64,000 nucleotides of DNA from Natrinema salsiterrestre (GTDB lineage Archaea > Halobacteriota > Halobacteria > Halobacteriales > Natrialbaceae). Of this stretch, positions 1-64,000 are shown piece after piece. Below the pieces are notes generated by a model. That model ran no database searches. It saw only the letters and a program-made list of their open reading frames with translations, and was not told where the DNA came from. The stretch's first letter is position 1, and each line of letters begins with the position of its first letter. Location: NCBI RefSeq assembly GCF_029502005.1, contig NZ_JAMQOT010000001.1, forward strand, positions 186,001-250,000, read 5' to 3'. A program made the translations under genes and the position numbers.

Positions 1-821
<821 letters not shown>

Positions 822-824
822 GCC

Positions 825-1901
825 ATGGTGCAGGTACTCCTCCAGGTTCCGGTCATCGGGATGGAGTTCGAAGCGTTCGCCGTCCTGTTCATCGCCGCGC
901 TCGCCGGCGGTGCGTTCGGCGCAGCGCTCGGCGCGCTGCCCTCGTTCGTCTTCACGGGCTTCGTCGTCTTCCTCGGCGAAGGGATCGCGATCCTCCAGAA
1001 CGAGATCGGGAGCGAGCTCAGCGTCGCGGGGGCTGGTGACATCGCGACCGGTGTCACGGGGACGATCGGCTTCGGCGCGGTCACCGGTCCGCACATCGCC
1101 TTCGCCGGCGGCGTCGCCGCGACGGCCTACGCCGGCCGGAAGTACCCCGAGATGGAACCCGACGACTGGGACTACCACTTCGGGAAGAACATCCTGTACG
1201 CGTTCGGGACCAAGCCCGACATCCTCGCGGTCGGTGCGATCTTCGGCGTCGTCGGGATGCTCATCACCCGGATCATGGGCGGTATCGGGTTCCCGACGGA
1301 CAACATCGCGCTGTCCGTCGTCGCGACGGCCTTCCTCGCGCGCCTCGTCTTCGGCTACCCGCTCGTCGGCAAGGTCGGCGGCTCGAGCATCCTCGACATG
1401 ACGCCCTTCGAGCGCGAGGAGAAACGGGTCGCAGCCGACGGCGGTACCGAGACCGCCCGGCTGGCGACCGAACCGTGGCTCCCCCACCAGTACAAGTGGT
1501 CCGGCGTGACCGCGATCGGCATCGTGGGCGGCATCCTCGGCGGCTTCATCTACATCGAGACCGGGAGCATCTTCCTGGGCTACGCGATTTCCGCGATGAG
1601 TCTGCTGTTCCTCAACCTCGGCGTCGAGAAGATTCCGGTCACGCACCACATCACGCTCCTGGGCGCCGTGGGTGCGGTGATCGCGATGCCCGCTATCGGC
1701 AGTGAACCGGCCGCACTGCTCGTCGCCGGTGCGTTCGGCGCGATCAGCGGTCTCTTCGGCGAACTGACCCAGCGGCTGTTCTACTCCCACTCCGGGACCC
1801 ACGTGGACCCGCCGGCGATGGCGATCGCGCTGTTCATGTTCATCCTCGGCCTCCTCTATCTGGCCGGACTCCTGCCGAACGCCGGTTACCTCGGACTCTA
1901 A
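825..1901 (+). CDS. Multi-pass membrane protein linked to glycerol kinase
   Basis: A 358-residue protein with about eight or nine hydrophobic Gly/Ala-rich segments. The N-terminal third carries AGGAFGAALGALPSF and GFGAVTGPHIAFAGG; a polar loop lies around residues 195-220 and the last membrane segment near residue 345. The ATG is three bases after the glpK stop, so it shares the glycerol transcript. A membrane protein next to glpK is known in other haloarchaea and has been proposed as a glycerol facilitator (from memory). I see no NPA motif, so it is not an ordinary aquaglyceroporin of the MIP family. A transport role is inferred from context only. Confidence 0.85.
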   Translation: MVQVLLQVPVIGMEFEAFAVLFIAALAGGAFGAALGALPSFVFTGFVVFLGEGIAILQNEIGSELSVAGAGDIATGVTGTIGFGAVTGPHIAFAGGVAATAYAGRKYPEMEPDDWDYHFGKNILYAFGTKPDILAVGAIFGVVGMLITRIMGGIGFPTDNIALSVVATAFLARLVFGYPLVGKVGGSSILDMTPFEREEKRVAADGGTETARLATEPWLPHQYKWSGVTAIGIVGGILGGFIYIETGSIFLGYAISAMSLLFLNLGVEKIPVTHHITLLGAVGAVIAMPAIGSEPAALLVAGAFGAISGLFGELTQRLFYSHSGTHVDPPAMAIALFMFILGLLYLAGLLPNAGYLGL

Positions 1902-1963
1902 CGGATCGCGGCCAGCGTTCGACGCGACGACCGATTTCGTCGCTATCCGCGTCGCGGAACCGA

Positions 1964-1972
1964 CTTTTTTAG
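1964..1972 (+). promoter_or_regulatory. TATA-like box for the phosphatase gene
   Basis: The sequence CTTTTTTAG lies 26-34 bases before the ATG at 1998, the spacing expected for a leaderless haloarchaeal transcript. There is no Shine-Dalgarno sequence before the ATG. Confidence 0.6.
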
Positions 1973-1997
1973 GCTGCTCGGCCCTCGAGTACCGGTT

Positions 1998-2684
1998 ATG
2001 ACAGTCGATCCGCCGCTCGTCCTCGACATCGACGGCACGCTGACCCGCCCGCAGGGCTGGGGTATCGACCCCCGCGTCTTCGATCCCCTCCGCGAGTGGG
2101 ACGCACCGGTCGTGGTCGCCACCGGGAAGGCGTTCCCGTACCCGGTCGCCCTCTGTCACTTCATCGGGATTCCCGAACTCGTCGTCGCCGAGAACGGCGG
2201 GGTCGTCTACACCGGCGACGACGTCTTCTTCACCGCCGATCGGGAAGCCGCCCGGGCCGTCACCGAGGAGTACCGCGCCGCCGGCTACGACCTCGGCTGG
2301 GGGCCGGAAGACACGGTCAACCGCTGGCGCGAAACCGAGATCGCCGTCAACCTCGAGCAACCGATCGACCCGCTGCGCGAGATCGCCGCGAGCCACGGCC
2401 TCGAGGTGATCGACACCGGCTACGCCTACCACGTCAAGGACGCGGCGCCGAACAAGGGCGAGGGAATCGAGACGATCGCCGACCACGTCGACGTCAATCT
2501 CGGAGACTGCGTCGCCGTCGGCGACTCGATCAACGACGTCTCGACGTTCGAGGCCGTCGGTCGGAGCTTCGCCGTCGCCAACGCCGACGAGGCCGCGAAA
2601 GCGGCCGCCGACGAGGTGCTCGAGGAGATCCACGCCGACGGGACGCTCGCTGTGCTCGAGCGGGTACGGAACGGCGGGGCGTAA
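1998..2684 (+). CDS. pgp: Phosphoglycolate phosphatase, archaeal HAD type
   Basis: Hydrolyses 2-phosphoglycolate in the archaeal-type HAD family (Cof-like subfamily). The 228-residue length fits the family. HAD motif I is LDIDGTLT with Asp10 and Asp12, motif II is the Thr in VVATGK, motif III includes the Lys in the APNKGEG segment, and motif IV is GDSINDVSTF. The cap domain sits between motifs II and III. The promoter box at 1964-1972 supports this start. It ends 17 bases from the convergent end of the next gene. Related sugar-phosphate substrates cannot be excluded from sequence. Confidence 0.9.
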   Translation: MTVDPPLVLDIDGTLTRPQGWGIDPRVFDPLREWDAPVVVATGKAFPYPVALCHFIGIPELVVAENGGVVYTGDDVFFTADREAARAVTEEYRAAGYDLGWGPEDTVNRWRETEIAVNLEQPIDPLREIAASHGLEVIDTGYAYHVKDAAPNKGEGIETIADHVDVNLGDCVAVGDSINDVSTFEAVGRSFAVANADEAAKAAADEVLEEIHADGTLAVLERVRNGGA

Positions 2685-2701
2685 CTGGGCGATACTGCCC
2701 C

Positions 2702-3655
2702 CTACTCGCCGTCACCGAGTACGTCCTCGATCCACCGTTCGGGGACGAGTCGTACCTGACCGTCCGCCTGCAGCGAGTCCGACGTGACGAACGCGATGTC
2801 GTCGCCGCCGGCGACGGCCATCCCGCCTCCGGCGACGATATCCCAGTGGTCCAACACGGCGTCGGGGATGGTCAGCGTTCGATCGCCGTCGATCTCGCTG
2901 CTGGCGACGTACCGAATTTCGTCGCCGTCCCGCATCAGATCGAATTCCTGCGAGGCGAAGACGGCGTCGTCACCGTCGCGAATCCCCCAGAACGCCTCCG
3001 AATTGAGGGACAGGATATTCCGGTTGAACGCACGCTGTGGGACCGGGACTTCGCTGCTGTGTTCGTCGAACGCCGCCGCGCCCAGCCGCTCGTAGGGTTC
3101 GGTTTCGGCCTCCGCAGGCTCGCTCGAAGCGTCGGCGAGGCGCTCCTCGTCGATACCGCTCGCCGCGACGTCCGACCGGTCGGTCGCCGTCGCGTCGACG
3201 TCGCTGTCGAGTCCGGGACTCGAGCCGGCGTCCTCGATGTCGATCGAGCTGCCGGCGACCCGCCCTGCCTCCTCACCGCTCGCGCCCTGACTGCGGCCGT
3301 CTCGCTCCTCGATGTCGCCGAGGTCAGGGCCGGTACTGACGACGTCCGTCTGGTCGACGGCAGTCCGATCGCCGCTGTGGCTCCGGGACGACTGCCGCTG
3401 GGCGAGGCCGATCGCGACGAGTACGCCGCCCAGCGAAACGTGCCCGAAGCTGCGCTCGAGATCGCCTCGGCGGAACGCTCGGACGCCCCGGAAGAGACTC
3501 ACACCGCCGACGACGCCGGCCGGGACGCCGGATTCGATGACGCCACGGACGTATCGTCCCGCCCGCGAGACGTACTCGCGTCCGGCCCTCGGTTCGCGTC
3601 GTTCCGTCTCGACGGCGGCCTCAGCACCTGTCTCGGTCGTCTCTCTCTGAGTCAT
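2702..3655 (-). CDS. Haloarchaeal hypothetical protein with membrane-like N-terminus and AbrB-like C-terminus
   Basis: I do not recognise a named family. The 317-residue protein has a weakly hydrophobic Gly-rich stretch around residues 38-85, a very acidic low-complexity linker (about 90-195), and a structured C-terminal third. The latter contains DRTLTIPDAVLDHW, which resembles the strand-turn core of SpoVT/AbrB swapped-hairpin domains (TIP followed by a short helix), and a related VRLVPERW segment after it. The next gene upstream on the same strand is also a small membrane-like protein. Whether it binds DNA or is a membrane-anchored scaffold is unknown. Confidence 0.75.
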   Translation of the reverse strand: MTQRETTETGAEAAVETERREPRAGREYVSRAGRYVRGVIESGVPAGVVGGVSLFRGVRAFRRGDLERSFGHVSLGGVLVAIGLAQRQSSRSHSGDRTAVDQTDVVSTGPDLGDIEERDGRSQGASGEEAGRVAGSSIDIEDAGSSPGLDSDVDATATDRSDVAASGIDEERLADASSEPAEAETEPYERLGAAAFDEHSSEVPVPQRAFNRNILSLNSEAFWGIRDGDDAVFASQEFDLMRDGDEIRYVASSEIDGDRTLTIPDAVLDHWDIVAGGGMAVAGGDDIAFVTSDSLQADGQVRLVPERWIEDVLGDGE

Positions 3656-3690
3656 GGGAATAGTAGGTGGACGTCGAATAGACGGCGCGA

Positions 3691-4053
3691 TCAGTTCCCG
3701 GCGCTCGAGTCACCGTCGCCCGTCCTATCGGCGAACTCGTCGGTTTCCTCCTCGGCCGACGACTGGACGTCGTCCATGTCGAACGCGGAGCCGACTTCCT
3801 CCTCGTCGATCGCTCGGTCGAGGGTCCCCTTGTCGGTCACCGCGCCCAGCCCCTTCTCCTCGACGGCGGACTGGATCTCGCTCGCGTCGATCGCCGAATC
3901 GGCGGTGTCGCCGTCCGTCGACGACTTCAGTGCTCGCCGGACGATCAGGTACCCCGCCAGCGCCGCGCCACCGGACGCGACGGCACCCGGGACGCCGTAG
4001 CGTTTGTAGCCGAACGTGACCGCTTTCTTGCCGATGGTGTAGGCTCCGATCAT
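3691..4053 (-). CDS. Small hypothetical protein with Gly/Ala-rich hydrophobic segment
   Basis: A 120-residue protein from the ATG at 4053; an earlier TTG at 4080 would add nine residues and looks less likely. Residues 20-40 form a Gly/Ala/Leu hydrophobic segment (GAVASGGAALAGYLI) followed by a basic patch and a long acidic tail. It lies 35 bases before the start of the 2702-3655 gene on the same strand and may share its transcript. Family and function are not recognised. Confidence 0.7.
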   Translation of the reverse strand: MIGAYTIGKKAVTFGYKRYGVPGAVASGGAALAGYLIVRRALKSSTDGDTADSAIDASEIQSAVEEKGLGAVTDKGTLDRAIDEEEVGSAFDMDDVQSSAEEETDEFADRTGDGDSSAGN

Positions 4054-4170
4054 CGTCGAGGCTTGCACCGGACGGGGCAAGAGGACGCGGCTTTCGTACG
4101 AAGCGGCGATCCGGAGCGAACGGCCTCCGAATCGCTACACTGACCTGTGGCCGGCGGTATACGTCGATAC

Positions 4171-4506
4171 ATGGTTTCGCAGCAGGTTATCGCAGTCGCC
4201 GTCGTCGGGGTCGCCATCGTCCTCGGCGGTGCCGTCGCCGTCTATCGGGACGCGACCCGTGTCGGGGTCTCGAGGCCCGCGCTGTGGGCCGGGTTCGTGG
4301 TCGTCACCGCCGGAAGCGGGCTCGCCACGTATCTGGGCCCGCCGGACGTGCCGATTCCCGGCTTGCTCGTGATCGTGATCGCGGGGCCGGCGCTCTACCT
4401 CTTCGAACGCGACGATACGAAACACGGCGACGAACCCGCCGATCCCCACGCCCTCCCTGACGGCCCCGGCGACGAGTCCGCGGGCGATCGCCGACCCGAC
4501 GAGTGA
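4171..4506 (+). CDS. Small three-helix membrane protein
   Basis: A 111-residue protein from the ATG at 4171; a GTG at 4147 would add eight residues. Three hydrophobic segments are visible at about residues 4-24, 37-57 and 62-81, followed by an acidic tail rich in Asp, Pro and Gly. Membrane proteins of this kind are common in haloarchaea; no function is recognised. It is divergent from the gene ending at 3691 and is followed by taw1 after about 50 bases. Confidence 0.75.
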   Translation: MVSQQVIAVAVVGVAIVLGGAVAVYRDATRVGVSRPALWAGFVVVTAGSGLATYLGPPDVPIPGLLVIVIAGPALYLFERDDTKHGDEPADPHALPDGPGDESAGDRRPDE

Positions 4507-4558
4507 CCGGTCGGGACACCGCACGCCTTTTGACTGCGCCCGTGTAACGACTGGCAAC

Positions 4559-5599
4559 ATGAGCGACTCCGCGAGTTCCGGGCGCGACGGAGCGGGCGAC
4601 GCCACTGCCGACGCCGACGGCGACGGCGACGACGGCGGGCCGGCACAGGTCTCGAGTCCGGACTACCACAGCGAGAACCACACGGCCGCCCAGACCTGCG
4701 GCTGGACGGCCAACGCCATGCGCGGCGAGGGGAAGTGTTACAAGAACATCTTCTACGGAATCGAGTCCCACCGCTGCATCCAGATGACGCCGGTCGTCCG
4801 CTGTAACGAGCGCTGTGTCTTCTGCTGGCGCGATCACAAGGGCCACTCCTACGAGATGGACGACGTCCAGTGGGACGACCCCGAGGCCGTCGTCGACGCC
4901 TCGATCAAACTCCAGAAGAAGCTCCTCTCGGGGTTCGGCGGTAACGAGGAGGTTCCCCGCGAGGTCTTCGAACAGGCCATGGAACCCCGCCACGTCGCCA
5001 TCTCGCTGGACGGCGAGCCGACGCTCTATCCCTACCTGCCCGAACTCATCGAGGCCTTCCACGACCGCGATATCACCACCTTCCTCGTCTCGAACGGCAC
5101 CCGCCCGGAGATGCTCCGGGACTGCGACCCGACCCAGCTCTACGTCAGCGTCGACGCCCCCGAGCGCCACACCTTCGACGAGGTCGTCGGCGCGATGGAG
5201 GACGACGCCTGGGAGAACCTCCTCGAGACGATGCACGTCCTGGCGGAGAAAGACGACACCCGAACCGTGCTCCGGACGACGCTCGTCAAGGGCGAGAACA
5301 TGCGCAATCCCGACTGGTACGCCGGGTTCTACCAGCAGGCCGATCCGGACTTCATCGAACTGAAGGCGTACATGCACGTCGGCCACTCGCGAGGCCGTCT
5401 CGACCGGACCGCGATGCCCGACCACGAGGAGGTCGTCGCGTTCGCCGAGGACGTTCGGGAACACATGCCCGGTTTCGAGGAAGTGATGGGCGTGCCGGCC
5501 TCCCGCGTGGCCCTCATCTCGAAGACCAGCGATACGTGGGTCCCGAAGCTGCAGAAGGGAAGCGAGTTCTGGGAGCGCGATCCGGTCACGGGCGACTGA
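4559..5599 (+). CDS. taw1: tRNA 4-demethylwyosine synthase (radical SAM)
   Basis: Makes the tricyclic imidazopurine of wyosine at G37 of tRNA-Phe, using pyruvate and S-adenosylmethionine. The 346-residue protein has the radical-SAM CxxxCxxC cluster at Cys82, Cys86 and Cys89, and three further cysteines at 47, 60 and 73 that match the second iron-sulfur cluster of TYW1. SLDGEPTLYPY and YVSVDAPE segments follow in the expected order. The first 35 residues are an acidic haloarchaeal extension. A CCTTTTG box lies about 28-33 bases before the ATG. No other wyosine genes are adjacent. Confidence 0.95.
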   Translation: MSDSASSGRDGAGDATADADGDGDDGGPAQVSSPDYHSENHTAAQTCGWTANAMRGEGKCYKNIFYGIESHRCIQMTPVVRCNERCVFCWRDHKGHSYEMDDVQWDDPEAVVDASIKLQKKLLSGFGGNEEVPREVFEQAMEPRHVAISLDGEPTLYPYLPELIEAFHDRDITTFLVSNGTRPEMLRDCDPTQLYVSVDAPERHTFDEVVGAMEDDAWENLLETMHVLAEKDDTRTVLRTTLVKGENMRNPDWYAGFYQQADPDFIELKAYMHVGHSRGRLDRTAMPDHEEVVAFAEDVREHMPGFEEVMGVPASRVALISKTSDTWVPKLQKGSEFWERDPVTGD

Positions 5600-5657
5600 G
5601 TACTCGAGACGTGAGTCGGCGAGAACATTTACGTGCCGAACCGAAGAACTCCCTCAG

Positions 5658-6473
5658 GTGACCCTCCGATCGTTCATCGACGACGTCGGTTCGCACGACC
5701 GGCGGATCGCCGTCCTCAACGACGATGCGTCGGGGCCTCTCGATCGGATGCTCGCCGATACCTTCGAGAACCAGCCGATCGACGTCGAGTCGGGCGTGAC
5801 GATCCCGCCCGATTCGGACCTCCCCCCGGAAATCGACGCCGCGCTCGAATCGGACGGGGATACGGCCCTCCTCTTCGAGGACGGCCGGCCGGTCGCCGCC
5901 TCGCCGATGCTCGAGCTGTACGACGCGATCCTCGCGATCAACTCCGATCTGTTCATCACCGGCGCGCGCGGCGTCGGCGAGATCGAACTCCCGGCCGTCC
6001 TCGCGAACCTCGACGAGACGCGACTGCAACTCTGTGGCTACCCGCTGTCCGACAAGGAGAAGCTCCTCCTGATACTCGTCTCCCGATTCATCGAACAACG
6101 CGCCTGGGCGGCCGGGAGCGGGACGCTCCGATCGGCGTTCCAGCGGCTCTCGCGAATCGGCGACGAGATCGGGACTCGAGACGTCTATACCGAGATAGCG
6201 GACACGGACGTCGACACGCACGTTTACGGGATCGACGACGGCACGACAGTGGACCTCGACGTGACGGTCCACACCGGAACGAGCGAGGAGTACCGCGACG
6301 GCTGGTTCGTCGTCTACGAACCGGACGACGCCGCGGCGTCCGCCGAGGACCCGATCAGCGACCCCATCGCGCTGGTCTGCCTCGAGACCGAACGGCGCAT
6401 CTGGGACGGCTTCTGGACGTACGATCCCGACCGCGTCGCCGCGATCGGGGACTATATCGACCGAGAGCTGTAG
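5658..6473 (+). CDS. DICT sensory-domain protein
   Basis: A 271-residue soluble protein starting with GTG, with ATTTACG about 26-32 bases upstream as the promoter box. The N-terminal half (LRSFID, IAVLNDD, ALLFEDGRPVA, ITGARGVGEIELP) looks like the DICT domain, a sensor module often linked to GGDEF, EAL or HTH domains. Here no output domain is visible; the C-terminal half is acidic with several Trp residues in a WDGFWTY segment. The gene ends five bases before the convergent flippase gene. The DICT assignment is by memory of the family pattern. Confidence 0.75.
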   Translation: MTLRSFIDDVGSHDRRIAVLNDDASGPLDRMLADTFENQPIDVESGVTIPPDSDLPPEIDAALESDGDTALLFEDGRPVAASPMLELYDAILAINSDLFITGARGVGEIELPAVLANLDETRLQLCGYPLSDKEKLLLILVSRFIEQRAWAAGSGTLRSAFQRLSRIGDEIGTRDVYTEIADTDVDTHVYGIDDGTTVDLDVTVHTGTSEEYRDGWFVVYEPDDAAASAEDPISDPIALVCLETERRIWDGFWTYDPDRVAAIGDYIDREL

Positions 6474-6478
6474 CCCGC

Positions 6479-7924
6479 TCACCACAGCTCGAGTCGCGAA
6501 CTGCGGACGACGCCTCTGATCGTGACGCGGAGTTTTCGGCTGATGGCCGCCAGCGTGAGGCCGTACACTGCCGCACCCAGCGCGACGATCGCGAGGAGCT
6601 GATACCAGTGATCGATTGTGGCGGCGCGCTCTAGCGGGACGATGACGGCGAACATCACGAGCCCGGCCGCGAGCTGTTCGCCGAACGTCCGCGGGAACAG
6701 GACGACCGTCGACAGCTCGCGCTTGACGACGACGGCGGAGAGGGCGTAGCGGAGGGTTTCCGCGACGACCGTCGCGACGACGACGCCGATCGCGCCGTAG
6801 GCGAGCGTCAGCGCGACGCCGAGGGCGACGTTGATCGCCAGCGTCAGCGCCGAGATCCGCGTGTTGACGTCCGGTCGGTCGATCCCGTAGAGCACGCTCG
6901 TGAGCACGCCGGCCTGCGTCTTCGCGATCTGGTACGCCGCGAGTCCGACGAGCAGCGTCGCGGCCGCGGCGTACTCCGACCCGAAGAGCGTCACCACGAG
7001 TCGTTCCGGCATCGCGACGGCTCCGAAGAACATCGGGATCGCGATGATGCTCGTAAACGAGAGCGTGTTCGAGACGTCGGTCCCGAGCGTCTCGCCCTCG
7101 CTGTGACGGCGGCTCACGCGAGCCATCAGCCCGCTCGAGGCGGCCATCGTCACGAACGTCGCCGGGACCGTGAGCTTGAGCGCGACCTCGTAGTGGCCGG
7201 CGGCGGCGGGTGCGAGCAGGTAGCCCAGAAGGATGATGTCGAAGCGGTCGTAGGCCTGCCCGAGAAACGAGTTCGGAATGCTGTACCTGGCGTACGACCA
7301 GAGGCTCGCGACGGTCTCTCGAGACGGAGCGACCGGCCGCGTTCGGACGAAGTACCAGAGGACCGGAACCGTCAGGAACGTCGCGGCGGCGAGTCCGTAG
7401 GCCATGCCGGCCGCGCCGAACCCGATCAGGATCAGGCCCAGTTGGATCGGGAAGGTGAGCACCGATCGAAGCGTGTCGGTCCACATCGAGGCCCCGACGC
7501 GGCCGCGCGCCTGGACGATCAGATCGAGCGGTTCGAAGAGCGTGACCGCGAACAGCAAGAGGACGAACAGTATCGGCGCTTCGGGGAGCCCGGTGTAGGA
7601 GACGAGCCGGTTCGAGGTGATGACGGCAACTACCACGGCGAGTGCCATCCACACCAGCGTGAACAGGCCCTGACTGCCGATCAGCTCCCCCGACGGGGCG
7701 TCGGCCTCCGAGTACCGCTTCTTGACCGCCGTTCCCCACCCGTTGACCGCCCGATCGGCGATCTTCACCAGCGAAAAGAGGAGGTAGTAGCCGCCGAACC
7801 CGGTCGGCCCGAGCGCCCGCGCGAAGACGATCGTTCCGAGAAAGCCGATCGCGGCCATCGTGAACTTCGCGGCCGTCGCCTTGACCGTCTCGCCGCCGAG
7901 ACTGACCGACGTCGCATCACTCAT
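6479..7924 (-). CDS. Polysaccharide/oligosaccharide flippase (Wzx/RfbX-like)
   Basis: A 481-residue membrane protein of the MOP superfamily, expected to flip lipid-linked sugars across the membrane. About 12-14 hydrophobic helices are visible, beginning with AAKFTMAAIGFLGTIVFA and GPTGFGGYYLLFSLVKI, the usual start of the polysaccharide biosynthesis family. It is the last gene of the minus-strand surface-glycan cluster, 99 bases after the sulfatase-like gene. It is the only flippase in the cluster, which suggests lipid-linked oligosaccharide or polymer export. The actual sugar substrate is unknown. Confidence 0.9.
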   Translation of the reverse strand: MSDATSVSLGGETVKATAAKFTMAAIGFLGTIVFARALGPTGFGGYYLLFSLVKIADRAVNGWGTAVKKRYSEADAPSGELIGSQGLFTLVWMALAVVVAVITSNRLVSYTGLPEAPILFVLLLFAVTLFEPLDLIVQARGRVGASMWTDTLRSVLTFPIQLGLILIGFGAAGMAYGLAAATFLTVPVLWYFVRTRPVAPSRETVASLWSYARYSIPNSFLGQAYDRFDIILLGYLLAPAAAGHYEVALKLTVPATFVTMAASSGLMARVSRRHSEGETLGTDVSNTLSFTSIIAIPMFFGAVAMPERLVVTLFGSEYAAAATLLVGLAAYQIAKTQAGVLTSVLYGIDRPDVNTRISALTLAINVALGVALTLAYGAIGVVVATVVAETLRYALSAVVVKRELSTVVLFPRTFGEQLAAGLVMFAVIVPLERAATIDHWYQLLAIVALGAAVYGLTLAAISRKLRVTIRGVVRSSRLELW

Positions 7925-8023
7925 CGCTTCCGGGGACCCGTTCGCACTCGTTCAGCCCGCCGCACCGACGATGGCCAGCCGGACCCGTCGCCGACCGGTC
8001 GATCGCTCGGGGCGAGATCACCG

Positions 8024-9433
8024 TCACAGATACCCCAGCTCCTCGAGCTGGGACTCGAGCCCGGAGAGATCGGCCTCGGAGAGGCCCTCGCGCCGCTCGA
8101 GGTCAGCGACCCGCCGATCGAGTTCCGACTCGAGGGCCGCCGGGTCGCAGTCCCCGATGGTGCGGTTCTCGGTCAGATCCTCGAAGTAGTAGCAGTCGGC
8201 CGTCGCGAGCGCGTGGCGTTCGGTGTCGACCGGGGCGACCTCGTAGCCGTCCTCCTCGAGCGAGAGTCGCCGCCGTCTGGAGATCCCGTGGAACTCCGCG
8301 AGCGCGCTCGATCGCGGCTCCAGCGCGGGCGGATCGCTCGAGAGCAGCGGCCGGACCGATTCGCCGCGACGACGGTCCGTCTCGACGCCGGCGAGGTCGA
8401 GCAGCGTCGCGTAGACGTCGAGGTGGTTCACGAGGGCGTCCCGCGTCGCTCGCTCCCCGTTCGCATCGGGCGTCCGATGGTCGGCGCGCGGTCCGGGTGC
8501 GGAGACGACGAGCGGGACCGTCATGACGGGCGGGTAGAGCCCGCTGCCGTGTTCCCACGCGCCGTACTCGCCCAGGGCCTCGCCGTGATCGGCGAGCGTG
8601 ACGATGTAGTCGAACTCGGCGGCGAGTTCCGCGTAGATGTCCCGGTAAATGTCCGACAGGTATCGGACGGCGTCGTCGTACGCGGTGGCGATCCGCGCCG
8701 GATCGTACGGCGGTTCCTCGAGCGTGGCTTTCACGCCGTCGAAGTGCGGCGGGTCCTCGTCCGGATCGGTTCGGTACTCGTCCGGCGGGTCGTACGGCCG
8801 ATGGGCCTCCATGAGGTTCGCGAAGAGGAATTCGCGTTCGCGGTTCCACGACCGGTCGCGAACGTACTCGAGCAGTTCCGCCGCGCCGTCGTCGCGGTGG
8901 CGTCCCTTGAGCCCCATATCTCGGAGCTTCATCAGGGCCCCCTGTTTCAGCGACTGGGTCGTGTCGCAGTCGCCGTCGACGCACCGCCAGACCGCCCGGA
9001 GGTACCGCTCCGGTCCCGCGGACTGGTGGTCGGCGATGAAGGCGTCCCAGTCGAAGACGTTCTCGCCGAGGCCGCGGAGCCGCCAGCCGCCGTCGAACTC
9101 GTCGAATCCGTGGTGCCAGCCCAACCGTTCCGAGACGTTGACGTTACAGCTGAACGCGCGCGTCCGATAGCCGCGGTCCCGGAGGAGTTCGGGGAGGCGC
9201 GTCGTGTGTCGGTCGAAGTCCTGCGATTTGATCGTCACGCCGGCCTCGCTCGCGTACAGGCCGGTGAACAGCGAGGCGTGGGCCGGTGCCGTCCAGTGGC
9301 TCGTGCTCCACGCGTTCGCGAACTGCACGCCCGGTAGCCAGTCGAAGTGCTCGTTGAACGAATCCGCTCGAAGCGTATCGAGCACGACGAGGGCGATCGA
9401 CGGGTCGTTTCCCATGGTCGCGGTTCCGCTCAT
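8024..9433 (-). CDS. Sulfatase-fold hydrolase/transferase with Thr in the nucleophile site
   Basis: A 469-residue member of the alkaline-phosphatase superfamily. The metal-site LDTLRAD is near residue 15 and ADHGEALGEYGAWEHG is in the second half, as in sulfatases. The nucleophile loop reads SHWTAPAHASLFTG: the C/S-x-P-x-R formylglycine motif is replaced by T-A-P-A-H. Thr is the usual nucleophile in phosphodiesterase and phosphotransferase members, so sulfate ester cleavage is not assured. The protein ends in LEELGYL. The start at 9433 (MSGTATMG) is preferred; a later ATG at 9415 is possible. It sits between the pyruvyl-transferase-like gene and the flippase. Confidence 0.88.
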   Translation of the reverse strand: MSGTATMGNDPSIALVVLDTLRADSFNEHFDWLPGVQFANAWSTSHWTAPAHASLFTGLYASEAGVTIKSQDFDRHTTRLPELLRDRGYRTRAFSCNVNVSERLGWHHGFDEFDGGWRLRGLGENVFDWDAFIADHQSAGPERYLRAVWRCVDGDCDTTQSLKQGALMKLRDMGLKGRHRDDGAAELLEYVRDRSWNREREFLFANLMEAHRPYDPPDEYRTDPDEDPPHFDGVKATLEEPPYDPARIATAYDDAVRYLSDIYRDIYAELAAEFDYIVTLADHGEALGEYGAWEHGSGLYPPVMTVPLVVSAPGPRADHRTPDANGERATRDALVNHLDVYATLLDLAGVETDRRRGESVRPLLSSDPPALEPRSSALAEFHGISRRRRLSLEEDGYEVAPVDTERHALATADCYYFEDLTENRTIGDCDPAALESELDRRVADLERREGLSEADLSGLESQLEELGYL

Positions 9434-9572
9434 CCTACCAGACCCCTCACAAAGAACCTGCCCCCGGCAGGAGAACGGAACGCGGTATTGCACGTCGGTT
9501 CCGGCCGGGAGGATACCGTTTCGACCCGGAGCGTCACCGAGGGCGCTATCGGCCGTCGGTTCCCGGTCATAC

Positions 9573-10583
9573 TCACAGCACCGTCGCGATCCCGTCCTCG
9601 AGCGCCTCGACCTGCGCTTCTTTCTCGCGCTCGAGGGCGTCCATATCGAACCGAACCGGCTCGCTCGTGACGTCGCCGTCGATGGGGACCCGATCGAACA
9701 GGTTCGCTCGCGGCGTCTCGAAGTAGAACTGCGCCCTGTTGCCGTAGGTCAGGGCGGGGAGACAGGCGTGGATCCGGTCGGAGCGCACTACGTCCGCGTT
9801 GGCGTAGAGGAAGAGGTAATCGGTCACGAGATCGGAGACGAAGGCGTTTTCGACCTCGAAGGGCGGCGTCTCGAGGCCGACCAGTTCCCGCGCCCGTTCG
9901 CCGACAGGGAAGTGGTACGGTTCGTCGAAGGGGGCGTGATCGGGTCTGATGACCGTCCGCGAGCCGCCGACGTCGGGCTCCTCTTCCTTGTCGAACGTAT
10001 GGACGTCGAACGCCCGATTCGCCTCGGGCGGCCGGTGACGGTCGCCCAGGAACAGCGAGCAGTCGATGCCGTCGTACAGGTACTCGACGAGGTCGCCGTA
10101 CTCCTCGTAGGCGGTCCGGTCCCGCGTGAGCAGGACATCGATGTCGAGCGCGTCGAACACGGCCTCGACGTACCGCCGTTCGTCGTCGTCGTACTTCTCG
10201 CCGCCCCCGCCGACGACGACGATCGGAACGTCCCGCTCCCTGAGCTGTCGGAGCGTATCGAAGTACTTCCGGAACGTCGGTCTCGAGAGGACACAGCCCG
10301 GGAGGACGGCCAGATCGGCGTCGATCAGCTCGCTTATATGCACCGTGTTCCGTCGAAGCGGGTGCGTCGGCGATTCGTAGGTGGATCGATCGTACCCTGT
10401 CATTCGCGCGAGCTTCCGGGTGCCGCCCCACAGCGCCGCGGTGTCCGACGCGTGGTTCGGATAGCCCCCCGTTTCGACGATCTCGGCGTCGGGAAACGCG
10501 TTCTCGAGCATCGCCCTCGCCCCGTAGTCGATGAAGCCGTTCCCGATGTTCGTCGTCCACGTCCGCAGAAGCAGGATTCGCAT
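9573..10583 (-). CDS. Polysaccharide pyruvyl transferase family protein
   Basis: A 336-residue protein beginning MRILLLRTW at the ATG at 10583. The N-terminus has the NIGNGFIDYGARAML pattern of the polysaccharide pyruvyl transferase family, followed by VLPGCVL, the Gly-rich VVVGGGGEKY, and in the C-terminal half VVRSDRIHACLPALTYGN, where the SDRxHA segment is characteristic. Members transfer pyruvate ketals to surface sugars. A TATA-like box at 10610-10617 and a palindrome at 10596-10609 precede it, so it likely starts its own transcript with the sulfatase-like gene. Donor and acceptor are unknown. Confidence 0.85.
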   Translation of the reverse strand: MRILLLRTWTTNIGNGFIDYGARAMLENAFPDAEIVETGGYPNHASDTAALWGGTRKLARMTGYDRSTYESPTHPLRRNTVHISELIDADLAVLPGCVLSRPTFRKYFDTLRQLRERDVPIVVVGGGGEKYDDDERRYVEAVFDALDIDVLLTRDRTAYEEYGDLVEYLYDGIDCSLFLGDRHRPPEANRAFDVHTFDKEEEPDVGGSRTVIRPDHAPFDEPYHFPVGERARELVGLETPPFEVENAFVSDLVTDYLFLYANADVVRSDRIHACLPALTYGNRAQFYFETPRANLFDRVPIDGDVTSEPVRFDMDALEREKEAQVEALEDGIATVL

Positions 10584-10595
10584 TGCGGACCCCTC

Positions 10596-10617
10596 CACCG
10601 GAACCGGTGATAATTAT
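10596..10617 (-). promoter_or_regulatory. Promoter with palindrome before the pyruvyl transferase-like gene
   Basis: Reading the minus strand, ATAATTATC (10609-10617 on the plus strand) is a good TATA box 26-34 bases before the start codon. Between it and the start lies a perfect inverted repeat, CACCGG-AA-CCGGTG at 10596-10609. A palindrome placed between TATA and the transcription start would suit a repressor. Confidence 0.5.
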
Positions 10618-10731
10618 GGAGGGGCTACACCCCGCTATCGTCCCATTTAGACATCTGGGGCGAGTTCGAACGGGACGCTAGGGCATCGATATCGACCCGA
10701 GAAGCCTTCGAATCGAGGCTCGATCCCGGTG

Positions 10732-11649
10732 TCAGTCGAGATAGCCGAGTTCGCGCAGGCGGTCGGTGGGCATATCGATGTCCTCGTCGGGGCCGGTCGC
10801 GTCCGTACCCGCGTCCCCAGCACGTTCTTCCACCCACCGTCGCACGTCGTAAACCGAGTCCGGGCAGGTCTCGGCAGTGGAACTCGCGTACGCGCGCCAG
10901 GAGTGACTCGCCGGCTTCTCGCCCGCGTCGGGCGGGTAGAACGCGGCGCGCATGCCGTGATCGCTGACGACGAGGAGGTCGTCGTCCTCGCCGAGGGCGG
11001 CGACGATCTCTTCGACGAACTCGCCGACGCGGTCGTAGGCGCGGCCCAGTGCGGCCTCGTCGTCGGCGTAGGCGTGGCCCGCCGCGTCCAGCGTGTGGAC
11101 GTGAACGCCGGCGATCGAGACCGGGTGCGCGAGCATCTCGCGGGCCCAGCCGAACTGCTGGGCGCAGAGCCCGAACAGCTCGCGCTCGAACTCGCGGCGT
11201 GGCATCCCCTCCGCCACGGCGTTCATCAGGTCCCAGGCGCGCTGGAGCGGCCGGCCGTCGTGGACCCCCGGCCAGTTGTGGACGACCGCGTCGTCGGCGT
11301 CGAACATCGACTCGCGGTCCGTCTCGCCGATGCGCTCGCGCGTACCGGTCCGCGATCGAACGAGTTTGCCGAGGGTCCCTCGAGTCGATTCGTCGAGGCG
11401 GCCCGTGACCGTCGACGCGAGATCGAGGGCTGGGTTCGCCCACTCGCTGGTGCCGCCGCCGGTGATCCCGTGTTCGGCCGGCTCGAGCCCGGTCGCGACG
11501 GTCGCCCAGACCTCCGGCGTGTACGGGACGGCCTGCGTGTTCGCGAACGTCTCGATCTCGCCGCCCGACTCGAGGCGGACGGCGTCGAGGTCGAAGTGAT
11601 CGACCAGCCCGGCGTCGAGCGCGTCGAGCGCGAGGACGACGACCGTCAT
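10732..11649 (-). CDS. Alkaline-phosphatase-superfamily phosphodiesterase (type I PDE/NPP-like)
   Basis: A 305-residue protein whose ATG at 11649 overlaps the stop of the upstream sulfatase-like gene by four bases. It starts with VVVLALDALD (metal Asp), has the Thr nucleophile segment PYTPEVWATVATG near residue 50, HTLDAAGHAYADD (Asp and His ligands) and VVSDHGMR. This is the type I phosphodiesterase/nucleotide pyrophosphatase pattern. It ends in LRELGYLD, like the other sulfatase-fold proteins here. It is the last gene of the overlapping six-gene operon. Substrate unknown; cleavage of a sugar-linked phosphodiester is one idea. Confidence 0.88.
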   Translation of the reverse strand: MTVVVLALDALDAGLVDHFDLDAVRLESGGEIETFANTQAVPYTPEVWATVATGLEPAEHGITGGGTSEWANPALDLASTVTGRLDESTRGTLGKLVRSRTGTRERIGETDRESMFDADDAVVHNWPGVHDGRPLQRAWDLMNAVAEGMPRREFERELFGLCAQQFGWAREMLAHPVSIAGVHVHTLDAAGHAYADDEAALGRAYDRVGEFVEEIVAALGEDDDLLVVSDHGMRAAFYPPDAGEKPASHSWRAYASSTAETCPDSVYDVRRWVEERAGDAGTDATGPDEDIDMPTDRLRELGYLD

Positions 11650-12767
11650 GCGTATCCTAAATCCTCCAGATCCTCCTGCAGCGCGTCCTCCTTGACGACG
11701 TAGGCGGGATCGAACCGCTCGCGTTCCCGCTCGAGAGAGGGATCCTCGACTCTCTCGCCGTCCTCGAGGCGATACGTGCCGTCGCCCGTCGCGATGTGAT
11801 CGGCGGTCATCGCGGCCTTTCGATCCCCGTAGGCGGCGAATGCGGTTTCCCGATCGAGCGTGCCGACCCCGTGTTCGCTTCCCGTCAGGATCGTCGGGAC
11901 GTCGACCAGCGAGACGACTTCGCCGAGATCGGGGGCGTTGCGCGTCCCGAACGGGACGTTCAGGAGTTCGGCGCGCATCTCGCCGGGGTGGCCCCACAGT
12001 CCGTCCTCGCCGAGCAGTTCGCCGTGATCGCCGCAGAAGACGACGCGCGTGTCGTCGGGAATCGCGGCCCACAGGCGCTCCAGACGGTCGTCGAGGTCGG
12101 CGATCTCCCGTCGGTAGAGGTCGCGAACGGCGGCCTCGTCCTCCTCGGACCCGCGACCCGAGAGCACGCGGCGGCTGAGCCGCTGTGCCGTCGCCCGGTC
12201 GACGTCCGCGCCGTCCGGATCGTAGGGATGGTGCGGTTCCATGAAGTGTAGCCACCCGAACCACTCCTCGCGGTCGTCGATCTCGGCCAGGAACTGGTCG
12301 ACGACCTCGTCGGCGGGTCGGAACGATTTGTTCGTCTCCTCGACGTAGCTCCGGAGTTGCTGGTATCGGTTGTAGCCCCAGCTCGCTATCTTGTAGGGGA
12401 ACGAGCCGCGCTCGAGCAGGATTGCACCCTTGTCCTTCAGCGACTCGCCGCCGCCTTTCGGCGACGTGAACGAGTCGAAACCGGCCGCGTAGCCGTACTC
12501 CGCGGACAGCAGGTGGTTGGTCGTGATCCCGACGCAGCGGGCGTCGAACGCGCGGGCGACGCTCGCCGCCGACTCGAGGCCGTCGCCGGTCGGATACTCG
12601 CCGCCGATGATCGCCGGGAAGCTGCCGGGCGTCGCGGTGCTCGTGGCGAAGGCGGCGTCGTGGGTGTCCTCGAGGAAGTCTCGTGTGGTGGGCATGTACT
12701 GGACGTGGTCGGTTCTGAGCGAGTCGACCGTGACTAACAGTGTCGTCTCCGTCGCGTGTTCGGTCAT
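11646..12767 (-). CDS. Sulfatase-fold protein (alkaline phosphatase superfamily)
   Basis: A 373-residue protein with VTVDSLRTDH near the N-terminus and GDHGELLGEDGLWGHPGEM for the second metal site. The nucleophile loop is STATPGSFPAIIGG; aligned to its neighbour it keeps a Thr where sulfatases have Cys or Ser and has no Arg. HFMEPHHPYDPD is the usual sulfatase core segment. It ends in LEDLGYA. Both ends overlap neighbours by four bases. It is shorter than most sulfatases (450-550 residues). Activity on sulfate is doubtful; binding or phosphotransfer is possible. Confidence 0.88.
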   Translation of the reverse strand: MTEHATETTLLVTVDSLRTDHVQYMPTTRDFLEDTHDAAFATSTATPGSFPAIIGGEYPTGDGLESAASVARAFDARCVGITTNHLLSAEYGYAAGFDSFTSPKGGGESLKDKGAILLERGSFPYKIASWGYNRYQQLRSYVEETNKSFRPADEVVDQFLAEIDDREEWFGWLHFMEPHHPYDPDGADVDRATAQRLSRRVLSGRGSEEDEAAVRDLYRREIADLDDRLERLWAAIPDDTRVVFCGDHGELLGEDGLWGHPGEMRAELLNVPFGTRNAPDLGEVVSLVDVPTILTGSEHGVGTLDRETAFAAYGDRKAAMTADHIATGDGTYRLEDGERVEDPSLERERERFDPAYVVKEDALQEDLEDLGYA

Positions 12768-14209
12768 AGGTATCCGAGATCCTCCAGTCGGGCGCGGCTC
12801 GCCGCGTCGACATTCTCGGCGAACGCCCGTTCGCCGTGGTCGTCGTCAGTGACCCACTCGCCGAAGGCGGACTCGAAGAGCCCCTCTGGGACCGTCTCCT
12901 CGGGGCGTTCGGTCTGCTTCGACGGCGGCCCGGAGACGTCGTACACCGCCTCGGTGCCGAGCCGGTCGCGGTAGTACTTCCGATCGCGCCGATAGACGAC
13001 GCGCTGTCCCCGATCCCAGTAGGACTCGTCGCCGCCCTCCGGGATGCCGGAACCTGATCCCACGATCTCGGCGCGAGCACGTTCTCGCTCGAAAGCGAAC
13101 GGATCGAACGGGTCCCCGCTCGCCAGCGACCGGATCACGTCACCGAGGTCGGCGTGGGAACTGAGCCCGTTCACGTCGACGGGGCCTCGGTTCCCCGGCT
13201 CGAGGACGCCGTCACCGGTCGCGACGACGTCGAACGGGACGTGCAACAGCCCTTCCGAGAGACTGCTCATGTGGTTCATGAGGTAGCCGTCCGACTCGTA
13301 GCCGAGGTTCTCGCCGTGATCCGCCGTCACGATCAGGATCGACTCGCGGTCGTCACCGGCCGCCAGCGCGGTCACGAGATCCGCGACGACCCGGTCGAGG
13401 TAGTCGACCGTCGCGGCGTACAGCCCGCGGACGCGTTCGACGTCCGATTCGAACTCGCCGAGGCCCTCCGCGGCGTTCACGTCCGAGTCCCGAAACGAAC
13501 TCGAGTGGAAACCGGCGGAGACGCCGTGGATCGAGTCGTCCAACCCGCGAAACGGGGTGTGTGGACCGTGTGCGTCCATGAAGTTAGCGAAGGCGAGCAC
13601 CGGACCGTCGGGTTCGGTGACCTCGCGCTCGAGCGTTCTCGCGATCGCCCGGCCGCCGAAATCGGTCGGTTTCTCGATCGGGAGCTTCCGGCTCACGTCG
13701 TCCAGTTTGAGGAGGACGCCGTTGCACAGCGACTGCAAGGGATGCTCGTGCGCGAGGGCCTGACGGACGAAATCGGCGTAGGCCTCCACGCCGTCGGTCG
13801 AGCGGTCCGAGATGTGCTGCTGGACGTCCATCCCCGCGGGAAGCCGGCGACTCGGCGAGATGGGGACCGTGCGATCGAAGAAGCGGTCGAACCCGAAGAC
13901 GGGGCTGGCGTAGATGTTCGACGTGACGCAGACCGATTCGTACCCCGCCCTCGAGAGGGGCGCGATCCAGGTGTCGTCGACGTCGATCGGATCGAACCGG
14001 CGCTGGCGCGCGTGGACGCCCGTTTCCGACGGAACCGATCCCGTCAGCATCCCGGCGTGACTCGGGACGCTCCAGCCGGCCAGCGCCCGCATGCCCTCGA
14101 ATCGGACGGCCGCCAGCTCTCGGAGACGGGTCGCGTACCGGTCGTAGACGTCTTTTCTGACGGTGTCCAGACAGAGGACGACGACGTTCGGTCGGTCTCT
14201 CCCCGTCAT
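12764..14209 (-). CDS. Sulfatase-fold protein with Ser in the nucleophile site
   Basis: A 481-residue protein from the ATG at 14209, overlapping the upstream glycosyltransferase by four bases. VVVLCLDTVRKDVYD opens the fold; the nucleophile loop is GWSVPSHAGMLTG, so Ser is kept but the Arg of C/S-x-P-x-R is His; NFMDAHGPHTPF and VTADHGENLGYE give the remaining core. It ends in LEDLGYL. No formylglycine-generating enzyme or anaerobic sulfatase-maturating enzyme is in the window. An open frame extends far upstream, but that part belongs to the glycosyltransferase in another frame. Confidence 0.88.
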   Translation of the reverse strand: MTGRDRPNVVVLCLDTVRKDVYDRYATRLRELAAVRFEGMRALAGWSVPSHAGMLTGSVPSETGVHARQRRFDPIDVDDTWIAPLSRAGYESVCVTSNIYASPVFGFDRFFDRTVPISPSRRLPAGMDVQQHISDRSTDGVEAYADFVRQALAHEHPLQSLCNGVLLKLDDVSRKLPIEKPTDFGGRAIARTLEREVTEPDGPVLAFANFMDAHGPHTPFRGLDDSIHGVSAGFHSSSFRDSDVNAAEGLGEFESDVERVRGLYAATVDYLDRVVADLVTALAAGDDRESILIVTADHGENLGYESDGYLMNHMSSLSEGLLHVPFDVVATGDGVLEPGNRGPVDVNGLSSHADLGDVIRSLASGDPFDPFAFERERARAEIVGSGSGIPEGGDESYWDRGQRVVYRRDRKYYRDRLGTEAVYDVSGPPSKQTERPEETVPEGLFESAFGEWVTDDDHGERAFAENVDAASRARLEDLGYL

Positions 14210-15294
14210 GTGAACTCCTCGAGTGCGGCGCTGAAGCGTTCCCGCTGGTTCGATTCGGTCAGGTCGGTGACGAGGCTCCGCTGGTCGCTCCCGAGGGATC
14301 GTCGGTCGGTCGGTGAGAGGTCGGAGAGAGCCACCAGTCCGTCGAACAGGCCCGTCTCGGTCGGCGGGACGACCTGTCGAGCCGGCAGGAGCTCCCGGAC
14401 GCCGGTCGCTTCGGTGACGATCGTCGGCGTTCCCGAGAGGATCCCCTCGAGCGCGGCGACGGGAAACGCGTCGCCCCGAGACGACTGAACGTAGACGCTC
14501 GCGCGGTCGAACCAGTCGGCGAACGCGTCCAGATCGACGAACCCGGGCGTGACGACGTGGGGCATGGCGGCGTACGGCTGCTCGTCGTGCCCCGCACCGA
14601 GTGCCACCAGCCGAACGTCGGCCTCGACGGTCCCGGCGAATCGCTCGACTGCCAGCGCGAGCCGGTCGTAGCCGTTCGCGGGTTTGGCTTCGCCCGCCGA
14701 GAGGATCGTAAACGGGTCCGCGGGTGATCGAGGGGTGAGCGACGCGAGGCGGTCGTACTTCTCGTCGGCGATCGGCGGCCGGACGATCGCGGTCGGAACG
14801 TCGCCGATGTACGGTCGCGCCCAGCGGGAGGCGTCGCGGCCGACCGCGATCACGCCGTCGAGCAACCGACTCGAGAGCGGCTCGAGCGCGCGCCAGAGGT
14901 ATCGCGTCGGCCGCTCGGAGAGGGTGTAGAACGTCTCGTCCGCGGCGAGGTAGATCAGGGTCGTTCCCGGCCGGCGCAGTTTGTACGCGAGCCCGGTCTG
15001 GAGCGGCGCGCTCCCCTCCGCGATGACGGTCTCGTACGCCGGCAGCGTCCCGGCGGTTCGGAGCCGATCGACCGTCCGCTCGGTGTTGCCGCCCGGTTCG
15101 GGCGGTCGTTCCCCGGTCTCGAAGTGGCGTCGATCGGCGCTCACTGCGTCGGCGAAGACTCGATGTGCGGGGTGTGCGTCGCTGTTCTGATAGAGCAGAC
15201 ACCGATCGCTCGTCGCCCGTCGCGGGCGCGACGGTCCGGTCTCGGTCCGGCCGTCAGCGTCGGCCGGCTCGTGCGTAGTCGTCTTCGCCGTCAT
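14206..15294 (-). CDS. Glycosyltransferase, GT4-like
   Basis: A 362-residue GT-B fold enzyme. The C-terminal half has VYVQSSRGDAFPVAALEGI, the conserved nucleotide-sugar site with the E-x7-E-like spacing partly altered (Asp in place of the first Glu), followed by GTPTIVTEATGVREL. The N-terminal 25 residues are a charged extension before CLLYQNSD. It overlaps both neighbours by four bases. Expected to add one sugar to a lipid-linked or surface glycan on the cytoplasmic side. Donor sugar cannot be told. Confidence 0.88.
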   Translation of the reverse strand: MTAKTTTHEPADADGRTETGPSRPRRATSDRCLLYQNSDAHPAHRVFADAVSADRRHFETGERPPEPGGNTERTVDRLRTAGTLPAYETVIAEGSAPLQTGLAYKLRRPGTTLIYLAADETFYTLSERPTRYLWRALEPLSSRLLDGVIAVGRDASRWARPYIGDVPTAIVRPPIADEKYDRLASLTPRSPADPFTILSAGEAKPANGYDRLALAVERFAGTVEADVRLVALGAGHDEQPYAAMPHVVTPGFVDLDAFADWFDRASVYVQSSRGDAFPVAALEGILSGTPTIVTEATGVRELLPARQVVPPTETGLFDGLVALSDLSPTDRRSLGSDQRSLVTDLTESNQRERFSAALEEFT

Positions 15295-16547
15295 CGATCA
15301 CTCGCCTCCTCGAGCTCGCGGGCGTCGTCGGCGTCGACAGCCGGCGGTGAGACGTCCCCGACACGGTGTCCTCTTTCGAGTCGGGTCGCGTCCCTCGTGC
15401 ACTCGGATCGCCGGCCTCGTTCCGATTCCGGGACGTCGCTGTCTGCGACTGCGTCTCCTTCGATAACCTCGCGGAGCCCGTCCGCGAAGCGGTCGTACTC
15501 GTAGCGCCTCGCTTCGGCGCTGATCTCTGCCGGGTCGAAATCGGCGGGATCGAACCGCCGAACCGCCTCGCGTAGGGATCCGACGGTCGGTTCGAAGAGC
15601 AGCCCGGTCCGTCCGCTCTGGACCTGGTACCGCGTGAACCCCTCGTCGACGCCGAGGAGGGGTTTGCCGGCCATCATGGTCTCGGCCCCGACGAGACCGA
15701 AGTCCTCCTTCTTGGGCGCGTAGACGACCGCAGTGGCCCGCGCGACCAGCGACTCGATGTCCGCGACGTACCCCCGCACCTCGATGTTGTCGTAGTTCGC
15801 GGCGATGGCCTCGAGTCGCTCGCGCTGTTGTCCGTCACCGGCGATCACGAGCCGTTCGTCGAGTCCCGCGAAGGCTTTTGCGATCAGATCGATCCGTTTC
15901 TCGGGGGCGAGTCGGGACCACGTGAGGAAGTAGCCGTCGTCGCCGTCGTTGCGCCAGTCGCCGGTCACCGGCGGATAGACGACGCTGGCGTCGCGGCCGT
16001 AGAACCGCCGGATCCGATCGCGGACCAGTTCGCTGTTCGCGACGAAGCGGTCGACGTAGTCGTTGGCCTCCTTGTCCAGCGCCCGCCACGCTTTCGCGTA
16101 CGCCTTGAGCCCCGTCTCGACGAACGGGAGATCGAACGCCGAGAGCCGATCCCGATAGAGGTCGTACAGCCACCGCGGCGGGCTGTGGGGGTAGTGGACG
16201 ATCCGTTGACCGACCGCAGGGACGTAATATTTCGACAGCGGCGCGCTCTCGAGGATTACGTCGTACTCGGTGAGGTCCTCGTGGGCGTCGGTCATGTCGA
16301 GTGCCACGTTCAGCGTTTCGAGTGGATTCATGCCCTCGTTTTTCCACTCGAGGAACGGTCGCCACGGGAGCGACGTGTACTTCGATTGCCGGAACGGGAT
16401 CACCTCGACGTCGTCGGGGATCGGCGTTCCCTCGGCGACGTAGGTCGTGTAGATCGGTGCGTCGAGCACCCGGGCGGCCTCGATGGCGAACTCCTCGCCG
16501 CCGCCGATGCCGGGGAACCGATCGTGCAGGATCGCCACGTCGGTCAC
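15291..16547 (-). CDS. Glycosyltransferase, GT4 family
   Basis: A 418-residue protein starting with GTG at 16547, which overlaps the upstream stop by four bases and so decides the start. VAILHDRFPGIGGGEEF at the N-terminus and SRLAPEKRIDLI, VIAGDGQQ and KKEDFGLVGAETMMAGKP in the second half mark a retaining GT4 enzyme with an intact E-x7-E (EDFGLVGAE). The last 60 residues are a charged tail. It is the second gene of the six-gene overlapping operon. Confidence 0.92.
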   Translation of the reverse strand: MTDVAILHDRFPGIGGGEEFAIEAARVLDAPIYTTYVAEGTPIPDDVEVIPFRQSKYTSLPWRPFLEWKNEGMNPLETLNVALDMTDAHEDLTEYDVILESAPLSKYYVPAVGQRIVHYPHSPPRWLYDLYRDRLSAFDLPFVETGLKAYAKAWRALDKEANDYVDRFVANSELVRDRIRRFYGRDASVVYPPVTGDWRNDGDDGYFLTWSRLAPEKRIDLIAKAFAGLDERLVIAGDGQQRERLEAIAANYDNIEVRGYVADIESLVARATAVVYAPKKEDFGLVGAETMMAGKPLLGVDEGFTRYQVQSGRTGLLFEPTVGSLREAVRRFDPADFDPAEISAEARRYEYDRFADGLREVIEGDAVADSDVPESERGRRSECTRDATRLERGHRVGDVSPPAVDADDARELEEASDR

Positions 16548-17707
16548 TGTAACACCTCCCGGAGCTCCCGGTCCGGCGACCAGGTGCCGTCGTGGGTGTC
16601 GTCGTCCTCGGCGGCTCGAGCGCGCAGCAGCGAGATGCTCGCACGGAACAGCGAGATCTGAGCGTCGAACAGGGAGTACAGCGGCTGAGCGGGACCGAGC
16701 GCGTCGCGAGAGCCGAGCACGGTGAAGGCGAGGATGCCGGCCGGCGTCGCCAGTCCGACGGGACCGAGGATGGCCAGCGATCCGACCGTCGCCACGGCGA
16801 TTCCGGTCGCGACGAGACACGGGGACACGATCATGAACCACCAGTTGAACGGCAGGACGACGCGGCCGTAGGCCCCGTGGCGACCGAGGGCGTCGCGCTG
16901 TCGCCACAGCAGTCGCAGGAGCCCCATCGCCCGTCGATCCTTCTGCCGGCGGCGCTTGCCGAACGCGGAGTGAGCCGCCTCCTTGTAGTGGATCTCGGGA
17001 TCGAAGACGACTCGACCCCCGTTGCGTCGAATCTTTAGCGCGAGTTCGGTGTCGTCGGCGATCGAGTCCTCGTCGATCGGGACGATGGCATCCCGCTCGA
17101 ACGCCGAGAACGGCCCGTGGAAGATCAGCGTCGAGTCGATGTGGGACTCGAGGACCTGAATTATCGTCTGGACGTCCCGATACCCTCGCTCGACCTCGCT
17201 GTCACCGAGGACGTCGGCGTTGCGGCCGGTGACCGCGGCCACGTCGGGATCGGCGAGGTTCGCGGCCGCTCGCCGGACCGCGTCCGACGCGAGCCGCGAG
17301 TCGCAGTCGGTCTTGACGACGACCTCGTTCGACGCGGCCGCGTAGGCCTCGTTCAGTGCGGGCGCGAGTCCCTCGCGTTCGGCCGTCCGAACGAGCGTCA
17401 GGTCCGGCTCGGGCCGACCGGCGAAGAAGGTCTCGACCAGCTCCGCCGTCCCGTCGTCGCTCGAGTCGACGACGACGATCTCGACCCGGTCCATCGGATA
17501 GTCGAGTTCGACCAGCTCCTCGAGTTTCGACTCGACGATCGCCGCTTCGTTGTACGTCGGCAGGACGATACTCACCGACGGCTCTCGGGGCCACGTGTGG
17601 GCGGGCGTTCCCGAAGGGCGGCTGACGTAGTAGACGCCGAGGTAGATCAGATACGGAAGGCCGGTCAGTGCAACCAGTCCGAACAGAGCCTCGAGGAGGC
17701 GCTTCAT
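16544..17707 (-). CDS. Membrane-bound glycosyltransferase, GT2 family
   Basis: A 387-residue protein from the ATG at 17707; an earlier TTG at 17722 would add five residues. Residues 1-25 form a membrane helix. The GT2 domain follows: SIVLPTYNEAAIVESKL, VVDSSDDGT, KTDCDSRLA (DxD) and DDTELALKIRRNGG near the acceptor site. Two or three C-terminal membrane helices (about 280-345) anchor it. This is the architecture of hyaluronan-synthase-like and dolichyl-phosphate-sugar-type enzymes. It is the first gene of the operon, with inverted repeats in its upstream region. Confidence 0.92.
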   Translation of the reverse strand: MKRLLEALFGLVALTGLPYLIYLGVYYVSRPSGTPAHTWPREPSVSIVLPTYNEAAIVESKLEELVELDYPMDRVEIVVVDSSDDGTAELVETFFAGRPEPDLTLVRTAEREGLAPALNEAYAAASNEVVVKTDCDSRLASDAVRRAAANLADPDVAAVTGRNADVLGDSEVERGYRDVQTIIQVLESHIDSTLIFHGPFSAFERDAIVPIDEDSIADDTELALKIRRNGGRVVFDPEIHYKEAAHSAFGKRRRQKDRRAMGLLRLLWRQRDALGRHGAYGRVVLPFNWWFMIVSPCLVATGIAVATVGSLAILGPVGLATPAGILAFTVLGSRDALGPAQPLYSLFDAQISLFRASISLLRARAAEDDDTHDGTWSPDRELREVLQ

Positions 17708-17751
17708 GCGAGTACGCCTCAACGGTCAACGGTTCGCTGCAAAGCCAGATG

Positions 17752-17768
17752 GCTTGCATTGTGCAAGC
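17752..17768. promoter_or_regulatory. Inverted repeat upstream of the glycan operon
   Basis: GCTTGCA-TTG-TGCAAGC is a perfect 7-base inverted repeat with a 3-base centre, 45-61 bases before the ATG at 17707. A second, overlapping imperfect repeat (TGCAAAGCC / GGCTTGCA, 17738-17758) shares its left arm. The position suits an operator upstream of the promoter. Confidence 0.45.
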
Positions 17769-17857
17769 AGTGGTCGTCTCCGGTCTCGAGTCCGGCGGCC
17801 GCAATGGAGCGATCCGGCGCGACTGACCACGGATTTCGCCCGTTCGTCAGTGAACCC

Positions 17858-18006
17858 TGCGGTGGCGCGTGCGGTGCGACGGCGAGCCATCGGCGAGTCG
17901 TCGCTCGAATACGCGCGAGGGATGAGTGAGGGAAGAATGACCGAACGAATCGGCTGGGGAGGACGTGGCCATTCCCTGTTGCCACGATAGCATGGCGTTC
18001 GTCTCC
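17858..18006. repeat. Intergenic repeat, copy A (short form)
   Basis: Begins TGCGGTGGCGCG and ends TTCGTCTCC, the same boundaries as the element at 58663-58923. Shared internal blocks are GATGAGTGAGGGAAGAATGA (GATGAGCGAGGGAGGAATGA in the other copy), AATCGGCTGG followed by GAGG-type sequence, and GTTGCCAC-AGTAGCA-like sequence near the right end. This copy lacks the hairpin array of copy B. No coding capacity is visible. Confidence 0.65.
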
Positions 18007-18154
18007 TCGTTCACGATAATTTCGGCCATCTTTCGGTTCACGCTGATTTCCGGCTCACTCTGTCTCGCGGTATCTCACCCTCGCCTCCTCGAGTCGGATG
18101 TCTTCCGAACAGAAGTCACGTCGAGCCGATACGCTGCGTTGATTCGACCCACTC

Positions 18155-18175
18155 CCACCGATCGGTGGCTTTTTC
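18155..18175 (+). terminator. Palindrome followed by T-run
   Basis: CCACCGATCGGTGG (18155-18168) is a perfect 14-base palindrome followed by CTTTTTCC. This looks like a terminator on the plus strand, but no plus-strand gene is seen upstream, so it might end a non-coding RNA or act as an operator. Confidence 0.35.
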
Positions 18176-18238
18176 CACGCCCTCACCGACCTCCCAACAC
18201 GCGACAAACGCTCGTGAACTGCGTCACAGTTCCGTTAT

Positions 18239-18264
18239 GCATGCCACATTCGGTATGCTTTTAC
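18239..18264 (+). promoter_or_regulatory. Candidate RbkR operator and TATA box of ribK
   Basis: GCATGCC and GGTATGC (18239-18245 and 18252-18258) form an inverted repeat with a 6-base spacer and one mismatch. It lies directly next to TTTTAC (18259-18264), the TATA-like box 24-29 bases before the ATG at 18288. The gene product is itself an HTH-riboflavin kinase, the RbkR architecture known to bind palindromes before rib genes, so autoregulation is likely. Confidence 0.55.
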
Positions 18265-18287
18265 CGGGGTAGCGTATAGATGCGCGT

Positions 18288-18995
18288 ATGTCAGTGATAG
18301 CCGAGTCCGCCGTCGGGCACGACGAACTCGCCGTGCTCAAACTCCTCGCACTCGAGGGCGGGCTCGAGGGCGACGTCAAAATCTCCTGTTCTCACCTCGC
18401 GGACCGCCTCGACGCGTCGAATCAGACCGCCTCGCGCCGGCTCCAGCGCCTCGAGGGCGCCGACCTGCTCGAACGCGACACGGTCAGCGACGGCCAGTGG
18501 GTCGCGATCACCGAAACGGGCGAGCGGACCCTTCACGCCGAGTACGAGGACTACCGTCGCATCTTCGAGACGGACTCCCAGATCGAACTCGAGGGGACCA
18601 TCACCAGCGGCATGGGCGAGGGCCGCCACTACATCTCGCTGTCGGGCTACAAACGCCAGTTCGAGGAGCGACTCGGCTACGAGCCGTTCCCCGGCACGCT
18701 CAACGTCGACCTTCGTGAGGACAGCGTCCGCCGGCGCAGCGCCATGGCTTCGCTCGAGCCCGTCCCGATCGACGGCTGGGAGTCCGACGAGCGGACCTAC
18801 GGCCCCGCGGTCTGTTACCCCGCGACGATCGAAACGGCCGACGGCGATGTCTACGAGAACGCCTACACCATCGCCCCCGAACGCACCCACCACGACGACG
18901 ACCAGCTCGAGGTCATCGCCCCCGACAAGCTCCGCGAGGAACTCGCCCTCGAGGACGGCGATCACGTCACCGTCTCGGTGGGTGATCGCGAATGA
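18288..18995 (+). CDS. ribK: HTH-fused CTP-dependent riboflavin kinase / regulator RbkR
   Basis: A 235-residue protein. Residues 10-85 form a winged HTH ([25 protein letters not shown]), and residues 100-232 the archaeal CTP-dependent riboflavin kinase domain ([44 protein letters not shown]). The kinase makes FMN from riboflavin with CTP. This fused form is the RbkR regulator of euryarchaeal riboflavin genes. It overlaps ribB by four bases, forming a two-gene riboflavin operon. The candidate operator is at 18239-18258. Confidence 0.95.
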
Positions 18996-19708
18996 CCGGC
19001 CACCACGCCGGGCCGCAGTCGAACGCGGACGGGGCGACGGCGGGATCGAACGCGCCGGCCGCCGCGGATTCGTTCGAGCACGCCCTCGAGTCGCTTCGCG
19101 CGGGCGAGCCGATCCTCGTCCACGACGCGGCCGACCGCGAGGGCGAGACGGACCTGATCTACCACGCCGACGCCGTAACGCCCGAGGCCGTCGCCCGGCT
19201 GCGCAACGACGCCGGCGGCCTGGTCTGCGTCGCCCTCGGCCACGAGACGGCGGAGGCGTTCGACCTCCCCTTCTACTCGGACGCGATCGATCACCCCGCG
19301 ACCGGCGACCACGAACTGGGATACGACGAGCGGTCGTCGTTCTCGCTGACGGTCAACCACCGAGACACCTACACCGGGATCACCGACGACGACCGCTCGA
19401 CGACTATTCGGGCGCTCGGCGCTGCCGCTGGGACGCCCGATGAAACCGACTTCGCCGCGGAGTTCCGCGTTCCCGGCCACGTCCACCTGCTGAAAGGCGC
19501 ACCCGACCTGCTCGCTCAGCGCGAGGGCCACACCGAACTCGGCCTCGCCCTCGCGGACGCGGCCGACCTCTCGCCCGCCGTCGTCGTCTGCGAGATGCTC
19601 GACGACGAAACCGGCGCGGCGCTCTCCCCGACGGACGCTCGCGCCTACGCCGACCGCCACGGCTTCGCCTACCTCGAGGGGAGCGAGGTCCTCGAGCGCT
19701 GTCGGTAG
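18992..19708 (+). CDS. ribB: 3,4-dihydroxy-2-butanone-4-phosphate synthase
   Basis: Converts ribulose-5-phosphate to the four-carbon unit of riboflavin plus formate. The 238-residue protein has the metal and substrate loop DREGET (Asp48 to Thr53), [28 protein letters not shown] and a [11 protein letters not shown] region with VVCEML. There is no GTP cyclohydrolase II domain. The first 25 residues are an Ala/Asp-rich extension. It starts inside the end of ribK (4-base overlap), so FMN supply and precursor synthesis are co-regulated. Confidence 0.95.
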
Positions 19709-19855
19709 GCCGCTGATTCTGGTGCCTCTCGAGTCACCCAGTGACTGCCGAGCACCGACCGCCAACGAAGCGGAGGCGGCAGCGACGGCGTCGAAGGGAC
19801 TGCGCTCGGGTCGAACCGCGAACACTTAGTACAGTGGCTTGCAACAATCACGATC

Positions 19856-20791
19856 ATGGGATTCGACGAGATGGACGTCGACACGATCTGGATGGACGGC
19901 GAGTACGTGGACTGGGACGACGCGGAGATCCACGTGCTCACGCACGGCCTCCACTACGGGTCGGGCGTCTTCGAGGGCGCGCGCTGTTACGACACCGAGA
20001 ACGGACCGGCGCTCTTCCGCTGGGAAGAACACCTCGATCGGCTCTATCAGTCCGCAAAGCCCTATGAGATGGACATCGACTTCACGAAGGAAGAGCTCAC
20101 CGAGGCGACGAAAGAGCTGATCAAGCGCCAGGAGCTTCCCTCCTGTTACGTCCGCCCGATCGCCTACTACGGCTACAACTCGCTGGGCGTCAGCCCGAAG
20201 GACTGTCCCACGCGCACCGCCATCGCGGTCTGGCCGTGGGGCGCCTATCTGGGTGAAGAGGCCCTCGAGAACGGCATCGACGTGATGATCTCCTCGTGGC
20301 GGAAACACGCCTCGAGCCAGATTCCGACGAACGCCAAGACCACTGGCCTCTACGTCAACAGCATGCTCGCGGGCGAGGAAGCCCGCCGGAACGGCTACGC
20401 GGAGGCGATCGTTCTCAACAAGGAGGGCAACGTCGCGGAAGGCCCCGGCGAGAACATCTTCCTCGTGCGCGACGGCGAGATTTTCACGCCCGGGCTCTCG
20501 GAGTCGATCCTCGACGGGATCACTCGCGATTCCGTCATTCAGATCGCTGAGGACCTGGGCTATACCGTCCACGACGACGTCTCCATCTCGCGGGGCGAAC
20601 TCAACACCGCCGACGAACTGTTCTTCACCGGCTCCGCGGCCGAAGTCACCCCGATCCGAAAAGTCGACAACGTCGTCATCGGCGACGGCTCCCGCGGCCC
20701 CGTCACCGAAGAGATCCAGCAACAGTTCTTCGACATCGTCGAACAGGCCCCCGCGGAGTACGACGAGTGGTTCGAGTACGTCGACGTCTGA
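19856..20791 (+). CDS. ilvE: Branched-chain amino acid aminotransferase
   Basis: Class IV PLP aminotransferase that makes Leu, Ile and Val from their keto acids with glutamate. The 311-residue protein has HGLHYGSGVFEGARCY, RWEEHLDRL, the PLP Lys in PTNAKTTGLYVNS, the GNVAEGPGENIFLV segment and FFTGSAAEVTPI, all in family order. ACTTAGT at 19824-19830 is the likely TATA box. A TTTTACC tract follows the stop. Confidence 0.96.
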   Translation: MGFDEMDVDTIWMDGEYVDWDDAEIHVLTHGLHYGSGVFEGARCYDTENGPALFRWEEHLDRLYQSAKPYEMDIDFTKEELTEATKELIKRQELPSCYVRPIAYYGYNSLGVSPKDCPTRTAIAVWPWGAYLGEEALENGIDVMISSWRKHASSQIPTNAKTTGLYVNSMLAGEEARRNGYAEAIVLNKEGNVAEGPGENIFLVRDGEIFTPGLSESILDGITRDSVIQIAEDLGYTVHDDVSISRGELNTADELFFTGSAAEVTPIRKVDNVVIGDGSRGPVTEEIQQQFFDIVEQAPAEYDEWFEYVDV

Positions 20792-21086
20792 GAACCGCTT
20801 TTACCAGCAAACGCGCCTGATCGCTCTCGAAACAGGCGAATTGACTGCCTTTCTGTTTGCTTGAAAACCGATTGTTGTGGCCGGGAGCGCGTCTCGAGCA
20901 CCGCGAGAGGCGCGCAACTCGGGGGAGGGCAGGCGCTTCACCGAGTACTGCCGCGAGCGAGCCCGTAGGGCGAGCGAGCGGGCCGACGACTGACCCGAAA
21001 CGAAGTGGAGGGGAAGGAGGAGTGCTTTTGATCGAAATTTTACCGAGGGAGCGGCGAAGCCGCGACCGCAGCGTAAAATTTCGGTT
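20792..21086. other. Convergent intergenic region with nested stem-loops
   Basis: No gene visible. A short GCCC-GTA-GGGC stem lies near 20959-20969, inside a GAGCGAGC-rich tract. The right end holds the nested inverted repeat listed at 21033-21083. Both flanking genes end here. Confidence 0.6.
21033..21083. terminator. Nested inverted repeat at a convergent gene junction
   Basis: An outer perfect 11-base repeat, CGAAATTTTAC (21033-21043) and GTAAAATTTCG (21073-21083), encloses a GCGGC-GAA-GCCGC hairpin (21051-21063). It lies just after the 3' end of the DUF502 gene and downstream of ilvE, and the outer arms hold T-runs in both directions, so a bidirectional terminator is likely. Confidence 0.5.
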
Positions 21087-21794
21087 CTAGTCGTCGTCGG
21101 CCCGCTTTTGCTGGTCGGCCCGATCGGTGCCGTCGGTCGTGGCCTCGTCGATCACGTCGATCGAGACGCCGGCGTCCATGCCGCGGTGGTTGGCGTCGCC
21201 GAATCCGGCACTCAGCACGCGCGTCAGCGCGTCTTCGACGTCCTCGTCGAGTTCGGTGATCCGCTCGGACTCGACCTCGATCACGTAGCCGGTCGTAATG
21301 TTCGGCGACGTCGGCAAGAAGAGCACCTCGCGGCCGTCGTCGGCGACCTTCCCCGTTTTGAACGCCGTCATCCGCAGCCCGTCCCAGGTCTCGATTTTGA
21401 CCGGTTTCTGCAGCGATTCCTGCTCCCCGAAGGCCGTCTCGGCGGCCATCTTCGAGGCGTTGTAGACGACGCGGATCACGGGCACCCTGTTGGCGACGTT
21501 GTCGACGAGCCGTTCGACCAGGCCGCCGACGGTCGTCCGCATCAGATAGCCGACCGAGAACGTGAGGACGATGAAGACGGTGAGCGCGACGATGACCCGG
21601 AGGAACTGGGCGAGTTGCTGACGCGTCTGCTGGCTCGCGCCCGGGAGAAGCGCCTCGAGATCCGTCGCGTCGAGAATCAGGCCGGGTGTCAGTCCGGCGA
21701 CGAGACCGTAGAGCCAGTAAATCGCATAGAGCGTGATGAGGATCGGGACGAGGACGATCAGCCCACTCGCGAAATCCCGCTTCCACGAAGCCAT
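21087..21794 (-). CDS. DUF502 family membrane protein
   Basis: A 235-residue protein with two membrane segments at about residues 10-32 and 64-88, then a soluble C-terminal region. FASGLIVLVPILITLYAIYWLY opens it, and the segment RVPVIRVVYNASKMAAET with the later EVLFLPTSPNITTGYVIEV is the DUF502 signature (with the typical PTSPNxTxG). The family is widespread, of unknown function, and in plants includes COV1-like proteins. It ends against a strong inverted repeat. Confidence 0.9.
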   Translation of the reverse strand: MASWKRDFASGLIVLVPILITLYAIYWLYGLVAGLTPGLILDATDLEALLPGASQQTRQQLAQFLRVIVALTVFIVLTFSVGYLMRTTVGGLVERLVDNVANRVPVIRVVYNASKMAAETAFGEQESLQKPVKIETWDGLRMTAFKTGKVADDGREVLFLPTSPNITTGYVIEVESERITELDEDVEDALTRVLSAGFGDANHRGMDAGVSIDVIDEATTDGTDRADQQKRADDD

Positions 21795-21996
21795 GTTCCG
21801 GAACTCACACTACTGGCTAATGAGCGCTTCCCTTTGTCGTATCCGGCGGTGAGATGAGCGTCGTGTCGGGTCGCAACGATCCGGACGAACGGCCGACTGA
21901 GGGTCCATGACCGGAGCATCGACACGTTCGAACCCCGACTCGAGACGCGGCATCTGATGACCAAATTTCAAGCCCGTCCGCTACGCACCGATAGCT

Positions 21997-23373
21997 ATGA
22001 GCCTCGAGCAGGCTGAATCGGAGGAGACGGCCGATCCGCTCGACCCGTTGCGGCAGTTCGTGGCGCTCGAGCGCGACGTGCTCGTCCTGTCGGCGGCGAT
22101 GTTCGCCTTCAGCCTCGGGTTCCAGATGACCAACCGGTACATGGCGGAGTATCTGTCGGCCCTGGGCGCGTCGGCGGTCGTCATCGGCCTGTTCGGCTCG
22201 TTCGGGAACGTCATCAGTGCGGTTTACCCCTATCCCGGCGGCGCGATCTCGGACCGGATCGGCTCGCGGTACGCGCTGACCGCGTTCGGCCTCTGCTCGA
22301 CGGTCGGCTTCGGAATCTGGCTGGTCGCCCCCGCGTTCAGTGGGACCACGATCGGTCCGACCTCGCTGGCCGTCGTCGCGATCTTCGTCGGCCTGATCCT
22401 CGCACAGGCCTGGAAGTCGTTCGGGCTCGGGGCGACCTTCGCGATCGTCAAGCAAGCGGTGCCGCCCTCGCAACTGGCCGCCGGCTTCGCGAGCACCGAA
22501 ACGTTCCGCCGGACGGCGTTTCTCGTCGGCCCGCTGCTCGCCGCCGCGCTCTTCTACCCGTTCGGCTCGAGCGACGGCGCGATCGTCACCGCGTTTCAAC
22601 TGGTGTTGCTCGTCGCGATCGTCTTCGGCGTCCTCGGAACGGTCGTCCAACACGTTCTCTACAGGCCCGACGAGGACAGCGTCGGAACGGAGTTCGAAGG
22701 CGTCACGCAGCTGCTCGCGGATCTCCGGGCGATGCCCGCGGAGCTCCGACCGCTGCTGGTCGGCGACACGCTCGTTCGGTTCGCCAACGGCATGGTCTAC
22801 GTCTTTTTCGTCATCGTCGTGACCCGGTTTCTCGAGGTCGGACTCTCCGTTTCGGTCCCGGTAGTCGGAACCGTCTCCCTCTCGCCGCAGTCGTACTTCG
22901 GAATCCTGCTGGGGATCGAAATGCTGGTCGCCCTGGTGACGATGATTCCGGCCGCCAGAGTCGCCGAACGGGTCGGTCTCAAGCCGATCGTCGCGCTGGG
23001 CTTTGCAGTCTACGCGGTCTTTCCGATTCTGTTGATCAACGCCTCCGACGATGCGGCCGTCCTCGCGGGTCTCTTCGCATTTTCGGGGCTGCGGTTCGCG
23101 GGACTGCCCGCGCACAAAGCGCTGATCGTCGGCCCCGCCGAGCTGGGTACCGGTGGCCGGGTGACGGGTGCGTACTACCTCCTGCGGAACGTGATCGTCA
23201 TCCCGAGCGCCGCGCTCGGGGGGCTCCTGTGGAGCGGCGTCTCGAATCCGGTGACCGGTGCCGAACTGTTCGCCGGCGATCCGACCGCGGCGTTCACCGT
23301 TGCGACCGTCATCGGCCTGGTCGGGACGGCCTACTTCCTGCTGTTCGGGACGGAATTCGAGGCCTATCGGTAG
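21997..23373 (+). CDS. Major facilitator superfamily transporter
   Basis: A 458-residue protein with about 12 hydrophobic segments. GGAISDRIGSRYAL after helix 2 is the MFS loop 2-3 motif, and RVAERVGLKPIVALG is the corresponding signature in the second half. CAAATTTCA at 21962-21970 is a TATA-like box 27-35 bases before the ATG. The substrate cannot be told; no transport partner or regulator is adjacent. Confidence 0.9.
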   Translation: MSLEQAESEETADPLDPLRQFVALERDVLVLSAAMFAFSLGFQMTNRYMAEYLSALGASAVVIGLFGSFGNVISAVYPYPGGAISDRIGSRYALTAFGLCSTVGFGIWLVAPAFSGTTIGPTSLAVVAIFVGLILAQAWKSFGLGATFAIVKQAVPPSQLAAGFASTETFRRTAFLVGPLLAAALFYPFGSSDGAIVTAFQLVLLVAIVFGVLGTVVQHVLYRPDEDSVGTEFEGVTQLLADLRAMPAELRPLLVGDTLVRFANGMVYVFFVIVVTRFLEVGLSVSVPVVGTVSLSPQSYFGILLGIEMLVALVTMIPAARVAERVGLKPIVALGFAVYAVFPILLINASDDAAVLAGLFAFSGLRFAGLPAHKALIVGPAELGTGGRVTGAYYLLRNVIVIPSAALGGLLWSGVSNPVTGAELFAGDPTAAFTVATVIGLVGTAYFLLFGTEFEAYR

Positions 23374-23474
23374 CGGCTGGACGTCGGCATCCGTCAAAAC
23401 GTATCGATCGGCAGTCCACTCACGGGCGACTTGTACCGTTTACAGTCCGAATTTCGGTCGAATCCGACCGAGAG

Positions 23475-25004
23475 TCACAGGAACAGCCGGTAGTAGTACG
23501 GACTGATGAACCCCTCGATGACCGCCGCGATGGCGAGTAGTATGCCGACCCCGACGAGCACCCAGAACGCCCGCTCGAGCGCATCCGCGAGATCCGTTCG
23601 TCCGGCGGGACCCCGCCACGTCCGCCAGGCGGTCACGCCGACGGAGATGCCGAGCGCGCTGGCGATCAGGATCGCCGGAATCTCGATAATGCCGTGGGGA
23701 ACGACGAAGGCGGCGAGTTCGACGGGATCGACCTCGAGGCGGGCGATGATACCCAGAGCAACGCCGTTGAATAGCAACGAAACGATCGCCGGGAGGACGA
23801 GTGCGATCCCGGCGTACGCCGTCACGAGCGCGACCAGCCAGTTGTTACCGAACAGTTCGAGGGCCATCGCGGGCGGGAGCCAGCCCTCGAGTCGGCTCGC
23901 GATCGACGCGTCGACGGCACCGACGAGGGGACCGGCGGCCGCCCATCCCATCCAGAACCCGAGGAGAATCAGGCCGACCGCGAGCGCGTGTAACCCCAGA
24001 TTCGAGCGGACGAACGCGCTCATCTCCGTCCAGCCGTGCCGGAGGCCGGCCCGGAACTGATCGCGAAGCGACAGCGACGGCGATTCCGGCGGTGCGAGTC
24101 GATCCCGGTAGCCGCAGTAGACGGCCGTCTTCAGTAGGTCCAGGGCGGGAAGCACGACAAGTATGGAAAGCAGTGACCCGATGGTAACGACATCGACGAG
24201 CGAGAGCAGACCGGTTATTCCGGCCACCGCACCCACCCCCACGAACGCGACGATATAGTAGAAGACGGCTTCGACCGGCTGTGAGCGGAGGAGTCCGGCC
24301 GCGTTCCGTACCGCTCCGAAGACGCCGGCATCGTCGACGACGACTGCGGCCGGTGCGAACGCGAACACCGCCCGAACGATGACGAGCAGAACGAACAGGA
24401 CGAGCCCACCCAGGAGGGCAACTGGAAGCGTCAACACCGCCGTTGCGGGTGCAAACGAGATCGAGCCGGCGAACAGTGCCGCCCCGGAAACGACCAGCAG
24501 TAGTGCGCCGCTCCAGATCACCAATTCGAGAACGAACAGGCCGAAAAACCGCAGCCAGTAGCGGCGCGCACCCTCGAGACCGGCTACGAGCCCGCGATTG
24601 TCCCGCAGCCGACTGTAACAGGCTGCGAGCTGCCCCGCAGCGACGGCGGCGGACAGGACTGCGAAGAGCAGGACGCTCACGACGGCCGTCACGCCGAGGA
24701 GAGCGACGATTTCCGTCGTCAGTATCTGCTCGAAAATCGGCTCGATATCGCTCAGGAATCGGTCGTACGCCTCGGGATCGGCGTTCGGATCCGTCGGTGG
24801 TGGGTCCAGTTCGGCGAGCTGTGCTCGAATCGGGTCCAGGCGGCCGCTCGTCGCGAGAAGCACGTAGGCGACCGCGATCGCGACGAACGGAACGACGCGG
24901 ACGATCGCGGTGATCGCAGCGCCGAGGACGTACATCGGCAGGACGTCGGCCGGCCGACGACGAAGGACGGCGACGACGGCACTGACGTAATCTGACAGAC
25001 TCAT
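23475..25004 (-). CDS. Membrane protein with C-terminal SpoIIM-like domain
   Basis: A 509-residue protein with about ten or eleven hydrophobic helices. The N-terminal half (residues 1-300) has repeated long helices and a PxD-rich loop around 65-95. The C-terminal part (about 320-505) contains the hallmark of the stage II sporulation protein M (DUF95) family: a helix ending GVALG, then VVPHGIIEIPAILIASALG. The family is common in archaea that do not sporulate. The fusion of the two membrane halves is notable. Role unknown. Confidence 0.8.
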   Translation of the reverse strand: MSLSDYVSAVVAVLRRRPADVLPMYVLGAAITAIVRVVPFVAIAVAYVLLATSGRLDPIRAQLAELDPPPTDPNADPEAYDRFLSDIEPIFEQILTTEIVALLGVTAVVSVLLFAVLSAAVAAGQLAACYSRLRDNRGLVAGLEGARRYWLRFFGLFVLELVIWSGALLLVVSGAALFAGSISFAPATAVLTLPVALLGGLVLFVLLVIVRAVFAFAPAAVVVDDAGVFGAVRNAAGLLRSQPVEAVFYYIVAFVGVGAVAGITGLLSLVDVVTIGSLLSILVVLPALDLLKTAVYCGYRDRLAPPESPSLSLRDQFRAGLRHGWTEMSAFVRSNLGLHALAVGLILLGFWMGWAAAGPLVGAVDASIASRLEGWLPPAMALELFGNNWLVALVTAYAGIALVLPAIVSLLFNGVALGIIARLEVDPVELAAFVVPHGIIEIPAILIASALGISVGVTAWRTWRGPAGRTDLADALERAFWVLVGVGILLAIAAVIEGFISPYYYRLFL

Positions 25005-25113
25005 AGTGGCCCCTAGAGTTCTTATTAGTTAAATCAACCCTCTTGGGCTGAGCAATGTTCGTTCGGTTACTGGTCCGCCGACGGTTCCCGACTCGCGTCG
25101 ATCGCGGGGGAAA

Positions 25114-25284
25114 CTACGCTTTCGCACCGGCGACGCCGCTACCGATCGTCGCCCCGCAGGTGGCACAGGTGGCGACGTAGAATCGTTTGGACGCCGCGAT
25201 AAATCCGGTCGTCGACTCGGTTTCGACGAAGTCGATCTCGGATTCCGCAGAGAGCGTCGTGTCGCACTCAGGACAATGTACCAT
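25114..25284 (-). CDS. Zinc-ribbon mini-protein
   Basis: A 56-residue protein from the ATG at 25284 with two CxxC knuckles, CPEC near the start and CATC near residue 43, and a hydrophobic FIAASKRFYVA stretch before the second. Proteins this small with paired CxxC motifs are frequent in haloarchaea and mostly uncharacterised. The gene lies alone between a membrane protein and an NTF2-like gene. The coding call rests on the intact paired motif. Confidence 0.75.
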   Translation of the reverse strand: MVHCPECDTTLSAESEIDFVETESTTGFIAASKRFYVATCATCGATIGSGVAGAKA

Positions 25285-25406
25285 ATCTCTAAACCGGTCG
25301 TTCGTCCTGAAATTTCTTCCGCCGATCACTTGCCCGGCGATACCAAATCGCGACAACAGTCGATCCAGCTCCTGCTCGAGACGCCATCGGTGCGGGACGC
25401 ACCCGA

Positions 25407-25766
25407 TCACCGCGAATACGTCTCGAGGCGGCGGATCTTCCCGTCGTCGAGCGCGAAGAAGTCCGCGAATTCGAAGAGGGTCCGCTCACCTTCGACGACG
25501 CGCCCGCGAACCGCGATCCGATCTCCGTCGGCGACCGTCGACTCCAGTTCGTGACTGGTATCGGGACTCGGGCGGTCCTCGGCCATGAATCGGACGAACG
25601 CCTCGCGGTTCTCGAACGTTCGATCCGGCCGGCGCTGGACGAACTCGGGGCGGAGGAGGGCCTCGAGCGCATCGTAGTCGTGCTCGTCGAGCGCGTCGTA
25701 GTAGCGGCGGACGGCGGCGAGTCCGTCGCTCTCCGACTCGTCGGCCGCGTTCGGCTCTGAGTCCAT
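25407..25766 (-). CDS. SnoaL/NTF2-like protein
   Basis: A 119-residue cone-shaped alpha+beta barrel protein from the ATG at 25766. VRRYYDALDEHDYDALEALL at the N-terminus, then FVQRRPDRTFENREAFVRFM and later GDRIAVRGRVVEGER and DFFALDDGKIRRLETY follow the NTF2-like pattern. Such proteins bind small hydrophobic ligands or are steroid-isomerase-like enzymes. The next gene upstream, a peroxiredoxin, ends 45 bases before this start on the same strand, so they may be co-transcribed. Confidence 0.8.
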   Translation of the reverse strand: MDSEPNAADESESDGLAAVRRYYDALDEHDYDALEALLRPEFVQRRPDRTFENREAFVRFMAEDRPSPDTSHELESTVADGDRIAVRGRVVEGERTLFEFADFFALDDGKIRRLETYSR

Positions 25767-25810
25767 ACGAGTGTCGTTCGTCGCCACGGTCAAAAGTGCC
25801 CGACTTCGTC

Positions 25811-26713
25811 TCAGTCGGACGAGCGTTCCGTGTCGTCGGTTCCGAGGAGGCCGTCCGGGGCAGCTGGTTCGTCTCGATCGGCAGCACTGGCGTGGACGCG
25901 ATCGGCGTCTCCGCGGTAGTCGTCGCCCGCTGCATCGTCTCCCCGTCCGTAGTGCTCCGCTGCCATCGCGTACCACTTCGCTGCATTGCGTCGATCCGTC
26001 GCCTGCTCGTTCGCGTGGTCCGCGGCCCGTTCCACTGCGTCGTCGTCGCCGTACCGTCTGGCGGCGTCGAACGACTCGAGGGCGTCCGTCAGCGGGTCGA
26101 CTGCAGCGTCGAACGCGGCGGCGGCAGTCACCCAGTCGTCGTCGGCGAAGGCCTCGCGACCGCGCTCGTACTCCTCGAGCCCGTCCCGATAGTGCGCGGT
26201 CGCGATTCGGTAGCGTTCGACGGCCGCATCGTCCCCGGAGACGGCCTCGATCGCCGCCCGGACCGCGTCGAGATCCGGCTGACTCGTCGGGTCCTCGTCG
26301 GACCAGGCGTAGTGGACCGTTCGCTCGTCGTCGAGGACGAAGATCGACCGCCGCGCGAGGTTCCGGTGGCCGCCGAGCAGTTCGTCCTCGAGCACGCCGT
26401 AGGAATCCGCGATCGAGCCGTCGCCGTCCGAAACCAGCGGGAAGCTGAGGTCGTAGCGGTCGGCGAACTCCCGGTGGCTGAAGGCGGTATCGGTCGAAAC
26501 CCCGATGATCGAGACGTCGCTCTGGAGGCCGAACAGATCGAGGTCGCGGAGCGAACAGAGTTCCTCGGTACAACCCGGGCTGAAGTCTGCGGGATAGAAG
26601 ACCAATAGGACGACGCCGTCGCCCATCGACTCCTCGAGCGCTGCGGTTCGAATCTCGCCGTCGATCGCTGCTGGTCCCTCGAAGGTCGGAGCGGTCGCCC
26701 CCGTCTCGAGCAT
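25811..26713 (-). CDS. PrxQ/BCP-type peroxiredoxin with helical C-terminal extension
   Basis: Reduces peroxides with a thiol cysteine. The ATG at 26713 gives 300 residues. The N-terminal 150 are a peroxiredoxin: [19 protein letters not shown] holds the peroxidatic Cys and a resolving Cys four residues on (C-x4-C, PrxQ type), and [20 protein letters not shown] follows. The second half, about 130 residues, is an acidic helical region with repeated Ala/Tyr/Asp spacing ([19 protein letters not shown]), like a TPR or MIT bundle. The family usually stops near 155 residues, so the extension is unusual. Confidence 0.88.
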
Positions 26714-26870
26714 ACGGACTGTCTGGAGCGCGACGACTGTATGTGCATCGATCCACGGGCAGAGTTCCGCTGGCACCGTTCCCCGTTCGAATCGATCCCG
26801 CTTCGAGGACCGTCGAGGTCCCAACTCTCGATCCGAGGTCCTTTTCTCTCGGCCGCTCCTACTCGCGTTC

Positions 26871-27380
26871 GTGGAGTGTCACGTCTACTACGAGGGCGAC
26901 GACGACCCCGAGAAGTGCACCGCGCGTCGCCTCGAGAAGTTCGACAAGGCGACCCTCTACCGGTCGATGGGGCAGGTGCCTTACGGGGTCGTCCTCAATC
27001 CCCACGCCGAGCAGGCGCTCTCCCCGGCCGATCTCGAGGACGGGCTGGGGACGCTGGTGGCCCTCGATTGCTCGTGGGAGTCCGCCGAGGAGGCGTCGTT
27101 CCAGATGCGCGGAATCCACCGGGCGCTGCCGTTTCTCGTCGCCGCGAATCCCATCAACTACGGTCGTCCGTTTCGACTGACTACCGTCGAAGCCCTCGCC
27201 GGCGCGTGCTGTATCTTCGACGAGCGGGACCGTGCCGAGGACCTCCTCGAGCCGTTTCGCTGGGGCGAGACGTTTCTGACGCTCAACGAGGAGCCGCTGC
27301 GCCGGTACAGCGAGTGTGCGGACTCGAGCGAGGTCGTCGCCGTCCAGGAGGAGTACCTGGCCGACGAGGAAGACGAGTAG
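26871..27380 (+). CDS. tsr3: 16S rRNA aminocarboxypropyltransferase (Tsr3/DUF367)
   Basis: Transfers an aminocarboxypropyl group to a small-subunit rRNA uridine (the m1acp3-psi modification in eukaryotes). The 169-residue protein starts with [16 protein letters not shown], the segment [17 protein letters not shown] and [13 protein letters not shown] are the DUF367/Tsr3 signature. It lies 74 bases before ribosomal protein L40e, fitting a ribosome-maturation job. Confidence 0.92.
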
Positions 27381-27426
27381 CGGCGGCGGGCGACCGCATC
27401 CGATCCCGTCGCTCGGATCACAGCGA

Positions 27427-27432
27427 TTATAT
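27427..27432 (+). promoter_or_regulatory. TATA box of the L40e gene
   Basis: TTATAT lies 23-28 bases before the ATG at 27455, the leaderless spacing. It is one of the clearest TATA boxes in the window. Confidence 0.6.
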
Positions 27433-27454
27433 GCACCACGAGCAAAGGCCGGGT

Positions 27455-27604
27455 ATGGCCCAATTCGACGCCGCCGAGAAACGGATGCTCGAGAAGATGA
27501 TCTGTATGCGCTGTAACGCCCGCAACTCCAAGCGGTCCAAGCGCTGCCGGAAGTGCGGCTACAAGAACCTTCGTCCCAAGGCGAAGGAACCGCGCGCCGC
27601 ATAA
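27455..27604 (+). CDS. rpl40e: 50S ribosomal protein L40e
   Basis: A 49-residue ribosomal protein with a C4 zinc site, [20 protein letters not shown], and basic flanks, standing out from the acidic proteins around it. Length and motif match archaeal L40e. It has its own TATA box and is followed directly by a terminator hairpin. Confidence 0.96.
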
Positions 27605-27629
27605 TCGATCGCTCGATCGACTTCTTTTC
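27605..27629 (+). terminator. Terminator after L40e
   Basis: TCGATCG-CT-CGATCGA, starting directly after the stop codon, is followed by CTTCTTTTC, a stem plus T-rich tail on the L40e strand. Confidence 0.55.
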
Positions 27630-27721
27630 GACGTGGTGGTCGCGTCGTCGCGTAGTGTTCGGTTGGTTCGCTGGTCGAGAGCAACAGCAAGGGAGCCGAA
27701 GCCGGTCGCGTTCGGCCGATC

Positions 27722-28333
27722 TCAGTCGTCGGGGTACTTCGGCTCTCGGTTCTCCGCTCGCTCGAGCGCCGTCGTGACGACGTCGCGGACGTCGCCGTGG
27801 AAGACGTCGCCGTGGCCGGCGTACATGTGCTCGACGCCCTCGGGCATGCGCTCGAGGAGGTCCCCGATGCTCTCGATCAATCGCTCGCGAGACTGACCGG
27901 CCATATCGGTGCGGCCGAAGCTGCCGTAGTCGAAGGCCCCGTCGTCGTGGACGACCACGTCGCCGGAGAACAGCGTGGCCTCGGAGACGAGGGAGACGTG
28001 ATCGTCGGCGTGCCCGGGCGTGTAGACGACGTCGAAGGCTTCGTCACCGATTCGGACCGTATCTCCGTCGTCGATTTCGTTCGTCCGCGTCGGGTGATCG
28101 GCGTACGCGTAGACGTCGGGATCGAACGCGTCGCAGACCGCCTCGAGCTGTGCGACGTGATCGCCGTGTTGGTGCGTCATGACGACGGCGTCGAGGTCGC
28201 CGGTGTGGTCGCGAATTTCGTCGACGACGCCGTCCATCGCACCGGCGTCGACGAGCGTCGTCCGATCGCCGACTGCCAGATAGGCGTTACAGGTGAACGT
28301 TTCCGCGTCCGCCGTGACGTGATGGACGTCCAT
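27722..28333 (-). CDS. Metallo-beta-lactamase-fold hydrolase
   Basis: A 203-residue enzyme of the glyoxalase II-like group. The metal motif THQHGDHVAQ (HxHxDH), then the TPGHADDHVSL His and the GDVVVHDDGA Asp are all present, with the last His in YAGHGDV. The ATG at 28333 (MDVHHV) is preferred over a longer upstream reading. Substrate unknown; a hydroxyacylglutathione-like thioester or lactone is possible. The first half reads LVDAGAMDG, the family opening. Confidence 0.9.
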   Translation of the reverse strand: MDVHHVTADAETFTCNAYLAVGDRTTLVDAGAMDGVVDEIRDHTGDLDAVVMTHQHGDHVAQLEAVCDAFDPDVYAYADHPTRTNEIDDGDTVRIGDEAFDVVYTPGHADDHVSLVSEATLFSGDVVVHDDGAFDYGSFGRTDMAGQSRERLIESIGDLLERMPEGVEHMYAGHGDVFHGDVRDVVTTALERAENREPKYPDD

Positions 28334-28551
28334 AGAGGGACACTCGTCGGCCGGCGGCAAAAACGGTGCCATCGATACCGAGCGGGCGACTGGTGTCGGT
28401 GATGTCCCTCACCGCCACATGGCGGATTTCTTATATTCGAGGGGTGGAATACCTTCACTGGACCCGCTGATTACCGTGTTGACTGGTTGGGAAACCCTAA
28501 TAAACTGGTAACCATGGAATTTTTCAACCGGAATCCCGTAGGGAACGCTGT

Positions 28552-28728
28552 ATGGGTTTCGGGAGCTACGACGAATCCGAGCAACAGGAAGTCGACGCTG
28601 ATTTTGACGACGACGATGCGGTCAAGTCGGGGGAGAACAGTCACGACGGAAGCATCGAGTTCGAAAACGGCGCGTCCAGCGACGAGTTGCTCGATCGGCT
28701 CAAGGAAATCAAAGACGAGAGCGACTGA
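28552..28728 (+). CDS. Small acidic protein (DUF5786-like)
   Basis: A 58-residue very acidic protein beginning MGFGSYDESEQQE and ending in a charged helix SSDELLDRLKEIKDESD. This pattern matches the haloarchaeal DUF5786 family. A TATA-like GAATTTTTC lies 27-35 bases before the ATG. It stops four bases before the DUF99 gene, so the two are co-transcribed. Function unknown. Confidence 0.8.
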   Translation: MGFGSYDESEQQEVDADFDDDDAVKSGENSHDGSIEFENGASSDELLDRLKEIKDESD

Positions 28729-28731
28729 CGG

Positions 28732-29328
28732 ATGAAGTCCGGGGCGCGAGCGCTGGGTATCGCCGAATCGTACCGCGACGATCGTGACGACGACGGCGAT
28801 CCTGACGACGATCGACGGCGAAGCACGCTCGCGGGTGCCGTCGTTCGCGCCGATCGCGTCTGTGACGGACTCGCGTACGGCTCCTGTCGCGTCGGCGGCA
28901 CCGACGGGACTGCCGCCGTCATCGACCTGATCGACGGACTCGACCGTCCGGACGTTCGATACGTCCTGCTCGGCGCCGTCGCCCCGGCGTGGTACAACCT
29001 CCTCGAGCTCTCGCGAATTCACGAGGCTGTCGGCCGGCCGGTGCTCGCCGTCACGTTCGAGGCGAGCGAGGGACTCGAGACCGGCCTCCGAGATCCCTTT
29101 TCGGGAGCCGAACTCGAGGAGCGACTCGCGATCTATCGGTCGCTGCCAGAGCGCCGAGAACTGTCGATTAACAACGAGACCGTCTACGTCAGAGCCGTCG
29201 GGCTCGAGCCCGCCGAGGCAGACGACGTCGTCCGCGCGTTCACGCCCGAGGGCGGTCGACCGGAGCCGATCCGGGTCGCGCGACTGGCTGCTCGAGCGGC
29301 GGATTCCTACGCGCGATCGTCTGAGTGA
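28732..29328 (+). CDS. DUF99 family protein (endonuclease V-like)
   Basis: A 198-residue protein of the DUF99 family, related in fold to endonuclease V. GIAESYRDDRDDDG near the start, STLAGAVVRAD, YVLLGAVAPAWYNLLELSRIHEA and VLAVTFEASEG follow in family order. The catalytic role is not settled; binding of damaged DNA or RNA is suspected. It begins four bases after the DUF5786-like stop. Confidence 0.88.
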   Translation: MKSGARALGIAESYRDDRDDDGDPDDDRRRSTLAGAVVRADRVCDGLAYGSCRVGGTDGTAAVIDLIDGLDRPDVRYVLLGAVAPAWYNLLELSRIHEAVGRPVLAVTFEASEGLETGLRDPFSGAELEERLAIYRSLPERRELSINNETVYVRAVGLEPAEADDVVRAFTPEGGRPEPIRVARLAARAADSYARSSE

Positions 29329-29432
29329 GCGTCGCCCGACGACGGTGCGACGAGACGGGGGTTCAACGGTTCTCGTAGCGCCCGGCATCCGCATCCCGAA
29401 AGACGTAGGAGGCGACCGCCTGAGCCACCAGT

Positions 29433-30029
29433 ATGGGAGAGATGGAAGACCTCTGTGTCACGGACTGTACGCGCTGTCCGGCACTCGTCGACTCTCGCAG
29501 TCGGATCGTCAACGGCACCGGACCCGAGGACGCCGACCTCCTCTTCGTCGGCGAAGGGCCGGGTGCCAAAGAAGACGAACAGGGCGAGCCGTTCGTCGGC
29601 CGCAGCGGGACCGTCCTGGACGACGGACTCCGCGACGTCGGCCTCGCGCGGGGCGACGTTCGCATCAGCAACTGCGTCCGCTGTCGCCCCCCGGAGAACC
29701 GCGATCCGAAAAAGGACGAGCTCGCGAACTGTCGGGGCTACCTCGAGCGGGAGATCGATCGGCTCGATCCGGACGTGATCGTGACGCTGGGCAAGGTGCC
29801 GAGCGAGCACCTCCTCGAGCGATCGGTCGCCGTGACGAAAGAGGCGGGCACTCTCGAGGACGTTCGGATCGGCGGTACGCCGCGGCGACTGCTGATCTGT
29901 GTTCACCCGGCCGCGACGCTGTACGACCGCAGTCAGGAGGAGACGTTCGAGAACGCGCTCCAGCGGGCGGCGGAGCTCGCGGGCGTCGACGACAGTGAGG
30001 GCGGACAGTCGCGGCTCGACGGTTTTTGA
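29433..30029 (+). CDS. Uracil-DNA glycosylase, family 4
   Basis: Removes uracil from DNA. The 198-residue protein has the four cysteines of the iron-sulfur cluster in two groups: CTRC near the start and CVRC around residue 73 with a later Cys. Motif A is GEGPGAKEDEQGEPFVG and motif B is VHPAATLYD. These are the family 4 (thermostable UDGa) signatures. It stands alone and follows DUF99, possibly both DNA-repair related. Confidence 0.93.
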   Translation: MGEMEDLCVTDCTRCPALVDSRSRIVNGTGPEDADLLFVGEGPGAKEDEQGEPFVGRSGTVLDDGLRDVGLARGDVRISNCVRCRPPENRDPKKDELANCRGYLEREIDRLDPDVIVTLGKVPSEHLLERSVAVTKEAGTLEDVRIGGTPRRLLICVHPAATLYDRSQEETFENALQRAAELAGVDDSEGGQSRLDGF

Positions 30030-30080
30030 GCGACCACCAGTACGCCGGAATTCGACCGAGTAGATCGGTACATTTACCGC

Positions 30081-30090
30081 AAATATTATG
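30081..30090 (+). promoter_or_regulatory. TATA box for the 30115 gene
   Basis: AAATATTATG lies 25-34 bases before the ATG at 30115, a clear A/T-rich box in a GC-rich background. Confidence 0.5.
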
Positions 30091-30114
30091 CAGGTAATTG
30101 GGAAAGGGGCGCGT

Positions 30115-30576
30115 ATGTCTCCGTTCCCCAGCTCTCCCGGGCATCGCAATCCGCCCTGGCGATACGGCGTCTACGTGTTTCCGATCGGGCCGGTTTTGCT
30201 GTTGCTCTCCCGAACCGCGCTCGAGCTCTTCGTTCAGGCGTCCGAGGCCGGATCGCTCGCCATCGGACTGAGTACCTTCGCCGTAACCCTCATCGCCGGT
30301 TGGTCGTCCGTCCTGTGTTCCGCCGTCGTCGCAGTAGCGCTGGTCATGGACGCGCTCGCGCTTCGAGACCATCCGTACTGGAATCCGAACCCCTGGCTCG
30401 CGGGGGTGGTCGGAATCGGTCACCTCGCCGGGGCGGAACTGGCGTATCCGTACCTGCTCTCGGTCCCGGCGATCGGGTACTACGTCTACCGACGGCGACA
30501 GCACATCGGCGGCGACGGCGGTAGCGGCCCCGGTCCGGCCGACCCCTCGGGCGATCGACCGGCCCTCGAGTCCTAG
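30115..30576 (+). CDS. Membrane protein of unknown function
   Basis: A 153-residue protein from the ATG at 30115, with membrane segments at about residues 18-40, 50-85 and 98-125 and an acidic Gly/Ser tail. GHRNPPWRYGVYVFPIGP begins the first helix. No family is recognised. An earlier ATG at 30088 is possible but would place the start within the promoter box. Confidence 0.75.
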   Translation: MSPFPSSPGHRNPPWRYGVYVFPIGPVLLLLSRTALELFVQASEAGSLAIGLSTFAVTLIAGWSSVLCSAVVAVALVMDALALRDHPYWNPNPWLAGVVGIGHLAGAELAYPYLLSVPAIGYYVYRRRQHIGGDGGSGPGPADPSGDRPALES

Positions 30577-30626
30577 CCGGTTGCCCGAATGGCAATTCAC
30601 TTCAACTCGCCGCACCGAGTACGGGT

Positions 30627-31289
30627 ATGAGCACTGTTTCGTCCCCACAGGAGGAGTCCCTCGCGTCCGTCGTCATCGTCGACTACGGACTGGGGAACCT
30701 CCGCAGCGCCACCCGCGGCCTCGAGCGTGCCGGTGCAGCCGTCGAGATCACCGACGATCCCGAGGCCTTCGCCGCGGCCGACGGCGTCGTCCTGCCCGGC
30801 GTCGGCGCGTTTCGGGAAGGCGTCGAGAACGCCGATCCGCTTCGCGAAGACCTCCTCGAGGTGGCCGACAGCGGCACGCCCCTCTTCGGTATCTGTCTCG
30901 GGATGCAGATGCTGCTCACGACGAGCGAAGAGGGCGAAACCGACGGCGAGTCGGCCGTGCAGGGACTGGATCTGATCCCCGGAACCAACGTCCGGTTCGC
31001 CGAGGGCCAGAAGGTTCCGCACATGGGCTGGAACGAACTCGAGGTGCAGCGCGATCACCCGCTCGTCGAGGGCGTGGACGGGGACTACGCCTACTTCGTC
31101 CACTCCTACTACGCGACCCCGGACGACGAGCAAGCGACGGTCGCGACGACCGACTACGAACGCGAGTTCCCCTCGATCGTGGCCAACGACGAGGGCAACG
31201 TCTTCGGCACGCAGTTCCACCCGGAGAAGAGCGGCGAGACGGGGCTACAGATCCTGCGGAACTTCGTCGAGATCTGCGCCGAGGAGTAA
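30627..31289 (+). CDS. hisH: Imidazole glycerol phosphate synthase subunit HisH
   Basis: Glutaminase subunit that feeds ammonia to HisF in histidine biosynthesis. The 220-residue protein has VDYGLGNLRSATRGLERAG, LPGVGAFREG, the nucleophile loop GICLGMQMLL and the catalytic His-Glu pair in QFHPEKSGETG. HisF and other his genes are not in the window, so the pathway is dispersed, as is usual in haloarchaea. Confidence 0.96.
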   Translation: MSTVSSPQEESLASVVIVDYGLGNLRSATRGLERAGAAVEITDDPEAFAAADGVVLPGVGAFREGVENADPLREDLLEVADSGTPLFGICLGMQMLLTTSEEGETDGESAVQGLDLIPGTNVRFAEGQKVPHMGWNELEVQRDHPLVEGVDGDYAYFVHSYYATPDDEQATVATTDYEREFPSIVANDEGNVFGTQFHPEKSGETGLQILRNFVEICAEE

Positions 31290-31311
31290 CTGAACGGTCC
31301 GAGATGGCTTC

Positions 31312-31737
31312 TTATATCAACTCGCGAACGTCCGAGTACCACATGTCGTGGTAGTCGACGTGGCCGACCCGGCGAGCGATCGCGACGGCGAGGGAGTGCC
31401 AGCAGCGCTCGGTCGGGTCGTCTGCGTCGAGGTTGTACTCGCTGTCCTTGCAGGTACAGCCGCCGTCTTCGACGATGTACTCGTCATCGTAGCCGACGAC
31501 GATCGTGAAATCCCGGTAGGACTTCACGCGGTTTTCGCCGACCGCCTCGATGGCGCGAACCCCGCGGTCGCCGTGGATACTCGAGATGTCGCCGACGATC
31601 TCGGGCGTGAGTTCGCCGGCTTCCTCGAGGGCAGCCTGCCATCGCTCGACGGGGTTGGCCTCCGACACACCTGCAACTGTGTAGCGAACTGTAAAATCGG
31701 TTTGGTTGTCCGTCGCTCCGATACCGAGAGCCGCCAC
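31312..31737 (-). CDS. SWIM zinc-finger protein
   Basis: A 141-residue protein starting with GTG. The C-terminal part has the SWIM motif, CTCKDSEYNLDADDPTERCWH, that is CxC followed by CxH. SWIM domains bind DNA or proteins and occur with Swi2/Snf2 ATPases and in Shu2-type recombination factors; here none is adjacent. It is convergent with hisH and divergent from trm1. The start is uncertain by several residues. Confidence 0.8.
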   Translation of the reverse strand: MAALGIGATDNQTDFTVRYTVAGVSEANPVERWQAALEEAGELTPEIVGDISSIHGDRGVRAIEAVGENRVKSYRDFTIVVGYDDEYIVEDGGCTCKDSEYNLDADDPTERCWHSLAVAIARRVGHVDYHDMWYSDVRELI

Positions 31738-31805
31738 TCGTTCGTCCCGTCCACTGATCCGCGCGAGACCACACCGTTTTTCGCCCGCTACCGACGAGAG
31801 GTGAT

Positions 31806-32924
31806 ATGCGCGTCACCGAGGGCGGGGTCGAACTCGAGGTGCCCGGCGAACAGACGGAGGGCATCGAGGAGGCGGTCTTCTACAATCCGCGACAGGAGCT
31901 GAACCGGGATCTGACGATCGCGACGCTGCGGGCCTATCGCGAGCGCGAGGAGCGGGCGACGTCGTATCTCGACGCGATGACCGCGAGCGGCGTGCGAGGG
32001 GTTCGAGCCGCCGCGGACGGCTGGGACGTGACCTGCTGTGACGTCGACGAGGAGGCGATCGACCTCGCGCGGTCGAACCTCGAGCGAAACGATTGCGACG
32101 ACGCGCGGGTCGCACACCGCAACGTCAACGCCCTCATGCACGAGGAGCCGTTCGACGTGATCGATCTCGATCCCTACGGGACGCCGATGCCCTTCGCCGA
32201 CGCGGCGTTCGCGAACTGCCGGGATCTCGTCTGCGTCACCGCGACCGACACCGCGCCGCTGTGTGGCGCACACTTCAACAGCGGCGTCCGCTCGTATTCG
32301 GCGATCCCACAAAATACGGACTACCACGCCGAGATGGGCGTTCGGGTCCTCATTTCCGCGCTCGCCCGCAGCGCCGCCCGGTTCGACGTCGGCATCGAGC
32401 CGATCCTGACCCACGCCACCAGCCACTACGTCCGGACCTACCTCGAGCTCGAGCGCAAGCCGACCGCCTCCGACGCTGCGATCGACGAGTTAGGCCACCT
32501 CTACCACTGCGAAGACTGTCTCTACCGGGAGGCCGATCCCGGACTGATCGCGGATCCGCTCGAGCGGTGCCCGCGCTGTGAGGGCAATCGGATGCTCACC
32601 GCCGGCCCGGTCTGGCTCGGCCCCGTTCGGGACCCGGCGTTCGTCGGCGCGGTTCGCGACGAGATTCCCTATACGTTCGATACCGCGCCGGAGGCTCGAG
32701 CGCTCTGTGACACCCTCGCGGCGGAGCTCGACGAGCCGACCCACTACGACCAGCACAAGCTCTGCCGGAACTGGGGACTGCCCGCGAACGCGATGGACGA
32801 ATTTCTGGCGGATCTCCGCGACGCGGGCTATGCGGCCTCACGAGCCCACTACGGCGGGACGACGTTCAAGACGGACGCGAGCGTCGGGGAGATCCGCGCG
32901 GCGACCGAGGAGAACCTCGATTGA
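31806..32924 (+). CDS. trm1: tRNA (guanine-26 N2)-dimethyltransferase
   Basis: Methylates G26 of tRNA with S-adenosylmethionine. The 372-residue protein has the [10 protein letters not shown] opening, [13 protein letters not shown], the DVDEEAI SAM segment and [16 protein letters not shown] (the DPFG-like motif). The C-terminal half has a four-cysteine zinc site, HCEDCLY and CPRCEGNRM. Length and order fit archaeal Trm1. Confidence 0.95.
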
Positions 32925-32929
32925 TCGAC

Positions 32930-33130
32930 TCAGTCGAGATCGGCGTACAGGCGGACGAGACCGCACTCGGGACAGCAGACCGCGTCGACGCTCGCCGCCT
33001 CGGTGAGGCCGAGTTTCCCAAGCATCCCGTCGCGTTTTCCGGTATCGATCACGAGGCCGAACCCGCCGTTGGACCGGAGCGACGTCGGTTCCATCGGTAC
33101 GCCGCAGTCGGGACAGCGTCGCTGCTCCAT
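32930..33130 (-). CDS. Zinc-ribbon mini-protein
   Basis: A 66-residue protein with two paired-Cys knuckles, CPDCGVPM near the start and CCPECGL near the end, separated by about 40 residues including NGGFGLVIDT. It lies six bases from the end of trm1 on the other strand. Similar small zinc proteins recur in this window. Function unknown. Confidence 0.8.
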   Translation of the reverse strand: MEQRRCPDCGVPMEPTSLRSNGGFGLVIDTGKRDGMLGKLGLTEAASVDAVCCPECGLVRLYADLD

Positions 33131-33343
33131 GCGGTACGGTCAACGAGTTAACAGAAAAGGGCGATGGTTCGAGTCGCGACTCGTGGCGGCCGTCGGTCCG
33201 TGCCCCCGATGGCGTCGCCAACAGATGGAGATCTCGGTGCGAAACGAGGGACTACGGGTGACGAGGCGGGTTCCGGGTTTCGACAGTCGAGCGTTTTGAT
33301 TTCGCGTAACGATTCGTTTGACTTCTGTCAGGCGAAACTACAT

Positions 33344-34669
33344 ATGCCGGCCCGCGTCGAAGGACCTCGCGTGATCGATTACAGACGGGGACTCGAGGTT
33401 ACGGGGCGGGCCGTTCGACTCGCCAGGGAGCAACAGCTGACGCTCCTCTCTGCCGGGGTCGCGTACTACGGATTCCTCTCGCTCGTTCCGCTGATGTTGC
33501 TGGCGCTCGGTCTCGCCGCGTCGATCGGGGGCGAGATCCTCGCCGACCGGATCACCGCGGCCGCGAGCGACGTTCTCACGTTACAGGCCCAGCAACTGCT
33601 CACGGAAGCGGTCAACGACCAGACCGGTCGACGGGGAGCCACCGTCGTCGGTATTCTCGGCCTGCTCTGGGGCTCGAGCCGCGTCCTTCGCGGCCTCGAT
33701 CGGGCCTTCTCACAGGTTTACGGCACCGTGGGGGAGAAGTCGCTCCTCGATACGATCTGGGACGCGACGATCGTCTCGATCGTCATCGCGCTGGGGCTGA
33801 CGCTGGTGGGGGTCCTCGAGCTCGCGTTCCGGCTCCTCCCCCGGCTCGAGGTGACGGTCGTGGCGCAGTTGTTCGTCCTGTTGGGACTGGTCGTGACGTT
33901 CCTGCCCCTGTACGTCGTTTTTCCCGATGCGGACGTCGGGCTCCGAGAGGCCGCACCGGGAACCGTCATCGCGGCGGTCGGCTGGTACGCGCTGAGCCAG
34001 ACGTTTTCGCTATACGCGGGGCTGCTCACAGAGTACGCGGTCTACGGCGCGCTCGGGGCCGTCTTCCTCGTGCTCGTCTGGCTGTACGCCGGCGCGATCA
34101 TCCTCATCTTCGCGGCGGTGATCAACGCCGTCCTCGCCGACCGTGAAGTGGATCGGCAGCTACAAAGTCCCGGCCACCGACAGATTTCGACAGAAGCGAT
34201 GACCGACGACGCTACGGGTGCCGACGAGGGAGCCGGGGAGGACCGCGCGAGCGACCGTGCGACCGCGAGAAGCGCCAGCGCCCGGACGCGCGACCGCTCG
34301 AGCGACGCCGCAGCCCTCCGCGAGGAGATCGAACGGCTGCGCGACCGCGTGGACGCGTTCGAAGACGACGTCGAGGACCGCACGGTCAGAAAAGAGTCCC
34401 TCGAGAGCGAGCTCAAGCGCTACGTTCGGCAACGGGTTCGGCGCGGCCACGCACACGACTGGGGACCGTACCTCGTCTTGCTGTACGGAACGGCGATGTC
34501 GATCGCCGCGTTCTACTTCCTCGAGGGGATCTACGCGATCCTCTCGATGCTGGTCGTCTGGACCTCGACGCTGGGCGTCTACGTCCTGATGGTCCTGTTC
34601 GGCTTCGGGATCTCCCTGCTCGGGGTTCCCGGTCGCGTCCGGAACCTGATCGGCGACCGCCGGTCCTGA
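33344..34669 (+). CDS. YihY/BrkB-type membrane protein with extended C-terminus
   Basis: A 441-residue protein from the ATG at 33344. Residues 1-270 carry the YihY/BrkB (UPF0761) domain: SAGVAYYGFLSLVPLMLLAL, LLWGSSRVLRGLDRAF and LYAGAIILIFAAVINA, with six membrane segments. Residues 280-375 are a charged linker with a probable coiled coil (ALREEIERLRDRVDAFEDD). Two further membrane helices end the protein, which is longer than the usual family length. Function of YihY proteins is unclear. Confidence 0.9.
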   Translation: MPARVEGPRVIDYRRGLEVTGRAVRLAREQQLTLLSAGVAYYGFLSLVPLMLLALGLAASIGGEILADRITAAASDVLTLQAQQLLTEAVNDQTGRRGATVVGILGLLWGSSRVLRGLDRAFSQVYGTVGEKSLLDTIWDATIVSIVIALGLTLVGVLELAFRLLPRLEVTVVAQLFVLLGLVVTFLPLYVVFPDADVGLREAAPGTVIAAVGWYALSQTFSLYAGLLTEYAVYGALGAVFLVLVWLYAGAIILIFAAVINAVLADREVDRQLQSPGHRQISTEAMTDDATGADEGAGEDRASDRATARSASARTRDRSSDAAALREEIERLRDRVDAFEDDVEDRTVRKESLESELKRYVRQRVRRGHAHDWGPYLVLLYGTAMSIAAFYFLEGIYAILSMLVVWTSTLGVYVLMVLFGFGISLLGVPGRVRNLIGDRRS

Positions 34670-34856
34670 GAACGCGTCGACTGCGGTTCGGTTCGTCGGA
34701 TCAGTCCGTCGGCTCTCGGCTCGGTTTCGGTTATTTTCGAACGCATCCCCGGGTTCAACTCCGGCGACCGATGCCAGCAGCGTCGCTCGAGCGGAACGGC
34801 GTCGCCGAGAAATCGATCCCGATCGGGGGCTCGGCTGAGCGACAGGAGCGGTGGAC

Positions 34857-35654
34857 CTACGGTTGCGATGGGACAGCCCGACGGACGAACCGCCGCACCC
34901 GGTCCGTGTACGTCGTCGGCCGGTGGAGGTTACAGATGTGGCCGACGCCGGCGAGTACCTCGACGCGACCGTCCCGTGCCGCGGCGGCGTGGGCCTGCTC
35001 CCCGCGGCGCATGAGTTTGTCGTTCTCTCCGTTGAGGATCAGCGTCGAGCCCGGATAGGTCGAGAGCTTCGCCCGGAAGTCGACGCCCGTGATGTCCGGG
35101 CCCGCGTCGCCGAACTGCTTCGGATAGAACCCCGCCTCGATGATCGCCCGCTCGATGTCCGGCGGCAGGTCTCGCTTTGTGACCCAGCGCGCCGCGAGTT
35201 TCTCGCCGGCACGCTTTCCGAGGTCGGGCTTAGTCAGGAGCCGCGCCAGCCCGCCGGTCAGTCGCGTTCCGAGTTCCATCTTCCCCGTCGGATTCACGCT
35301 GCTGCCCGACAGCACCAGCGCGTCGACCTGATCGGGGTGGCGGTAGGCGTACTCGGTCGCCGCGTAGCCGCCCAGCGACAGCCCGACCAGCACCGCCGAG
35401 CCGTCGGTGTGCGTCTCGAAAACCTCCTCGAGGACGTCGACGGCCGGCTCCATCCGGAACGGCTCGCCGGCGCGGGTGCCGTGGCCCGGCAAATCGGGAG
35501 CGATGGTGTGATACTCCTCCGCGAGCTCGCGCTGTTGAGGGAGCCACATCGTCCGCGTGAACATCGCACCGTGTACGAACGCGATCGACTGTGCGTCCGA
35601 GGGGCCGGTGACGTGGACGCCCCGGGTGCCGCCGCTCTCGTCTGTCCGGTTCAT
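34857..35654 (-). CDS. Alpha/beta hydrolase
   Basis: A 265-residue hydrolase. The HGAMFTRTMW oxyanion segment near residue 30, PDLPGHGTRAG, the nucleophile elbow GLSLGGYAAT with Ser near residue 93 and a C-terminal His in AGVGHICNL are all in order; the acid residue is probably in the NGENDKLM segment. The N-terminal 20 residues are an acidic extension. Substrate is unknown; ester or lactone hydrolysis is typical. Confidence 0.92.
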   Translation of the reverse strand: MNRTDESGGTRGVHVTGPSDAQSIAFVHGAMFTRTMWLPQQRELAEEYHTIAPDLPGHGTRAGEPFRMEPAVDVLEEVFETHTDGSAVLVGLSLGGYAATEYAYRHPDQVDALVLSGSSVNPTGKMELGTRLTGGLARLLTKPDLGKRAGEKLAARWVTKRDLPPDIERAIIEAGFYPKQFGDAGPDITGVDFRAKLSTYPGSTLILNGENDKLMRRGEQAHAAAARDGRVEVLAGVGHICNLHRPTTYTDRVRRFVRRAVPSQP

Positions 35655-35760
35655 GGCAGGTGTATCACGAGCACGGTCTTAGAACTCGGGCCGGCGTCTC
35701 ACGGCTCCGGGTCGACACGAACGGTTTCCGACGCGAATCCGTCGGCACCGGTACCCGGGT

Positions 35761-35776
35761 TCGGCTCGCGAGCCGA
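35761..35776. repeat. Perfect 16-base palindrome
   Basis: TCGGCTCGCGAGCCGA is a perfect palindrome in the gap between the PRC-like gene and the alpha/beta hydrolase gene. It may be part of the 3' end of the PRC-like transcript. A second CGACCG/CGGTCG pair follows near 35830. Confidence 0.4.
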
Positions 35777-35884
35777 GCTCGAGGAGCGCCGAACGGAAAC
35801 GGCTACGAACGGAGTCGTGGACGACGAAAAGCGACCGGAATAGCGGTCGTCTCGGCCTCGAGGGACCCGTTTGCGGACGTTCAG

Positions 35885-36268
35885 TTACCGCTCCCCGCCG
35901 TCTGAATCGGCCACGTCCCCGGTGGTCCGCGTCCCGTCGATCTCGCCGGCGAACTCCTCGTCTGACCCCCCGTCTGCGAACTCGTCGCCTTCGGAACTCG
36001 TTTCGGCCGTCGAATCGGTCCGATCCGGAAGCGTCCCCTCGAGTCGGATCGCGCCGTCGGTGATCTCTCGAACGGACGCTCGATCGAGCGTTCTGGTCTC
36101 CTCGGCGGCCTTGTCCCAGCCGAGTGACGACTTGATCGACCCCACGACCGCCGGATCCGGTCTCACGTGGGCGACGGCTCCATCGATCGCGACCACGACG
36201 CCGACTTCCTCGCCGAGATCGTTCTCGACGGGCTTACCGACGTCGTCGTCCGAAAACGTGGCACACAT
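35885..36268 (-). CDS. PRC-barrel-like protein
   Basis: A 127-residue protein from the ATG at 36268. DDVGKPVENDLGEEVGVVVAIDGAVAHVRPDP resembles the start of a PRC-barrel, a small domain found in RNA-processing and cell-division proteins; only about 80 residues are structured, followed by an acidic tail. The fold call is by pattern only. Confidence 0.7.
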   Translation of the reverse strand: MCATFSDDDVGKPVENDLGEEVGVVVAIDGAVAHVRPDPAVVGSIKSSLGWDKAAEETRTLDRASVREITDGAIRLEGTLPDRTDSTAETSSEGDEFADGGSDEEFAGEIDGTRTTGDVADSDGGER

Positions 36269-36512
36269 ACTCCAAGCTACCGCGACTCGAGACAAGCCGG
36301 TGGTGCCTGCAACGGCCGGTCGATCATCGGTCCGGCAGCCGAACCGTCGAGCCGTGTCGCTACAGCGGCGTCGCTCTCGAGAAACGGTCGAGCCGCTCGC
36401 GGAGTTCACAGGGTGTGAGAAACGTGGGTGACTGGAGTATCGCGATTACGAGCGGGCAAGTGTCGAACTGCGTGCCGGCGTGATCACCTATCCCCTCGAT
36501 CGAGAGCGGGCG

Positions 36513-37115
36513 TCACCCGTCGCGCTCGAGTTGGTCGCCGCCGAACTCGTCGTCGCTCTGGATGCGCGAGGCCTGTGGCCCGTCCTGATCCTGATACTTG
36601 GAGCCGCGTTCGCTGCCGTAGGGGCGCTCCGCCGGCGTCTTGAGTTCGGTGAAGGTGAGCTGGGAGATGCGCATGCCGGGCGTGAGCGCGACCGGTGCGG
36701 AACCGAGGTTCGAGAGCTCGAGGGTGATCTGGCCCCGATACCCGGGGTCGCAGAGGCCGGCAGTCGCGTGGACGACGACCGCGAGCCGCCCCAGCGAAGA
36801 CCGTCCCTCGACGTGGGCGATGAGATCTGCCGGAATCTCGACGCGCTCGTGGGTCGTCCCGAGCACGAAGTCGCCGGGGTGGAGAATGAAGTCGTCGCCG
36901 TCCTCGACGATCGTTTCGGCGACGTAGTCGTCGACCTCCTCTTCGGCGTTGGGGTGAATGCAGGGGATGTTCGTCCGCTGGAACTCGAGGAACTCCCGAC
37001 CGAGCCGGAGGTCGACGCTCGCGGGTTGGATCTGCAGCTCCGGGTCGTCGAGGGGATCGACGACGAGGTCGCCGGCCTCGAGGCGCTCGAGGATGTCCGC
37101 ATCGGAGAGGATCAT
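36513..37115 (-). CDS. dcd: dCTP deaminase
   Basis: Deaminates dCTP to dUTP for thymidylate synthesis. The 200-residue protein has [11 protein letters not shown], the catalytic segment [28 protein letters not shown] with the catalytic Glu, and MRISQLTF. Family length is about 195, and the last 15 residues are an acidic tail. TTTAG about 27 bases upstream on the minus strand may be the TATA box. Confidence 0.95.
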
Positions 37116-37333
37116 ATCGAGTAGGAGCGAGCACGGGGCCCTAAATTCCTCGGTCCGCGTTCGGCGGGACGACCGCGGACGGATGCCGGGGCTCGAGCGT
37201 CACCACCAATCATCGAATCGATGGGGTCCGAGCGACTCCCCGGCCCGTACCGGTAGCAGCGTGATGTTTCCCGTTTGAAATTCTATCCTCGATGGCCTAA
37301 TCCATTATAATGCCCTGTGACGAAGGCCAGAGC

Positions 37334-38146
37334 ATGAACGAGACGCAGGACCGGTTTACCGGTGATACGAAGGTTCTGCACCAGCGTGCGGTACGCATCC
37401 CGCTTCCCGATACGGAGGCCGAGCGGGTCTTCCACGAGAACATGATGACCGTCGCAGCCGCTCGAGAGCGAAAGGCCGACCTGCTCGCTGATCCCGCGGC
37501 TTCGGTGCTCGACGCCTACGAGGCGGAACGGGATCGCATCGCCGAGGGGTTCGAACGACGACTCCGACGAATCGCCGGCGACGAGTACGAGGAGGCCGCG
37601 ATGGCGTACAACCGAGGCGACCGCGACGACCGGGTCGGCGCGCTTGCCGCGTACTACTTCGAGGGAGCGTGGCGAATGCAACAGCGAGCGACCATCACCG
37701 ACATGATGTTCTTTCCGCTCTTCCTGCGCTATCCCGACAGCTTCACGATGAACATCCGGTTTACCAGCGGCTACACGACCTCGAAGTCGGTCCGCTACGA
37801 GTCGCCGGCGCACTCGTCCGAGGAGCTAGACGAGTACGCGGAGACGTACTTCGACGACTGCCTCTACTCTCAACAGCAGGCTGCGGAATACATCCGAGAG
37901 ACCGCCCAGATCATCCGCAACGAGTTCCCCGACCCCGACGAGACCGCCTTCGAGGACCGCAAGTACGGTGGTGTCGTCTCGGCCGGCGGCCGTCGCGGAT
38001 CGGTGTTCTCGGCGATGCTCGACTCCGTCGACCCGGACCCCGATCGGTTTTCCGAGCCGGTGGCGAAGCCGACGCTCGTCGAAGCGGGTCCCGAGGCGAG
38101 ACGAACGGAACGGGAGTTGCTCTCCGGTGACGAAATCGTTCACTGA
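37334..38146 (+). CDS. Uncharacterised acidic soluble protein
   Basis: I do not recognise this protein. The 270 residues start at the ATG at 37334 (MNETQDRF); an ATG at 37310 would add eight residues. There are long charged helices (about 40-120), then FFPLFLRYPDSFTMNIRFTSGYTTSKSVRYES, and a Tyr/Gln-rich segment. There are no Cys pairs, Walker motifs or membrane helices. It is likely haloarchaeal-specific and stands alone. Confidence 0.75.
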   Translation: MNETQDRFTGDTKVLHQRAVRIPLPDTEAERVFHENMMTVAAARERKADLLADPAASVLDAYEAERDRIAEGFERRLRRIAGDEYEEAAMAYNRGDRDDRVGALAAYYFEGAWRMQQRATITDMMFFPLFLRYPDSFTMNIRFTSGYTTSKSVRYESPAHSSEELDEYAETYFDDCLYSQQQAAEYIRETAQIIRNEFPDPDETAFEDRKYGGVVSAGGRRGSVFSAMLDSVDPDPDRFSEPVAKPTLVEAGPEARRTERELLSGDEIVH

Positions 38147-38409
38147 CGCGCCCGACGAATCCGGTCGTCAGCGGCGACGGAACGGGAAGTCACTCGAGTC
38201 TCTCGCGAATACGCGTCAGTCCGTCGGGGTCGGTGCACTCTCGTAGCAACCGAGGCCGCCCACCGTCGGCGGTGTCCCTCGACGAACGATCCGTCGCCGA
38301 ACAGCGGCACACCCGATCGGTGACTTAATGTGGACCTTGTCACTGTACACCACGTAGGAGCGGCCCGAGGGGCGAGGCGACGACGGCCGGCGGACGATGT
38401 AGCTAATCC

Positions 38410-39243
38410 ATGCTCTCAATAGTCGACCTCTTCGTTCGGATCGCCGGCGAAGACCCGGTGATCCAGGGGCTCGTCGGCGGCATCGTCATCGCGGGGTTGA
38501 ACCTGCTCGGTGCGTCGCTGATATTCGTCTGGCGGGATCCGTCCGAGCGCGCGCTCGACGGCGCGCTCGGCTTCGCGGCCGGTGTGATGCTCGCCGCGGC
38601 CTTCACGAGCCTCATCATTCCGGGGATCGAACAGTACTCCGGCGGGGATCCGATTCCCACGCTCGTGGGCGTCGCGCTCGGCGCGCTCTTTCTCGATCGA
38701 GCCGACGGGCTCGTCCCGCACGCGCACTATCTGTTGACCGGAGAACGACGACCGGACGAGGCCAACCCGAGCACGTCCCTCCCCGTCGATAACGAGCGAG
38801 TGACGCCGGTCGTCCTGTTCATTCTGGCGATCACGCTCCACAATATGCCCGAGGGGCTGGCCGTGGGCGTCGGCTTCGGATCCGGGAACGTCGAGAACGC
38901 GATTCCGCTGATGCTCGCGATCGGCATCCAGAACATCCCCGAAGGGTTCGCCGTCTCCGTCGCCGCGGTCAACGCGGGGCTGGACCGACGCTTCTACGCG
39001 GTCTTCGCCGGATTGCGTTCGGGGATCGTCGAAATCCCACTCGCAGTGCTGGGCGCGCTGGCAGTGAGCGTCGTCGAGCCGTTACTCCCCTACGCGATGG
39101 GCTTCGCCGCAGGGGCGATGCTCTTCGTCATCTCCGACGAAATCATTCCCGAAACCCACACCCGCGGCTACGAGCGGATCGCGACGCTCGGCGTGATGGC
39201 CGGCGTGATCGTGATGCTGTACCTCGACATCAGTCTGGCGTGA
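38410..39243 (+). CDS. ZIP-family divalent metal transporter
   Basis: A 277-residue transporter with eight hydrophobic segments. The two metal-site motifs are intact: [14 protein letters not shown] in helix 4 and [13 protein letters not shown] in helix 5. The loop between helices 3 and 4 is short and without a His-rich stretch. Likely imports zinc or another divalent metal. No regulator is adjacent. Confidence 0.92.
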
Positions 39244-39337
39244 GAGCGACCGCGTCCGCTACCGACACGGATGTGCCACGGGAAACACTCGTCGAGAGAT
39301 GGGTACGGCTAAACGTATCCCGATCATCGCTTCGGGC

Positions 39338-39676
39338 ATGAAACAGGCCATCGTCGCCCGGACGGACATCGGCATGGGACAGGGAAAGCTCGCCGCGCAG
39401 GTCGCCCACGCGTCGCTGTCCGCCTACGAGAAGGCGGACAGTCAGTTGCAAGACCAGTGGAAACAGGGCGGGCAAAAGAAGGTCGTTCTGAAAGGGCAAA
39501 GCGAGCGCCAGCTCCACGAGCTCTCCGAGATCGCCGAGCGCGACGGGATTCCGAACGCGATTATCCGGGACGCCGGACACACGCAGCTCGAATCCGGAAC
39601 CGTCACCGCACTCGCCGTCGGCCCGGCCGCGGACGACCGGGTCGACAGCGTGACCGGCGAGCTGTCGCTGTTCTAG
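39338..39676 (+). CDS. pth2: Peptidyl-tRNA hydrolase, Pth2
   Basis: Releases peptides from stalled peptidyl-tRNA. The ATG at 39338 (MKQAIVAR) gives 112 residues, near the archaeal Pth2 length. The [15 protein letters not shown] motif, [11 protein letters not shown] and [19 protein letters not shown] are present. A longer reading from 39299 is less likely because it adds a non-conserved leader. Confidence 0.94.
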
Positions 39677-39723
39677 GTCGGTCGAGCGTCGAAGGCTATT
39701 CGACTCGAGTGGAAAACGGACTC

Positions 39724-40704
39724 CTAGTCGGAGCAGTATCCGCGCGGTTCCTCCCTGACGACCGACTCGTCGTCGGAGACCGGCGGGGTCGTCGGGAGGG
39801 ACGGGAGCCGCGAGCGAACGTCGATCGATTCGCTGCCGAGCACCGCGAAGCCGGCGAAGATCGTCAGGAAGCCGGCGATCGCGAGGGCGTCGATCGTCTC
39901 GCCGAGCAGCGCCCAGCCGCCCAGCGTCGAGACGACCGGGACGACGTAGAAGATCAGGTTCGCGTTGATCGCGCCGGCCGCGTCGATGAGGCCGAAGTAG
40001 GCGATGTACGCGACGACGCCCGCGAAGATGCTGACGTAGGCCAGCGCGAGGACGGCTTCGGTCGTCCACGAGACCGCGGCCATCGACTCGCCGCCCGACC
40101 AGGACAGCAGGTGAGAGAGCGCCGCGGCGAAGGGCAGGCCCCAGGCGACGCGAACCGTACTCGAGAGGTCGCTGTCGGCTCGGCGGATCAGCACCGCACC
40201 GAGAGCCGCAGCGACCGCGCCGGCGAAGAGGATCCCCTTGCCGACGGCACCGCCGAGCAGGTTCGCGGGGTCGGGGCTGACGACGAGTCCGACGCCGAGC
40301 AGGCCGAGTCCCATGCCGGCCGCGCCGCGGGGAGAGAGGCGCTCGTCGGAGAGTATCGCGGCGGCGAACACCGGCGTCATGATCGGGTTGAGGCTGTAGA
40401 TGATCGACGCGACGGCGCTGCTGACGTACTGCTGGCCGACGAACAGGAGGGCGTTGGTCAGCCCGATCGCGAGGACGCCGGTCGCGAGGATGGCCCCGAC
40501 GTCGCCGCTGGTCCGCGGCAGCAGTTCCGACCGCGAGAACGTCACTCCGACGTACGCCAGCATGACGACGGCGGCGACGTCGAACCGGAAGGCGACGAAG
40601 AGCAGGGGCGGGAAGTACGCGAGCCCCGCCTTCGCGGCGACGAAGGTGCCGCCGAAGAGCAGGCTCGAGAGGGCGAAGAAGACGGCGGTACGGGCGGAGA
40701 CCAT
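39724..40704 (-). CDS. EamA/DMT-family transporter
   Basis: A 326-residue protein with ten hydrophobic helices in two EamA repeats. FFALSSLLFGGTFVAAKAGL opens the first and AGAVAAALGAVLIRRA the second, with ALGWALLGETIDA-like spacing before the last helices. It is divergent from the HTH regulator at 40944; the shared 239-base gap holds direct repeats. Substrate unknown; amino acid or metabolite export is common in the family. Confidence 0.9.
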   Translation of the reverse strand: MVSARTAVFFALSSLLFGGTFVAAKAGLAYFPPLLFVAFRFDVAAVVMLAYVGVTFSRSELLPRTSGDVGAILATGVLAIGLTNALLFVGQQYVSSAVASIIYSLNPIMTPVFAAAILSDERLSPRGAAGMGLGLLGVGLVVSPDPANLLGGAVGKGILFAGAVAAALGAVLIRRADSDLSSTVRVAWGLPFAAALSHLLSWSGGESMAAVSWTTEAVLALAYVSIFAGVVAYIAYFGLIDAAGAINANLIFYVVPVVSTLGGWALLGETIDALAIAGFLTIFAGFAVLGSESIDVRSRLPSLPTTPPVSDDESVVREEPRGYCSD

Positions 40705-40818
40705 TCTACGCCGTCACCCCCGTCGAAACCGTTCGCGTCGAACCGAAACCGGTCGACGCCCGAATAGCGAGAATCATCGTACTACACCGTATGAGCTGCG
40801 GGGTTATAGTTTCGTTCA

Positions 40819-40921
40819 GAAAGTATTTCACGCAAAGAAACTTCGGCGAGGCGGGAAAGAACCCGAGACCGCGACACCGCTGCGGACCGTGAAAGGATTT
40901 CACGCTGCGAAAGCTGTTTAT
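40819..40921. promoter_or_regulatory. Direct repeats and TATA box in a divergent control region
   Basis: GAAAGTATTTCACGC (40819-40833) and GAAAGGATTTCACGC (40891-40905) differ at one base and each has a GAAA...TTTC symmetric core. The second copy lies just upstream of GTTTAT (40916-40921), the TATA-like box 23-28 bases before the regulator's ATG. Good operator candidates. Confidence 0.5.
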
Positions 40922-40943
40922 CGGGGCGGTGACGAGATGGCGT

Positions 40944-41738
40944 ATGGAATCGGCACTCGAGGAGATCGAGTTCCTCGCGCTCTCGTCGAACCGCGTCGAG
41001 GTGCTGAGACTGCTCGCGGAGGGGCGACACACGCGCACCGAGCTGGCGGCCGAGACGGGCGCCTCGCAGGCGACCCTGGGACGGATTCTCGGAGACTTCG
41101 AGGACAGATCGTGGATCAGACACGACGGCAGCGAGTACGTCGCGACGGCGACGGGACGACTCGTCGCGGAGGGGTTTACCGACCTCACGGAGATACTCGA
41201 GACCGAAGCCGAGCTCCGGGATATCGTCGACTACCTGCCGACCCACGCGATGGAGTTCGATCTGCGGCGGCTCTCGGACGCGACGATCACCGTTCCCAGC
41301 GCGACGCGGCCGAACGCGCCGCTCGGGCGATTGCTCGACTTCCTCCGAGACGGCGACGAGGTCAGGACGTTCTCGCACACGTTCAACGAACAGACGCTGC
41401 GCGTCGTCCGGGAGCGCGTGACCGCCGGCGAGCAGCGGTTTCGAGGGGTCTTCGGTCGCAGCGCGATCGACGCGCTCGCCGACGACTCGTCGCTCCGGGC
41501 GCAACTCGAGGCCCTGCTCGCGGCCGACGACGCCGAGATCAGGGTCCGGGAGGAGGGCGTCCCCATCGCGATCATGATCGTCGACGACCTCGTCTATCTG
41601 CTCTTGCGCGACGAGAGCGGCATCCTGCAGGCCTCGGTCGACACCGAGGACGACGCCGTCCGGTCGTGGGCCGAGGACTCGCTGGATCACTACTGGCGGA
41701 CCGCGACGCCGCTCGACTCCGACGCGTTTTCGGAGTGA
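40944..41738 (+). CDS. HTH transcriptional regulator
   Basis: A 264-residue protein from the ATG at 40944. Residues 5-70 are a winged HTH (LSSNRVEVLRLLAEGRHTR, TELAAETGASQATLGRIL). The rest is an all-alpha/beta effector-like region of the kind seen in many haloarchaeal HTH proteins, with DDLVYLLLRDESGILQ near the C-terminus. It probably controls its own gene and the divergent EamA transporter. It is not a Lrp/AsnC or TrmB protein by its size and order. Confidence 0.88.
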   Translation: MESALEEIEFLALSSNRVEVLRLLAEGRHTRTELAAETGASQATLGRILGDFEDRSWIRHDGSEYVATATGRLVAEGFTDLTEILETEAELRDIVDYLPTHAMEFDLRRLSDATITVPSATRPNAPLGRLLDFLRDGDEVRTFSHTFNEQTLRVVRERVTAGEQRFRGVFGRSAIDALADDSSLRAQLEALLAADDAEIRVREEGVPIAIMIVDDLVYLLLRDESGILQASVDTEDDAVRSWAEDSLDHYWRTATPLDSDAFSE

Positions 41739-41766
41739 GCGCGGGAGAAGCCGTTGGTTCGGGACG

Positions 41767-43431
41767 CTACGCGAGTCCCGGCACCGGTGCTATCGGATCG
41801 GACGACGCGGATCCGTGGTCTGCGGGCCGTGCGATATCGGGGAATTCCGGGCCGACCGCGATCGACGCGGGTTCGGGTTTCGTTTCCTCCTCGCCGGTCT
41901 GCTCGATGACGTACTCCTGCCCGATCGTCGACGACTGGAGGCTGTCGACGGGTGCGTGGTCCTCAGTCAGCACCGGGACGTCGTCGGTCTCGGGCTCGGA
42001 CAGCGTGGCGTTGACCTCGCTGCTGAGATCGATTCCGAGATCGCGGTTCTCGTTTCGCTCGGCGAGTTCGGCCTCGGTGAAGTCCGTGTCGGCCTTCGTC
42101 GCGACGATTTCGATGTTCTGTACCGAGTCCCACTCCGACGTCCGGTAGCTGTACGTCGACGGGAAGGCCCGGTCGATCGTCTTGTACTGTGCGCGGTAGA
42201 ACTCCGAGCCGGCGCCGCTCGGCGCGGAGATGACGTTCGCCATGAACACGCCGTCGTCTGTCAGGCGTTCCTCGGCCAGTTCCATGAACCCGAGTTGGGT
42301 CAGGTGGATCGGGACCTGATCCTTCTGGTAGGCGTCGAGAACGATCACGTCGTACGTCCGATCAGTGTTCCGGAGGAACCGCCGGCCGTCTTCCGTGTGG
42401 ACCGTCAGGTTCTCGCTTTCCTCGAGCCGGAAGTAGTCCTTGGCTGCCTGAGAGACCTCGGGATCGAGCTCGGCGACGTCGACGTTGACGTCGTACTTCC
42501 GTTCGAAGTCCTTCGGCCCGGTGTAGCCGCCCCCGCCGATGAACAGGACGTTGTCGACCGCCTCGGGATCGTCGACCATCAACATCGGGATGTGGAAGTA
42601 CCGCGTGTACTCGAAGACGTGTCGGTCGGGGTCCTCGAGGTCCATCGCGCTGTGGCGTGCGCCGTCCAGATACAGCGTCCGTTCGTCTCCGCTGTCGACG
42701 ACCTCGAGTTCTTGGTAGGCCGTCTGGGTCTGGTAGACGACGTCGCCGCGGTGGTCGAACGCCACCGGACCGACCCCGGCCGCGACGACGAGCAACAGCG
42801 CGATCCCGATACTCGCCGCCGCCGGCTTCGGTGTCAGCGACGGAAGCGTGAGCGCGAACGCGGTCCCGACGAGGATGAACCCGAAGAGGAGCCCGATCGC
42901 GTCGATACCCAGCGCCGGGATCAGGACGAACGTCGTCGCGCCCGCCCCGACGATGCTACCGATGGTGCCGAGGGCGTAGACGTGGCCCGACGCCTCGCCG
43001 ATCCCCTCCTTCCGCGAGAGCTCGGCCGAGTAGGGGCTGATGAACCCGAGCAGATAGGTGGGCGGTCCGAAGAGGATGAGGACCGCCGGGAGCGAGGCGT
43101 ATCGGGCGGGCAACGGCATCGCGGACGCCGAGAGCAACAGCTGGTCGCTCGCGTAGATAACGATCGCGACGTAGCCCGCGGTTCCCAGCATGATCCAGCT
43201 CATTCGACGGTTCGACGCCGTCCCCGCCTGTTTCCCGCCTTGCCAGTAGCCCAGGCTCAGCGCCGCGAGGAAGACGGTGATGATGCTTCCCCACGTGTAG
43301 ATGCTGCTTCCGAACTGGGGAGCGATGATCCGGCCGGCGAGGATCTCCAGGCCCATACTGGTCACGCCGGAGACGAACACCGCGACGTCGGGTTTCGTCG
43401 GCCGGTAGTCGGACAGCTGCCGCGTGCTCAT
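41767..43431 (-). CDS. Membrane-anchored spermidine-synthase-like protein
   Basis: A 554-residue protein. The first 215 residues hold about seven membrane helices (FVSGVTSMGLEILAGRIIAP, ITVFLAALSLGYWQGGK, GFISPYSAEL). Residues 240-500 are a spermidine-synthase-like methyltransferase-fold domain: VLFIGGGGYTGPK, VAELDPEVSQAAKDYF, the HTEDGRRFLR Asp and VIVLDAYQKDQVPIHLT. The Asp-x-Tyr segment lies where polyamine synthases bind substrate. It ends against the HTH gene. Aminopropyl transfer is not proven; these fused proteins are often of unknown activity. Confidence 0.88.
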   Translation of the reverse strand: MSTRQLSDYRPTKPDVAVFVSGVTSMGLEILAGRIIAPQFGSSIYTWGSIITVFLAALSLGYWQGGKQAGTASNRRMSWIMLGTAGYVAIVIYASDQLLLSASAMPLPARYASLPAVLILFGPPTYLLGFISPYSAELSRKEGIGEASGHVYALGTIGSIVGAGATTFVLIPALGIDAIGLLFGFILVGTAFALTLPSLTPKPAAASIGIALLLVVAAGVGPVAFDHRGDVVYQTQTAYQELEVVDSGDERTLYLDGARHSAMDLEDPDRHVFEYTRYFHIPMLMVDDPEAVDNVLFIGGGGYTGPKDFERKYDVNVDVAELDPEVSQAAKDYFRLEESENLTVHTEDGRRFLRNTDRTYDVIVLDAYQKDQVPIHLTQLGFMELAEERLTDDGVFMANVISAPSGAGSEFYRAQYKTIDRAFPSTYSYRTSEWDSVQNIEIVATKADTDFTEAELAERNENRDLGIDLSSEVNATLSEPETDDVPVLTEDHAPVDSLQSSTIGQEYVIEQTGEEETKPEPASIAVGPEFPDIARPADHGSASSDPIAPVPGLA

Positions 43432-43574
43432 TATCGGACAGTAGTGGGCCCGCGACGAGAAGGTGTCGCCTCACGACGGAGACCGGAACACGCCAGCGGC
43501 GTCGCCGGGCGATCGAAGAGGCAAGGGAACGAGTGGAAGGCGGTTTTTATACCCGTTCGAACGAACGGAACGGT

Positions 43575-43985
43575 ATGCGCGAAGTGAGCGTCTCTCGAGT
43601 CGTCGGCGTCTCCCCGGCCGAACTGTCGTCGTGGCTCGGACCCGCCAGGATCGTCGAAGCCGAGGGCAGCTTCGCGGTCGAATCCGTCTACGACGGGGAC
43701 GACGCGACGGTCGTCGTGGCCAGCGGTCCCGGGCTCCAGTTGCCGCTGCGATTCGAAGACCGCGAGGGGACGATCTACTACACGCAGGAGAGCGAGGGAG
43801 GTCCGTTCGCGGAGATGGAGACGTGGCTCGAGTCCGAGCCGGTCGACGACGAACGAACGCGAGTCACGGTCCGGTCGGCGGTCGAACTCGCCGCGCCGCT
43901 CCCGTTCGGCGACCGGATCGCCGGCTGGAAGCGCCGCGGCGAGCTTCGGAACCTCCTCGAGGCGATCGACGCCGAGTTCGATTGA
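43575..43985 (+). CDS. SRPBCC (START/Bet v1-like) protein
   Basis: A 136-residue protein from the ATG at 43575. It has the SRPBCC strand-helix order: VSRVVGVSPAELSSWLGP, ESVYDGDDATVVVAS, TWLESEPVDDERTRVTVRS, and a long C-terminal helix (GWKRRGELRNLLEAIDAEF). These proteins bind a ligand in a deep pocket. Ligand unknown. It is divergent from the spermidine-synthase-like gene. Confidence 0.8.
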   Translation: MREVSVSRVVGVSPAELSSWLGPARIVEAEGSFAVESVYDGDDATVVVASGPGLQLPLRFEDREGTIYYTQESEGGPFAEMETWLESEPVDDERTRVTVRSAVELAAPLPFGDRIAGWKRRGELRNLLEAIDAEFD

Positions 43986-44039
43986 GGCGGCACTCCCGTT
44001 TCAGCGGAAGAAAGCGGCGACATCGGGGCTTCGACCCCC

Positions 44040-45239
44040 TCAGTTGGTCGTGATCACTTCGATCACGTCTCGGGACTCGACCTCGTAGTCGGTTCCCAGT
44101 TGTCGGTTTGTCCGGCAGTCGATCGCGTGCAGGAAGCCGTCGCCGATGTCGGAGTGGAGGCTGTAGGCGAAGTCCTCCGCGGTCGAGTTCGGCGGGATCA
44201 GATAACAGTCCGGCAACACCTCACCCCGTTCGTTGCCCAGCCCGTTCGCGCCGCCGGGGAACACGGGCGTGACGCCGAGGACGTCGAAGAGTGCCGTCTC
44301 GAGGGCCGCTTGCACGCCCGTCGCGCCGAACTCGTCGAGGAAGTCCCGGATCTGCTCGAGCCCCTGTTCCTGATCGCCGGAGACGTCGCCCACGATCTCG
44401 AACTCCCCGTCGCCGGGTCGGTAGTCGACGACCCCGGCCTTGTCGGCCGACTTCAGCGCCTTCTCGGCGTGGGCGCTGCAGGGAACGATCGTCAGGTGGT
44501 CGTACTCGGGGTCGTTCGCGATCTCCTCGTAGTTCTCCTGGGCTTCGGGGGTGTCCATCTTGTTCGCCGCGATGACCATCGGCTTGGTCTCCTTGCGGAT
44601 CTCGCGGGCGAGCTCGATCTGATCGTCGTCGTCCCACTCTTCGGGGTCGAAACCGACGTCCGTCCGGCGAATGAGTCGCTTGATCTCGTCCTCGCTGGTC
44701 TTGAACGCGCTCATCTGCTCGGCCAGTTCCTCCTCGATGGCGTCGTCCTCCGTCGTGTACCCCGTCTCGTAGCGTTCGATCCCCTTCTCGAGGACGCCCA
44801 GGTACCACTGGTCGAGCTCCTCCTCGAGGAAGGCGATGTCGTCGCGGGGGTCGTGGCCCTCCGTCGCTTCGCCCTCGGCGTCGGTCTTCCCGGAGAAGTC
44901 GACGACGTGGACGAGCACGTCGGTCTCGTTGAGGTCCGAGAGGAACTGGTTGCCGAGCCCGTTGCCCTCGTGTGCGCCGGGGATCAGCCCGGCCACGTCG
45001 ACGAGTTTCGTCGGGACGAACCGGGTCCCGTCGGTACAGTAGCCGACGTTCGGCGTACACTCCTCGTCGAATTCGGGTGCCGCGCAGTCGACGCGGACGT
45101 AGGCCTCGCCCACGCTGGGGTCGATGGTCGTGAACGGGTAGGCCCCTTCGGGCACGTCGTTCATCGTCGCCGCGTTGAAGAAGGAGGACTTGCCGACGGA
45201 GGGTTTGCCGACGAGTCCGATTCGGTAACTCGTACTCAT
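44040..45239 (-). CDS. YchF/Ola1-type GTPase
   Basis: An Obg-related P-loop NTPase. The ATG at 45239 gives 399 residues. LVGKPSVGKSSFFNAAT (Walker A), TTIDPSVGEAYVR, DVAGLIPGAHEGNGLGNQFL (G3) and IAANKMDTPE (G4) are followed by a TGS-like C-terminus, GDGFLHAIDCRTNRQLG. The NKMD G4 suggests GTP rather than ATP binding, unlike the eukaryotic YchF members. An acidic insert lies around residue 130. Confidence 0.92.
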   Translation of the reverse strand: MSTSYRIGLVGKPSVGKSSFFNAATMNDVPEGAYPFTTIDPSVGEAYVRVDCAAPEFDEECTPNVGYCTDGTRFVPTKLVDVAGLIPGAHEGNGLGNQFLSDLNETDVLVHVVDFSGKTDAEGEATEGHDPRDDIAFLEEELDQWYLGVLEKGIERYETGYTTEDDAIEEELAEQMSAFKTSEDEIKRLIRRTDVGFDPEEWDDDDQIELAREIRKETKPMVIAANKMDTPEAQENYEEIANDPEYDHLTIVPCSAHAEKALKSADKAGVVDYRPGDGEFEIVGDVSGDQEQGLEQIRDFLDEFGATGVQAALETALFDVLGVTPVFPGGANGLGNERGEVLPDCYLIPPNSTAEDFAYSLHSDIGDGFLHAIDCRTNRQLGTDYEVESRDVIEVITTN

Positions 45240-45394
45240 TATCAGTCCGTGGCGCGGCCCGCCTAAACGGGTTTCTGTCCGACAGCGCAGTGGTATGTGT
45301 CGCCCTGGCAGGTTCGATGGGCCACCGCGAACTGGCTCGCGCGGCTCGTCGGACCGCGCTCGAGTCCGGAAAATCAACGACTACTATACCGAAC

Positions 45395-46372
45395 TCAGGA
45401 GACGTGCGTCGGCGGCTCGGCGGCCGTCTCGATGTCGAGTTCGGCGGCGACGTCCGACAGGAGGTCGCCCTTGACTTCCGAGCTCCGCCACCCGATCTCG
45501 GCGACGAGGGGCGGCTCGAACTCGGATCGGACCGTCTCGAGGCGCTCGTTTTCGGTCTCGACGCGCTCGCGGAGATACCGCCCGCCGCGGCCGTTTTCGT
45601 CGGGGTCCGGCGACGGCGTGAGCTTGTTGGCGACGAGGCCCCGGACCGTGAGGTCCTTCTCCTGCAGATTCGCGATCGCGCGCTCGGTCTCGTTCAGCGA
45701 CAGTTCGTCGGGGTTCAAGACGAGGAAGAACGCGGCGTCGTCGTGGAGCGCCGACCCGGCGAAGTCGAAGAACTCCTTGCGATCCTGGAGCCGCGCGAGG
45801 ACGGGGTCGCCCTCCATGACGCGGCGCGGTTCGTTGCTCCCGACGGCGGCCTTCTCGAAGAGGTCGATGCTCGTCCGTCGCTTGTGCATCAGCCGGTCGA
45901 TCCATCCCTCCAGCAGGTCGGGGAGCCCGAGAAGCCGGAGCGTGCTCCCCGTCGGCGAGGTGTCGAAGACGACGCGATCGTACTCCTCCGCGTTCCGCAT
46001 CACGTCGACGAACCGGTCGAACAGCGCCGATTCGTAGGCGCCGGGGGTGCCGTGGGCCATCTCGAGTTGCCGGTTGATCTCGTTGACCATCGAGGCCGAC
46101 ACCTGTTCGGAGAGGTCCTGTCGGATCTCGTCGAGGTGGCGGGTCACCTCATCCTCGGGGTCGATCTCCATTGCGTCGAGCCCGTCGATTCCCGCGACCG
46201 ATTGCGGCGAGTCGTCGAACGGCTGGTCGAACACGTCCGTGACGGAGTGGGCCGGGTCGGTCGAGACGACGAGCGTCCGCTGGCCGTCGCGGGCACAGCG
46301 CAGCGCGTACGCGCACGATACCGTCGTTTTGCCGACGCCGCCCTTGCCGCCGAAGAAGACGAATGGCTCCAT
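45395..46372 (-). CDS. ArsA/GET3-family ATPase
   Basis: A 325-residue deviant-Walker ATPase. FFGGKGGVGKTTVSCAY, VVSTDPAHSVTDVF (A-loop), DTSPTGSTLRLLGLP (switch II) and NKLTPSPD are in order. There is no CxxC pair, so it resembles ArsA or the archaeal Get3 homologues without the zinc site. Membrane-insertion of tail-anchored proteins or metal-pump energising are both possible. It starts at the stop of the 98-residue gene upstream (46372), so the two form an operon. Confidence 0.88.
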   Translation of the reverse strand: MEPFVFFGGKGGVGKTTVSCAYALRCARDGQRTLVVSTDPAHSVTDVFDQPFDDSPQSVAGIDGLDAMEIDPEDEVTRHLDEIRQDLSEQVSASMVNEINRQLEMAHGTPGAYESALFDRFVDVMRNAEEYDRVVFDTSPTGSTLRLLGLPDLLEGWIDRLMHKRRTSIDLFEKAAVGSNEPRRVMEGDPVLARLQDRKEFFDFAGSALHDDAAFFLVLNPDELSLNETERAIANLQEKDLTVRGLVANKLTPSPDPDENGRGGRYLRERVETENERLETVRSEFEPPLVAEIGWRSSEVKGDLLSDVAAELDIETAAEPPTHVS

Positions 46373-46668
46373 CAGAAGTGGTACTGCTGTCCCTTGCGTT
46401 CGAGGTAGGTGCTACGATCCCAGAGGCGTCGCTCCCACGATTCGAACTCGTCCTCGAGATAGGGGAGCAGTTCCGCGGTGTAGTAGGAAACCGGCGACGG
46501 GATGCCGAAGGCGTCCGGGAAACAGGCCAGAATGAACGCGTCCTCGGCGTCCTCGGCTTCCTTCTCGATTTTCTCGTACGACGGGTGTGTGATCATGCCG
46601 TGATAGAGCCCCCGTAACCACTCGTCGAGCGTCTCGCGAAACGATTCGATCCGGTCGGCCAGGTCCAT
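46372..46668 (-). CDS. Small partner of the ArsA-type ATPase
   Basis: A 98-residue protein whose stop codon overlaps the ATPase start codon by one base, on the same strand. It is rich in charged and aromatic residues (HGMITHPSYEKIEKEAEDAED, SYYTAELLPYLEDEFESWE) with no membrane helix or Cys pair. Family unknown to me. The coupling suggests a dedicated adaptor or substrate-binding partner. GTTTTTAG about 26 bases before its ATG is a good TATA box. Confidence 0.8.
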   Translation of the reverse strand: MDLADRIESFRETLDEWLRGLYHGMITHPSYEKIEKEAEDAEDAFILACFPDAFGIPSPVSYYTAELLPYLEDEFESWERRLWDRSTYLERKGQQYHF

Positions 46669-46742
46669 GCCAGTATCTGTGTATCGAACGCTAAAAACCC
46701 TCGTGGATCGCTTTCAAGGGGCTCCGATACCAGTGTCCGGAC

Positions 46743-47957
46743 ATGGAGACGAACACGGATGACGACATCCCGGTCACGATCCTCTCGGGGAATCTGGGTG
46801 CCGGGAAGACCACCCTCCTCAATCATCTGCTATCGAACGCCGGCGATCGGACGCTGGCGGTCCTCGTCAACGACATGGGCGAGGTCAACGTCGACGCCGA
46901 ACTCGTCGCCGAGGGGTCGGAACTCGATCTCGACGACGGCGTGACGGAGCTCTCGAACGGCTGTATCTGCTGTGAACTCCAGGACGACCTCGAGACGGCC
47001 GTCGTCAGGCTGGCTCGCGACCGCTCGTTCGACCATCTCGTCGTCGAATCGTCGGGCATCTCCGAACCCGCACCCGTCGCGCGGCTGTTCACGACCGAGT
47101 CCCGCGTCGCCGCGCTCTACGACGTCGACACGCTGGTGACCGTCCTCGACACGCCGGCCTTCCTCGAGGCCTTCGCCGGGGAGGACCGACCCGAGCGTCG
47201 GGGGACCGAGGACGACCGGCCGCTCTCGGACCTGCTCGTCGAACAGGTTGAGGTCTCGAACCTCGTCCTGCTCAACAAGGCCGATCTGTGCTCCGACGCG
47301 GAGCTCGCCGAGGCCGAGGAACTCGTCGGCGCGCTCCAGCCGGACGCCGAGACGATCCGCACGGAGTTCTCGGCGGTCGATCCCGACCGCCTACTCGGTG
47401 CCGGGCTGTTCGACGCCGGCCGAGTGAACGACCTGCCGGGCTGGAAACGCGCGCTCGAGTCGACCGACGGGCACGAGCACGATCACGACGGGGACGACCA
47501 CCACGGCCACCACCACCCGGACGAAGTGTACGGCGTCTCGTCGTTCGTCTACCGATCGCGACGGCCGTTCCACCCCGAGCGCTTCGACGAGTTCCTCCGA
47601 GATCTCCCACGGTCGATCGTCCGCGCGAAGGGGACCGCGTGGCTCGCCGGCAACGAAATGCGCGTAACGATCGCCCAGGCCGGCCCGTCGATCAGAGCGA
47701 CCGCGCAGGGACCCTGGATCGCCGGCCTCCCCGAGGTCGAGCGCGACATGTATCGGTCGAACCGGCCGAATCTCGAGTGGCACGACGAGCACGGCGACCG
47801 CCGGACCGAACTCGTCTTCATCGGGACCGATTACGACGAAGGAGCGCTTCGGACGGCGCTCGAGGACGCGCTCGTCACCGACGAGGAGTGGGGGACGAAC
47901 TTCGACGGGCCGTTCCCGGACGAACAGGGCGAGGAAGCGGTCGTTCGAGAGCCGTAG
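46743..47957 (+). CDS. CobW/ZNG1-family GTP-dependent metallochaperone
   Basis: A 404-residue COG0523 protein. The N-terminus has Walker A SGNLGAGKTTLL, the metal motif CICCEL (CxCC), VVESSGISEPAPVA and the GTP-base motif LLNKADL. A His/Asp-rich stretch (about residues 242-258) is a likely metal store, followed by the CobW C-terminal domain. The group delivers zinc or cobalt to client enzymes. It is divergent from the 98-residue gene and convergent with a zinc-ribbon gene. Confidence 0.93.
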   Translation: METNTDDDIPVTILSGNLGAGKTTLLNHLLSNAGDRTLAVLVNDMGEVNVDAELVAEGSELDLDDGVTELSNGCICCELQDDLETAVVRLARDRSFDHLVVESSGISEPAPVARLFTTESRVAALYDVDTLVTVLDTPAFLEAFAGEDRPERRGTEDDRPLSDLLVEQVEVSNLVLLNKADLCSDAELAEAEELVGALQPDAETIRTEFSAVDPDRLLGAGLFDAGRVNDLPGWKRALESTDGHEHDHDGDDHHGHHHPDEVYGVSSFVYRSRRPFHPERFDEFLRDLPRSIVRAKGTAWLAGNEMRVTIAQAGPSIRATAQGPWIAGLPEVERDMYRSNRPNLEWHDEHGDRRTELVFIGTDYDEGALRTALEDALVTDEEWGTNFDGPFPDEQGEEAVVREP

Positions 47958-48026
47958 CTCGGCTCGGCCTCGAGCGACGGGCGGGGCGCTCGATTTCCGG
48001 GGGCAGAGGGAGAAAACGGAGACCGA

Positions 48027-48230
48027 TCAGCAGGCGCAGTCGCGACCGCTCGAGCGTTCGAAACGCATCTCGTCTCCGCAGTCCGGACAGATCGGGTCGC
48101 CCTCGAGGTCGACGTCCCTGATCCGAACGGCGCAGTCGTCACACCAATAAGCGCCGTCGGAGCCGTCGTCGGGGCGGCCCTTCGGCGAGGGCGACGCGAG
48201 CGCCGATTTCATCGATTCGATGAGTCCCAT
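48027..48230 (-). CDS. Zinc-finger mini-protein
   Basis: A 67-residue protein with CDDC and CPDC knuckles and a CAC ending after an acidic N-terminus. It is convergent with the CobW gene, suggesting, but not proving, a link to zinc. AAGGTTATTTT on the minus strand gives a TATA-like box about 25-35 bases before the ATG, and an inverted repeat lies just upstream (48272-48288). Confidence 0.8.
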   Translation of the reverse strand: MGLIESMKSALASPSPKGRPDDGSDGAYWCDDCAVRIRDVDLEGDPICPDCGDEMRFERSSGRDCAC

Positions 48231-48271
48231 AGTCGACGGTTCGCCTGCGGCGAAAATAACCTTATGCTACT

Positions 48272-48288
48272 GTGTGTCAAAGACACAC
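48272..48288. promoter_or_regulatory. Inverted repeat upstream of the zinc-finger gene
   Basis: GTGTGTC-AAA-GACACAC is a perfect 7-base inverted repeat with a 3-base centre, 42-58 bases before the ATG of the mini-protein on the minus strand and just upstream of its TATA-like box. A typical operator geometry. Confidence 0.45.
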
Positions 48289-48339
48289 GACCGCGTACTC
48301 GCAACCGGCGCGGAAATCGGGTCGACACATCGTCGTCGA

Positions 48340-48660
48340 TCATCCGACGACGAGCGGCACTGCGAGCGCGATCAGGATCACCGTGAGGATCGGGATCAGG
48401 TAGAACAGTCGCTCGGCGCGAACCGCCGACGGCACGCAGCCGGCCGTCTCCGGACGGAACGTCCACACCTGTCGATAGAAGGCACCGACCGCGACGACGG
48501 CGAACAGCGCCGCGGAGAGCGCGATCGCGACCTCGAGTGACAGACCGAGCGCCTGCCCGTACAGCGGACCGAACGACAGCAGGACCATGAAGGCGAGCCC
48601 GACGACCACGAAGAAGGGCACGGGATCGACGTGAGAGCCCTGACGGTTTCGGAGGTGCAT
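48340..48660 (-). CDS. Small membrane protein
   Basis: A 106-residue protein with three hydrophobic helices (about 12-33, 39-62 and 84-105) beginning MHLRNRQGSHVDPVPFF. The HLRNRQGSHVDPVPF start is a compact soluble pre-sequence. No family is recognised. It is probably a conserved haloarchaeal membrane protein. Confidence 0.75.
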   Translation of the reverse strand: MHLRNRQGSHVDPVPFFVVVGLAFMVLLSFGPLYGQALGLSLEVAIALSAALFAVVAVGAFYRQVWTFRPETAGCVPSAVRAERLFYLIPILTVILIALAVPLVVG

Positions 48661-48789
48661 ACCGGTCGTTGTCCGCCGACGGACAAAGAGCTATAGCCCG
48701 TTTCGATTGTTCGAATTCAGCGCCCCCGTTCACGGAACGGACGGGGAGAACAGCGAACAGTATAAGTGGCGGTGCCGACCTCTCCCTGT

Positions 48790-49020
48790 ATGAGCGATGG
48801 TGACACCGAGCGAGATGATGACGGGTTCGAGGCCGGCGTGTCGTCTTCGCAGGGTGACCCCCGCGTCCTGATCGCGATGAACGTCGTGCTCTCCACGCTG
48901 TTCGCGTGGTCGATCGTCTGGGGACTGTCGTTCATCGGAGCCGTCGAGTTCGGGCTCATCAACGTCGCCACGGCCGCGATATTCCTGTTTGCGATGACGT
49001 ATCTCGTGACGATGTCGTAG
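48790..49020 (+). CDS. Small two-helix membrane protein
   Basis: A 76-residue protein from the ATG at 48790: an acidic N-terminus (about 25 residues) and two hydrophobic helices (about 28-51 and 55-74). Family unknown to me, probably conserved in haloarchaea. It stops 22 bases before the convergent 49042-49278 gene. Confidence 0.75.
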   Translation: MSDGDTERDDDGFEAGVSSSQGDPRVLIAMNVVLSTLFAWSIVWGLSFIGAVEFGLINVATAAIFLFAMTYLVTMS

Positions 49021-49041
49021 GCGGTGCCGATCGAAACCGGA

Positions 49042-49278
49042 CTACCGCCCGTAAATCAGTCGTCGACCGAAGTCGTCGAGTCGCTCGGTGACGCGCCCGG
49101 CCCAGGCACCCGGCGATATCCGTCGAAGCTCGTCGTCCTCCACTTCGATGGCGGATTCGCCGAACGGATCGCGGGTTCCCTCGTTGCCACCGTCGCCGTC
49201 GTCCTCGCCGGACAACGCGACGTCGACGACCGTCGACATCGAACACCGGCCGCAGCTTTCGGTCTTTTTGCCTCCCAT
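49042..49278 (-). CDS. Small hypothetical protein with a single CxxC
   Basis: A 78-residue protein from the ATG at 49278, beginning MGGKKTESCGRCSMS with one CGRC pair and a charged C-terminal helix. It is short and convergent with a membrane protein gene. The coding call rests on the start, length and the Cys pair; it could be non-coding. Confidence 0.55.
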   Translation of the reverse strand: MGGKKTESCGRCSMSTVVDVALSGEDDGDGGNEGTRDPFGESAIEVEDDELRRISPGAWAGRVTERLDDFGRRLIYGR

Positions 49279-49491
49279 GTGAATCCCTTGCACGATAGTG
49301 CGTCTCCGGCGGCTAAAATCTACCGACCGGTCGACGGGGACGACAAACGGCCGACCGCATCGGGACCGGATCCACCGACGAATACTTGATACCCCGACGG
49401 TAACCGGTGGTATGAGAGATTGGGTCATGGTATCGAAGCGAACGGAACGGCTGCTAAGTCCCGAACACGCTGTCACGGCCGCGAGCACGCG

Positions 49492-50100
49492 ATGAGTGAC
49501 GAGGCGACGCCGGCGGAACTCCCGGCCGAGATCCGCGAGGCGGTCCCCGACTGGGAGGACGAGTATCTCGATCGGGTCTCCGACCGGCTGATGTACAACT
49601 ACGACCTCGAGAAGGACCGTCGCGTCGGCGGCGAGCGGTGGGATCTCTACGGGGAGATGCGTGTCCTCAGCCAGAAGCAGTTCTTCCACCCATCGTTGAG
49701 TTACGGCGATCACGAGGCCGAAGAGTACCTCTTCGCCAGACGCGAGGCGCGGCCGACGGTCGCGGAACTCGAGCGACTCGTCGAGCTCGGTCACGACCTC
49801 GCCGACGAGCACGTCGTGGCCGACGAGGAACACTTCGGGACGGATTTCACGTTCGTCCTCGTCGCCGACGAGATAGCCGACGACGTCCGCGAGTTCGTCA
49901 CGGACTTCCGCGATCGCACGCTGCTGAAGTTCGGCTACCACGGCCACTACGAGATCAATCTCGTCGTCGTCGCCCCGGACGTCGATGACCAGGTCGGCAG
50001 CGAGTCCGCCCACGTTCTGGAGGCGTTTACCCTCTGGGAAGACGTGAGCTCCTCCGACGAAGGGCTACTGTCGCGGTTCGCGAAACGGTTCTGGCAGTAG
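49492..50100 (+). CDS. Uncharacterised acidic protein
   Basis: A 202-residue soluble protein from the ATG at 49492. It is rich in Asp and Glu, with an N-terminal helical region (IREAVPDWEDEYLDRVSDRL), then LFARREARPTVAELERL and a hydrophobic core (TDFTFVLVADEIADDVREFVTDFR), and a GHYEINLVVVAPDV segment. I do not recognise a family; a haloarchaeal-specific protein is likely. No neighbour suggests a role. Confidence 0.8.
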   Translation: MSDEATPAELPAEIREAVPDWEDEYLDRVSDRLMYNYDLEKDRRVGGERWDLYGEMRVLSQKQFFHPSLSYGDHEAEEYLFARREARPTVAELERLVELGHDLADEHVVADEEHFGTDFTFVLVADEIADDVREFVTDFRDRTLLKFGYHGHYEINLVVVAPDVDDQVGSESAHVLEAFTLWEDVSSSDEGLLSRFAKRFWQ

Positions 50101-50330
50101 CCTAGTACGTCCGGCCGCGGAGAGCGGCTCGCGAGGACGGTGGCGACGAACTCGGCTATGCCCTCTGGACCGCGGTGACTTCCGTCAGAAATCGAGGCGA
50201 AACTCGTCGACACGATACTGGAGACGTTCGAACCGGGCGTCCGAACGGGGTCGATTTCTCTCCCGTTGCTGTTCGGTACTGCCGTCTGTCGGGTAGGTGC
50301 GCGAAGAAAATGAACGGCGATCGATCGCTG

Positions 50331-52169
50331 TTAGTCGTCGCTCGGTTCGGCTGCGGGGCTCTCGGGTCCGCGACGGACCGTCTGGATGTTGTTGTATCCG
50401 AGCCTGACGAGTGCGAGCGCCAGACCGATGAGAACGAGTCCGAGCGCCATCTGCACGACCGCGGAGGCCTGCGCACCGAACGTCCCCGCGCCACCCTGAA
50501 TCAGGTTCAGGTAGAGGTTCTCGTAGAACACCAGGATCGACAGCCCGAGGATGGTGATCGTGACCATGATCGCCATCGGGACGCCGGTGGAGACGAGCTG
50601 TTTGTTGTCGTCCCAGTTGGCGAGCCAGACGGTCGCGGTGAGCAGCGCCAGCGCAGCGAGCAGCTGGTTCGCACCGCCGAACAGCTGCCAGAGGACGACC
50701 CACTGACCGGAGATGACGAGCAGGTACGCGGGAACGATCTGCACGATCGGGTTCGTGTATCGGCCGCGTGCGATCGAGCGCGGATCGAGGTTCAGTCCCG
50801 TGTCGGTCCGCCCCGCGGGCGTCCCGACGATCTCTTCCATCATGTAGCGACCGAGACGGACGGCCGTGTCGGTCGACGTCAGCAGGAAGCTACAGAGGAC
50901 CAGCGCCATGAACACGGCACCGACGGACTCGGAGACGCCGAGGCTGGTGAGGATGATCCCGCCACCCTCCGCGAAGTTCGGAAGCGCAGCGCCGATTCCG
51001 CCCGCGGGATCGGCGAAGCCTGCGACCGCGAGGGTCGAAAGTGCGACCGCCGCGAGGAGCCCCTCGCCGAGCATCCCGCCGTATCCGATCAGGCGGGCGT
51101 CGGTCTCGTTGTCGAGCTGTTTGGCGGTCGTCCCGGAGGAGACGAGCGAGTGGAAGCCGCTGATGGTCCCGCAGGCGATCGTGATGAACAGCAGCGGGAA
51201 CAGCGGTGCGAGTCCGGCGGCCTCGACGCCCCAGAACCCTTCGAACGCGCCGATGGAACTGTCGATGACGAGCGGCTGGGAGGACGTCCCGAGTATCGTC
51301 CCGACGATGATCGCGACGATCGCCCCGCCGACACCGGTGTACAGGAGGAACGACGACAGGTAGTCGCGCGGCTGGAGCAACACCCAGACGGGCAGTGCGC
51401 TCGCGATCGCCGCGTAGACCATCACGACCGGGATCCAGCCTGCGGTGTTACCGCCGAGTGCGGCCGCACCGGGCACCCAGTTGCCGGCACTGCCGAGCAG
51501 GACGATCGTTCCGGCCGGGTAGTCGCCGGCGAATAGCGCCAGCGGGTACTGAAGCCCCACCCAGACCGCAGCGAAGACGCCGAGGACGAAGACGATCGTC
51601 CCGGGGATGAACGGCCCGTTGAACTGGTACAAATAGACGCCGAACGCCAGCGCCAGCCCGATGTAGAGCAACGAGGCCGTCACCACCTGCGGATACGCGT
51701 TGAAGACGATCCCCACGACCAGTGCGAACACTGCGACGACCAGCATGATCGTCAGGAACGCGAACCACAGGAGCATGTTCTTGCCGCCCTTTCCGACGTA
51801 CTCGCCGATCATGTAGCCGATCGACTTCCCCTCGTGGCGGAGACTCCCCGACAGCGACACGAAGTCGTGAACGGCACCCATCAGCGGGTTTCCGAGTGCG
51901 ATCCACAGCAACGCGGGCACCCATCCCCAGATGGCACCGGCCGTGATCGGTCCCACGATCGGTGCCCCACCCGCGATGCTCGAGTAGTGGTGGCCCAACA
52001 GAACCGGTTTCTTCGAGGGGACGTACTCCTGTCCGTCCTCGTATTTGTGTGCCGGTGTTTCGGCTTCCTCGTCGAGTTCGACGAACTGCGTGAGGTATCG
52101 AGAGTACCCCACGTAGCCGACGGTGAAGGTCACCAGTACTGCCGCGATGATCCAGATTACCTGTGTCAT
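50331..52169 (-). CDS. cstA: CstA-type carbon starvation transporter
   Basis: A 612-residue membrane protein. About 16-18 hydrophobic helices are visible. GHHYSSIAGGAPIVGPITAG near the start is the CstA family hallmark, with the later FASGxxSGFHSLVSSGTTAKQL-like segment and TALTSTDTAVRLGRYMMEE. CstA and YjiY take up peptides or pyruvate at carbon limitation. The ATG at 52169 is preferred. A long AT-rich gap precedes it. Confidence 0.92.
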   Translation of the reverse strand: MTQVIWIIAAVLVTFTVGYVGYSRYLTQFVELDEEAETPAHKYEDGQEYVPSKKPVLLGHHYSSIAGGAPIVGPITAGAIWGWVPALLWIALGNPLMGAVHDFVSLSGSLRHEGKSIGYMIGEYVGKGGKNMLLWFAFLTIMLVVAVFALVVGIVFNAYPQVVTASLLYIGLALAFGVYLYQFNGPFIPGTIVFVLGVFAAVWVGLQYPLALFAGDYPAGTIVLLGSAGNWVPGAAALGGNTAGWIPVVMVYAAIASALPVWVLLQPRDYLSSFLLYTGVGGAIVAIIVGTILGTSSQPLVIDSSIGAFEGFWGVEAAGLAPLFPLLFITIACGTISGFHSLVSSGTTAKQLDNETDARLIGYGGMLGEGLLAAVALSTLAVAGFADPAGGIGAALPNFAEGGGIILTSLGVSESVGAVFMALVLCSFLLTSTDTAVRLGRYMMEEIVGTPAGRTDTGLNLDPRSIARGRYTNPIVQIVPAYLLVISGQWVVLWQLFGGANQLLAALALLTATVWLANWDDNKQLVSTGVPMAIMVTITILGLSILVFYENLYLNLIQGGAGTFGAQASAVVQMALGLVLIGLALALVRLGYNNIQTVRRGPESPAAEPSDD

Positions 52170-52560
52170 GTTACGTCTACGCAAACAGAGTGGGCCCAAT
52201 GACCTTAATTGTTATTTGTCTTTATTGGCGTCTCTGTCTGTATTTTTTAATCCTATCCGCCAGTTGGATAGTGAACTACGGCGTCCGAACGCGGGAGCAA
52301 ATCTACCGGAAGAGGCCGTCAGAATTCGCTTTCAACTTTTCTTTTCACGCGTAGAAACTGATCAATCGTCCACGAAGATACGGAAATACGCGGGGCTTCG
52401 AGCCTCGTATAGCCCGAGCAAATAACTGCCGGAAACTGATTTGACAGGATAAATCAAAGCGAGAACCGGTCCAGACTAATCGGGAATCGAATCCGTTCGA
52501 ACGGTCGGGATTCGAGAGAATCTAAAAGTGACCGCGAACGCGGGCGGAGCAGTTCCGAAA
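52170..52560. other. 391-base AT-richer gap upstream of cstA
   Basis: No gene seen. The first 100 bases next to cstA are clearly richer in A and T than the surroundings, including AATTGTTATTTGTC, and probably hold the cstA promoter. A 12-base palindrome CCGTTCGAACGG lies at 52493-52504, and a GCTTCGAGC stem lies near 52393-52401. No operator is assigned. Confidence 0.55.
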
Positions 52561-53628
52561 CTACTCGAGAACGGCTTCCAGCGCGTCCATCGTCCGGTCG
52601 ACCCGATCGATCCGTGCGTTGTGGCCCATGTGCCCGATTCGGAGCACGTCGTCCTCGAGGTCGCCGAGGCCGGTCGCGAGGACGATATCGTGGTCGTCCG
52701 CCATCGACTCCTGTAACTGACCGGCGTCACCGTCGACCGCGAGCGCCGTCACGGTCGGCGACGACCGCGCGTCGTCCGGATAGAGCGACAGCCCGAGGTC
52801 GGCCGCTCGCCGGCGACACCGCGTCGCGGCCGCCTCGTGGCGTTCGAAGACGGTCTCCAGTCCCTCCTCGAGCAAGAGATCGATCGCGGTCTCGAGCCCG
52901 TACAGGTTCGACGACAGGTGCGTGTAGGGGAACCACTCCTCGTCGGCGGCGTCGCGCCACGGCTCGAGGTCCGTATACAGGCCGTTCGTCTCGACGGACT
53001 CGATCTTCGCCCAGGCGCGGTCGCTGATCGAGCAGACGGTCAGTCCCGGCGGCGCGCTGAAACACTTCTGTGACGCGCCCAGACAGACGTCGATGCGATC
53101 GGTCGGCACCGGAACGCCGCCGAGCGAGGAGACGGCGTCGACGACGCTGATGACGTCGTGCTCCTCGAGTACGTCCAGCACTGGTCCGATGTCGTTCCGG
53201 ACCCCCGTCGGGGTCTCGCAGTGGACCATCGTGGCCACGTCGAACGAGCCGTCCTCGAGGCGGGACTCGATCGCCTCGAGATCGAGCGGTGCCGTCCACG
53301 GCCCGTCGCAGATCACCGCCTCGCCGTCGTACATCTCGACGAAGTCGGCGAAGCCCTCCCCGTAGAGGCCGTTCGCGATACACAGGACCCGATCGCCCGG
53401 CTCGACCAGCGACGCGATCGCCGCCTCGAGCCCGAGGATCCCCTCGCCGCCGAGGATCGCGATGTCGTCGTCGCCGTAGACCGCCTCGAGTTTGTCGGTC
53501 AGCGTCCGGTAGAACTCGAAGAACTCGGGCTCGACGTCTGGGTTCGGCGTCGGCTCGCTCATCCGTTCGCGGACGGCCGCCGGCACCTCGGTCGGGCCGG
53601 GGGTCATGCGGAGTCGATCGTCGGTCAT
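52561..53628 (-). CDS. Class V aminotransferase (alanine-glyoxylate or serine-pyruvate type)
   Basis: A 355-residue PLP enzyme. MTPGPTEVPAAVRERM, GGEGILGLEAAIASLV, VVDAVSSLGGVPVPTD (the Asp contact) and LGASQKCFSAPPGL, with the PLP Lys, are the family markers, followed by YTHLSSNLYGL. Alanine-glyoxylate and serine-glyoxylate aminotransferases share this pattern. Co-located with phosphoglycolate phosphatase only in the wider window, so a glyoxylate role is speculative. Confidence 0.9.
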   Translation of the reverse strand: MTDDRLRMTPGPTEVPAAVRERMSEPTPNPDVEPEFFEFYRTLTDKLEAVYGDDDIAILGGEGILGLEAAIASLVEPGDRVLCIANGLYGEGFADFVEMYDGEAVICDGPWTAPLDLEAIESRLEDGSFDVATMVHCETPTGVRNDIGPVLDVLEEHDVISVVDAVSSLGGVPVPTDRIDVCLGASQKCFSAPPGLTVCSISDRAWAKIESVETNGLYTDLEPWRDAADEEWFPYTHLSSNLYGLETAIDLLLEEGLETVFERHEAAATRCRRRAADLGLSLYPDDARSSPTVTALAVDGDAGQLQESMADDHDIVLATGLGDLEDDVLRIGHMGHNARIDRVDRTMDALEAVLE

Positions 53629-53785
53629 ACGGAAGCCACCGGCGCGTTCGGGTATAAATCACTCGAGGCGCGAGGGCCGACGGTGTCGCGCTCCTCGTCG
53701 ATGGAACGCAGCGGGTGATAGTAACCACCGACGCGATTCACACACTAATTGCAACGCACCCCTTCGATTAGGCGGGCACTGACTT

Positions 53786-55906
53786 TCAGCGGCGACTATC
53801 CTCGTCGGCTGCCGGCAGCGTGAACGAGAAGGTCGACCCGTCGCCGGGCTCGGAGTCGACCCAGATCTCTCCGCCGTGTCGTTCGACGATCCGCTCACAG
53901 AGCGCGAGACCGATCCCCGTCCCGGCGTGTTCCTCGCGACCGTGGAGCCGCTGGAACACCTCGAAGATGCGCTCCTGATCGGACGGGTCGATGCCGATAC
54001 CGTCGTCGGCGACGGACACCGTACATTTCGTTCCGTTCCGTTCCGCCGAGACGCGTATCCGCGGCGGTTCCCGCCCGCTGTACTCGATCGCGTTCGCGAG
54101 CAGATTCTGGAACACCTGCCGCAACTGCCGCTCGTCACCCCGCACGCGCGGGAGGGACTCCGCGGTAATCTCGGCATCGGCACGCTCGATTTTCACCTCG
54201 AGGTCCTTGCCGGCGTCCTCGAGAACGCGCTGTAGCGACACCGGTTCGAACTCGTTGCCCCGGGTCTCGACTCGCGAATACTGGAGCAGGCCATCGATCA
54301 TGTCGCGCATGCGCTCGGCCCCGTCGACGGCGTACGCGAGGAACTCCTCGCCGTCCGCGTCGAGTTCGTCGCCGTACCGGCGCTCGATCAACTGCAGGTA
54401 ACTGGAAACCATTCGCAGCGGTTCTTGCAGGTCGTGAGACGCCGCGTAGGCGAACCCCTCGAGGCGTTCGTTCGACTCCTCGAGGTCGGCGATCAGCTCC
54501 TCGAGTTCCGCCTGATACTGCCGGCGTTCGATCGCCTCGGCGAGGACGTTGGCGACGCTCTGGACGAAATTGACGTCCTCGTCGGTGAACCGTGCGGTGT
54601 CGGTATCGTGCGTCCCGAGGATCCCCCACGGGTCGTCGACCGGGCCGATGATGGTACTGATACCGCTGCGGACGTCGTGATCCGTTAGCAACGCGGGGCC
54701 GCTAAAACGGGTTTCCGTCTCCATGTCGGCGACCACGATCGGGTGATCGCTTTCGAGCGTGTACGCGGCCTGGGAGTCCGATTCGTCGGCCGATACCGTC
54801 TCCTCACCGACGAGACCGTCGCGCCAGCCGACGCCCTGCCGGAGCAGGAGTTCATCGGCCTCCTCGTCGAGGTCGAGTACCTTGCAGTACTCGTTGTCGA
54901 GGACGGTAGCAACCTGCCTGGACGCTTCGCACATGAGTTCGTCGAGGTCGTCCGTCTCGAGGGCGAGCTGGCCGAGGTCCGCTACGACCTGTTGCTGGCG
55001 CGCTCGCCGCTCGAGCTCCCGCTCTCGCTCTTTGCGCTCGGAGAGATCGCGCCCGATGCCGGCCAGCACCGGCTCGCCGTCGGGTCTCTCGAGGGCCGTG
55101 GCAGCGAATTCGTAGGGAATTCGCTCGCCGTCCCTGGTGTGGAGGTCCGCTTCGAGCTGCACGCTCCCGGTGTCGAACCCCTCCGCGATCGCGTCGGCGA
55201 TCCGGTCGTGCTCGTCGGGATCGAAGAAATCCGCGGCGCTCATCGACGCGATGTCCGCGTCAGAATACCCCGTCACCTCGCAGAGGCTCTCGTTCCAGCG
55301 TTGTAGCCTGCCGTCTTCCTCGACGACGTAGAAGACGTCGTGGATAGCGTCCAGGACCTCCGCGGTGTACGCGCGGTAGTGCTCGAGGCGGTCGTTGGAT
55401 CGCTCGAGTTGCTCGTTTGCCTCCTCCAGTTGGGCGACGGTGGTTTCCAGTTCCGACTGTGTGTCCTGGAGCTCTCGGTTGCGTTGCTCGAGTTCCCGCG
55501 TTCGCGTTTTGGCCGCTGCGTTGTGGATGCCGGCGGCCAGGCCCGCAACGCTGGCGAGCGATGTCAGAATGACGACCGCCGAGGGATCCTCGATGGTCTC
55601 GCCGGGCTGGAGACTGTACAGTGCGAGGACGACGAGCATGACGCCGAGCCCGCTGAGACACCACACCGCGATAGCGCCGTAGAAACCAGCGTGGATATCG
55701 AACGAGGGCAACCGGTACGCGGAGTAGATGAGGACGATGCCGGGACCGGCGATGAGAACCAGATCGATCAAAACGTTCTCGAACGGTGTACCGGCCGCGA
55801 CTCGCACGAGAGACAGGACTGCAGCGAGCGCGACGAAGATCATCCCGAGGGCGATGATACTGCGTCGTCCGCCGACGACGGAGACGGAACGGCTCCGATC
55901 GATCAT
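53786..55906 (-). CDS. Membrane histidine kinase with PAS and GAF domains
   Basis: A 706-residue sensor kinase. About four membrane helices lie in residues 15-127, a coiled coil at 131-175, a PAS domain at about 180-295, a GAF domain at 300-455, HisKA with the phospho-His in AASHDLQEPLRMVSSY and HATPase_c with NLLANAIEYS (N box), DDGIGIDP (G1) and GTGIGLAL (G2). No receiver domain or response regulator is adjacent, so the partner is encoded elsewhere. The signal is unknown. Confidence 0.92.
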   Translation of the reverse strand: MIDRSRSVSVVGGRRSIIALGMIFVALAAVLSLVRVAAGTPFENVLIDLVLIAGPGIVLIYSAYRLPSFDIHAGFYGAIAVWCLSGLGVMLVVLALYSLQPGETIEDPSAVVILTSLASVAGLAAGIHNAAAKTRTRELEQRNRELQDTQSELETTVAQLEEANEQLERSNDRLEHYRAYTAEVLDAIHDVFYVVEEDGRLQRWNESLCEVTGYSDADIASMSAADFFDPDEHDRIADAIAEGFDTGSVQLEADLHTRDGERIPYEFAATALERPDGEPVLAGIGRDLSERKERERELERRARQQQVVADLGQLALETDDLDELMCEASRQVATVLDNEYCKVLDLDEEADELLLRQGVGWRDGLVGEETVSADESDSQAAYTLESDHPIVVADMETETRFSGPALLTDHDVRSGISTIIGPVDDPWGILGTHDTDTARFTDEDVNFVQSVANVLAEAIERRQYQAELEELIADLEESNERLEGFAYAASHDLQEPLRMVSSYLQLIERRYGDELDADGEEFLAYAVDGAERMRDMIDGLLQYSRVETRGNEFEPVSLQRVLEDAGKDLEVKIERADAEITAESLPRVRGDERQLRQVFQNLLANAIEYSGREPPRIRVSAERNGTKCTVSVADDGIGIDPSDQERIFEVFQRLHGREEHAGTGIGLALCERIVERHGGEIWVDSEPGDGSTFSFTLPAADEDSRR

Positions 55907-56118
55907 TGTCGTTGTTCAGGTGACTGCCGGTATGAGGGTTGTGTTCGAAACGGTGATCGCAGTCGGTTGCCGCGATCGCGGCGGACGACGTGAGCCGCCG
56001 AGCGTCCCTCTCGTCGCTCGTCGACGGACCCGACGTCCGTGATCGCCCTCGGAACTGCGCGCCGAGCGACGGGAAAACCTGTATCACGCAGTTCGCCGTC
56101 GGTTGCACCGGAGAGCGC

Positions 56119-56826
56119 ATGACCGATTGCAAGACTCGGCGTCGTGTAAGCGAGCGGCGAATCGAACACCCAGCGTTCGCGGCCCTGTACGATCGGTGCA
56201 TGCCGGACCGGTTCCTGATCGGTCGTCACCGCGAGTACCTCGCGGACGGCCTCTCCGGGCGCGTCCTCGATGTCGGTGCGGGGAACGGCGCGATGATCCC
56301 CTACGCGGCCGACCTCGGCACCGACGGCCTCGAGTACCACGCTGTCGAACCGGATCCGCACATGCGACGCCGTGCGGTCAGGACGGCCGAACGCTCCGAT
56401 CTACAGGTTTACCTCCGTGGCGACCGCGCGGAGTCACTGCCGTACGTCGACGACGCGTTCGATACCGTGCTCTCGGGGCTGGTCTTCTGTACCATCGACG
56501 ATCCCGACGCCGCGCTCGAGGAGGTCGCACGGGTGGTCAAGCCGGGCGGCGAACTGCGTTTCCTCGAGCACGTCCGCGCGGACGGCTGGCGGGCCCGGGC
56601 ACAGGATCGTCTGAATCCGCTGTGGGAGCGCGCCGCCGGGGGCTGCCAGTTGAATCGGGAGACGGTCGAGCGCTTCGTCGGACACGACGCGTTCGACGTG
56701 CTCGAGATCGAACGCATCGGGTTCGGCGTGTTTCCGGCGGCGCCGATCGTCCGCGGGCGGCTCCGACGGCGGACCGACGGTGCTTCGCTCGGCCAGCGCG
56801 CGGCCGGGTTCTTCGAGACGGACTGA
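56119..56826 (+). CDS. Class I SAM-dependent methyltransferase
   Basis: A 235-residue methyltransferase from the ATG at 56119. Motif I is VLDVGAGNGAMIPYA, the acidic end of strand 2 is EPDPHMRR, and SGLVFCTIDDPDAALEEVARVVKPGG with FLEHV marks motifs II and III. This group contains phosphatidylethanolamine-type and other small-molecule methyltransferases. Substrate unknown. Confidence 0.9.
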   Translation: MTDCKTRRRVSERRIEHPAFAALYDRCMPDRFLIGRHREYLADGLSGRVLDVGAGNGAMIPYAADLGTDGLEYHAVEPDPHMRRRAVRTAERSDLQVYLRGDRAESLPYVDDAFDTVLSGLVFCTIDDPDAALEEVARVVKPGGELRFLEHVRADGWRARAQDRLNPLWERAAGGCQLNRETVERFVGHDAFDVLEIERIGFGVFPAAPIVRGRLRRRTDGASLGQRAAGFFETD

Positions 56827-56936
56827 CGGTGGAAACAGGGGTACCGAGTACTCCTCCGAGCGTCGCATCGGTTTTCAACCGTTGATGAGAGTCAGTATTT
56901 CTTATACGATCGCTGTCGGCTATCGAGCTATCGACT

Positions 56937-57845
56937 ATGGCTCTCGAGGAGACCCGACGGAGCGGGGACACGGATCGGCGATCCTACCTCGCGCTCGCTG
57001 CCACGACCGTTGCAGGGACGATCGGCGCACCCGAACCGGTCGTCGCGGCGTCGAACGAGGAGTACGAGACGGTTACCGTTCCCGCGGGCGAGCGGGAGAT
57101 CGTCCGGGTGAACGACGGCGAGACGTACGAACGGGTTCTGTTCGACGTCACGGCCGACGGTGCCGCGGTGACGATCGTCGCCTACGGCACGGACTGGGCC
57201 ATCCGGAACGTCGCGGTTCGGGGCCAGGTCGACATGGGCGACGAAACGGTGATCGGCGCGGCCGACACCGGCGGCGGCACCTCCCGCATCGAAAACGTCT
57301 GGCTGGGCGACGGCGCGGTCTACGAGCGGAAGGGTGGCACCGGGATCTGGGTCAGGCCGGACCACGACGGCCACCTCGAGATCGATCGCGTGAACGTCCG
57401 GAACATGGGCGACAACGCCTTCTACTGTTCGGCGCCGGGTACCGGCGGCGGGGGGACGGTCGCCCTGCGGAACTGCTACGCGGCGAACTGCTGGATCTCC
57501 CACTATCGGCTCGCCCGGGGGATCGTCGACGACTGCGTTGCGGCGGTGACCGACGACCGCCGGTATCGGCAGGGACGGGGCGTCTGGGCGTGGCCGCCCG
57601 GCCCGGTCCTGGTTCGGGACTGTCAGTTCGCGATGAACGGGGAGCACTACTCCTTCGTCCCCGGTGCGAACGACACCGGGAGCGACGTTTACGTCGACGA
57701 CACGCAGTGGGACGACGATTTCCACGGGGGCTGGACCGACCACCACGGCGGCACGGTGAGCTTCGGCTCGAACACCGGCACCGACCCGCACGACGTCGTC
57801 CCCGAGGGGTGTCCGACGTCGGCCTCGTCGGCGCTCGAGCCGTAG
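56937..57845 (+). CDS. Tat-exported protein, right-handed beta-helix-like
   Basis: A 302-residue exported protein. The N-terminus has a twin-arginine signal, DRRSYLALAATTVAG, with a hydrophobic core. From residue 60 it shows repeated short strand-turn spacing with NVRNMGDNAFYCSAPGTGG, ALRNCYAANCW and VRDCQFAMNG, as in pectate-lyase-like parallel beta-helices. An adjacent TATA-like TTCTTATAC lies 30-38 bases upstream. Substrate or partner unknown; polysaccharide binding or cleavage is possible. Confidence 0.8.
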   Translation: MALEETRRSGDTDRRSYLALAATTVAGTIGAPEPVVAASNEEYETVTVPAGEREIVRVNDGETYERVLFDVTADGAAVTIVAYGTDWAIRNVAVRGQVDMGDETVIGAADTGGGTSRIENVWLGDGAVYERKGGTGIWVRPDHDGHLEIDRVNVRNMGDNAFYCSAPGTGGGGTVALRNCYAANCWISHYRLARGIVDDCVAAVTDDRRYRQGRGVWAWPPGPVLVRDCQFAMNGEHYSFVPGANDTGSDVYVDDTQWDDDFHGGWTDHHGGTVSFGSNTGTDPHDVVPEGCPTSASSALEP

Positions 57846-57972
57846 CTCTCCCCTCGGCTCCGGTCACCGTGCCGTGTCCACGCTTTCGAGGGCAACCGCG
57901 GCGTGGGGACAGGGTCCAGTCCCGTGCGACGTAAACTCATAGTAGGCCGCAGCCGTAGTTCCGCGCAGAACC

Positions 57973-58602
57973 ATGTTCGACGACCGAACCGACGCCGGCG
58001 AACGGCTCGCTGCGGAGGTCAATGCTCGCGACCTCGAGGTCGACGTCGTCCTGGGAATCCCGCGCGGCGCACTGCCCGTCGCGCGGCCGGTCGCCGACGC
58101 CCTCGAGGCCGACCTCGACGTAGTCGTCGCGCGCAAGCTGGGCGCGCCGCAGAATCCCGAGGTGGCGCTGGGCGCGGTCGCCAGCGACGGCAGCGTCTGG
58201 GAGAACGACGACCTGATCGACCGGCTGAGCGTCTCCGAGGAGTACCTCGCGGACGTCCGGGCCGAGGAGGCCGACAACGCGCGCGAGAAGGCGGACCGAT
58301 ACCGCGAGGAGGACGGGCTGCCCGACCTGAAGGGGAAGAGAGTCCTCGTCGTCGACGACGGCGTCGCCACCGGTGCGACGGCGACCGCCTGTCTCCGGCA
58401 GGTACGGGAGACCGGGGCCGAGTGGGTCGGCCTGGCCGTGCCCGTTGGCTCTCCGCGAGCCGTCGCGGACCTCGAGCGGGAGGCCGACGAGGTGATCGCC
58501 CTCGAGACGCCCGCGGAGTTCCGGGCCGTGGGCCAGTTCTACCGGCAGTTCGGACAGGTGACCGACGAGGAGGCGCTCGAGTACCTCGCTCGAGAGTCCT
58601 GA
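57973..58602 (+). CDS. Phosphoribosyltransferase
   Basis: A 209-residue type I phosphoribosyltransferase. The PRPP-binding motif is VLVVDDGVATGATATACL, with GIPRGALPVARPVADALE in the first half and a flexible loop at about 65-95. The substrate base cannot be told; haloarchaea have many such proteins. It ends just upstream of the repeat copy B. Confidence 0.9.
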   Translation: MFDDRTDAGERLAAEVNARDLEVDVVLGIPRGALPVARPVADALEADLDVVVARKLGAPQNPEVALGAVASDGSVWENDDLIDRLSVSEEYLADVRAEEADNAREKADRYREEDGLPDLKGKRVLVVDDGVATGATATACLRQVRETGAEWVGLAVPVGSPRAVADLEREADEVIALETPAEFRAVGQFYRQFGQVTDEEALEYLARES

Positions 58603-58662
58603 AACGGGACCAGTAGTCGATCCGGACGAACGACGCACACCACGCGAAACGGAAACCCGACG

Positions 58663-58923
58663 TGCGGTGGCGCGCGCTGTCGGCCGGCCGAGCGAGAGCG
58701 AGGGTGGCCGTCGATCATGCGCGAGGTTTTCGCGAACCCGTGAGCGAAAGCTTGTCAGTGCTTGCACTGACAGCGGATGAGCGAGGGAGGAATGACTGAG
58801 CGTTAGCGCGGAACCGAAGGTTCCGCGAACCATCCGAACGGGCGCTGTGCGCCCGTGAGGAGAAATCGGCTGGAGAGGGAGTGGTCGTTCCCCGTTGCCA
58901 CAGTAGCAGGACACTTCGTCTCC
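58663..58923. repeat. Intergenic repeat, copy B (hairpin-rich form)
   Basis: Shares both ends and several inner blocks with 17858-18006. Extra sequence here adds perfect stem-loops: CGCGA...TCGCG (58720-58734), TGTCAGTG-CTTG-CACTGACA (58753-58772), CGCGGAACC-GAA-GGTTCCGCG (58807-58827) and ACGGGCGC-TGT-GCGCCCGT (58838-58856). The region lies between convergent genes. A structured non-coding RNA or a mobile-element remnant are both possible. Confidence 0.6.
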
Positions 58924-58946
58924 AGTTACCCTCATCTGGCCGGGGT

Positions 58947-58980
58947 AACCGTGAGACGGGAACGGTGCCCCATCACGGTT
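58947..58980 (-). terminator. Stem-loop at the 3' end of gdh
   Basis: AACCGTGA (58947-58954) and TCACGGTT (58973-58980) form a perfect 8-base inverted repeat with an 18-base spacer, 17 bases beyond the stop of the glutamate dehydrogenase. Probably part of its 3' end. Confidence 0.4.
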
Positions 58981-58996
58981 CGGCGCATCTGCTCTC

Positions 58997-60322
58997 TTAC
59001 GGCCACAGCCCGCGCACCTCGTGTGCCTCGGCGATTCGATCGAGCGCGACGGCGTAGGCGGCGTCGCGCCACGTCACGTCTCGCCGCTCGACCTCGTCTT
59101 TCAGCGCGGTCCAGGCCCGCACCATCTCGGACTCGAGTTCCTCGTTGACCCGCTCGAGGGACCACGCGCGGCGATTGATGTCCTGGAGCCACTCGAAGTA
59201 GCTGACCGTGACGCCGCCGGCGTTGGCGAGGATGTCGGGAATCACGTGGATACCGCGTTCCTCGAGGATTGTGTCGGCGGCGAACGTCGTCGGGCCGTTC
59301 GCGCCTTCGACGACGATGTCGGCCCGCACCGCGTCGGCGTTGTCCGCCGTGATGACGTTGCCGACGGCGGCCGGGACGAGGACGTCGACGTCGAGCTCGA
59401 GAAGGTCCTCGTTCGAGAGCCGACGCGGTCCGTCGGCTCCCTCCTCGAGCGTGGTCGCGAACTGGGTGACGGCTTCCGGCTCCTCGTCGTGGGAGGGGAT
59501 CGCCCCCACGTCGATTCCGTCCGGGTCGTAGACCGCGCCGTTGACGTCGCTGACGGCGACGATCGTCGCGCCCCAGTCCTCGAGCAGGCGGGCGGCGTTC
59601 GCGCCGACGCTGCCGAAGCCCTGGACGGCGACGGTCGTCTCGGACAGCGGGTAGTCGTAGTACTCGCAGGTCTCACGGGTGACGATGGCGACGCTCCGAC
59701 CGGGCGCTTCCTCGCGGCCGTAGCTGCCGCCGACGACCGGCGGCTTGCCGGTGACGACGCCGGGGATGGTCTCACCTTCCTGCATGCTGTAGGCGTCCAT
59801 CAGCCAGGCCATCGTCTGCGGGTCGGTGCCCATGTCCGGTGCCGGAATATCCGTGTTCGGGCCGATAACGTCGCGGATTTCCTGCGTGAACCGGCGCGTG
59901 AGCCGTTCCTTCTCGTCGTCGCTCAGCGACTTGGGATCGACGACGATGCCGCCTTTCGCGCCGCCGAAGGGGAGGTCCATCACCGCGCACTTCCAGGTCA
60001 TCCACATCGACAGTCCGACGCACTCGTCGCGGGTCACGTCGGGGTGGTAGCGCAGTCCGCCCTTGTAGGGCCCGCGGACGCTGTCGTGATGGGCCCTGTA
60101 GCCGGTGAAGACCTCGACCGATCCGTCGTCGCGCTCGAGCGGAACCGTCACCTCGTGGACCGCCGTGGGATGTTGGAGCCGCTCGAGGGCGGCGTCGTCG
60201 ACGTCCAACTGCGCGGCGACGCGCTCGAGCTGTCGGCGCGCGGTCTCGAGGGCGGTTTCGGGATCGGTCGATTCGGCCGTCGCTTCTCGGGTCGGTGGTG
60301 AAGAACGGTCCTGAGAGGACAT
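58997..60322 (-). CDS. Glutamate dehydrogenase (Glu/Leu/Phe/Val family)
   Basis: A 441-residue dehydrogenase making glutamate from 2-oxoglutarate and ammonia, or the reverse. [22 protein letters not shown], the catalytic Lys in [15 protein letters not shown], the Rossmann [18 protein letters not shown] and a [12 protein letters not shown] end are all in order. NAD or NADP preference cannot be told. It starts two bases after the stop of the zinc mini-protein gene upstream. Confidence 0.95.
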
Positions 60323-60324
60323 AC

Positions 60325-60471
60325 TTACTCGATCGGTGTCCGTCGATTACGCATCTCGGCACCGCACTCGGGACAGGTGTTCGACTTGGACGTCCGGACG
60401 ACGGTTCCGCAATCGAAACACTCGTAGGTCGATTCCGACTCGGGGTCGAGTTCGGCGTCTTTGTAGGTCAT
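60325..60471 (-). CDS. Rubrerythrin-like zinc-ribbon mini-protein
   Basis: A 48-residue protein with CFDCGTVV and CPECGAEM knuckles, the rubredoxin-type zinc ribbon of the rubrerythrin-like group, beginning [14 protein letters not shown]. It lies two bases before gdh on the same strand, so they share a promoter (60522-60535). Its role beside gdh is unknown; metal-dependent control is one idea. Confidence 0.85.
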
Positions 60472-60489
60472 GATAGCAACGACGAACGT

Positions 60490-60535
60490 GTCCGATTCGG
60501 ACGGTCGTCGCATTCAGGAATACAAGGTATATTAG
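60490..60535 (-). promoter_or_regulatory. Promoter and palindrome for the zinc protein-gdh operon
   Basis: Reading the minus strand, CCTAATATACC (60525-60535 on the plus strand) is a strong TATA box, about 55 bases before the ATG, so the transcript should have a leader of about 30 bases. GTCCGA-T-TCGGAC, a perfect palindrome at 60490-60502, lies in or near the transcription start. Confidence 0.45.
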
Positions 60536-60584
60536 GATGAGGATAGCCGTCAGATAACTAGCGTCGGCGAATGAATAGGGTTCA

Positions 60585-63581
60585 CTATTCAACACCATGT
60601 GAACGGTTTGCCGGCAGTCCGATCTCGTCGAAGACGACGTCGAAGAGTTTCCGCTGGGCGGTCCGGATGTGCCGGTAGAACGCCGCCGGCGAAATGTCGA
60701 GCGCGTCGGCGACGTCTTCCCCCGAGTTTTCGCGGGGCGACTCGAAATACCCGCCGTAGTACGCGAGCTGGACGACCTCGAGCTGTCGGTCCGTGAGCCG
60801 GTCGCGCAGTTTCGCGTCGAGGTCGCGGAGCGTCGCTCGCTCGACGGTCCGTTTCGATCGGAGTTCGACGTCCGAAAACGCCGCCGAGACGACGTCGGCG
60901 CTCTCCCTCGCGTCGACGGACCGGGGAACGTCGACCACGACGCGAGCGGTCGAGGGGGTCGCCTCGATGCCCCGCAACACCACGCCGTGATCCGCGAGTC
61001 GGAGAGCGAGCGCCGGCCGCGAGAGGTGCAAGAGGACCGCACCGCCGGCATCGGCGTCGGCATCAGTGTCGCCAGCGGTCGCCTCAGACCCGCCGTCGCC
61101 GCTTCCCCGTCCGGTACTGCCGATGACCTGTGCGCGCTCGACGCTCACGAGGTCCTCGGCCGCGGTCGCGACTGCCTCCGGCGTCGCCCCGTCGACGGTC
61201 GCGAACACCGACGCCCCGTCCTCGTCCTGGCGAACGCCCCCGTCGAACGAGAGCACGGCGTCGGTCCGCCGGGCGAGACGACCGAAAATGAACGAGTCGT
61301 CGCCCACCTCGAACTCGAGTCGCGTGCTCGCGCCGGAGACCAGCGCGCGCTTTCGCTCGACCGCGGCGATCGCGGAGGCGATCGTCTCGCCGAGTTCCGC
61401 GAGGACGGTACGAATCATGTCGTCGACCGCCTCGGGCCGGTCGGCGTAGACGGTCAAGACGCCGTACGTGAACTCGTCGTAGGACAGCGGGACGCTCACG
61501 ACCGACTGGAACTCGCAGGCGAGCGCCGTCGACCGCCACGGTTCGTCGCGCAGTCCGTCGGCGACGTTGGACACGACGGTGACGTCTCGATCGACCGCCG
61601 TCCTGACTGCGGGCTCGCTCGCGTCCAGTGAGAGCGACACGCTATCGAGGTACTCCCGCCCGGTCGTCGCACCGCCGTGTGCGCGCGATTCGAGGCGTTC
61701 GCGACCGGCGTCGGCGATCCCGATCCAGGCGAACGAGAACCGGTCGGCGGCGGTGAGCCGGTCGCAAACGGCGCGTTCGATCTCCTCGCGGGTCTCCGCC
61801 CTGACCAGCGCCTGATCGAGCTCCCTGATGATCTCGTTGATCCCGTTGAGCCGAGTGAGCTGTCGGTTCCGGGCCTCGAGTTCCCGGTCCCGTTCGCGCA
61901 GCGTTCGCTCCCGCTCGACCCGGTCGAGCGCGGCTTCCGCGGTCGCCGCGAGGAGATCGGTGAGCTCCCGGGAGACGTCGTCGAACGCGTCCGACTCCGT
62001 CGATCCGACGACGAAGACGCCGTGATCCCCCAGCGGGACGTACGCGGCGCTTCGCAGGTCGGTTCCCGGCTTCGAGAGCGACGGGGAGTCGTGAACGTTC
62101 GCGAAGAATCGACTCTCGCCGTCGACGAAGACGCGACCGGGAATGCTGTCGTCCGTCGCCCGGTGGTCGCGGACCGGCCCGTGTAACTGCTCCGTCCCCG
62201 GTGCGGACGCGGCCGCCCGCAACACGTTCTCGTCCGTATCGAACAGGTACGCGGCGCTCGCTTCGAGGTCGAGGACGTCCGTCGCGTCCTCGACGACGAT
62301 GTCGGCGATCTCGCGGTCGGTTTCGGCGTACAGGAGGTCTCGGGCGGTTCGGTGAAGCGCCGTCAGCGCCTCCTCACGGCGCTTTCGCTTCGTCACGTCC
62401 CGGCAACTGTAGAGGGTCGTCCCGCCCTGAATCGAGACTTCGCGGACGTTGACCAGCAACGTGTGCTCGCGCCCTGCCCGGTCGGTCGCCGTACACTCGA
62501 TGTTGGTCAACACGCCCGCCGCCTCGAGGTCGTCGCGATCGTAGAGGTCAGCACCGAGCAGTTCGTCGATCGTCCCCATTTCGCGAATTTCCTCGTCCGA
62601 ATAGCCGAAGATGAAGTGGACGTTCGGACAGACGTAGGTGAACGCGCCGTCGTCGTCCGTGATGAGGACGGTGTCGGTCATGTTGTTGAGCGTCACCCGG
62701 TGGAGCTCCTCGGACTCGCGGAGCTCCCGCTCGAGTCGGGCGCGTTCGGTGACGTCGGTCGCCCGGGCGAGCAGCGAGACGACGGTACCGGAGTCGTCGC
62801 GGACCGGCCGGACCGTCACCTCGAAGGTGTCCGCATCGGTCGGATCGGCGGGTTCGCTCGCGGATTCGCCGCCGTCACCCTCCGTCCCCCCGGCGCCGTC
62901 GGCGCGGACTCGCGTCAGGTCACGGTGTGCGATCTCGCCGCTCGCCGCCCGTTCGACTGCCTCACGGATCGCAGTCCGACCGTCCGCGGTCTCCCGCCAC
63001 CAGGGGAGGTCCCGAAACGGCCGGCCCCGGACGTCGCTCGCGGCCGCGCCGATCGCCTCGAGCGCCGGCTCGCTGGCCCGCTGCACGGTGCCGTCCGGCT
63101 CCAGAACCCACGAGTACGTCTCCGGATCCTCGAAGATCGCGTCGAACCGGCGCGCACGCGTTCGCAGTCGGCGTTGCTCGCGGCCCGTCGAGACCGCTCG
63201 TTCGATCGCCGCCCGATACTCCTCGGTCGGGTCGCCGGTGCCGTCGGATGAAACGTACGCCGTGACGCCCGCGGCGATCGCCTCCCCGGCCAGTGACTCG
63301 CTCCCGTCGTCCGGGGCGAGCACGACCGGGAGGTCAGGATTTCGCTCGCGAATCGTCTCGAGGAGATCCAGTCCGGTCGCGTCTCCGTCCGGAAGGGACT
63401 GTGCGGTCAGGAGACAGTCGACGGGGTTCCTCTCGAGGTAGTCGACCGCGGCGGCTGCGGTCGATACCGTGGTAACGTCCAGCGGCCGGTCCTCGAGGGC
63501 GCTATCGAGCGCATCGAGTCCCCGCTCGGGGAGCGCGACGGCGAGGAGTCGGGCGTCGTCGCGCGGTCGTACGGGAGGCAT
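60585..63581 (-). CDS. Bat-type PAS/GAF sensor-regulator with HTH_10
   Basis: A 998-residue regulator from the ATG at 63581, ending near 60585. Residues 1-115 look like a response-regulator receiver in which the phospho-acceptor position is Ala60 (VDCLLTAQSLP where receivers have SDYDMP). Two PAS domains follow (about 145-270 and 375-490), then GAF-like regions (about 505-640 and 670-800), and the C-terminus carries the HTH_10 DNA-binding domain: LTDRQLEVVQLAYYGGYFESPRE, then ISPAAFYRHIRTAQRKL. The family includes the bacterio-opsin activator Bat. Whether this one acts on rhodopsin or on another response is unknown. Confidence 0.88.
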   Translation of the reverse strand: MPPVRPRDDARLLAVALPERGLDALDSALEDRPLDVTTVSTAAAAVDYLERNPVDCLLTAQSLPDGDATGLDLLETIRERNPDLPVVLAPDDGSESLAGEAIAAGVTAYVSSDGTGDPTEEYRAAIERAVSTGREQRRLRTRARRFDAIFEDPETYSWVLEPDGTVQRASEPALEAIGAAASDVRGRPFRDLPWWRETADGRTAIREAVERAASGEIAHRDLTRVRADGAGGTEGDGGESASEPADPTDADTFEVTVRPVRDDSGTVVSLLARATDVTERARLERELRESEELHRVTLNNMTDTVLITDDDGAFTYVCPNVHFIFGYSDEEIREMGTIDELLGADLYDRDDLEAAGVLTNIECTATDRAGREHTLLVNVREVSIQGGTTLYSCRDVTKRKRREEALTALHRTARDLLYAETDREIADIVVEDATDVLDLEASAAYLFDTDENVLRAAASAPGTEQLHGPVRDHRATDDSIPGRVFVDGESRFFANVHDSPSLSKPGTDLRSAAYVPLGDHGVFVVGSTESDAFDDVSRELTDLLAATAEAALDRVERERTLRERDRELEARNRQLTRLNGINEIIRELDQALVRAETREEIERAVCDRLTAADRFSFAWIGIADAGRERLESRAHGGATTGREYLDSVSLSLDASEPAVRTAVDRDVTVVSNVADGLRDEPWRSTALACEFQSVVSVPLSYDEFTYGVLTVYADRPEAVDDMIRTVLAELGETIASAIAAVERKRALVSGASTRLEFEVGDDSFIFGRLARRTDAVLSFDGGVRQDEDGASVFATVDGATPEAVATAAEDLVSVERAQVIGSTGRGSGDGGSEATAGDTDADADAGGAVLLHLSRPALALRLADHGVVLRGIEATPSTARVVVDVPRSVDARESADVVSAAFSDVELRSKRTVERATLRDLDAKLRDRLTDRQLEVVQLAYYGGYFESPRENSGEDVADALDISPAAFYRHIRTAQRKLFDVVFDEIGLPANRSHGVE

Positions 63582-63612
63582 TCGTCTCCCGTACGGTCCC
63601 CTGCGGATAGAA
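63568..63612 (-). promoter_or_regulatory. Inverted repeat across the regulator start codon
   Basis: CGTACGGGAG (63568-63577) and CTCCCGTACG (63586-63595) form a perfect 10-base inverted repeat with an 8-base centre that holds the ATG (63579-63581 on the minus strand). TTTCTATCC at 63604-63612 is a TATA-like box 24-31 bases before the ATG. If the transcript is leaderless, the repeat spans the transcription start and may be an operator. Confidence 0.5.
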
Positions 63613-63678
63613 AGCATCGTTCCGTCCGCGCTCGCCGCGACCGACACCCGTTCACCGCTCGAGTCCGTACGAACGCCC

Positions 63679-64000
63679 ATGCGCGTTGCCGTCACCGTCG
63701 ACGATCGGGAACCCGCCGGACTCGCCGAGGCGGTCCGAACCCATTCCGACGTCGTCGACGTGACCGTCGAACGGCTGTCGAGTGGCGACCTCGCCATCGG
63801 TTCGGTCGGGTTCGAACGCAAGACGCCCCGGGACTACGTCTCCAGTGCCATGAGCCGAAGCGGACCGGACCTCACCGACCAGGTCAAGCGAATGGCGGAC
63901 TCGTACGACCACGCCTACGTCCTGCTCGAGGGGGAGTTCGCCGATCTCGAGTCGCTTCGAACCACCGTCTCTCCGGCGTCGGTTCGGGGGTCGATGGCGT
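63679..64000 (+). CDS. ERCC4-domain nuclease, N-terminal part (3' end outside window)
   Basis: The ATG at 63679 opens a frame that is still open at the edge, with 107 residues visible. TVDDREPAGLAEAV (the D-D-R-E nuclease start), VERLSSGDLAIGSVGFERKTPRDYVSS with the ERK core and LTDQVKRMADSYDHAYVLLEG are the ERCC4/XPF nuclease pattern. Archaeal XPF homologues cut branched or flap DNA in repair. C-terminal HhH and partner regions are not visible. Confidence 0.9.
   Translation, partial: MRVAVTVDDREPAGLAEAVRTHSDVVDVTVERLSSGDLAIGSVGFERKTPRDYVSSAMSRSGPDLTDQVKRMADSYDHAYVLLEGEFADLESLRTTVSPASVRGSMA

Follow-up and report, generated by a model that had tools for sequence, protein, structure and literature searches.

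What do four enzymes of the alkaline phosphatase (AP) superfamily do in a haloarchaeal glycan operon when none of them carries the formylglycine motif of sulfatases? The question is raised by a window of 64,000 nucleotides from Natrinema salsiterrestre (the whole stretch of DNA that was analysed). Sulfated S-layer glycans have been known since the 1980s, and databases label Ser/Thr-type AP proteins such as these sulfatases. The operon that houses the four enzymes, here named S1 to S4, is conserved in haloarchaea (Natrinema-like), and positions 8024-14209 hold a fifth gene beside them, encoding a polysaccharide pyruvyl-transferase-like protein. The features are as follows:

6479..7924, minus strand: flippase (Polysacc_synt), the gene after S1
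8024..9433, minus strand: S1, AP-superfamily protein (PF00884), start ATG at 9433 or 9415, loop TAPAH, tail LEELGYL
8027..8047, minus strand: C-terminal tail LEELGYL of S1
9290..9292, minus strand: codon of S1 Thr42 (463-residue numbering), the formylglycine Cys position
9573..10583, minus strand: polysaccharide pyruvyl-transferase-like protein within the operon (PF04230, a weak match barely above cut-off)
10732..11649, minus strand: S4, NPP-like AP protein (PF01663), Thr44, full two-metal ligand set, tail LRELGYLD
11518..11520, minus strand: codon of S4 Thr44
11646..12767, minus strand: S2, AP protein (PF00884), Thr46 in TPGSF, tail LEDLGYA
12630..12632, minus strand: codon of S2 Thr46
12764..14209, minus strand: S3, AP protein (PF00884), Ser47 in SVPSH, tail LEDLGYL
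14069..14071, minus strand: codon of S3 Ser47
14206..15294, minus strand: GT4-type glycosyltransferase, overlapping S3 by 4 bp
15291..16547, minus strand: GT4-type glycosyltransferase, the most widely conserved S1 neighbour (about 70-87% identity)
16544..17722, minus strand: GT2-type glycosyltransferase, the operon's distal gene

All four proteins contain DHG and none contains C/S-x-P-x-R, as a sequence-only reading of the cluster had stated. The nucleophile loops are T-A-P-A-H in S1, T-P-G-S-F in S2, S-V-P-S-H in S3 and T-P-E-V-W in S4; hence three Thr and one Ser occupy the nucleophile position, and the Arg is replaced by His (S1 and S3), Phe (S2) or Trp (S4), again in line with that reading. 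Thr42 of S1 is invariant across 39 S1 orthologues, together with Asp13, Asp276 and His277. Similarly, Ser is found in all S3 orthologues and Thr in those of S2 and S4. Because the residue is invariant within each orthologue group, chance or sequencing error is ruled out. In an HMM alignment of S1 with choline sulfatase, Cys54 of the latter paired with Thr42, not with a Cys, and the Arg of CxPxR with His46, while Asn and His took the positions of Lys102 and Lys309; all four replacements are conserved. A tree of 120 sequences placed the Cys-type sulfatases in a single clade, so that one change between Cys and Ser/Thr suffices.

The sulfatase fold had been claimed for all four enzymes, and family matches bear this out for three of them. 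S1, S2 and S3 matched PF00884 (Sulfatase) with 88, 44 and 58 bits, but S4 matched PF01663 (Phosphodiest) with 50 bits and, judged by its sequence, is an NPP/phosphodiesterase-type member of the superfamily, not a sulfatase-family one. The top PDB match of the predicted S1 model (pLDDT 89) was the carbohydrate sulfatase BT1596 (5g2u; Z 32.9, rmsd 2.9, 339 aligned). Ulvan sulfatase 6hhm gave Z 32.6, rmsd 3.9 and 369 aligned, and Z values against S1-family sulfatases were about 29-33. In the model, the likeness to carbohydrate sulfatases extends to the C-terminal subdomain. The model and the orthologue alignment gave S1 the whole fold and the Asp/Asp/His metal site of S1-family carbohydrate sulfatases (BT1596, FA22070, choline sulfatase), with their His201 retained as His205. 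The proteins here differ from that family in that Cys is replaced by Thr/Ser, Arg by His/Phe, Lys102 by Asn and Lys309 by His.

Relatives with a demonstrated activity come from Halobacterium salinarum. Agl30 (VNG1056C) and Agl31 (VNG1057C), two AP-superfamily proteins of the Halobacterium aglB cluster, were described in 2025 as N-glycan sulfotransferases on the basis of deletion and heterologous expression (PMC11980604). The heterologous readout was +80 Da, which by our reasoning would not on its own tell sulfate from phosphate, although NMR had defined the native glycan as sulfated. The published best matches of Agl30/VNG1063H and Agl31 are likewise 5g2u and 6hhm (PMC11980604). We compared Agl30, Agl31 and VNG1063H through the peptides encoded by the published primers. 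The Agl30 peptides DFGHLDM, ITDRTV and HLEDLGYL matched DFGQLDM, ITDRTV and HLRDLGYM in a gene of the Natrinema genome (L117:16941-17921), which is located in the aglB cluster and shows Ser rather than Cys at the corresponding position. Ser84 is invariant among Agl30 relatives, and profile alignment of S1 with Agl30-like proteins reached regions outside the nucleophile loop. An Agl30-like model matched EptA/MCR (Z 15.4, rmsd 3.0, 199 aligned) and arylsulfatase (15.0) equally. The Agl31 primer peptides NGAEIK and NYIQAA, considered as a sign that S1 is the Agl31 orthologue, agreed with the S1 alignment columns chiefly at G, K and N and were too weak; a relation between S1 and Agl31 would rest on position, tail and fold.

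S1 to S4 thus resemble Agl30 and Agl31 in their superfamily, their annotation as sulfatase/alkaline phosphatase, their place in a glycan gene cluster, their C-terminal LGY tail and, for S1, the best PDB entries. Moreover, S1 orthologues adjoin Agl30-like genes, which lie directly upstream of them in Haladaptatus, Halomicrococcus and Halegenticoccus. The differences are that the S1-S4 operon holds three or four such genes and lies apart from its own genome's aglB cluster (aglB at about 172.9-175.8 kb and S1-S3 at about 194-200 kb in C11).

The tail, LxxLGYx, is present on S1 to S4 and on almost every intact Ser/Thr-type AP protein examined from haloarchaea, as well as on Agl30, Agl31 and VNG1063H as read from the primers. 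L-x-x-L-G-Y is invariant in 93 distinct AP tails, whereas it is missing from both Cys-type genes of the Natrinema genome. The near-universal CysD-like sulfate adenylyltransferase also ends in the tail, which was kept in 30 of the 30 loci read; its tail score was 28.7, equal to the AP median (28.7), versus -13.9 for E. coli CysD. The haloarchaeal protein aligns collinearly with E. coli CysD over its full length but finishes with RLRDLGYM instead of KKRQGYF; the GY is an inheritance from canonical CysD, and the LxxL part alone is new. In two genomes (G394 and G021) the tail is found on the APS kinase, each locus having tailed AP genes and an ATP sulfurylase, and the G394 locus adjoins aglB. Four other APS kinases do not carry it. 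A tail shared by AP proteins and sulfate-activating enzymes is new here, and it might mark the members of a sulfation pathway.

We therefore think it most likely that S1, S2 and S3 sulfate glycans as AP-fold transferases like Agl30 and Agl31, within a tail-marked pathway. This suggests that at least three of the four enzymes add sulfate to surface sugars, both the activity and the acceptor being predicted. A divalent metal ion held by Asp, Asp and His would activate the unmodified Thr or Ser, which would accept the sulfuryl group of an activated donor before handing it on to a sugar hydroxyl. As a sulfo-enzyme without formylglycine could not be discharged by hemiacetal cleavage, transfer would be favoured over hydrolysis. 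The tail, marking the transferases and the sulfate activators (the CysD-like protein, and APS kinase where present), would probably let pathway members dock with one another or with a partner that they share.

Regarding the donor, neither a full-length APS kinase nor a PF13469 sulfotransferase was found in this genome, and S1 to S4 gave no match to the P-loop PAPS sulfotransferase domains (PF13469/PF00685). PF01747 ATP sulfurylase is likewise lacking in this genome and was found only in G394 and G021. PF01583 matches in most genomes were P-loops, mostly about 50 positions long at 20-28 bits, and the one in this genome looks like an FtsY-type GTPase, not an APS kinase. Searching phages and viral contigs for APS kinases brought nothing further. 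As no APS kinase or P-loop sulfotransferase was found here, the donor in this genome may be APS, which the CysD-like protein would make. More tentatively, one could propose a PAPS-free haloarchaeal sulfation, in which APS from the CysD-like protein feeds AP-fold Ser/Thr sulfotransferases acting via sulfo-Thr/Ser, all held by an LxxLGYx docking tail that is also found on APS kinases beside such transferases in a few genomes.

The role of S4 is the least certain of the four. It matches NPP (2gsn). S4 has the NPP-type pattern Asp, Thr, Asp-x-x-x-His, Asp-His, His, and all seven two-metal positions (Asp9, Thr44, Asp188, His192, Asp230, His231 and His249) are conserved in 13 S4 relatives. It differs from NPP in being shorter, in having the LGY tail and in its glycan operon. 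The S4 and S2 genes overlap by 4 bp, and in Haloarcula and Halosimplex S1 is adjoined by S4-like genes. A phosphodiesterase or nucleotide pyrophosphatase reading may thus remain for S4 alone, and it is quite possible, if short of probable, that beside three sulfotransferases S4 serves to remove the nucleotide product or to edit lipid-linked intermediates, a variant within our main reading and compatible with it. However, S4 has the tail of the proposed transferases, and a tailed PF01663 protein also occurs in the G394 sulfation locus, so S4 could itself be a further sulfate transferase.

For the whole cluster, the sequence-only reading had preferred moving or cutting phospho-groups to removing sulfate. 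Its second half stands: without the formylglycine motif, ordinary sulfate removal is unlikely. Phosphate, on the other hand, is not our first choice for S1 to S3, and we consider it unlikely that they move phosphoethanolamine, glycerol-phosphate or sugar-phosphate onto surface glycans or act as phosphodiesterases. S1 does share with EptA/MCR-1 and LtaS the Thr nucleophile, DHG, a His located 13 residues beyond the DHG Asp and an upstream His, which puts His at the EptA His468 and His385 positions. Asp13, Thr42, His205, Asp276, His277 and His289 of S1 fit the EptA type as well where alignable; in the EptA alignment itself DHG and both His aligned, and the Thr region lay outside. EptA/MCR-1 chains were also among the profile and fold matches, and the two-metal set of S4 would suit such chemistry. 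Nevertheless, fold similarity to these enzymes is lower than to carbohydrate sulfatases, which are closest to S1 even in the C-terminal subdomain, and the genetic context is another one. No N-terminal multi-pass membrane domain as in EptA/LtaS was seen, since S1 to S3 start with the AP core (read from translations). Finally, the class members tested, Agl30 and Agl31, sulfate glycans (PMC11980604), and the tail ties S1 to S4 to sulfate-activating enzymes.

Remodelling sulfatases, hydrolysing sulfate esters with an unmodified Ser or Thr, would agree with the PF00884 matches and the carbohydrate-sulfatase fold of S1, yet we find this very improbable. In choline sulfatase, the Cys54Ser change lowers kcat/KM about 4000-fold, and Lys102Leu abolishes activity (PMC5870055), whereas S1 conserves Thr, His, Asn and His at the Cys, Arg, Lys102 and Lys309 positions. 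The Cys motifs CSSAR and CSPSR are kept in two other genes of the same genome, in which no PF03781 match for a formylglycine-generating enzyme was obtained, and Agl30 and Agl31 add sulfate. That the four are non-catalytic AP-fold glycan-binding proteins, conceivable inasmuch as their activity is predicted, is hardly credible given metal ligands and a nucleophile invariant in 39 S1 and 13 S4 relatives; nothing observed here favours binding in place of catalysis.

If S1 to S3 do act as sulfotransferases, the annotation of a large haloarchaeal (and bacterial) gene class points in the wrong direction, and the donor and enzymes for sulfated S-layer glycans become testable. The Ser/Thr AP 'sulfatases' of Planctomycetota, Acidobacteria and Myxococcales could then also be sulfotransferases. 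A C-terminal tag common to sulfate activators and transferases would represent a new way to build such a pathway, whose members could be recognised by this simple sequence marker. Genome-wide, the LxxLGYx-stop pattern returned five proteins, of which four belong to the AP superfamily and the fifth is CysD-like; this search used a single DNA pattern that required one residue between Tyr and the stop and allowed CTC/CTG as the only Leu codons. Small ribbon-helix-helix-like proteins (L047, L062, L082 and L117) carry the tail too, and we therefore gave up the idea that sulfation proteins alone possess it.

The glycan genes of the window keep their order across genera and therefore constitute one conserved operon. 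The window corresponds to G000:C11:186001-250000, and its host genome is Natrinema-like haloarchaeal, with S1 being 89% identical to its equivalents in Natrinema altunense and N. pallidum. Neighbouring genes from the GT2-type glycosyltransferase through both GT4-type genes, S3 and S2 to S4 are joined by 4-base overlaps. The order GT2-GT4-GT4-S3-S2-S4-pyruvyl-transferase-S1-flippase is kept in Natrinema and Haloterrigena, and reduced versions were observed in Haladaptatus, Halalkalicoccus and others. S1-S4 are alkaline-phosphatase-superfamily (AP) proteins.

16544-17722, minus strand, GT2-type glycosyltransferase
15291-16547, minus strand, GT4-type glycosyltransferase
14206-15294, minus strand, GT4-type glycosyltransferase
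12764-14209, minus strand, S3
11646-12767, minus strand, S2
10732-11649, minus strand, S4
9573-10583, minus strand, polysaccharide pyruvyl-transferase-like gene inside the operon (Pfam 25.7 bits, barely over the 25.3 cut-off)
8024-9433, minus strand, S1
6479-7924, minus strand, flippase after S1

The sequence-only reading that these sulfatase-fold proteins lack the formylglycine motif was confirmed: their loops are TAPAH (S1), TPGSF (S2), SVPSH (S3) and TPEVW (S4), and each carries DHG. All 39 S1 orthologues share Thr42, and almost all share His46. When PDB sequences were searched with the profile, Cys54 of choline sulfatase aligned with Thr42 and the CxPxR arginine with His46; the same alignment, together with spacing, placed Lys102 at the invariant Asn91 and Lys309 at the invariant His289. 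Meanwhile, the metal residues Asp13, Asp276 and His277 are retained, and the His201 position is kept as His205. Among choline sulfatase mutants, Cys54Ser and His104Ala each lose activity by some three orders of magnitude or more, and Lys102Leu is inactive (PMC5870055). The window's genome contains no formylglycine-generating enzyme, and only two of its PF00884 sulfatase-like proteins keep the Cys (L003, CSSAR; L008, CSPSR). In a quick tree of 120 sequences with several long branches, all Cys-type proteins formed one clade, and a single change between Cys and Ser/Thr suffices.

The S1 model (pLDDT 89) matched carbohydrate sulfatases over 339-369 residues, with Z 32.9 for BT1596 (5g2u) and 32.6 for 6hhm, rows less than 1 Z apart being counted as tied. 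In profile alignment, the histidines of the phosphoethanolamine transferase EptA pair with S1 His289 and His205. Taken together, these results give S1 the body of a sulfatase and an active site resembling that of a transferase. S4 differs from S1: its profile finds NPP (2gsn), and the two-metal set is complete (7/7 positions conserved). S4 could quite possibly be a phosphodiesterase.

A precedent for S1 comes from Halobacterium salinarum. Two AP-superfamily members encoded in its aglB cluster, VNG1056C (Agl30) and VNG1057C (Agl31), were shown to add sulfate to the N-linked tetrasaccharide, both through gene deletion and through heterologous expression in Haloferax volcanii (Zaretsky et al. 2025, PMC11980604). 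That paper is silent on nucleophile and donor and does not mention PAPS. The best published matches of Agl30/Agl31 (5g2u, 6hhm) are also among the top S1 matches. Our comparison used the peptides encoded by published primers: DFGHLDM, ITDRTV and the C-terminus HLEDLGYL for Agl30, the C-terminus LEELGYT for Agl31, and VHYFQPH and KELGYIE for VNG1063H. The window's genome holds the following counterparts.

L117:16941-17921, Agl30 counterpart in the aglB cluster (DFGQLDM, ITDRTV, HLRDLGYM)
L118:4876-7782, aglB

In this cluster, two tandem Agl30-like genes and then a Ser-type (SLPSH) AP gene lie about 17-20 kb before the window (L117:15798-17921 and L118:140-1609, on G000:C11), and aglB comes next. 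In the Agl30-like family (alignment A3), Ser84, Asp59, His170, Asp240, His241 and His253 are invariant and follow the same order as the S1 residues, and Cys is absent from the nucleophile position. Ser84 corresponds to the S1 nucleophile by order and spacing, the profile comparison having left that loop uncovered. An Agl30-like model (pLDDT 82) matched EptA/MCR transferases (Z 15.4) and arylsulfatase (15.0) equally. In Haladaptatus, Halomicrococcus and Halegenticoccus, Agl30-like genes stand immediately upstream of S1 orthologues, the same arrangement as VNG1056C-VNG1057C.

LxxLGY plus one or two residues ends S1-S4, Agl30, Agl31, VNG1063H and the genome's other Ser/Thr AP proteins, and is absent from Cys-type proteins. 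L-x-x-L-G-Y is invariant across 93 distinct haloarchaeal AP tails, a set gathered on the criterion of an LG[YF] end; of the full-length haloarchaeal rows, an S2-like protein (L082) departs most clearly, having no such tail. As the tail is predicted to form a loosely anchored helix (S1 pLDDT about 60-65) and yet is conserved, it may serve binding rather than structure. A whole-genome LxxLGYx-stop pattern gave six matches, one of which is not a C-terminus; the remaining five belong to four AP proteins (S1, the one next to aglB, one that is Agl30-like and one that is PF01663-like) and to a PP-loop protein. The tail (LGYLE/LGYLK) also occurs on small ribbon-helix-helix-like proteins (L117:10039-10350, minus strand; L047:16452-16922; L062:2433-3041; L082:17426-17800), the one in the window's genome being some 6 kb away from its Agl30-like genes.

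L175:8838-9872 (G000:C23:284838-285872), minus strand, CysD-like PP-loop protein ending MERLRDLGYM

This protein is best matched by CysD, a sulfate adenylyltransferase subunit (E 1e-23; PDB 1zun), and aligns collinearly with the E. coli protein. It is present in 55/59 genomes of the order Halobacteriales, and in the loci read its end varies at a single position. In tail score it resembles the median AP tail, which E. coli CysD does not; the GY is inherited from CysD. Tandem or second copies were seen in G060, G070, G125, G134, G195, G201 and G216.

The window's genome has no full-length APS kinase, PF01747 ATP sulfurylase or PF13469 sulfotransferase, and Natrinema J7-2, like other haloarchaea, is reported to lack the APS/PAPS reduction route (PMC3402447). 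All three are combined in only two of 31 genomes, G394 and G021 (the latter without a CysD-like protein), in the following rare haloarchaeal loci with Ser/Thr AP genes.

G394 L185:538-12470, ATP sulfurylase, LGY-tailed APS kinase, P-loop sulfotransferase, Ser/Thr AP genes
G021 L184:5730-11243, the same set

Both APS kinases are extended C-terminally by about 50 residues, with ERLEELGYLEE or ERLKNLGYL at the end, and in both genomes they share one locus with tailed Ser/Thr AP genes; the G394 order is AP-x-AP-ATP sulfurylase-APS kinase, adjoining aglB. The tail is missing from four other APS kinases, those of E. coli, Priestia, Dolichospermum and a Haladaptatus plasmid. The same tail end thus spans three unrelated enzyme folds, of which two belong to sulfate-activating proteins.

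Residues, folds, gene order and the spread of the tail were observed directly, whereas for the reaction, its donor, acceptor and docking we infer the following. The metal-bound Thr/Ser of S1-S3 would take up sulfuryl from APS, or from PAPS in genomes that make it, and the resulting sulfo-enzyme would then pass the group to a sugar hydroxyl; with no formylglycine, the hemiacetal cleavage described for sulfatases would not occur, so that the sugar hydroxyl would take the group. The tail may hold the enzyme that makes APS close to the transferases. The proposed sulfotransferase role of S1-S3 is weakened by the EptA-like residues, by the tailed ribbon-helix-helix-like proteins and by the small number of tailed APS kinases (n=2). 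The earlier suggestion that the cluster may move or cut phospho-groups appears unlikely to us for S1-S3. Outside the haloarchaea, Thr-type (TLPSH) LGY-tailed AP genes lie near Cys-type (CTPTR) sulfatase genes in Planctomycetota and uncultured bacteria (L108, L110, L112, L114), and such pairs could couple sulfate addition with removal.
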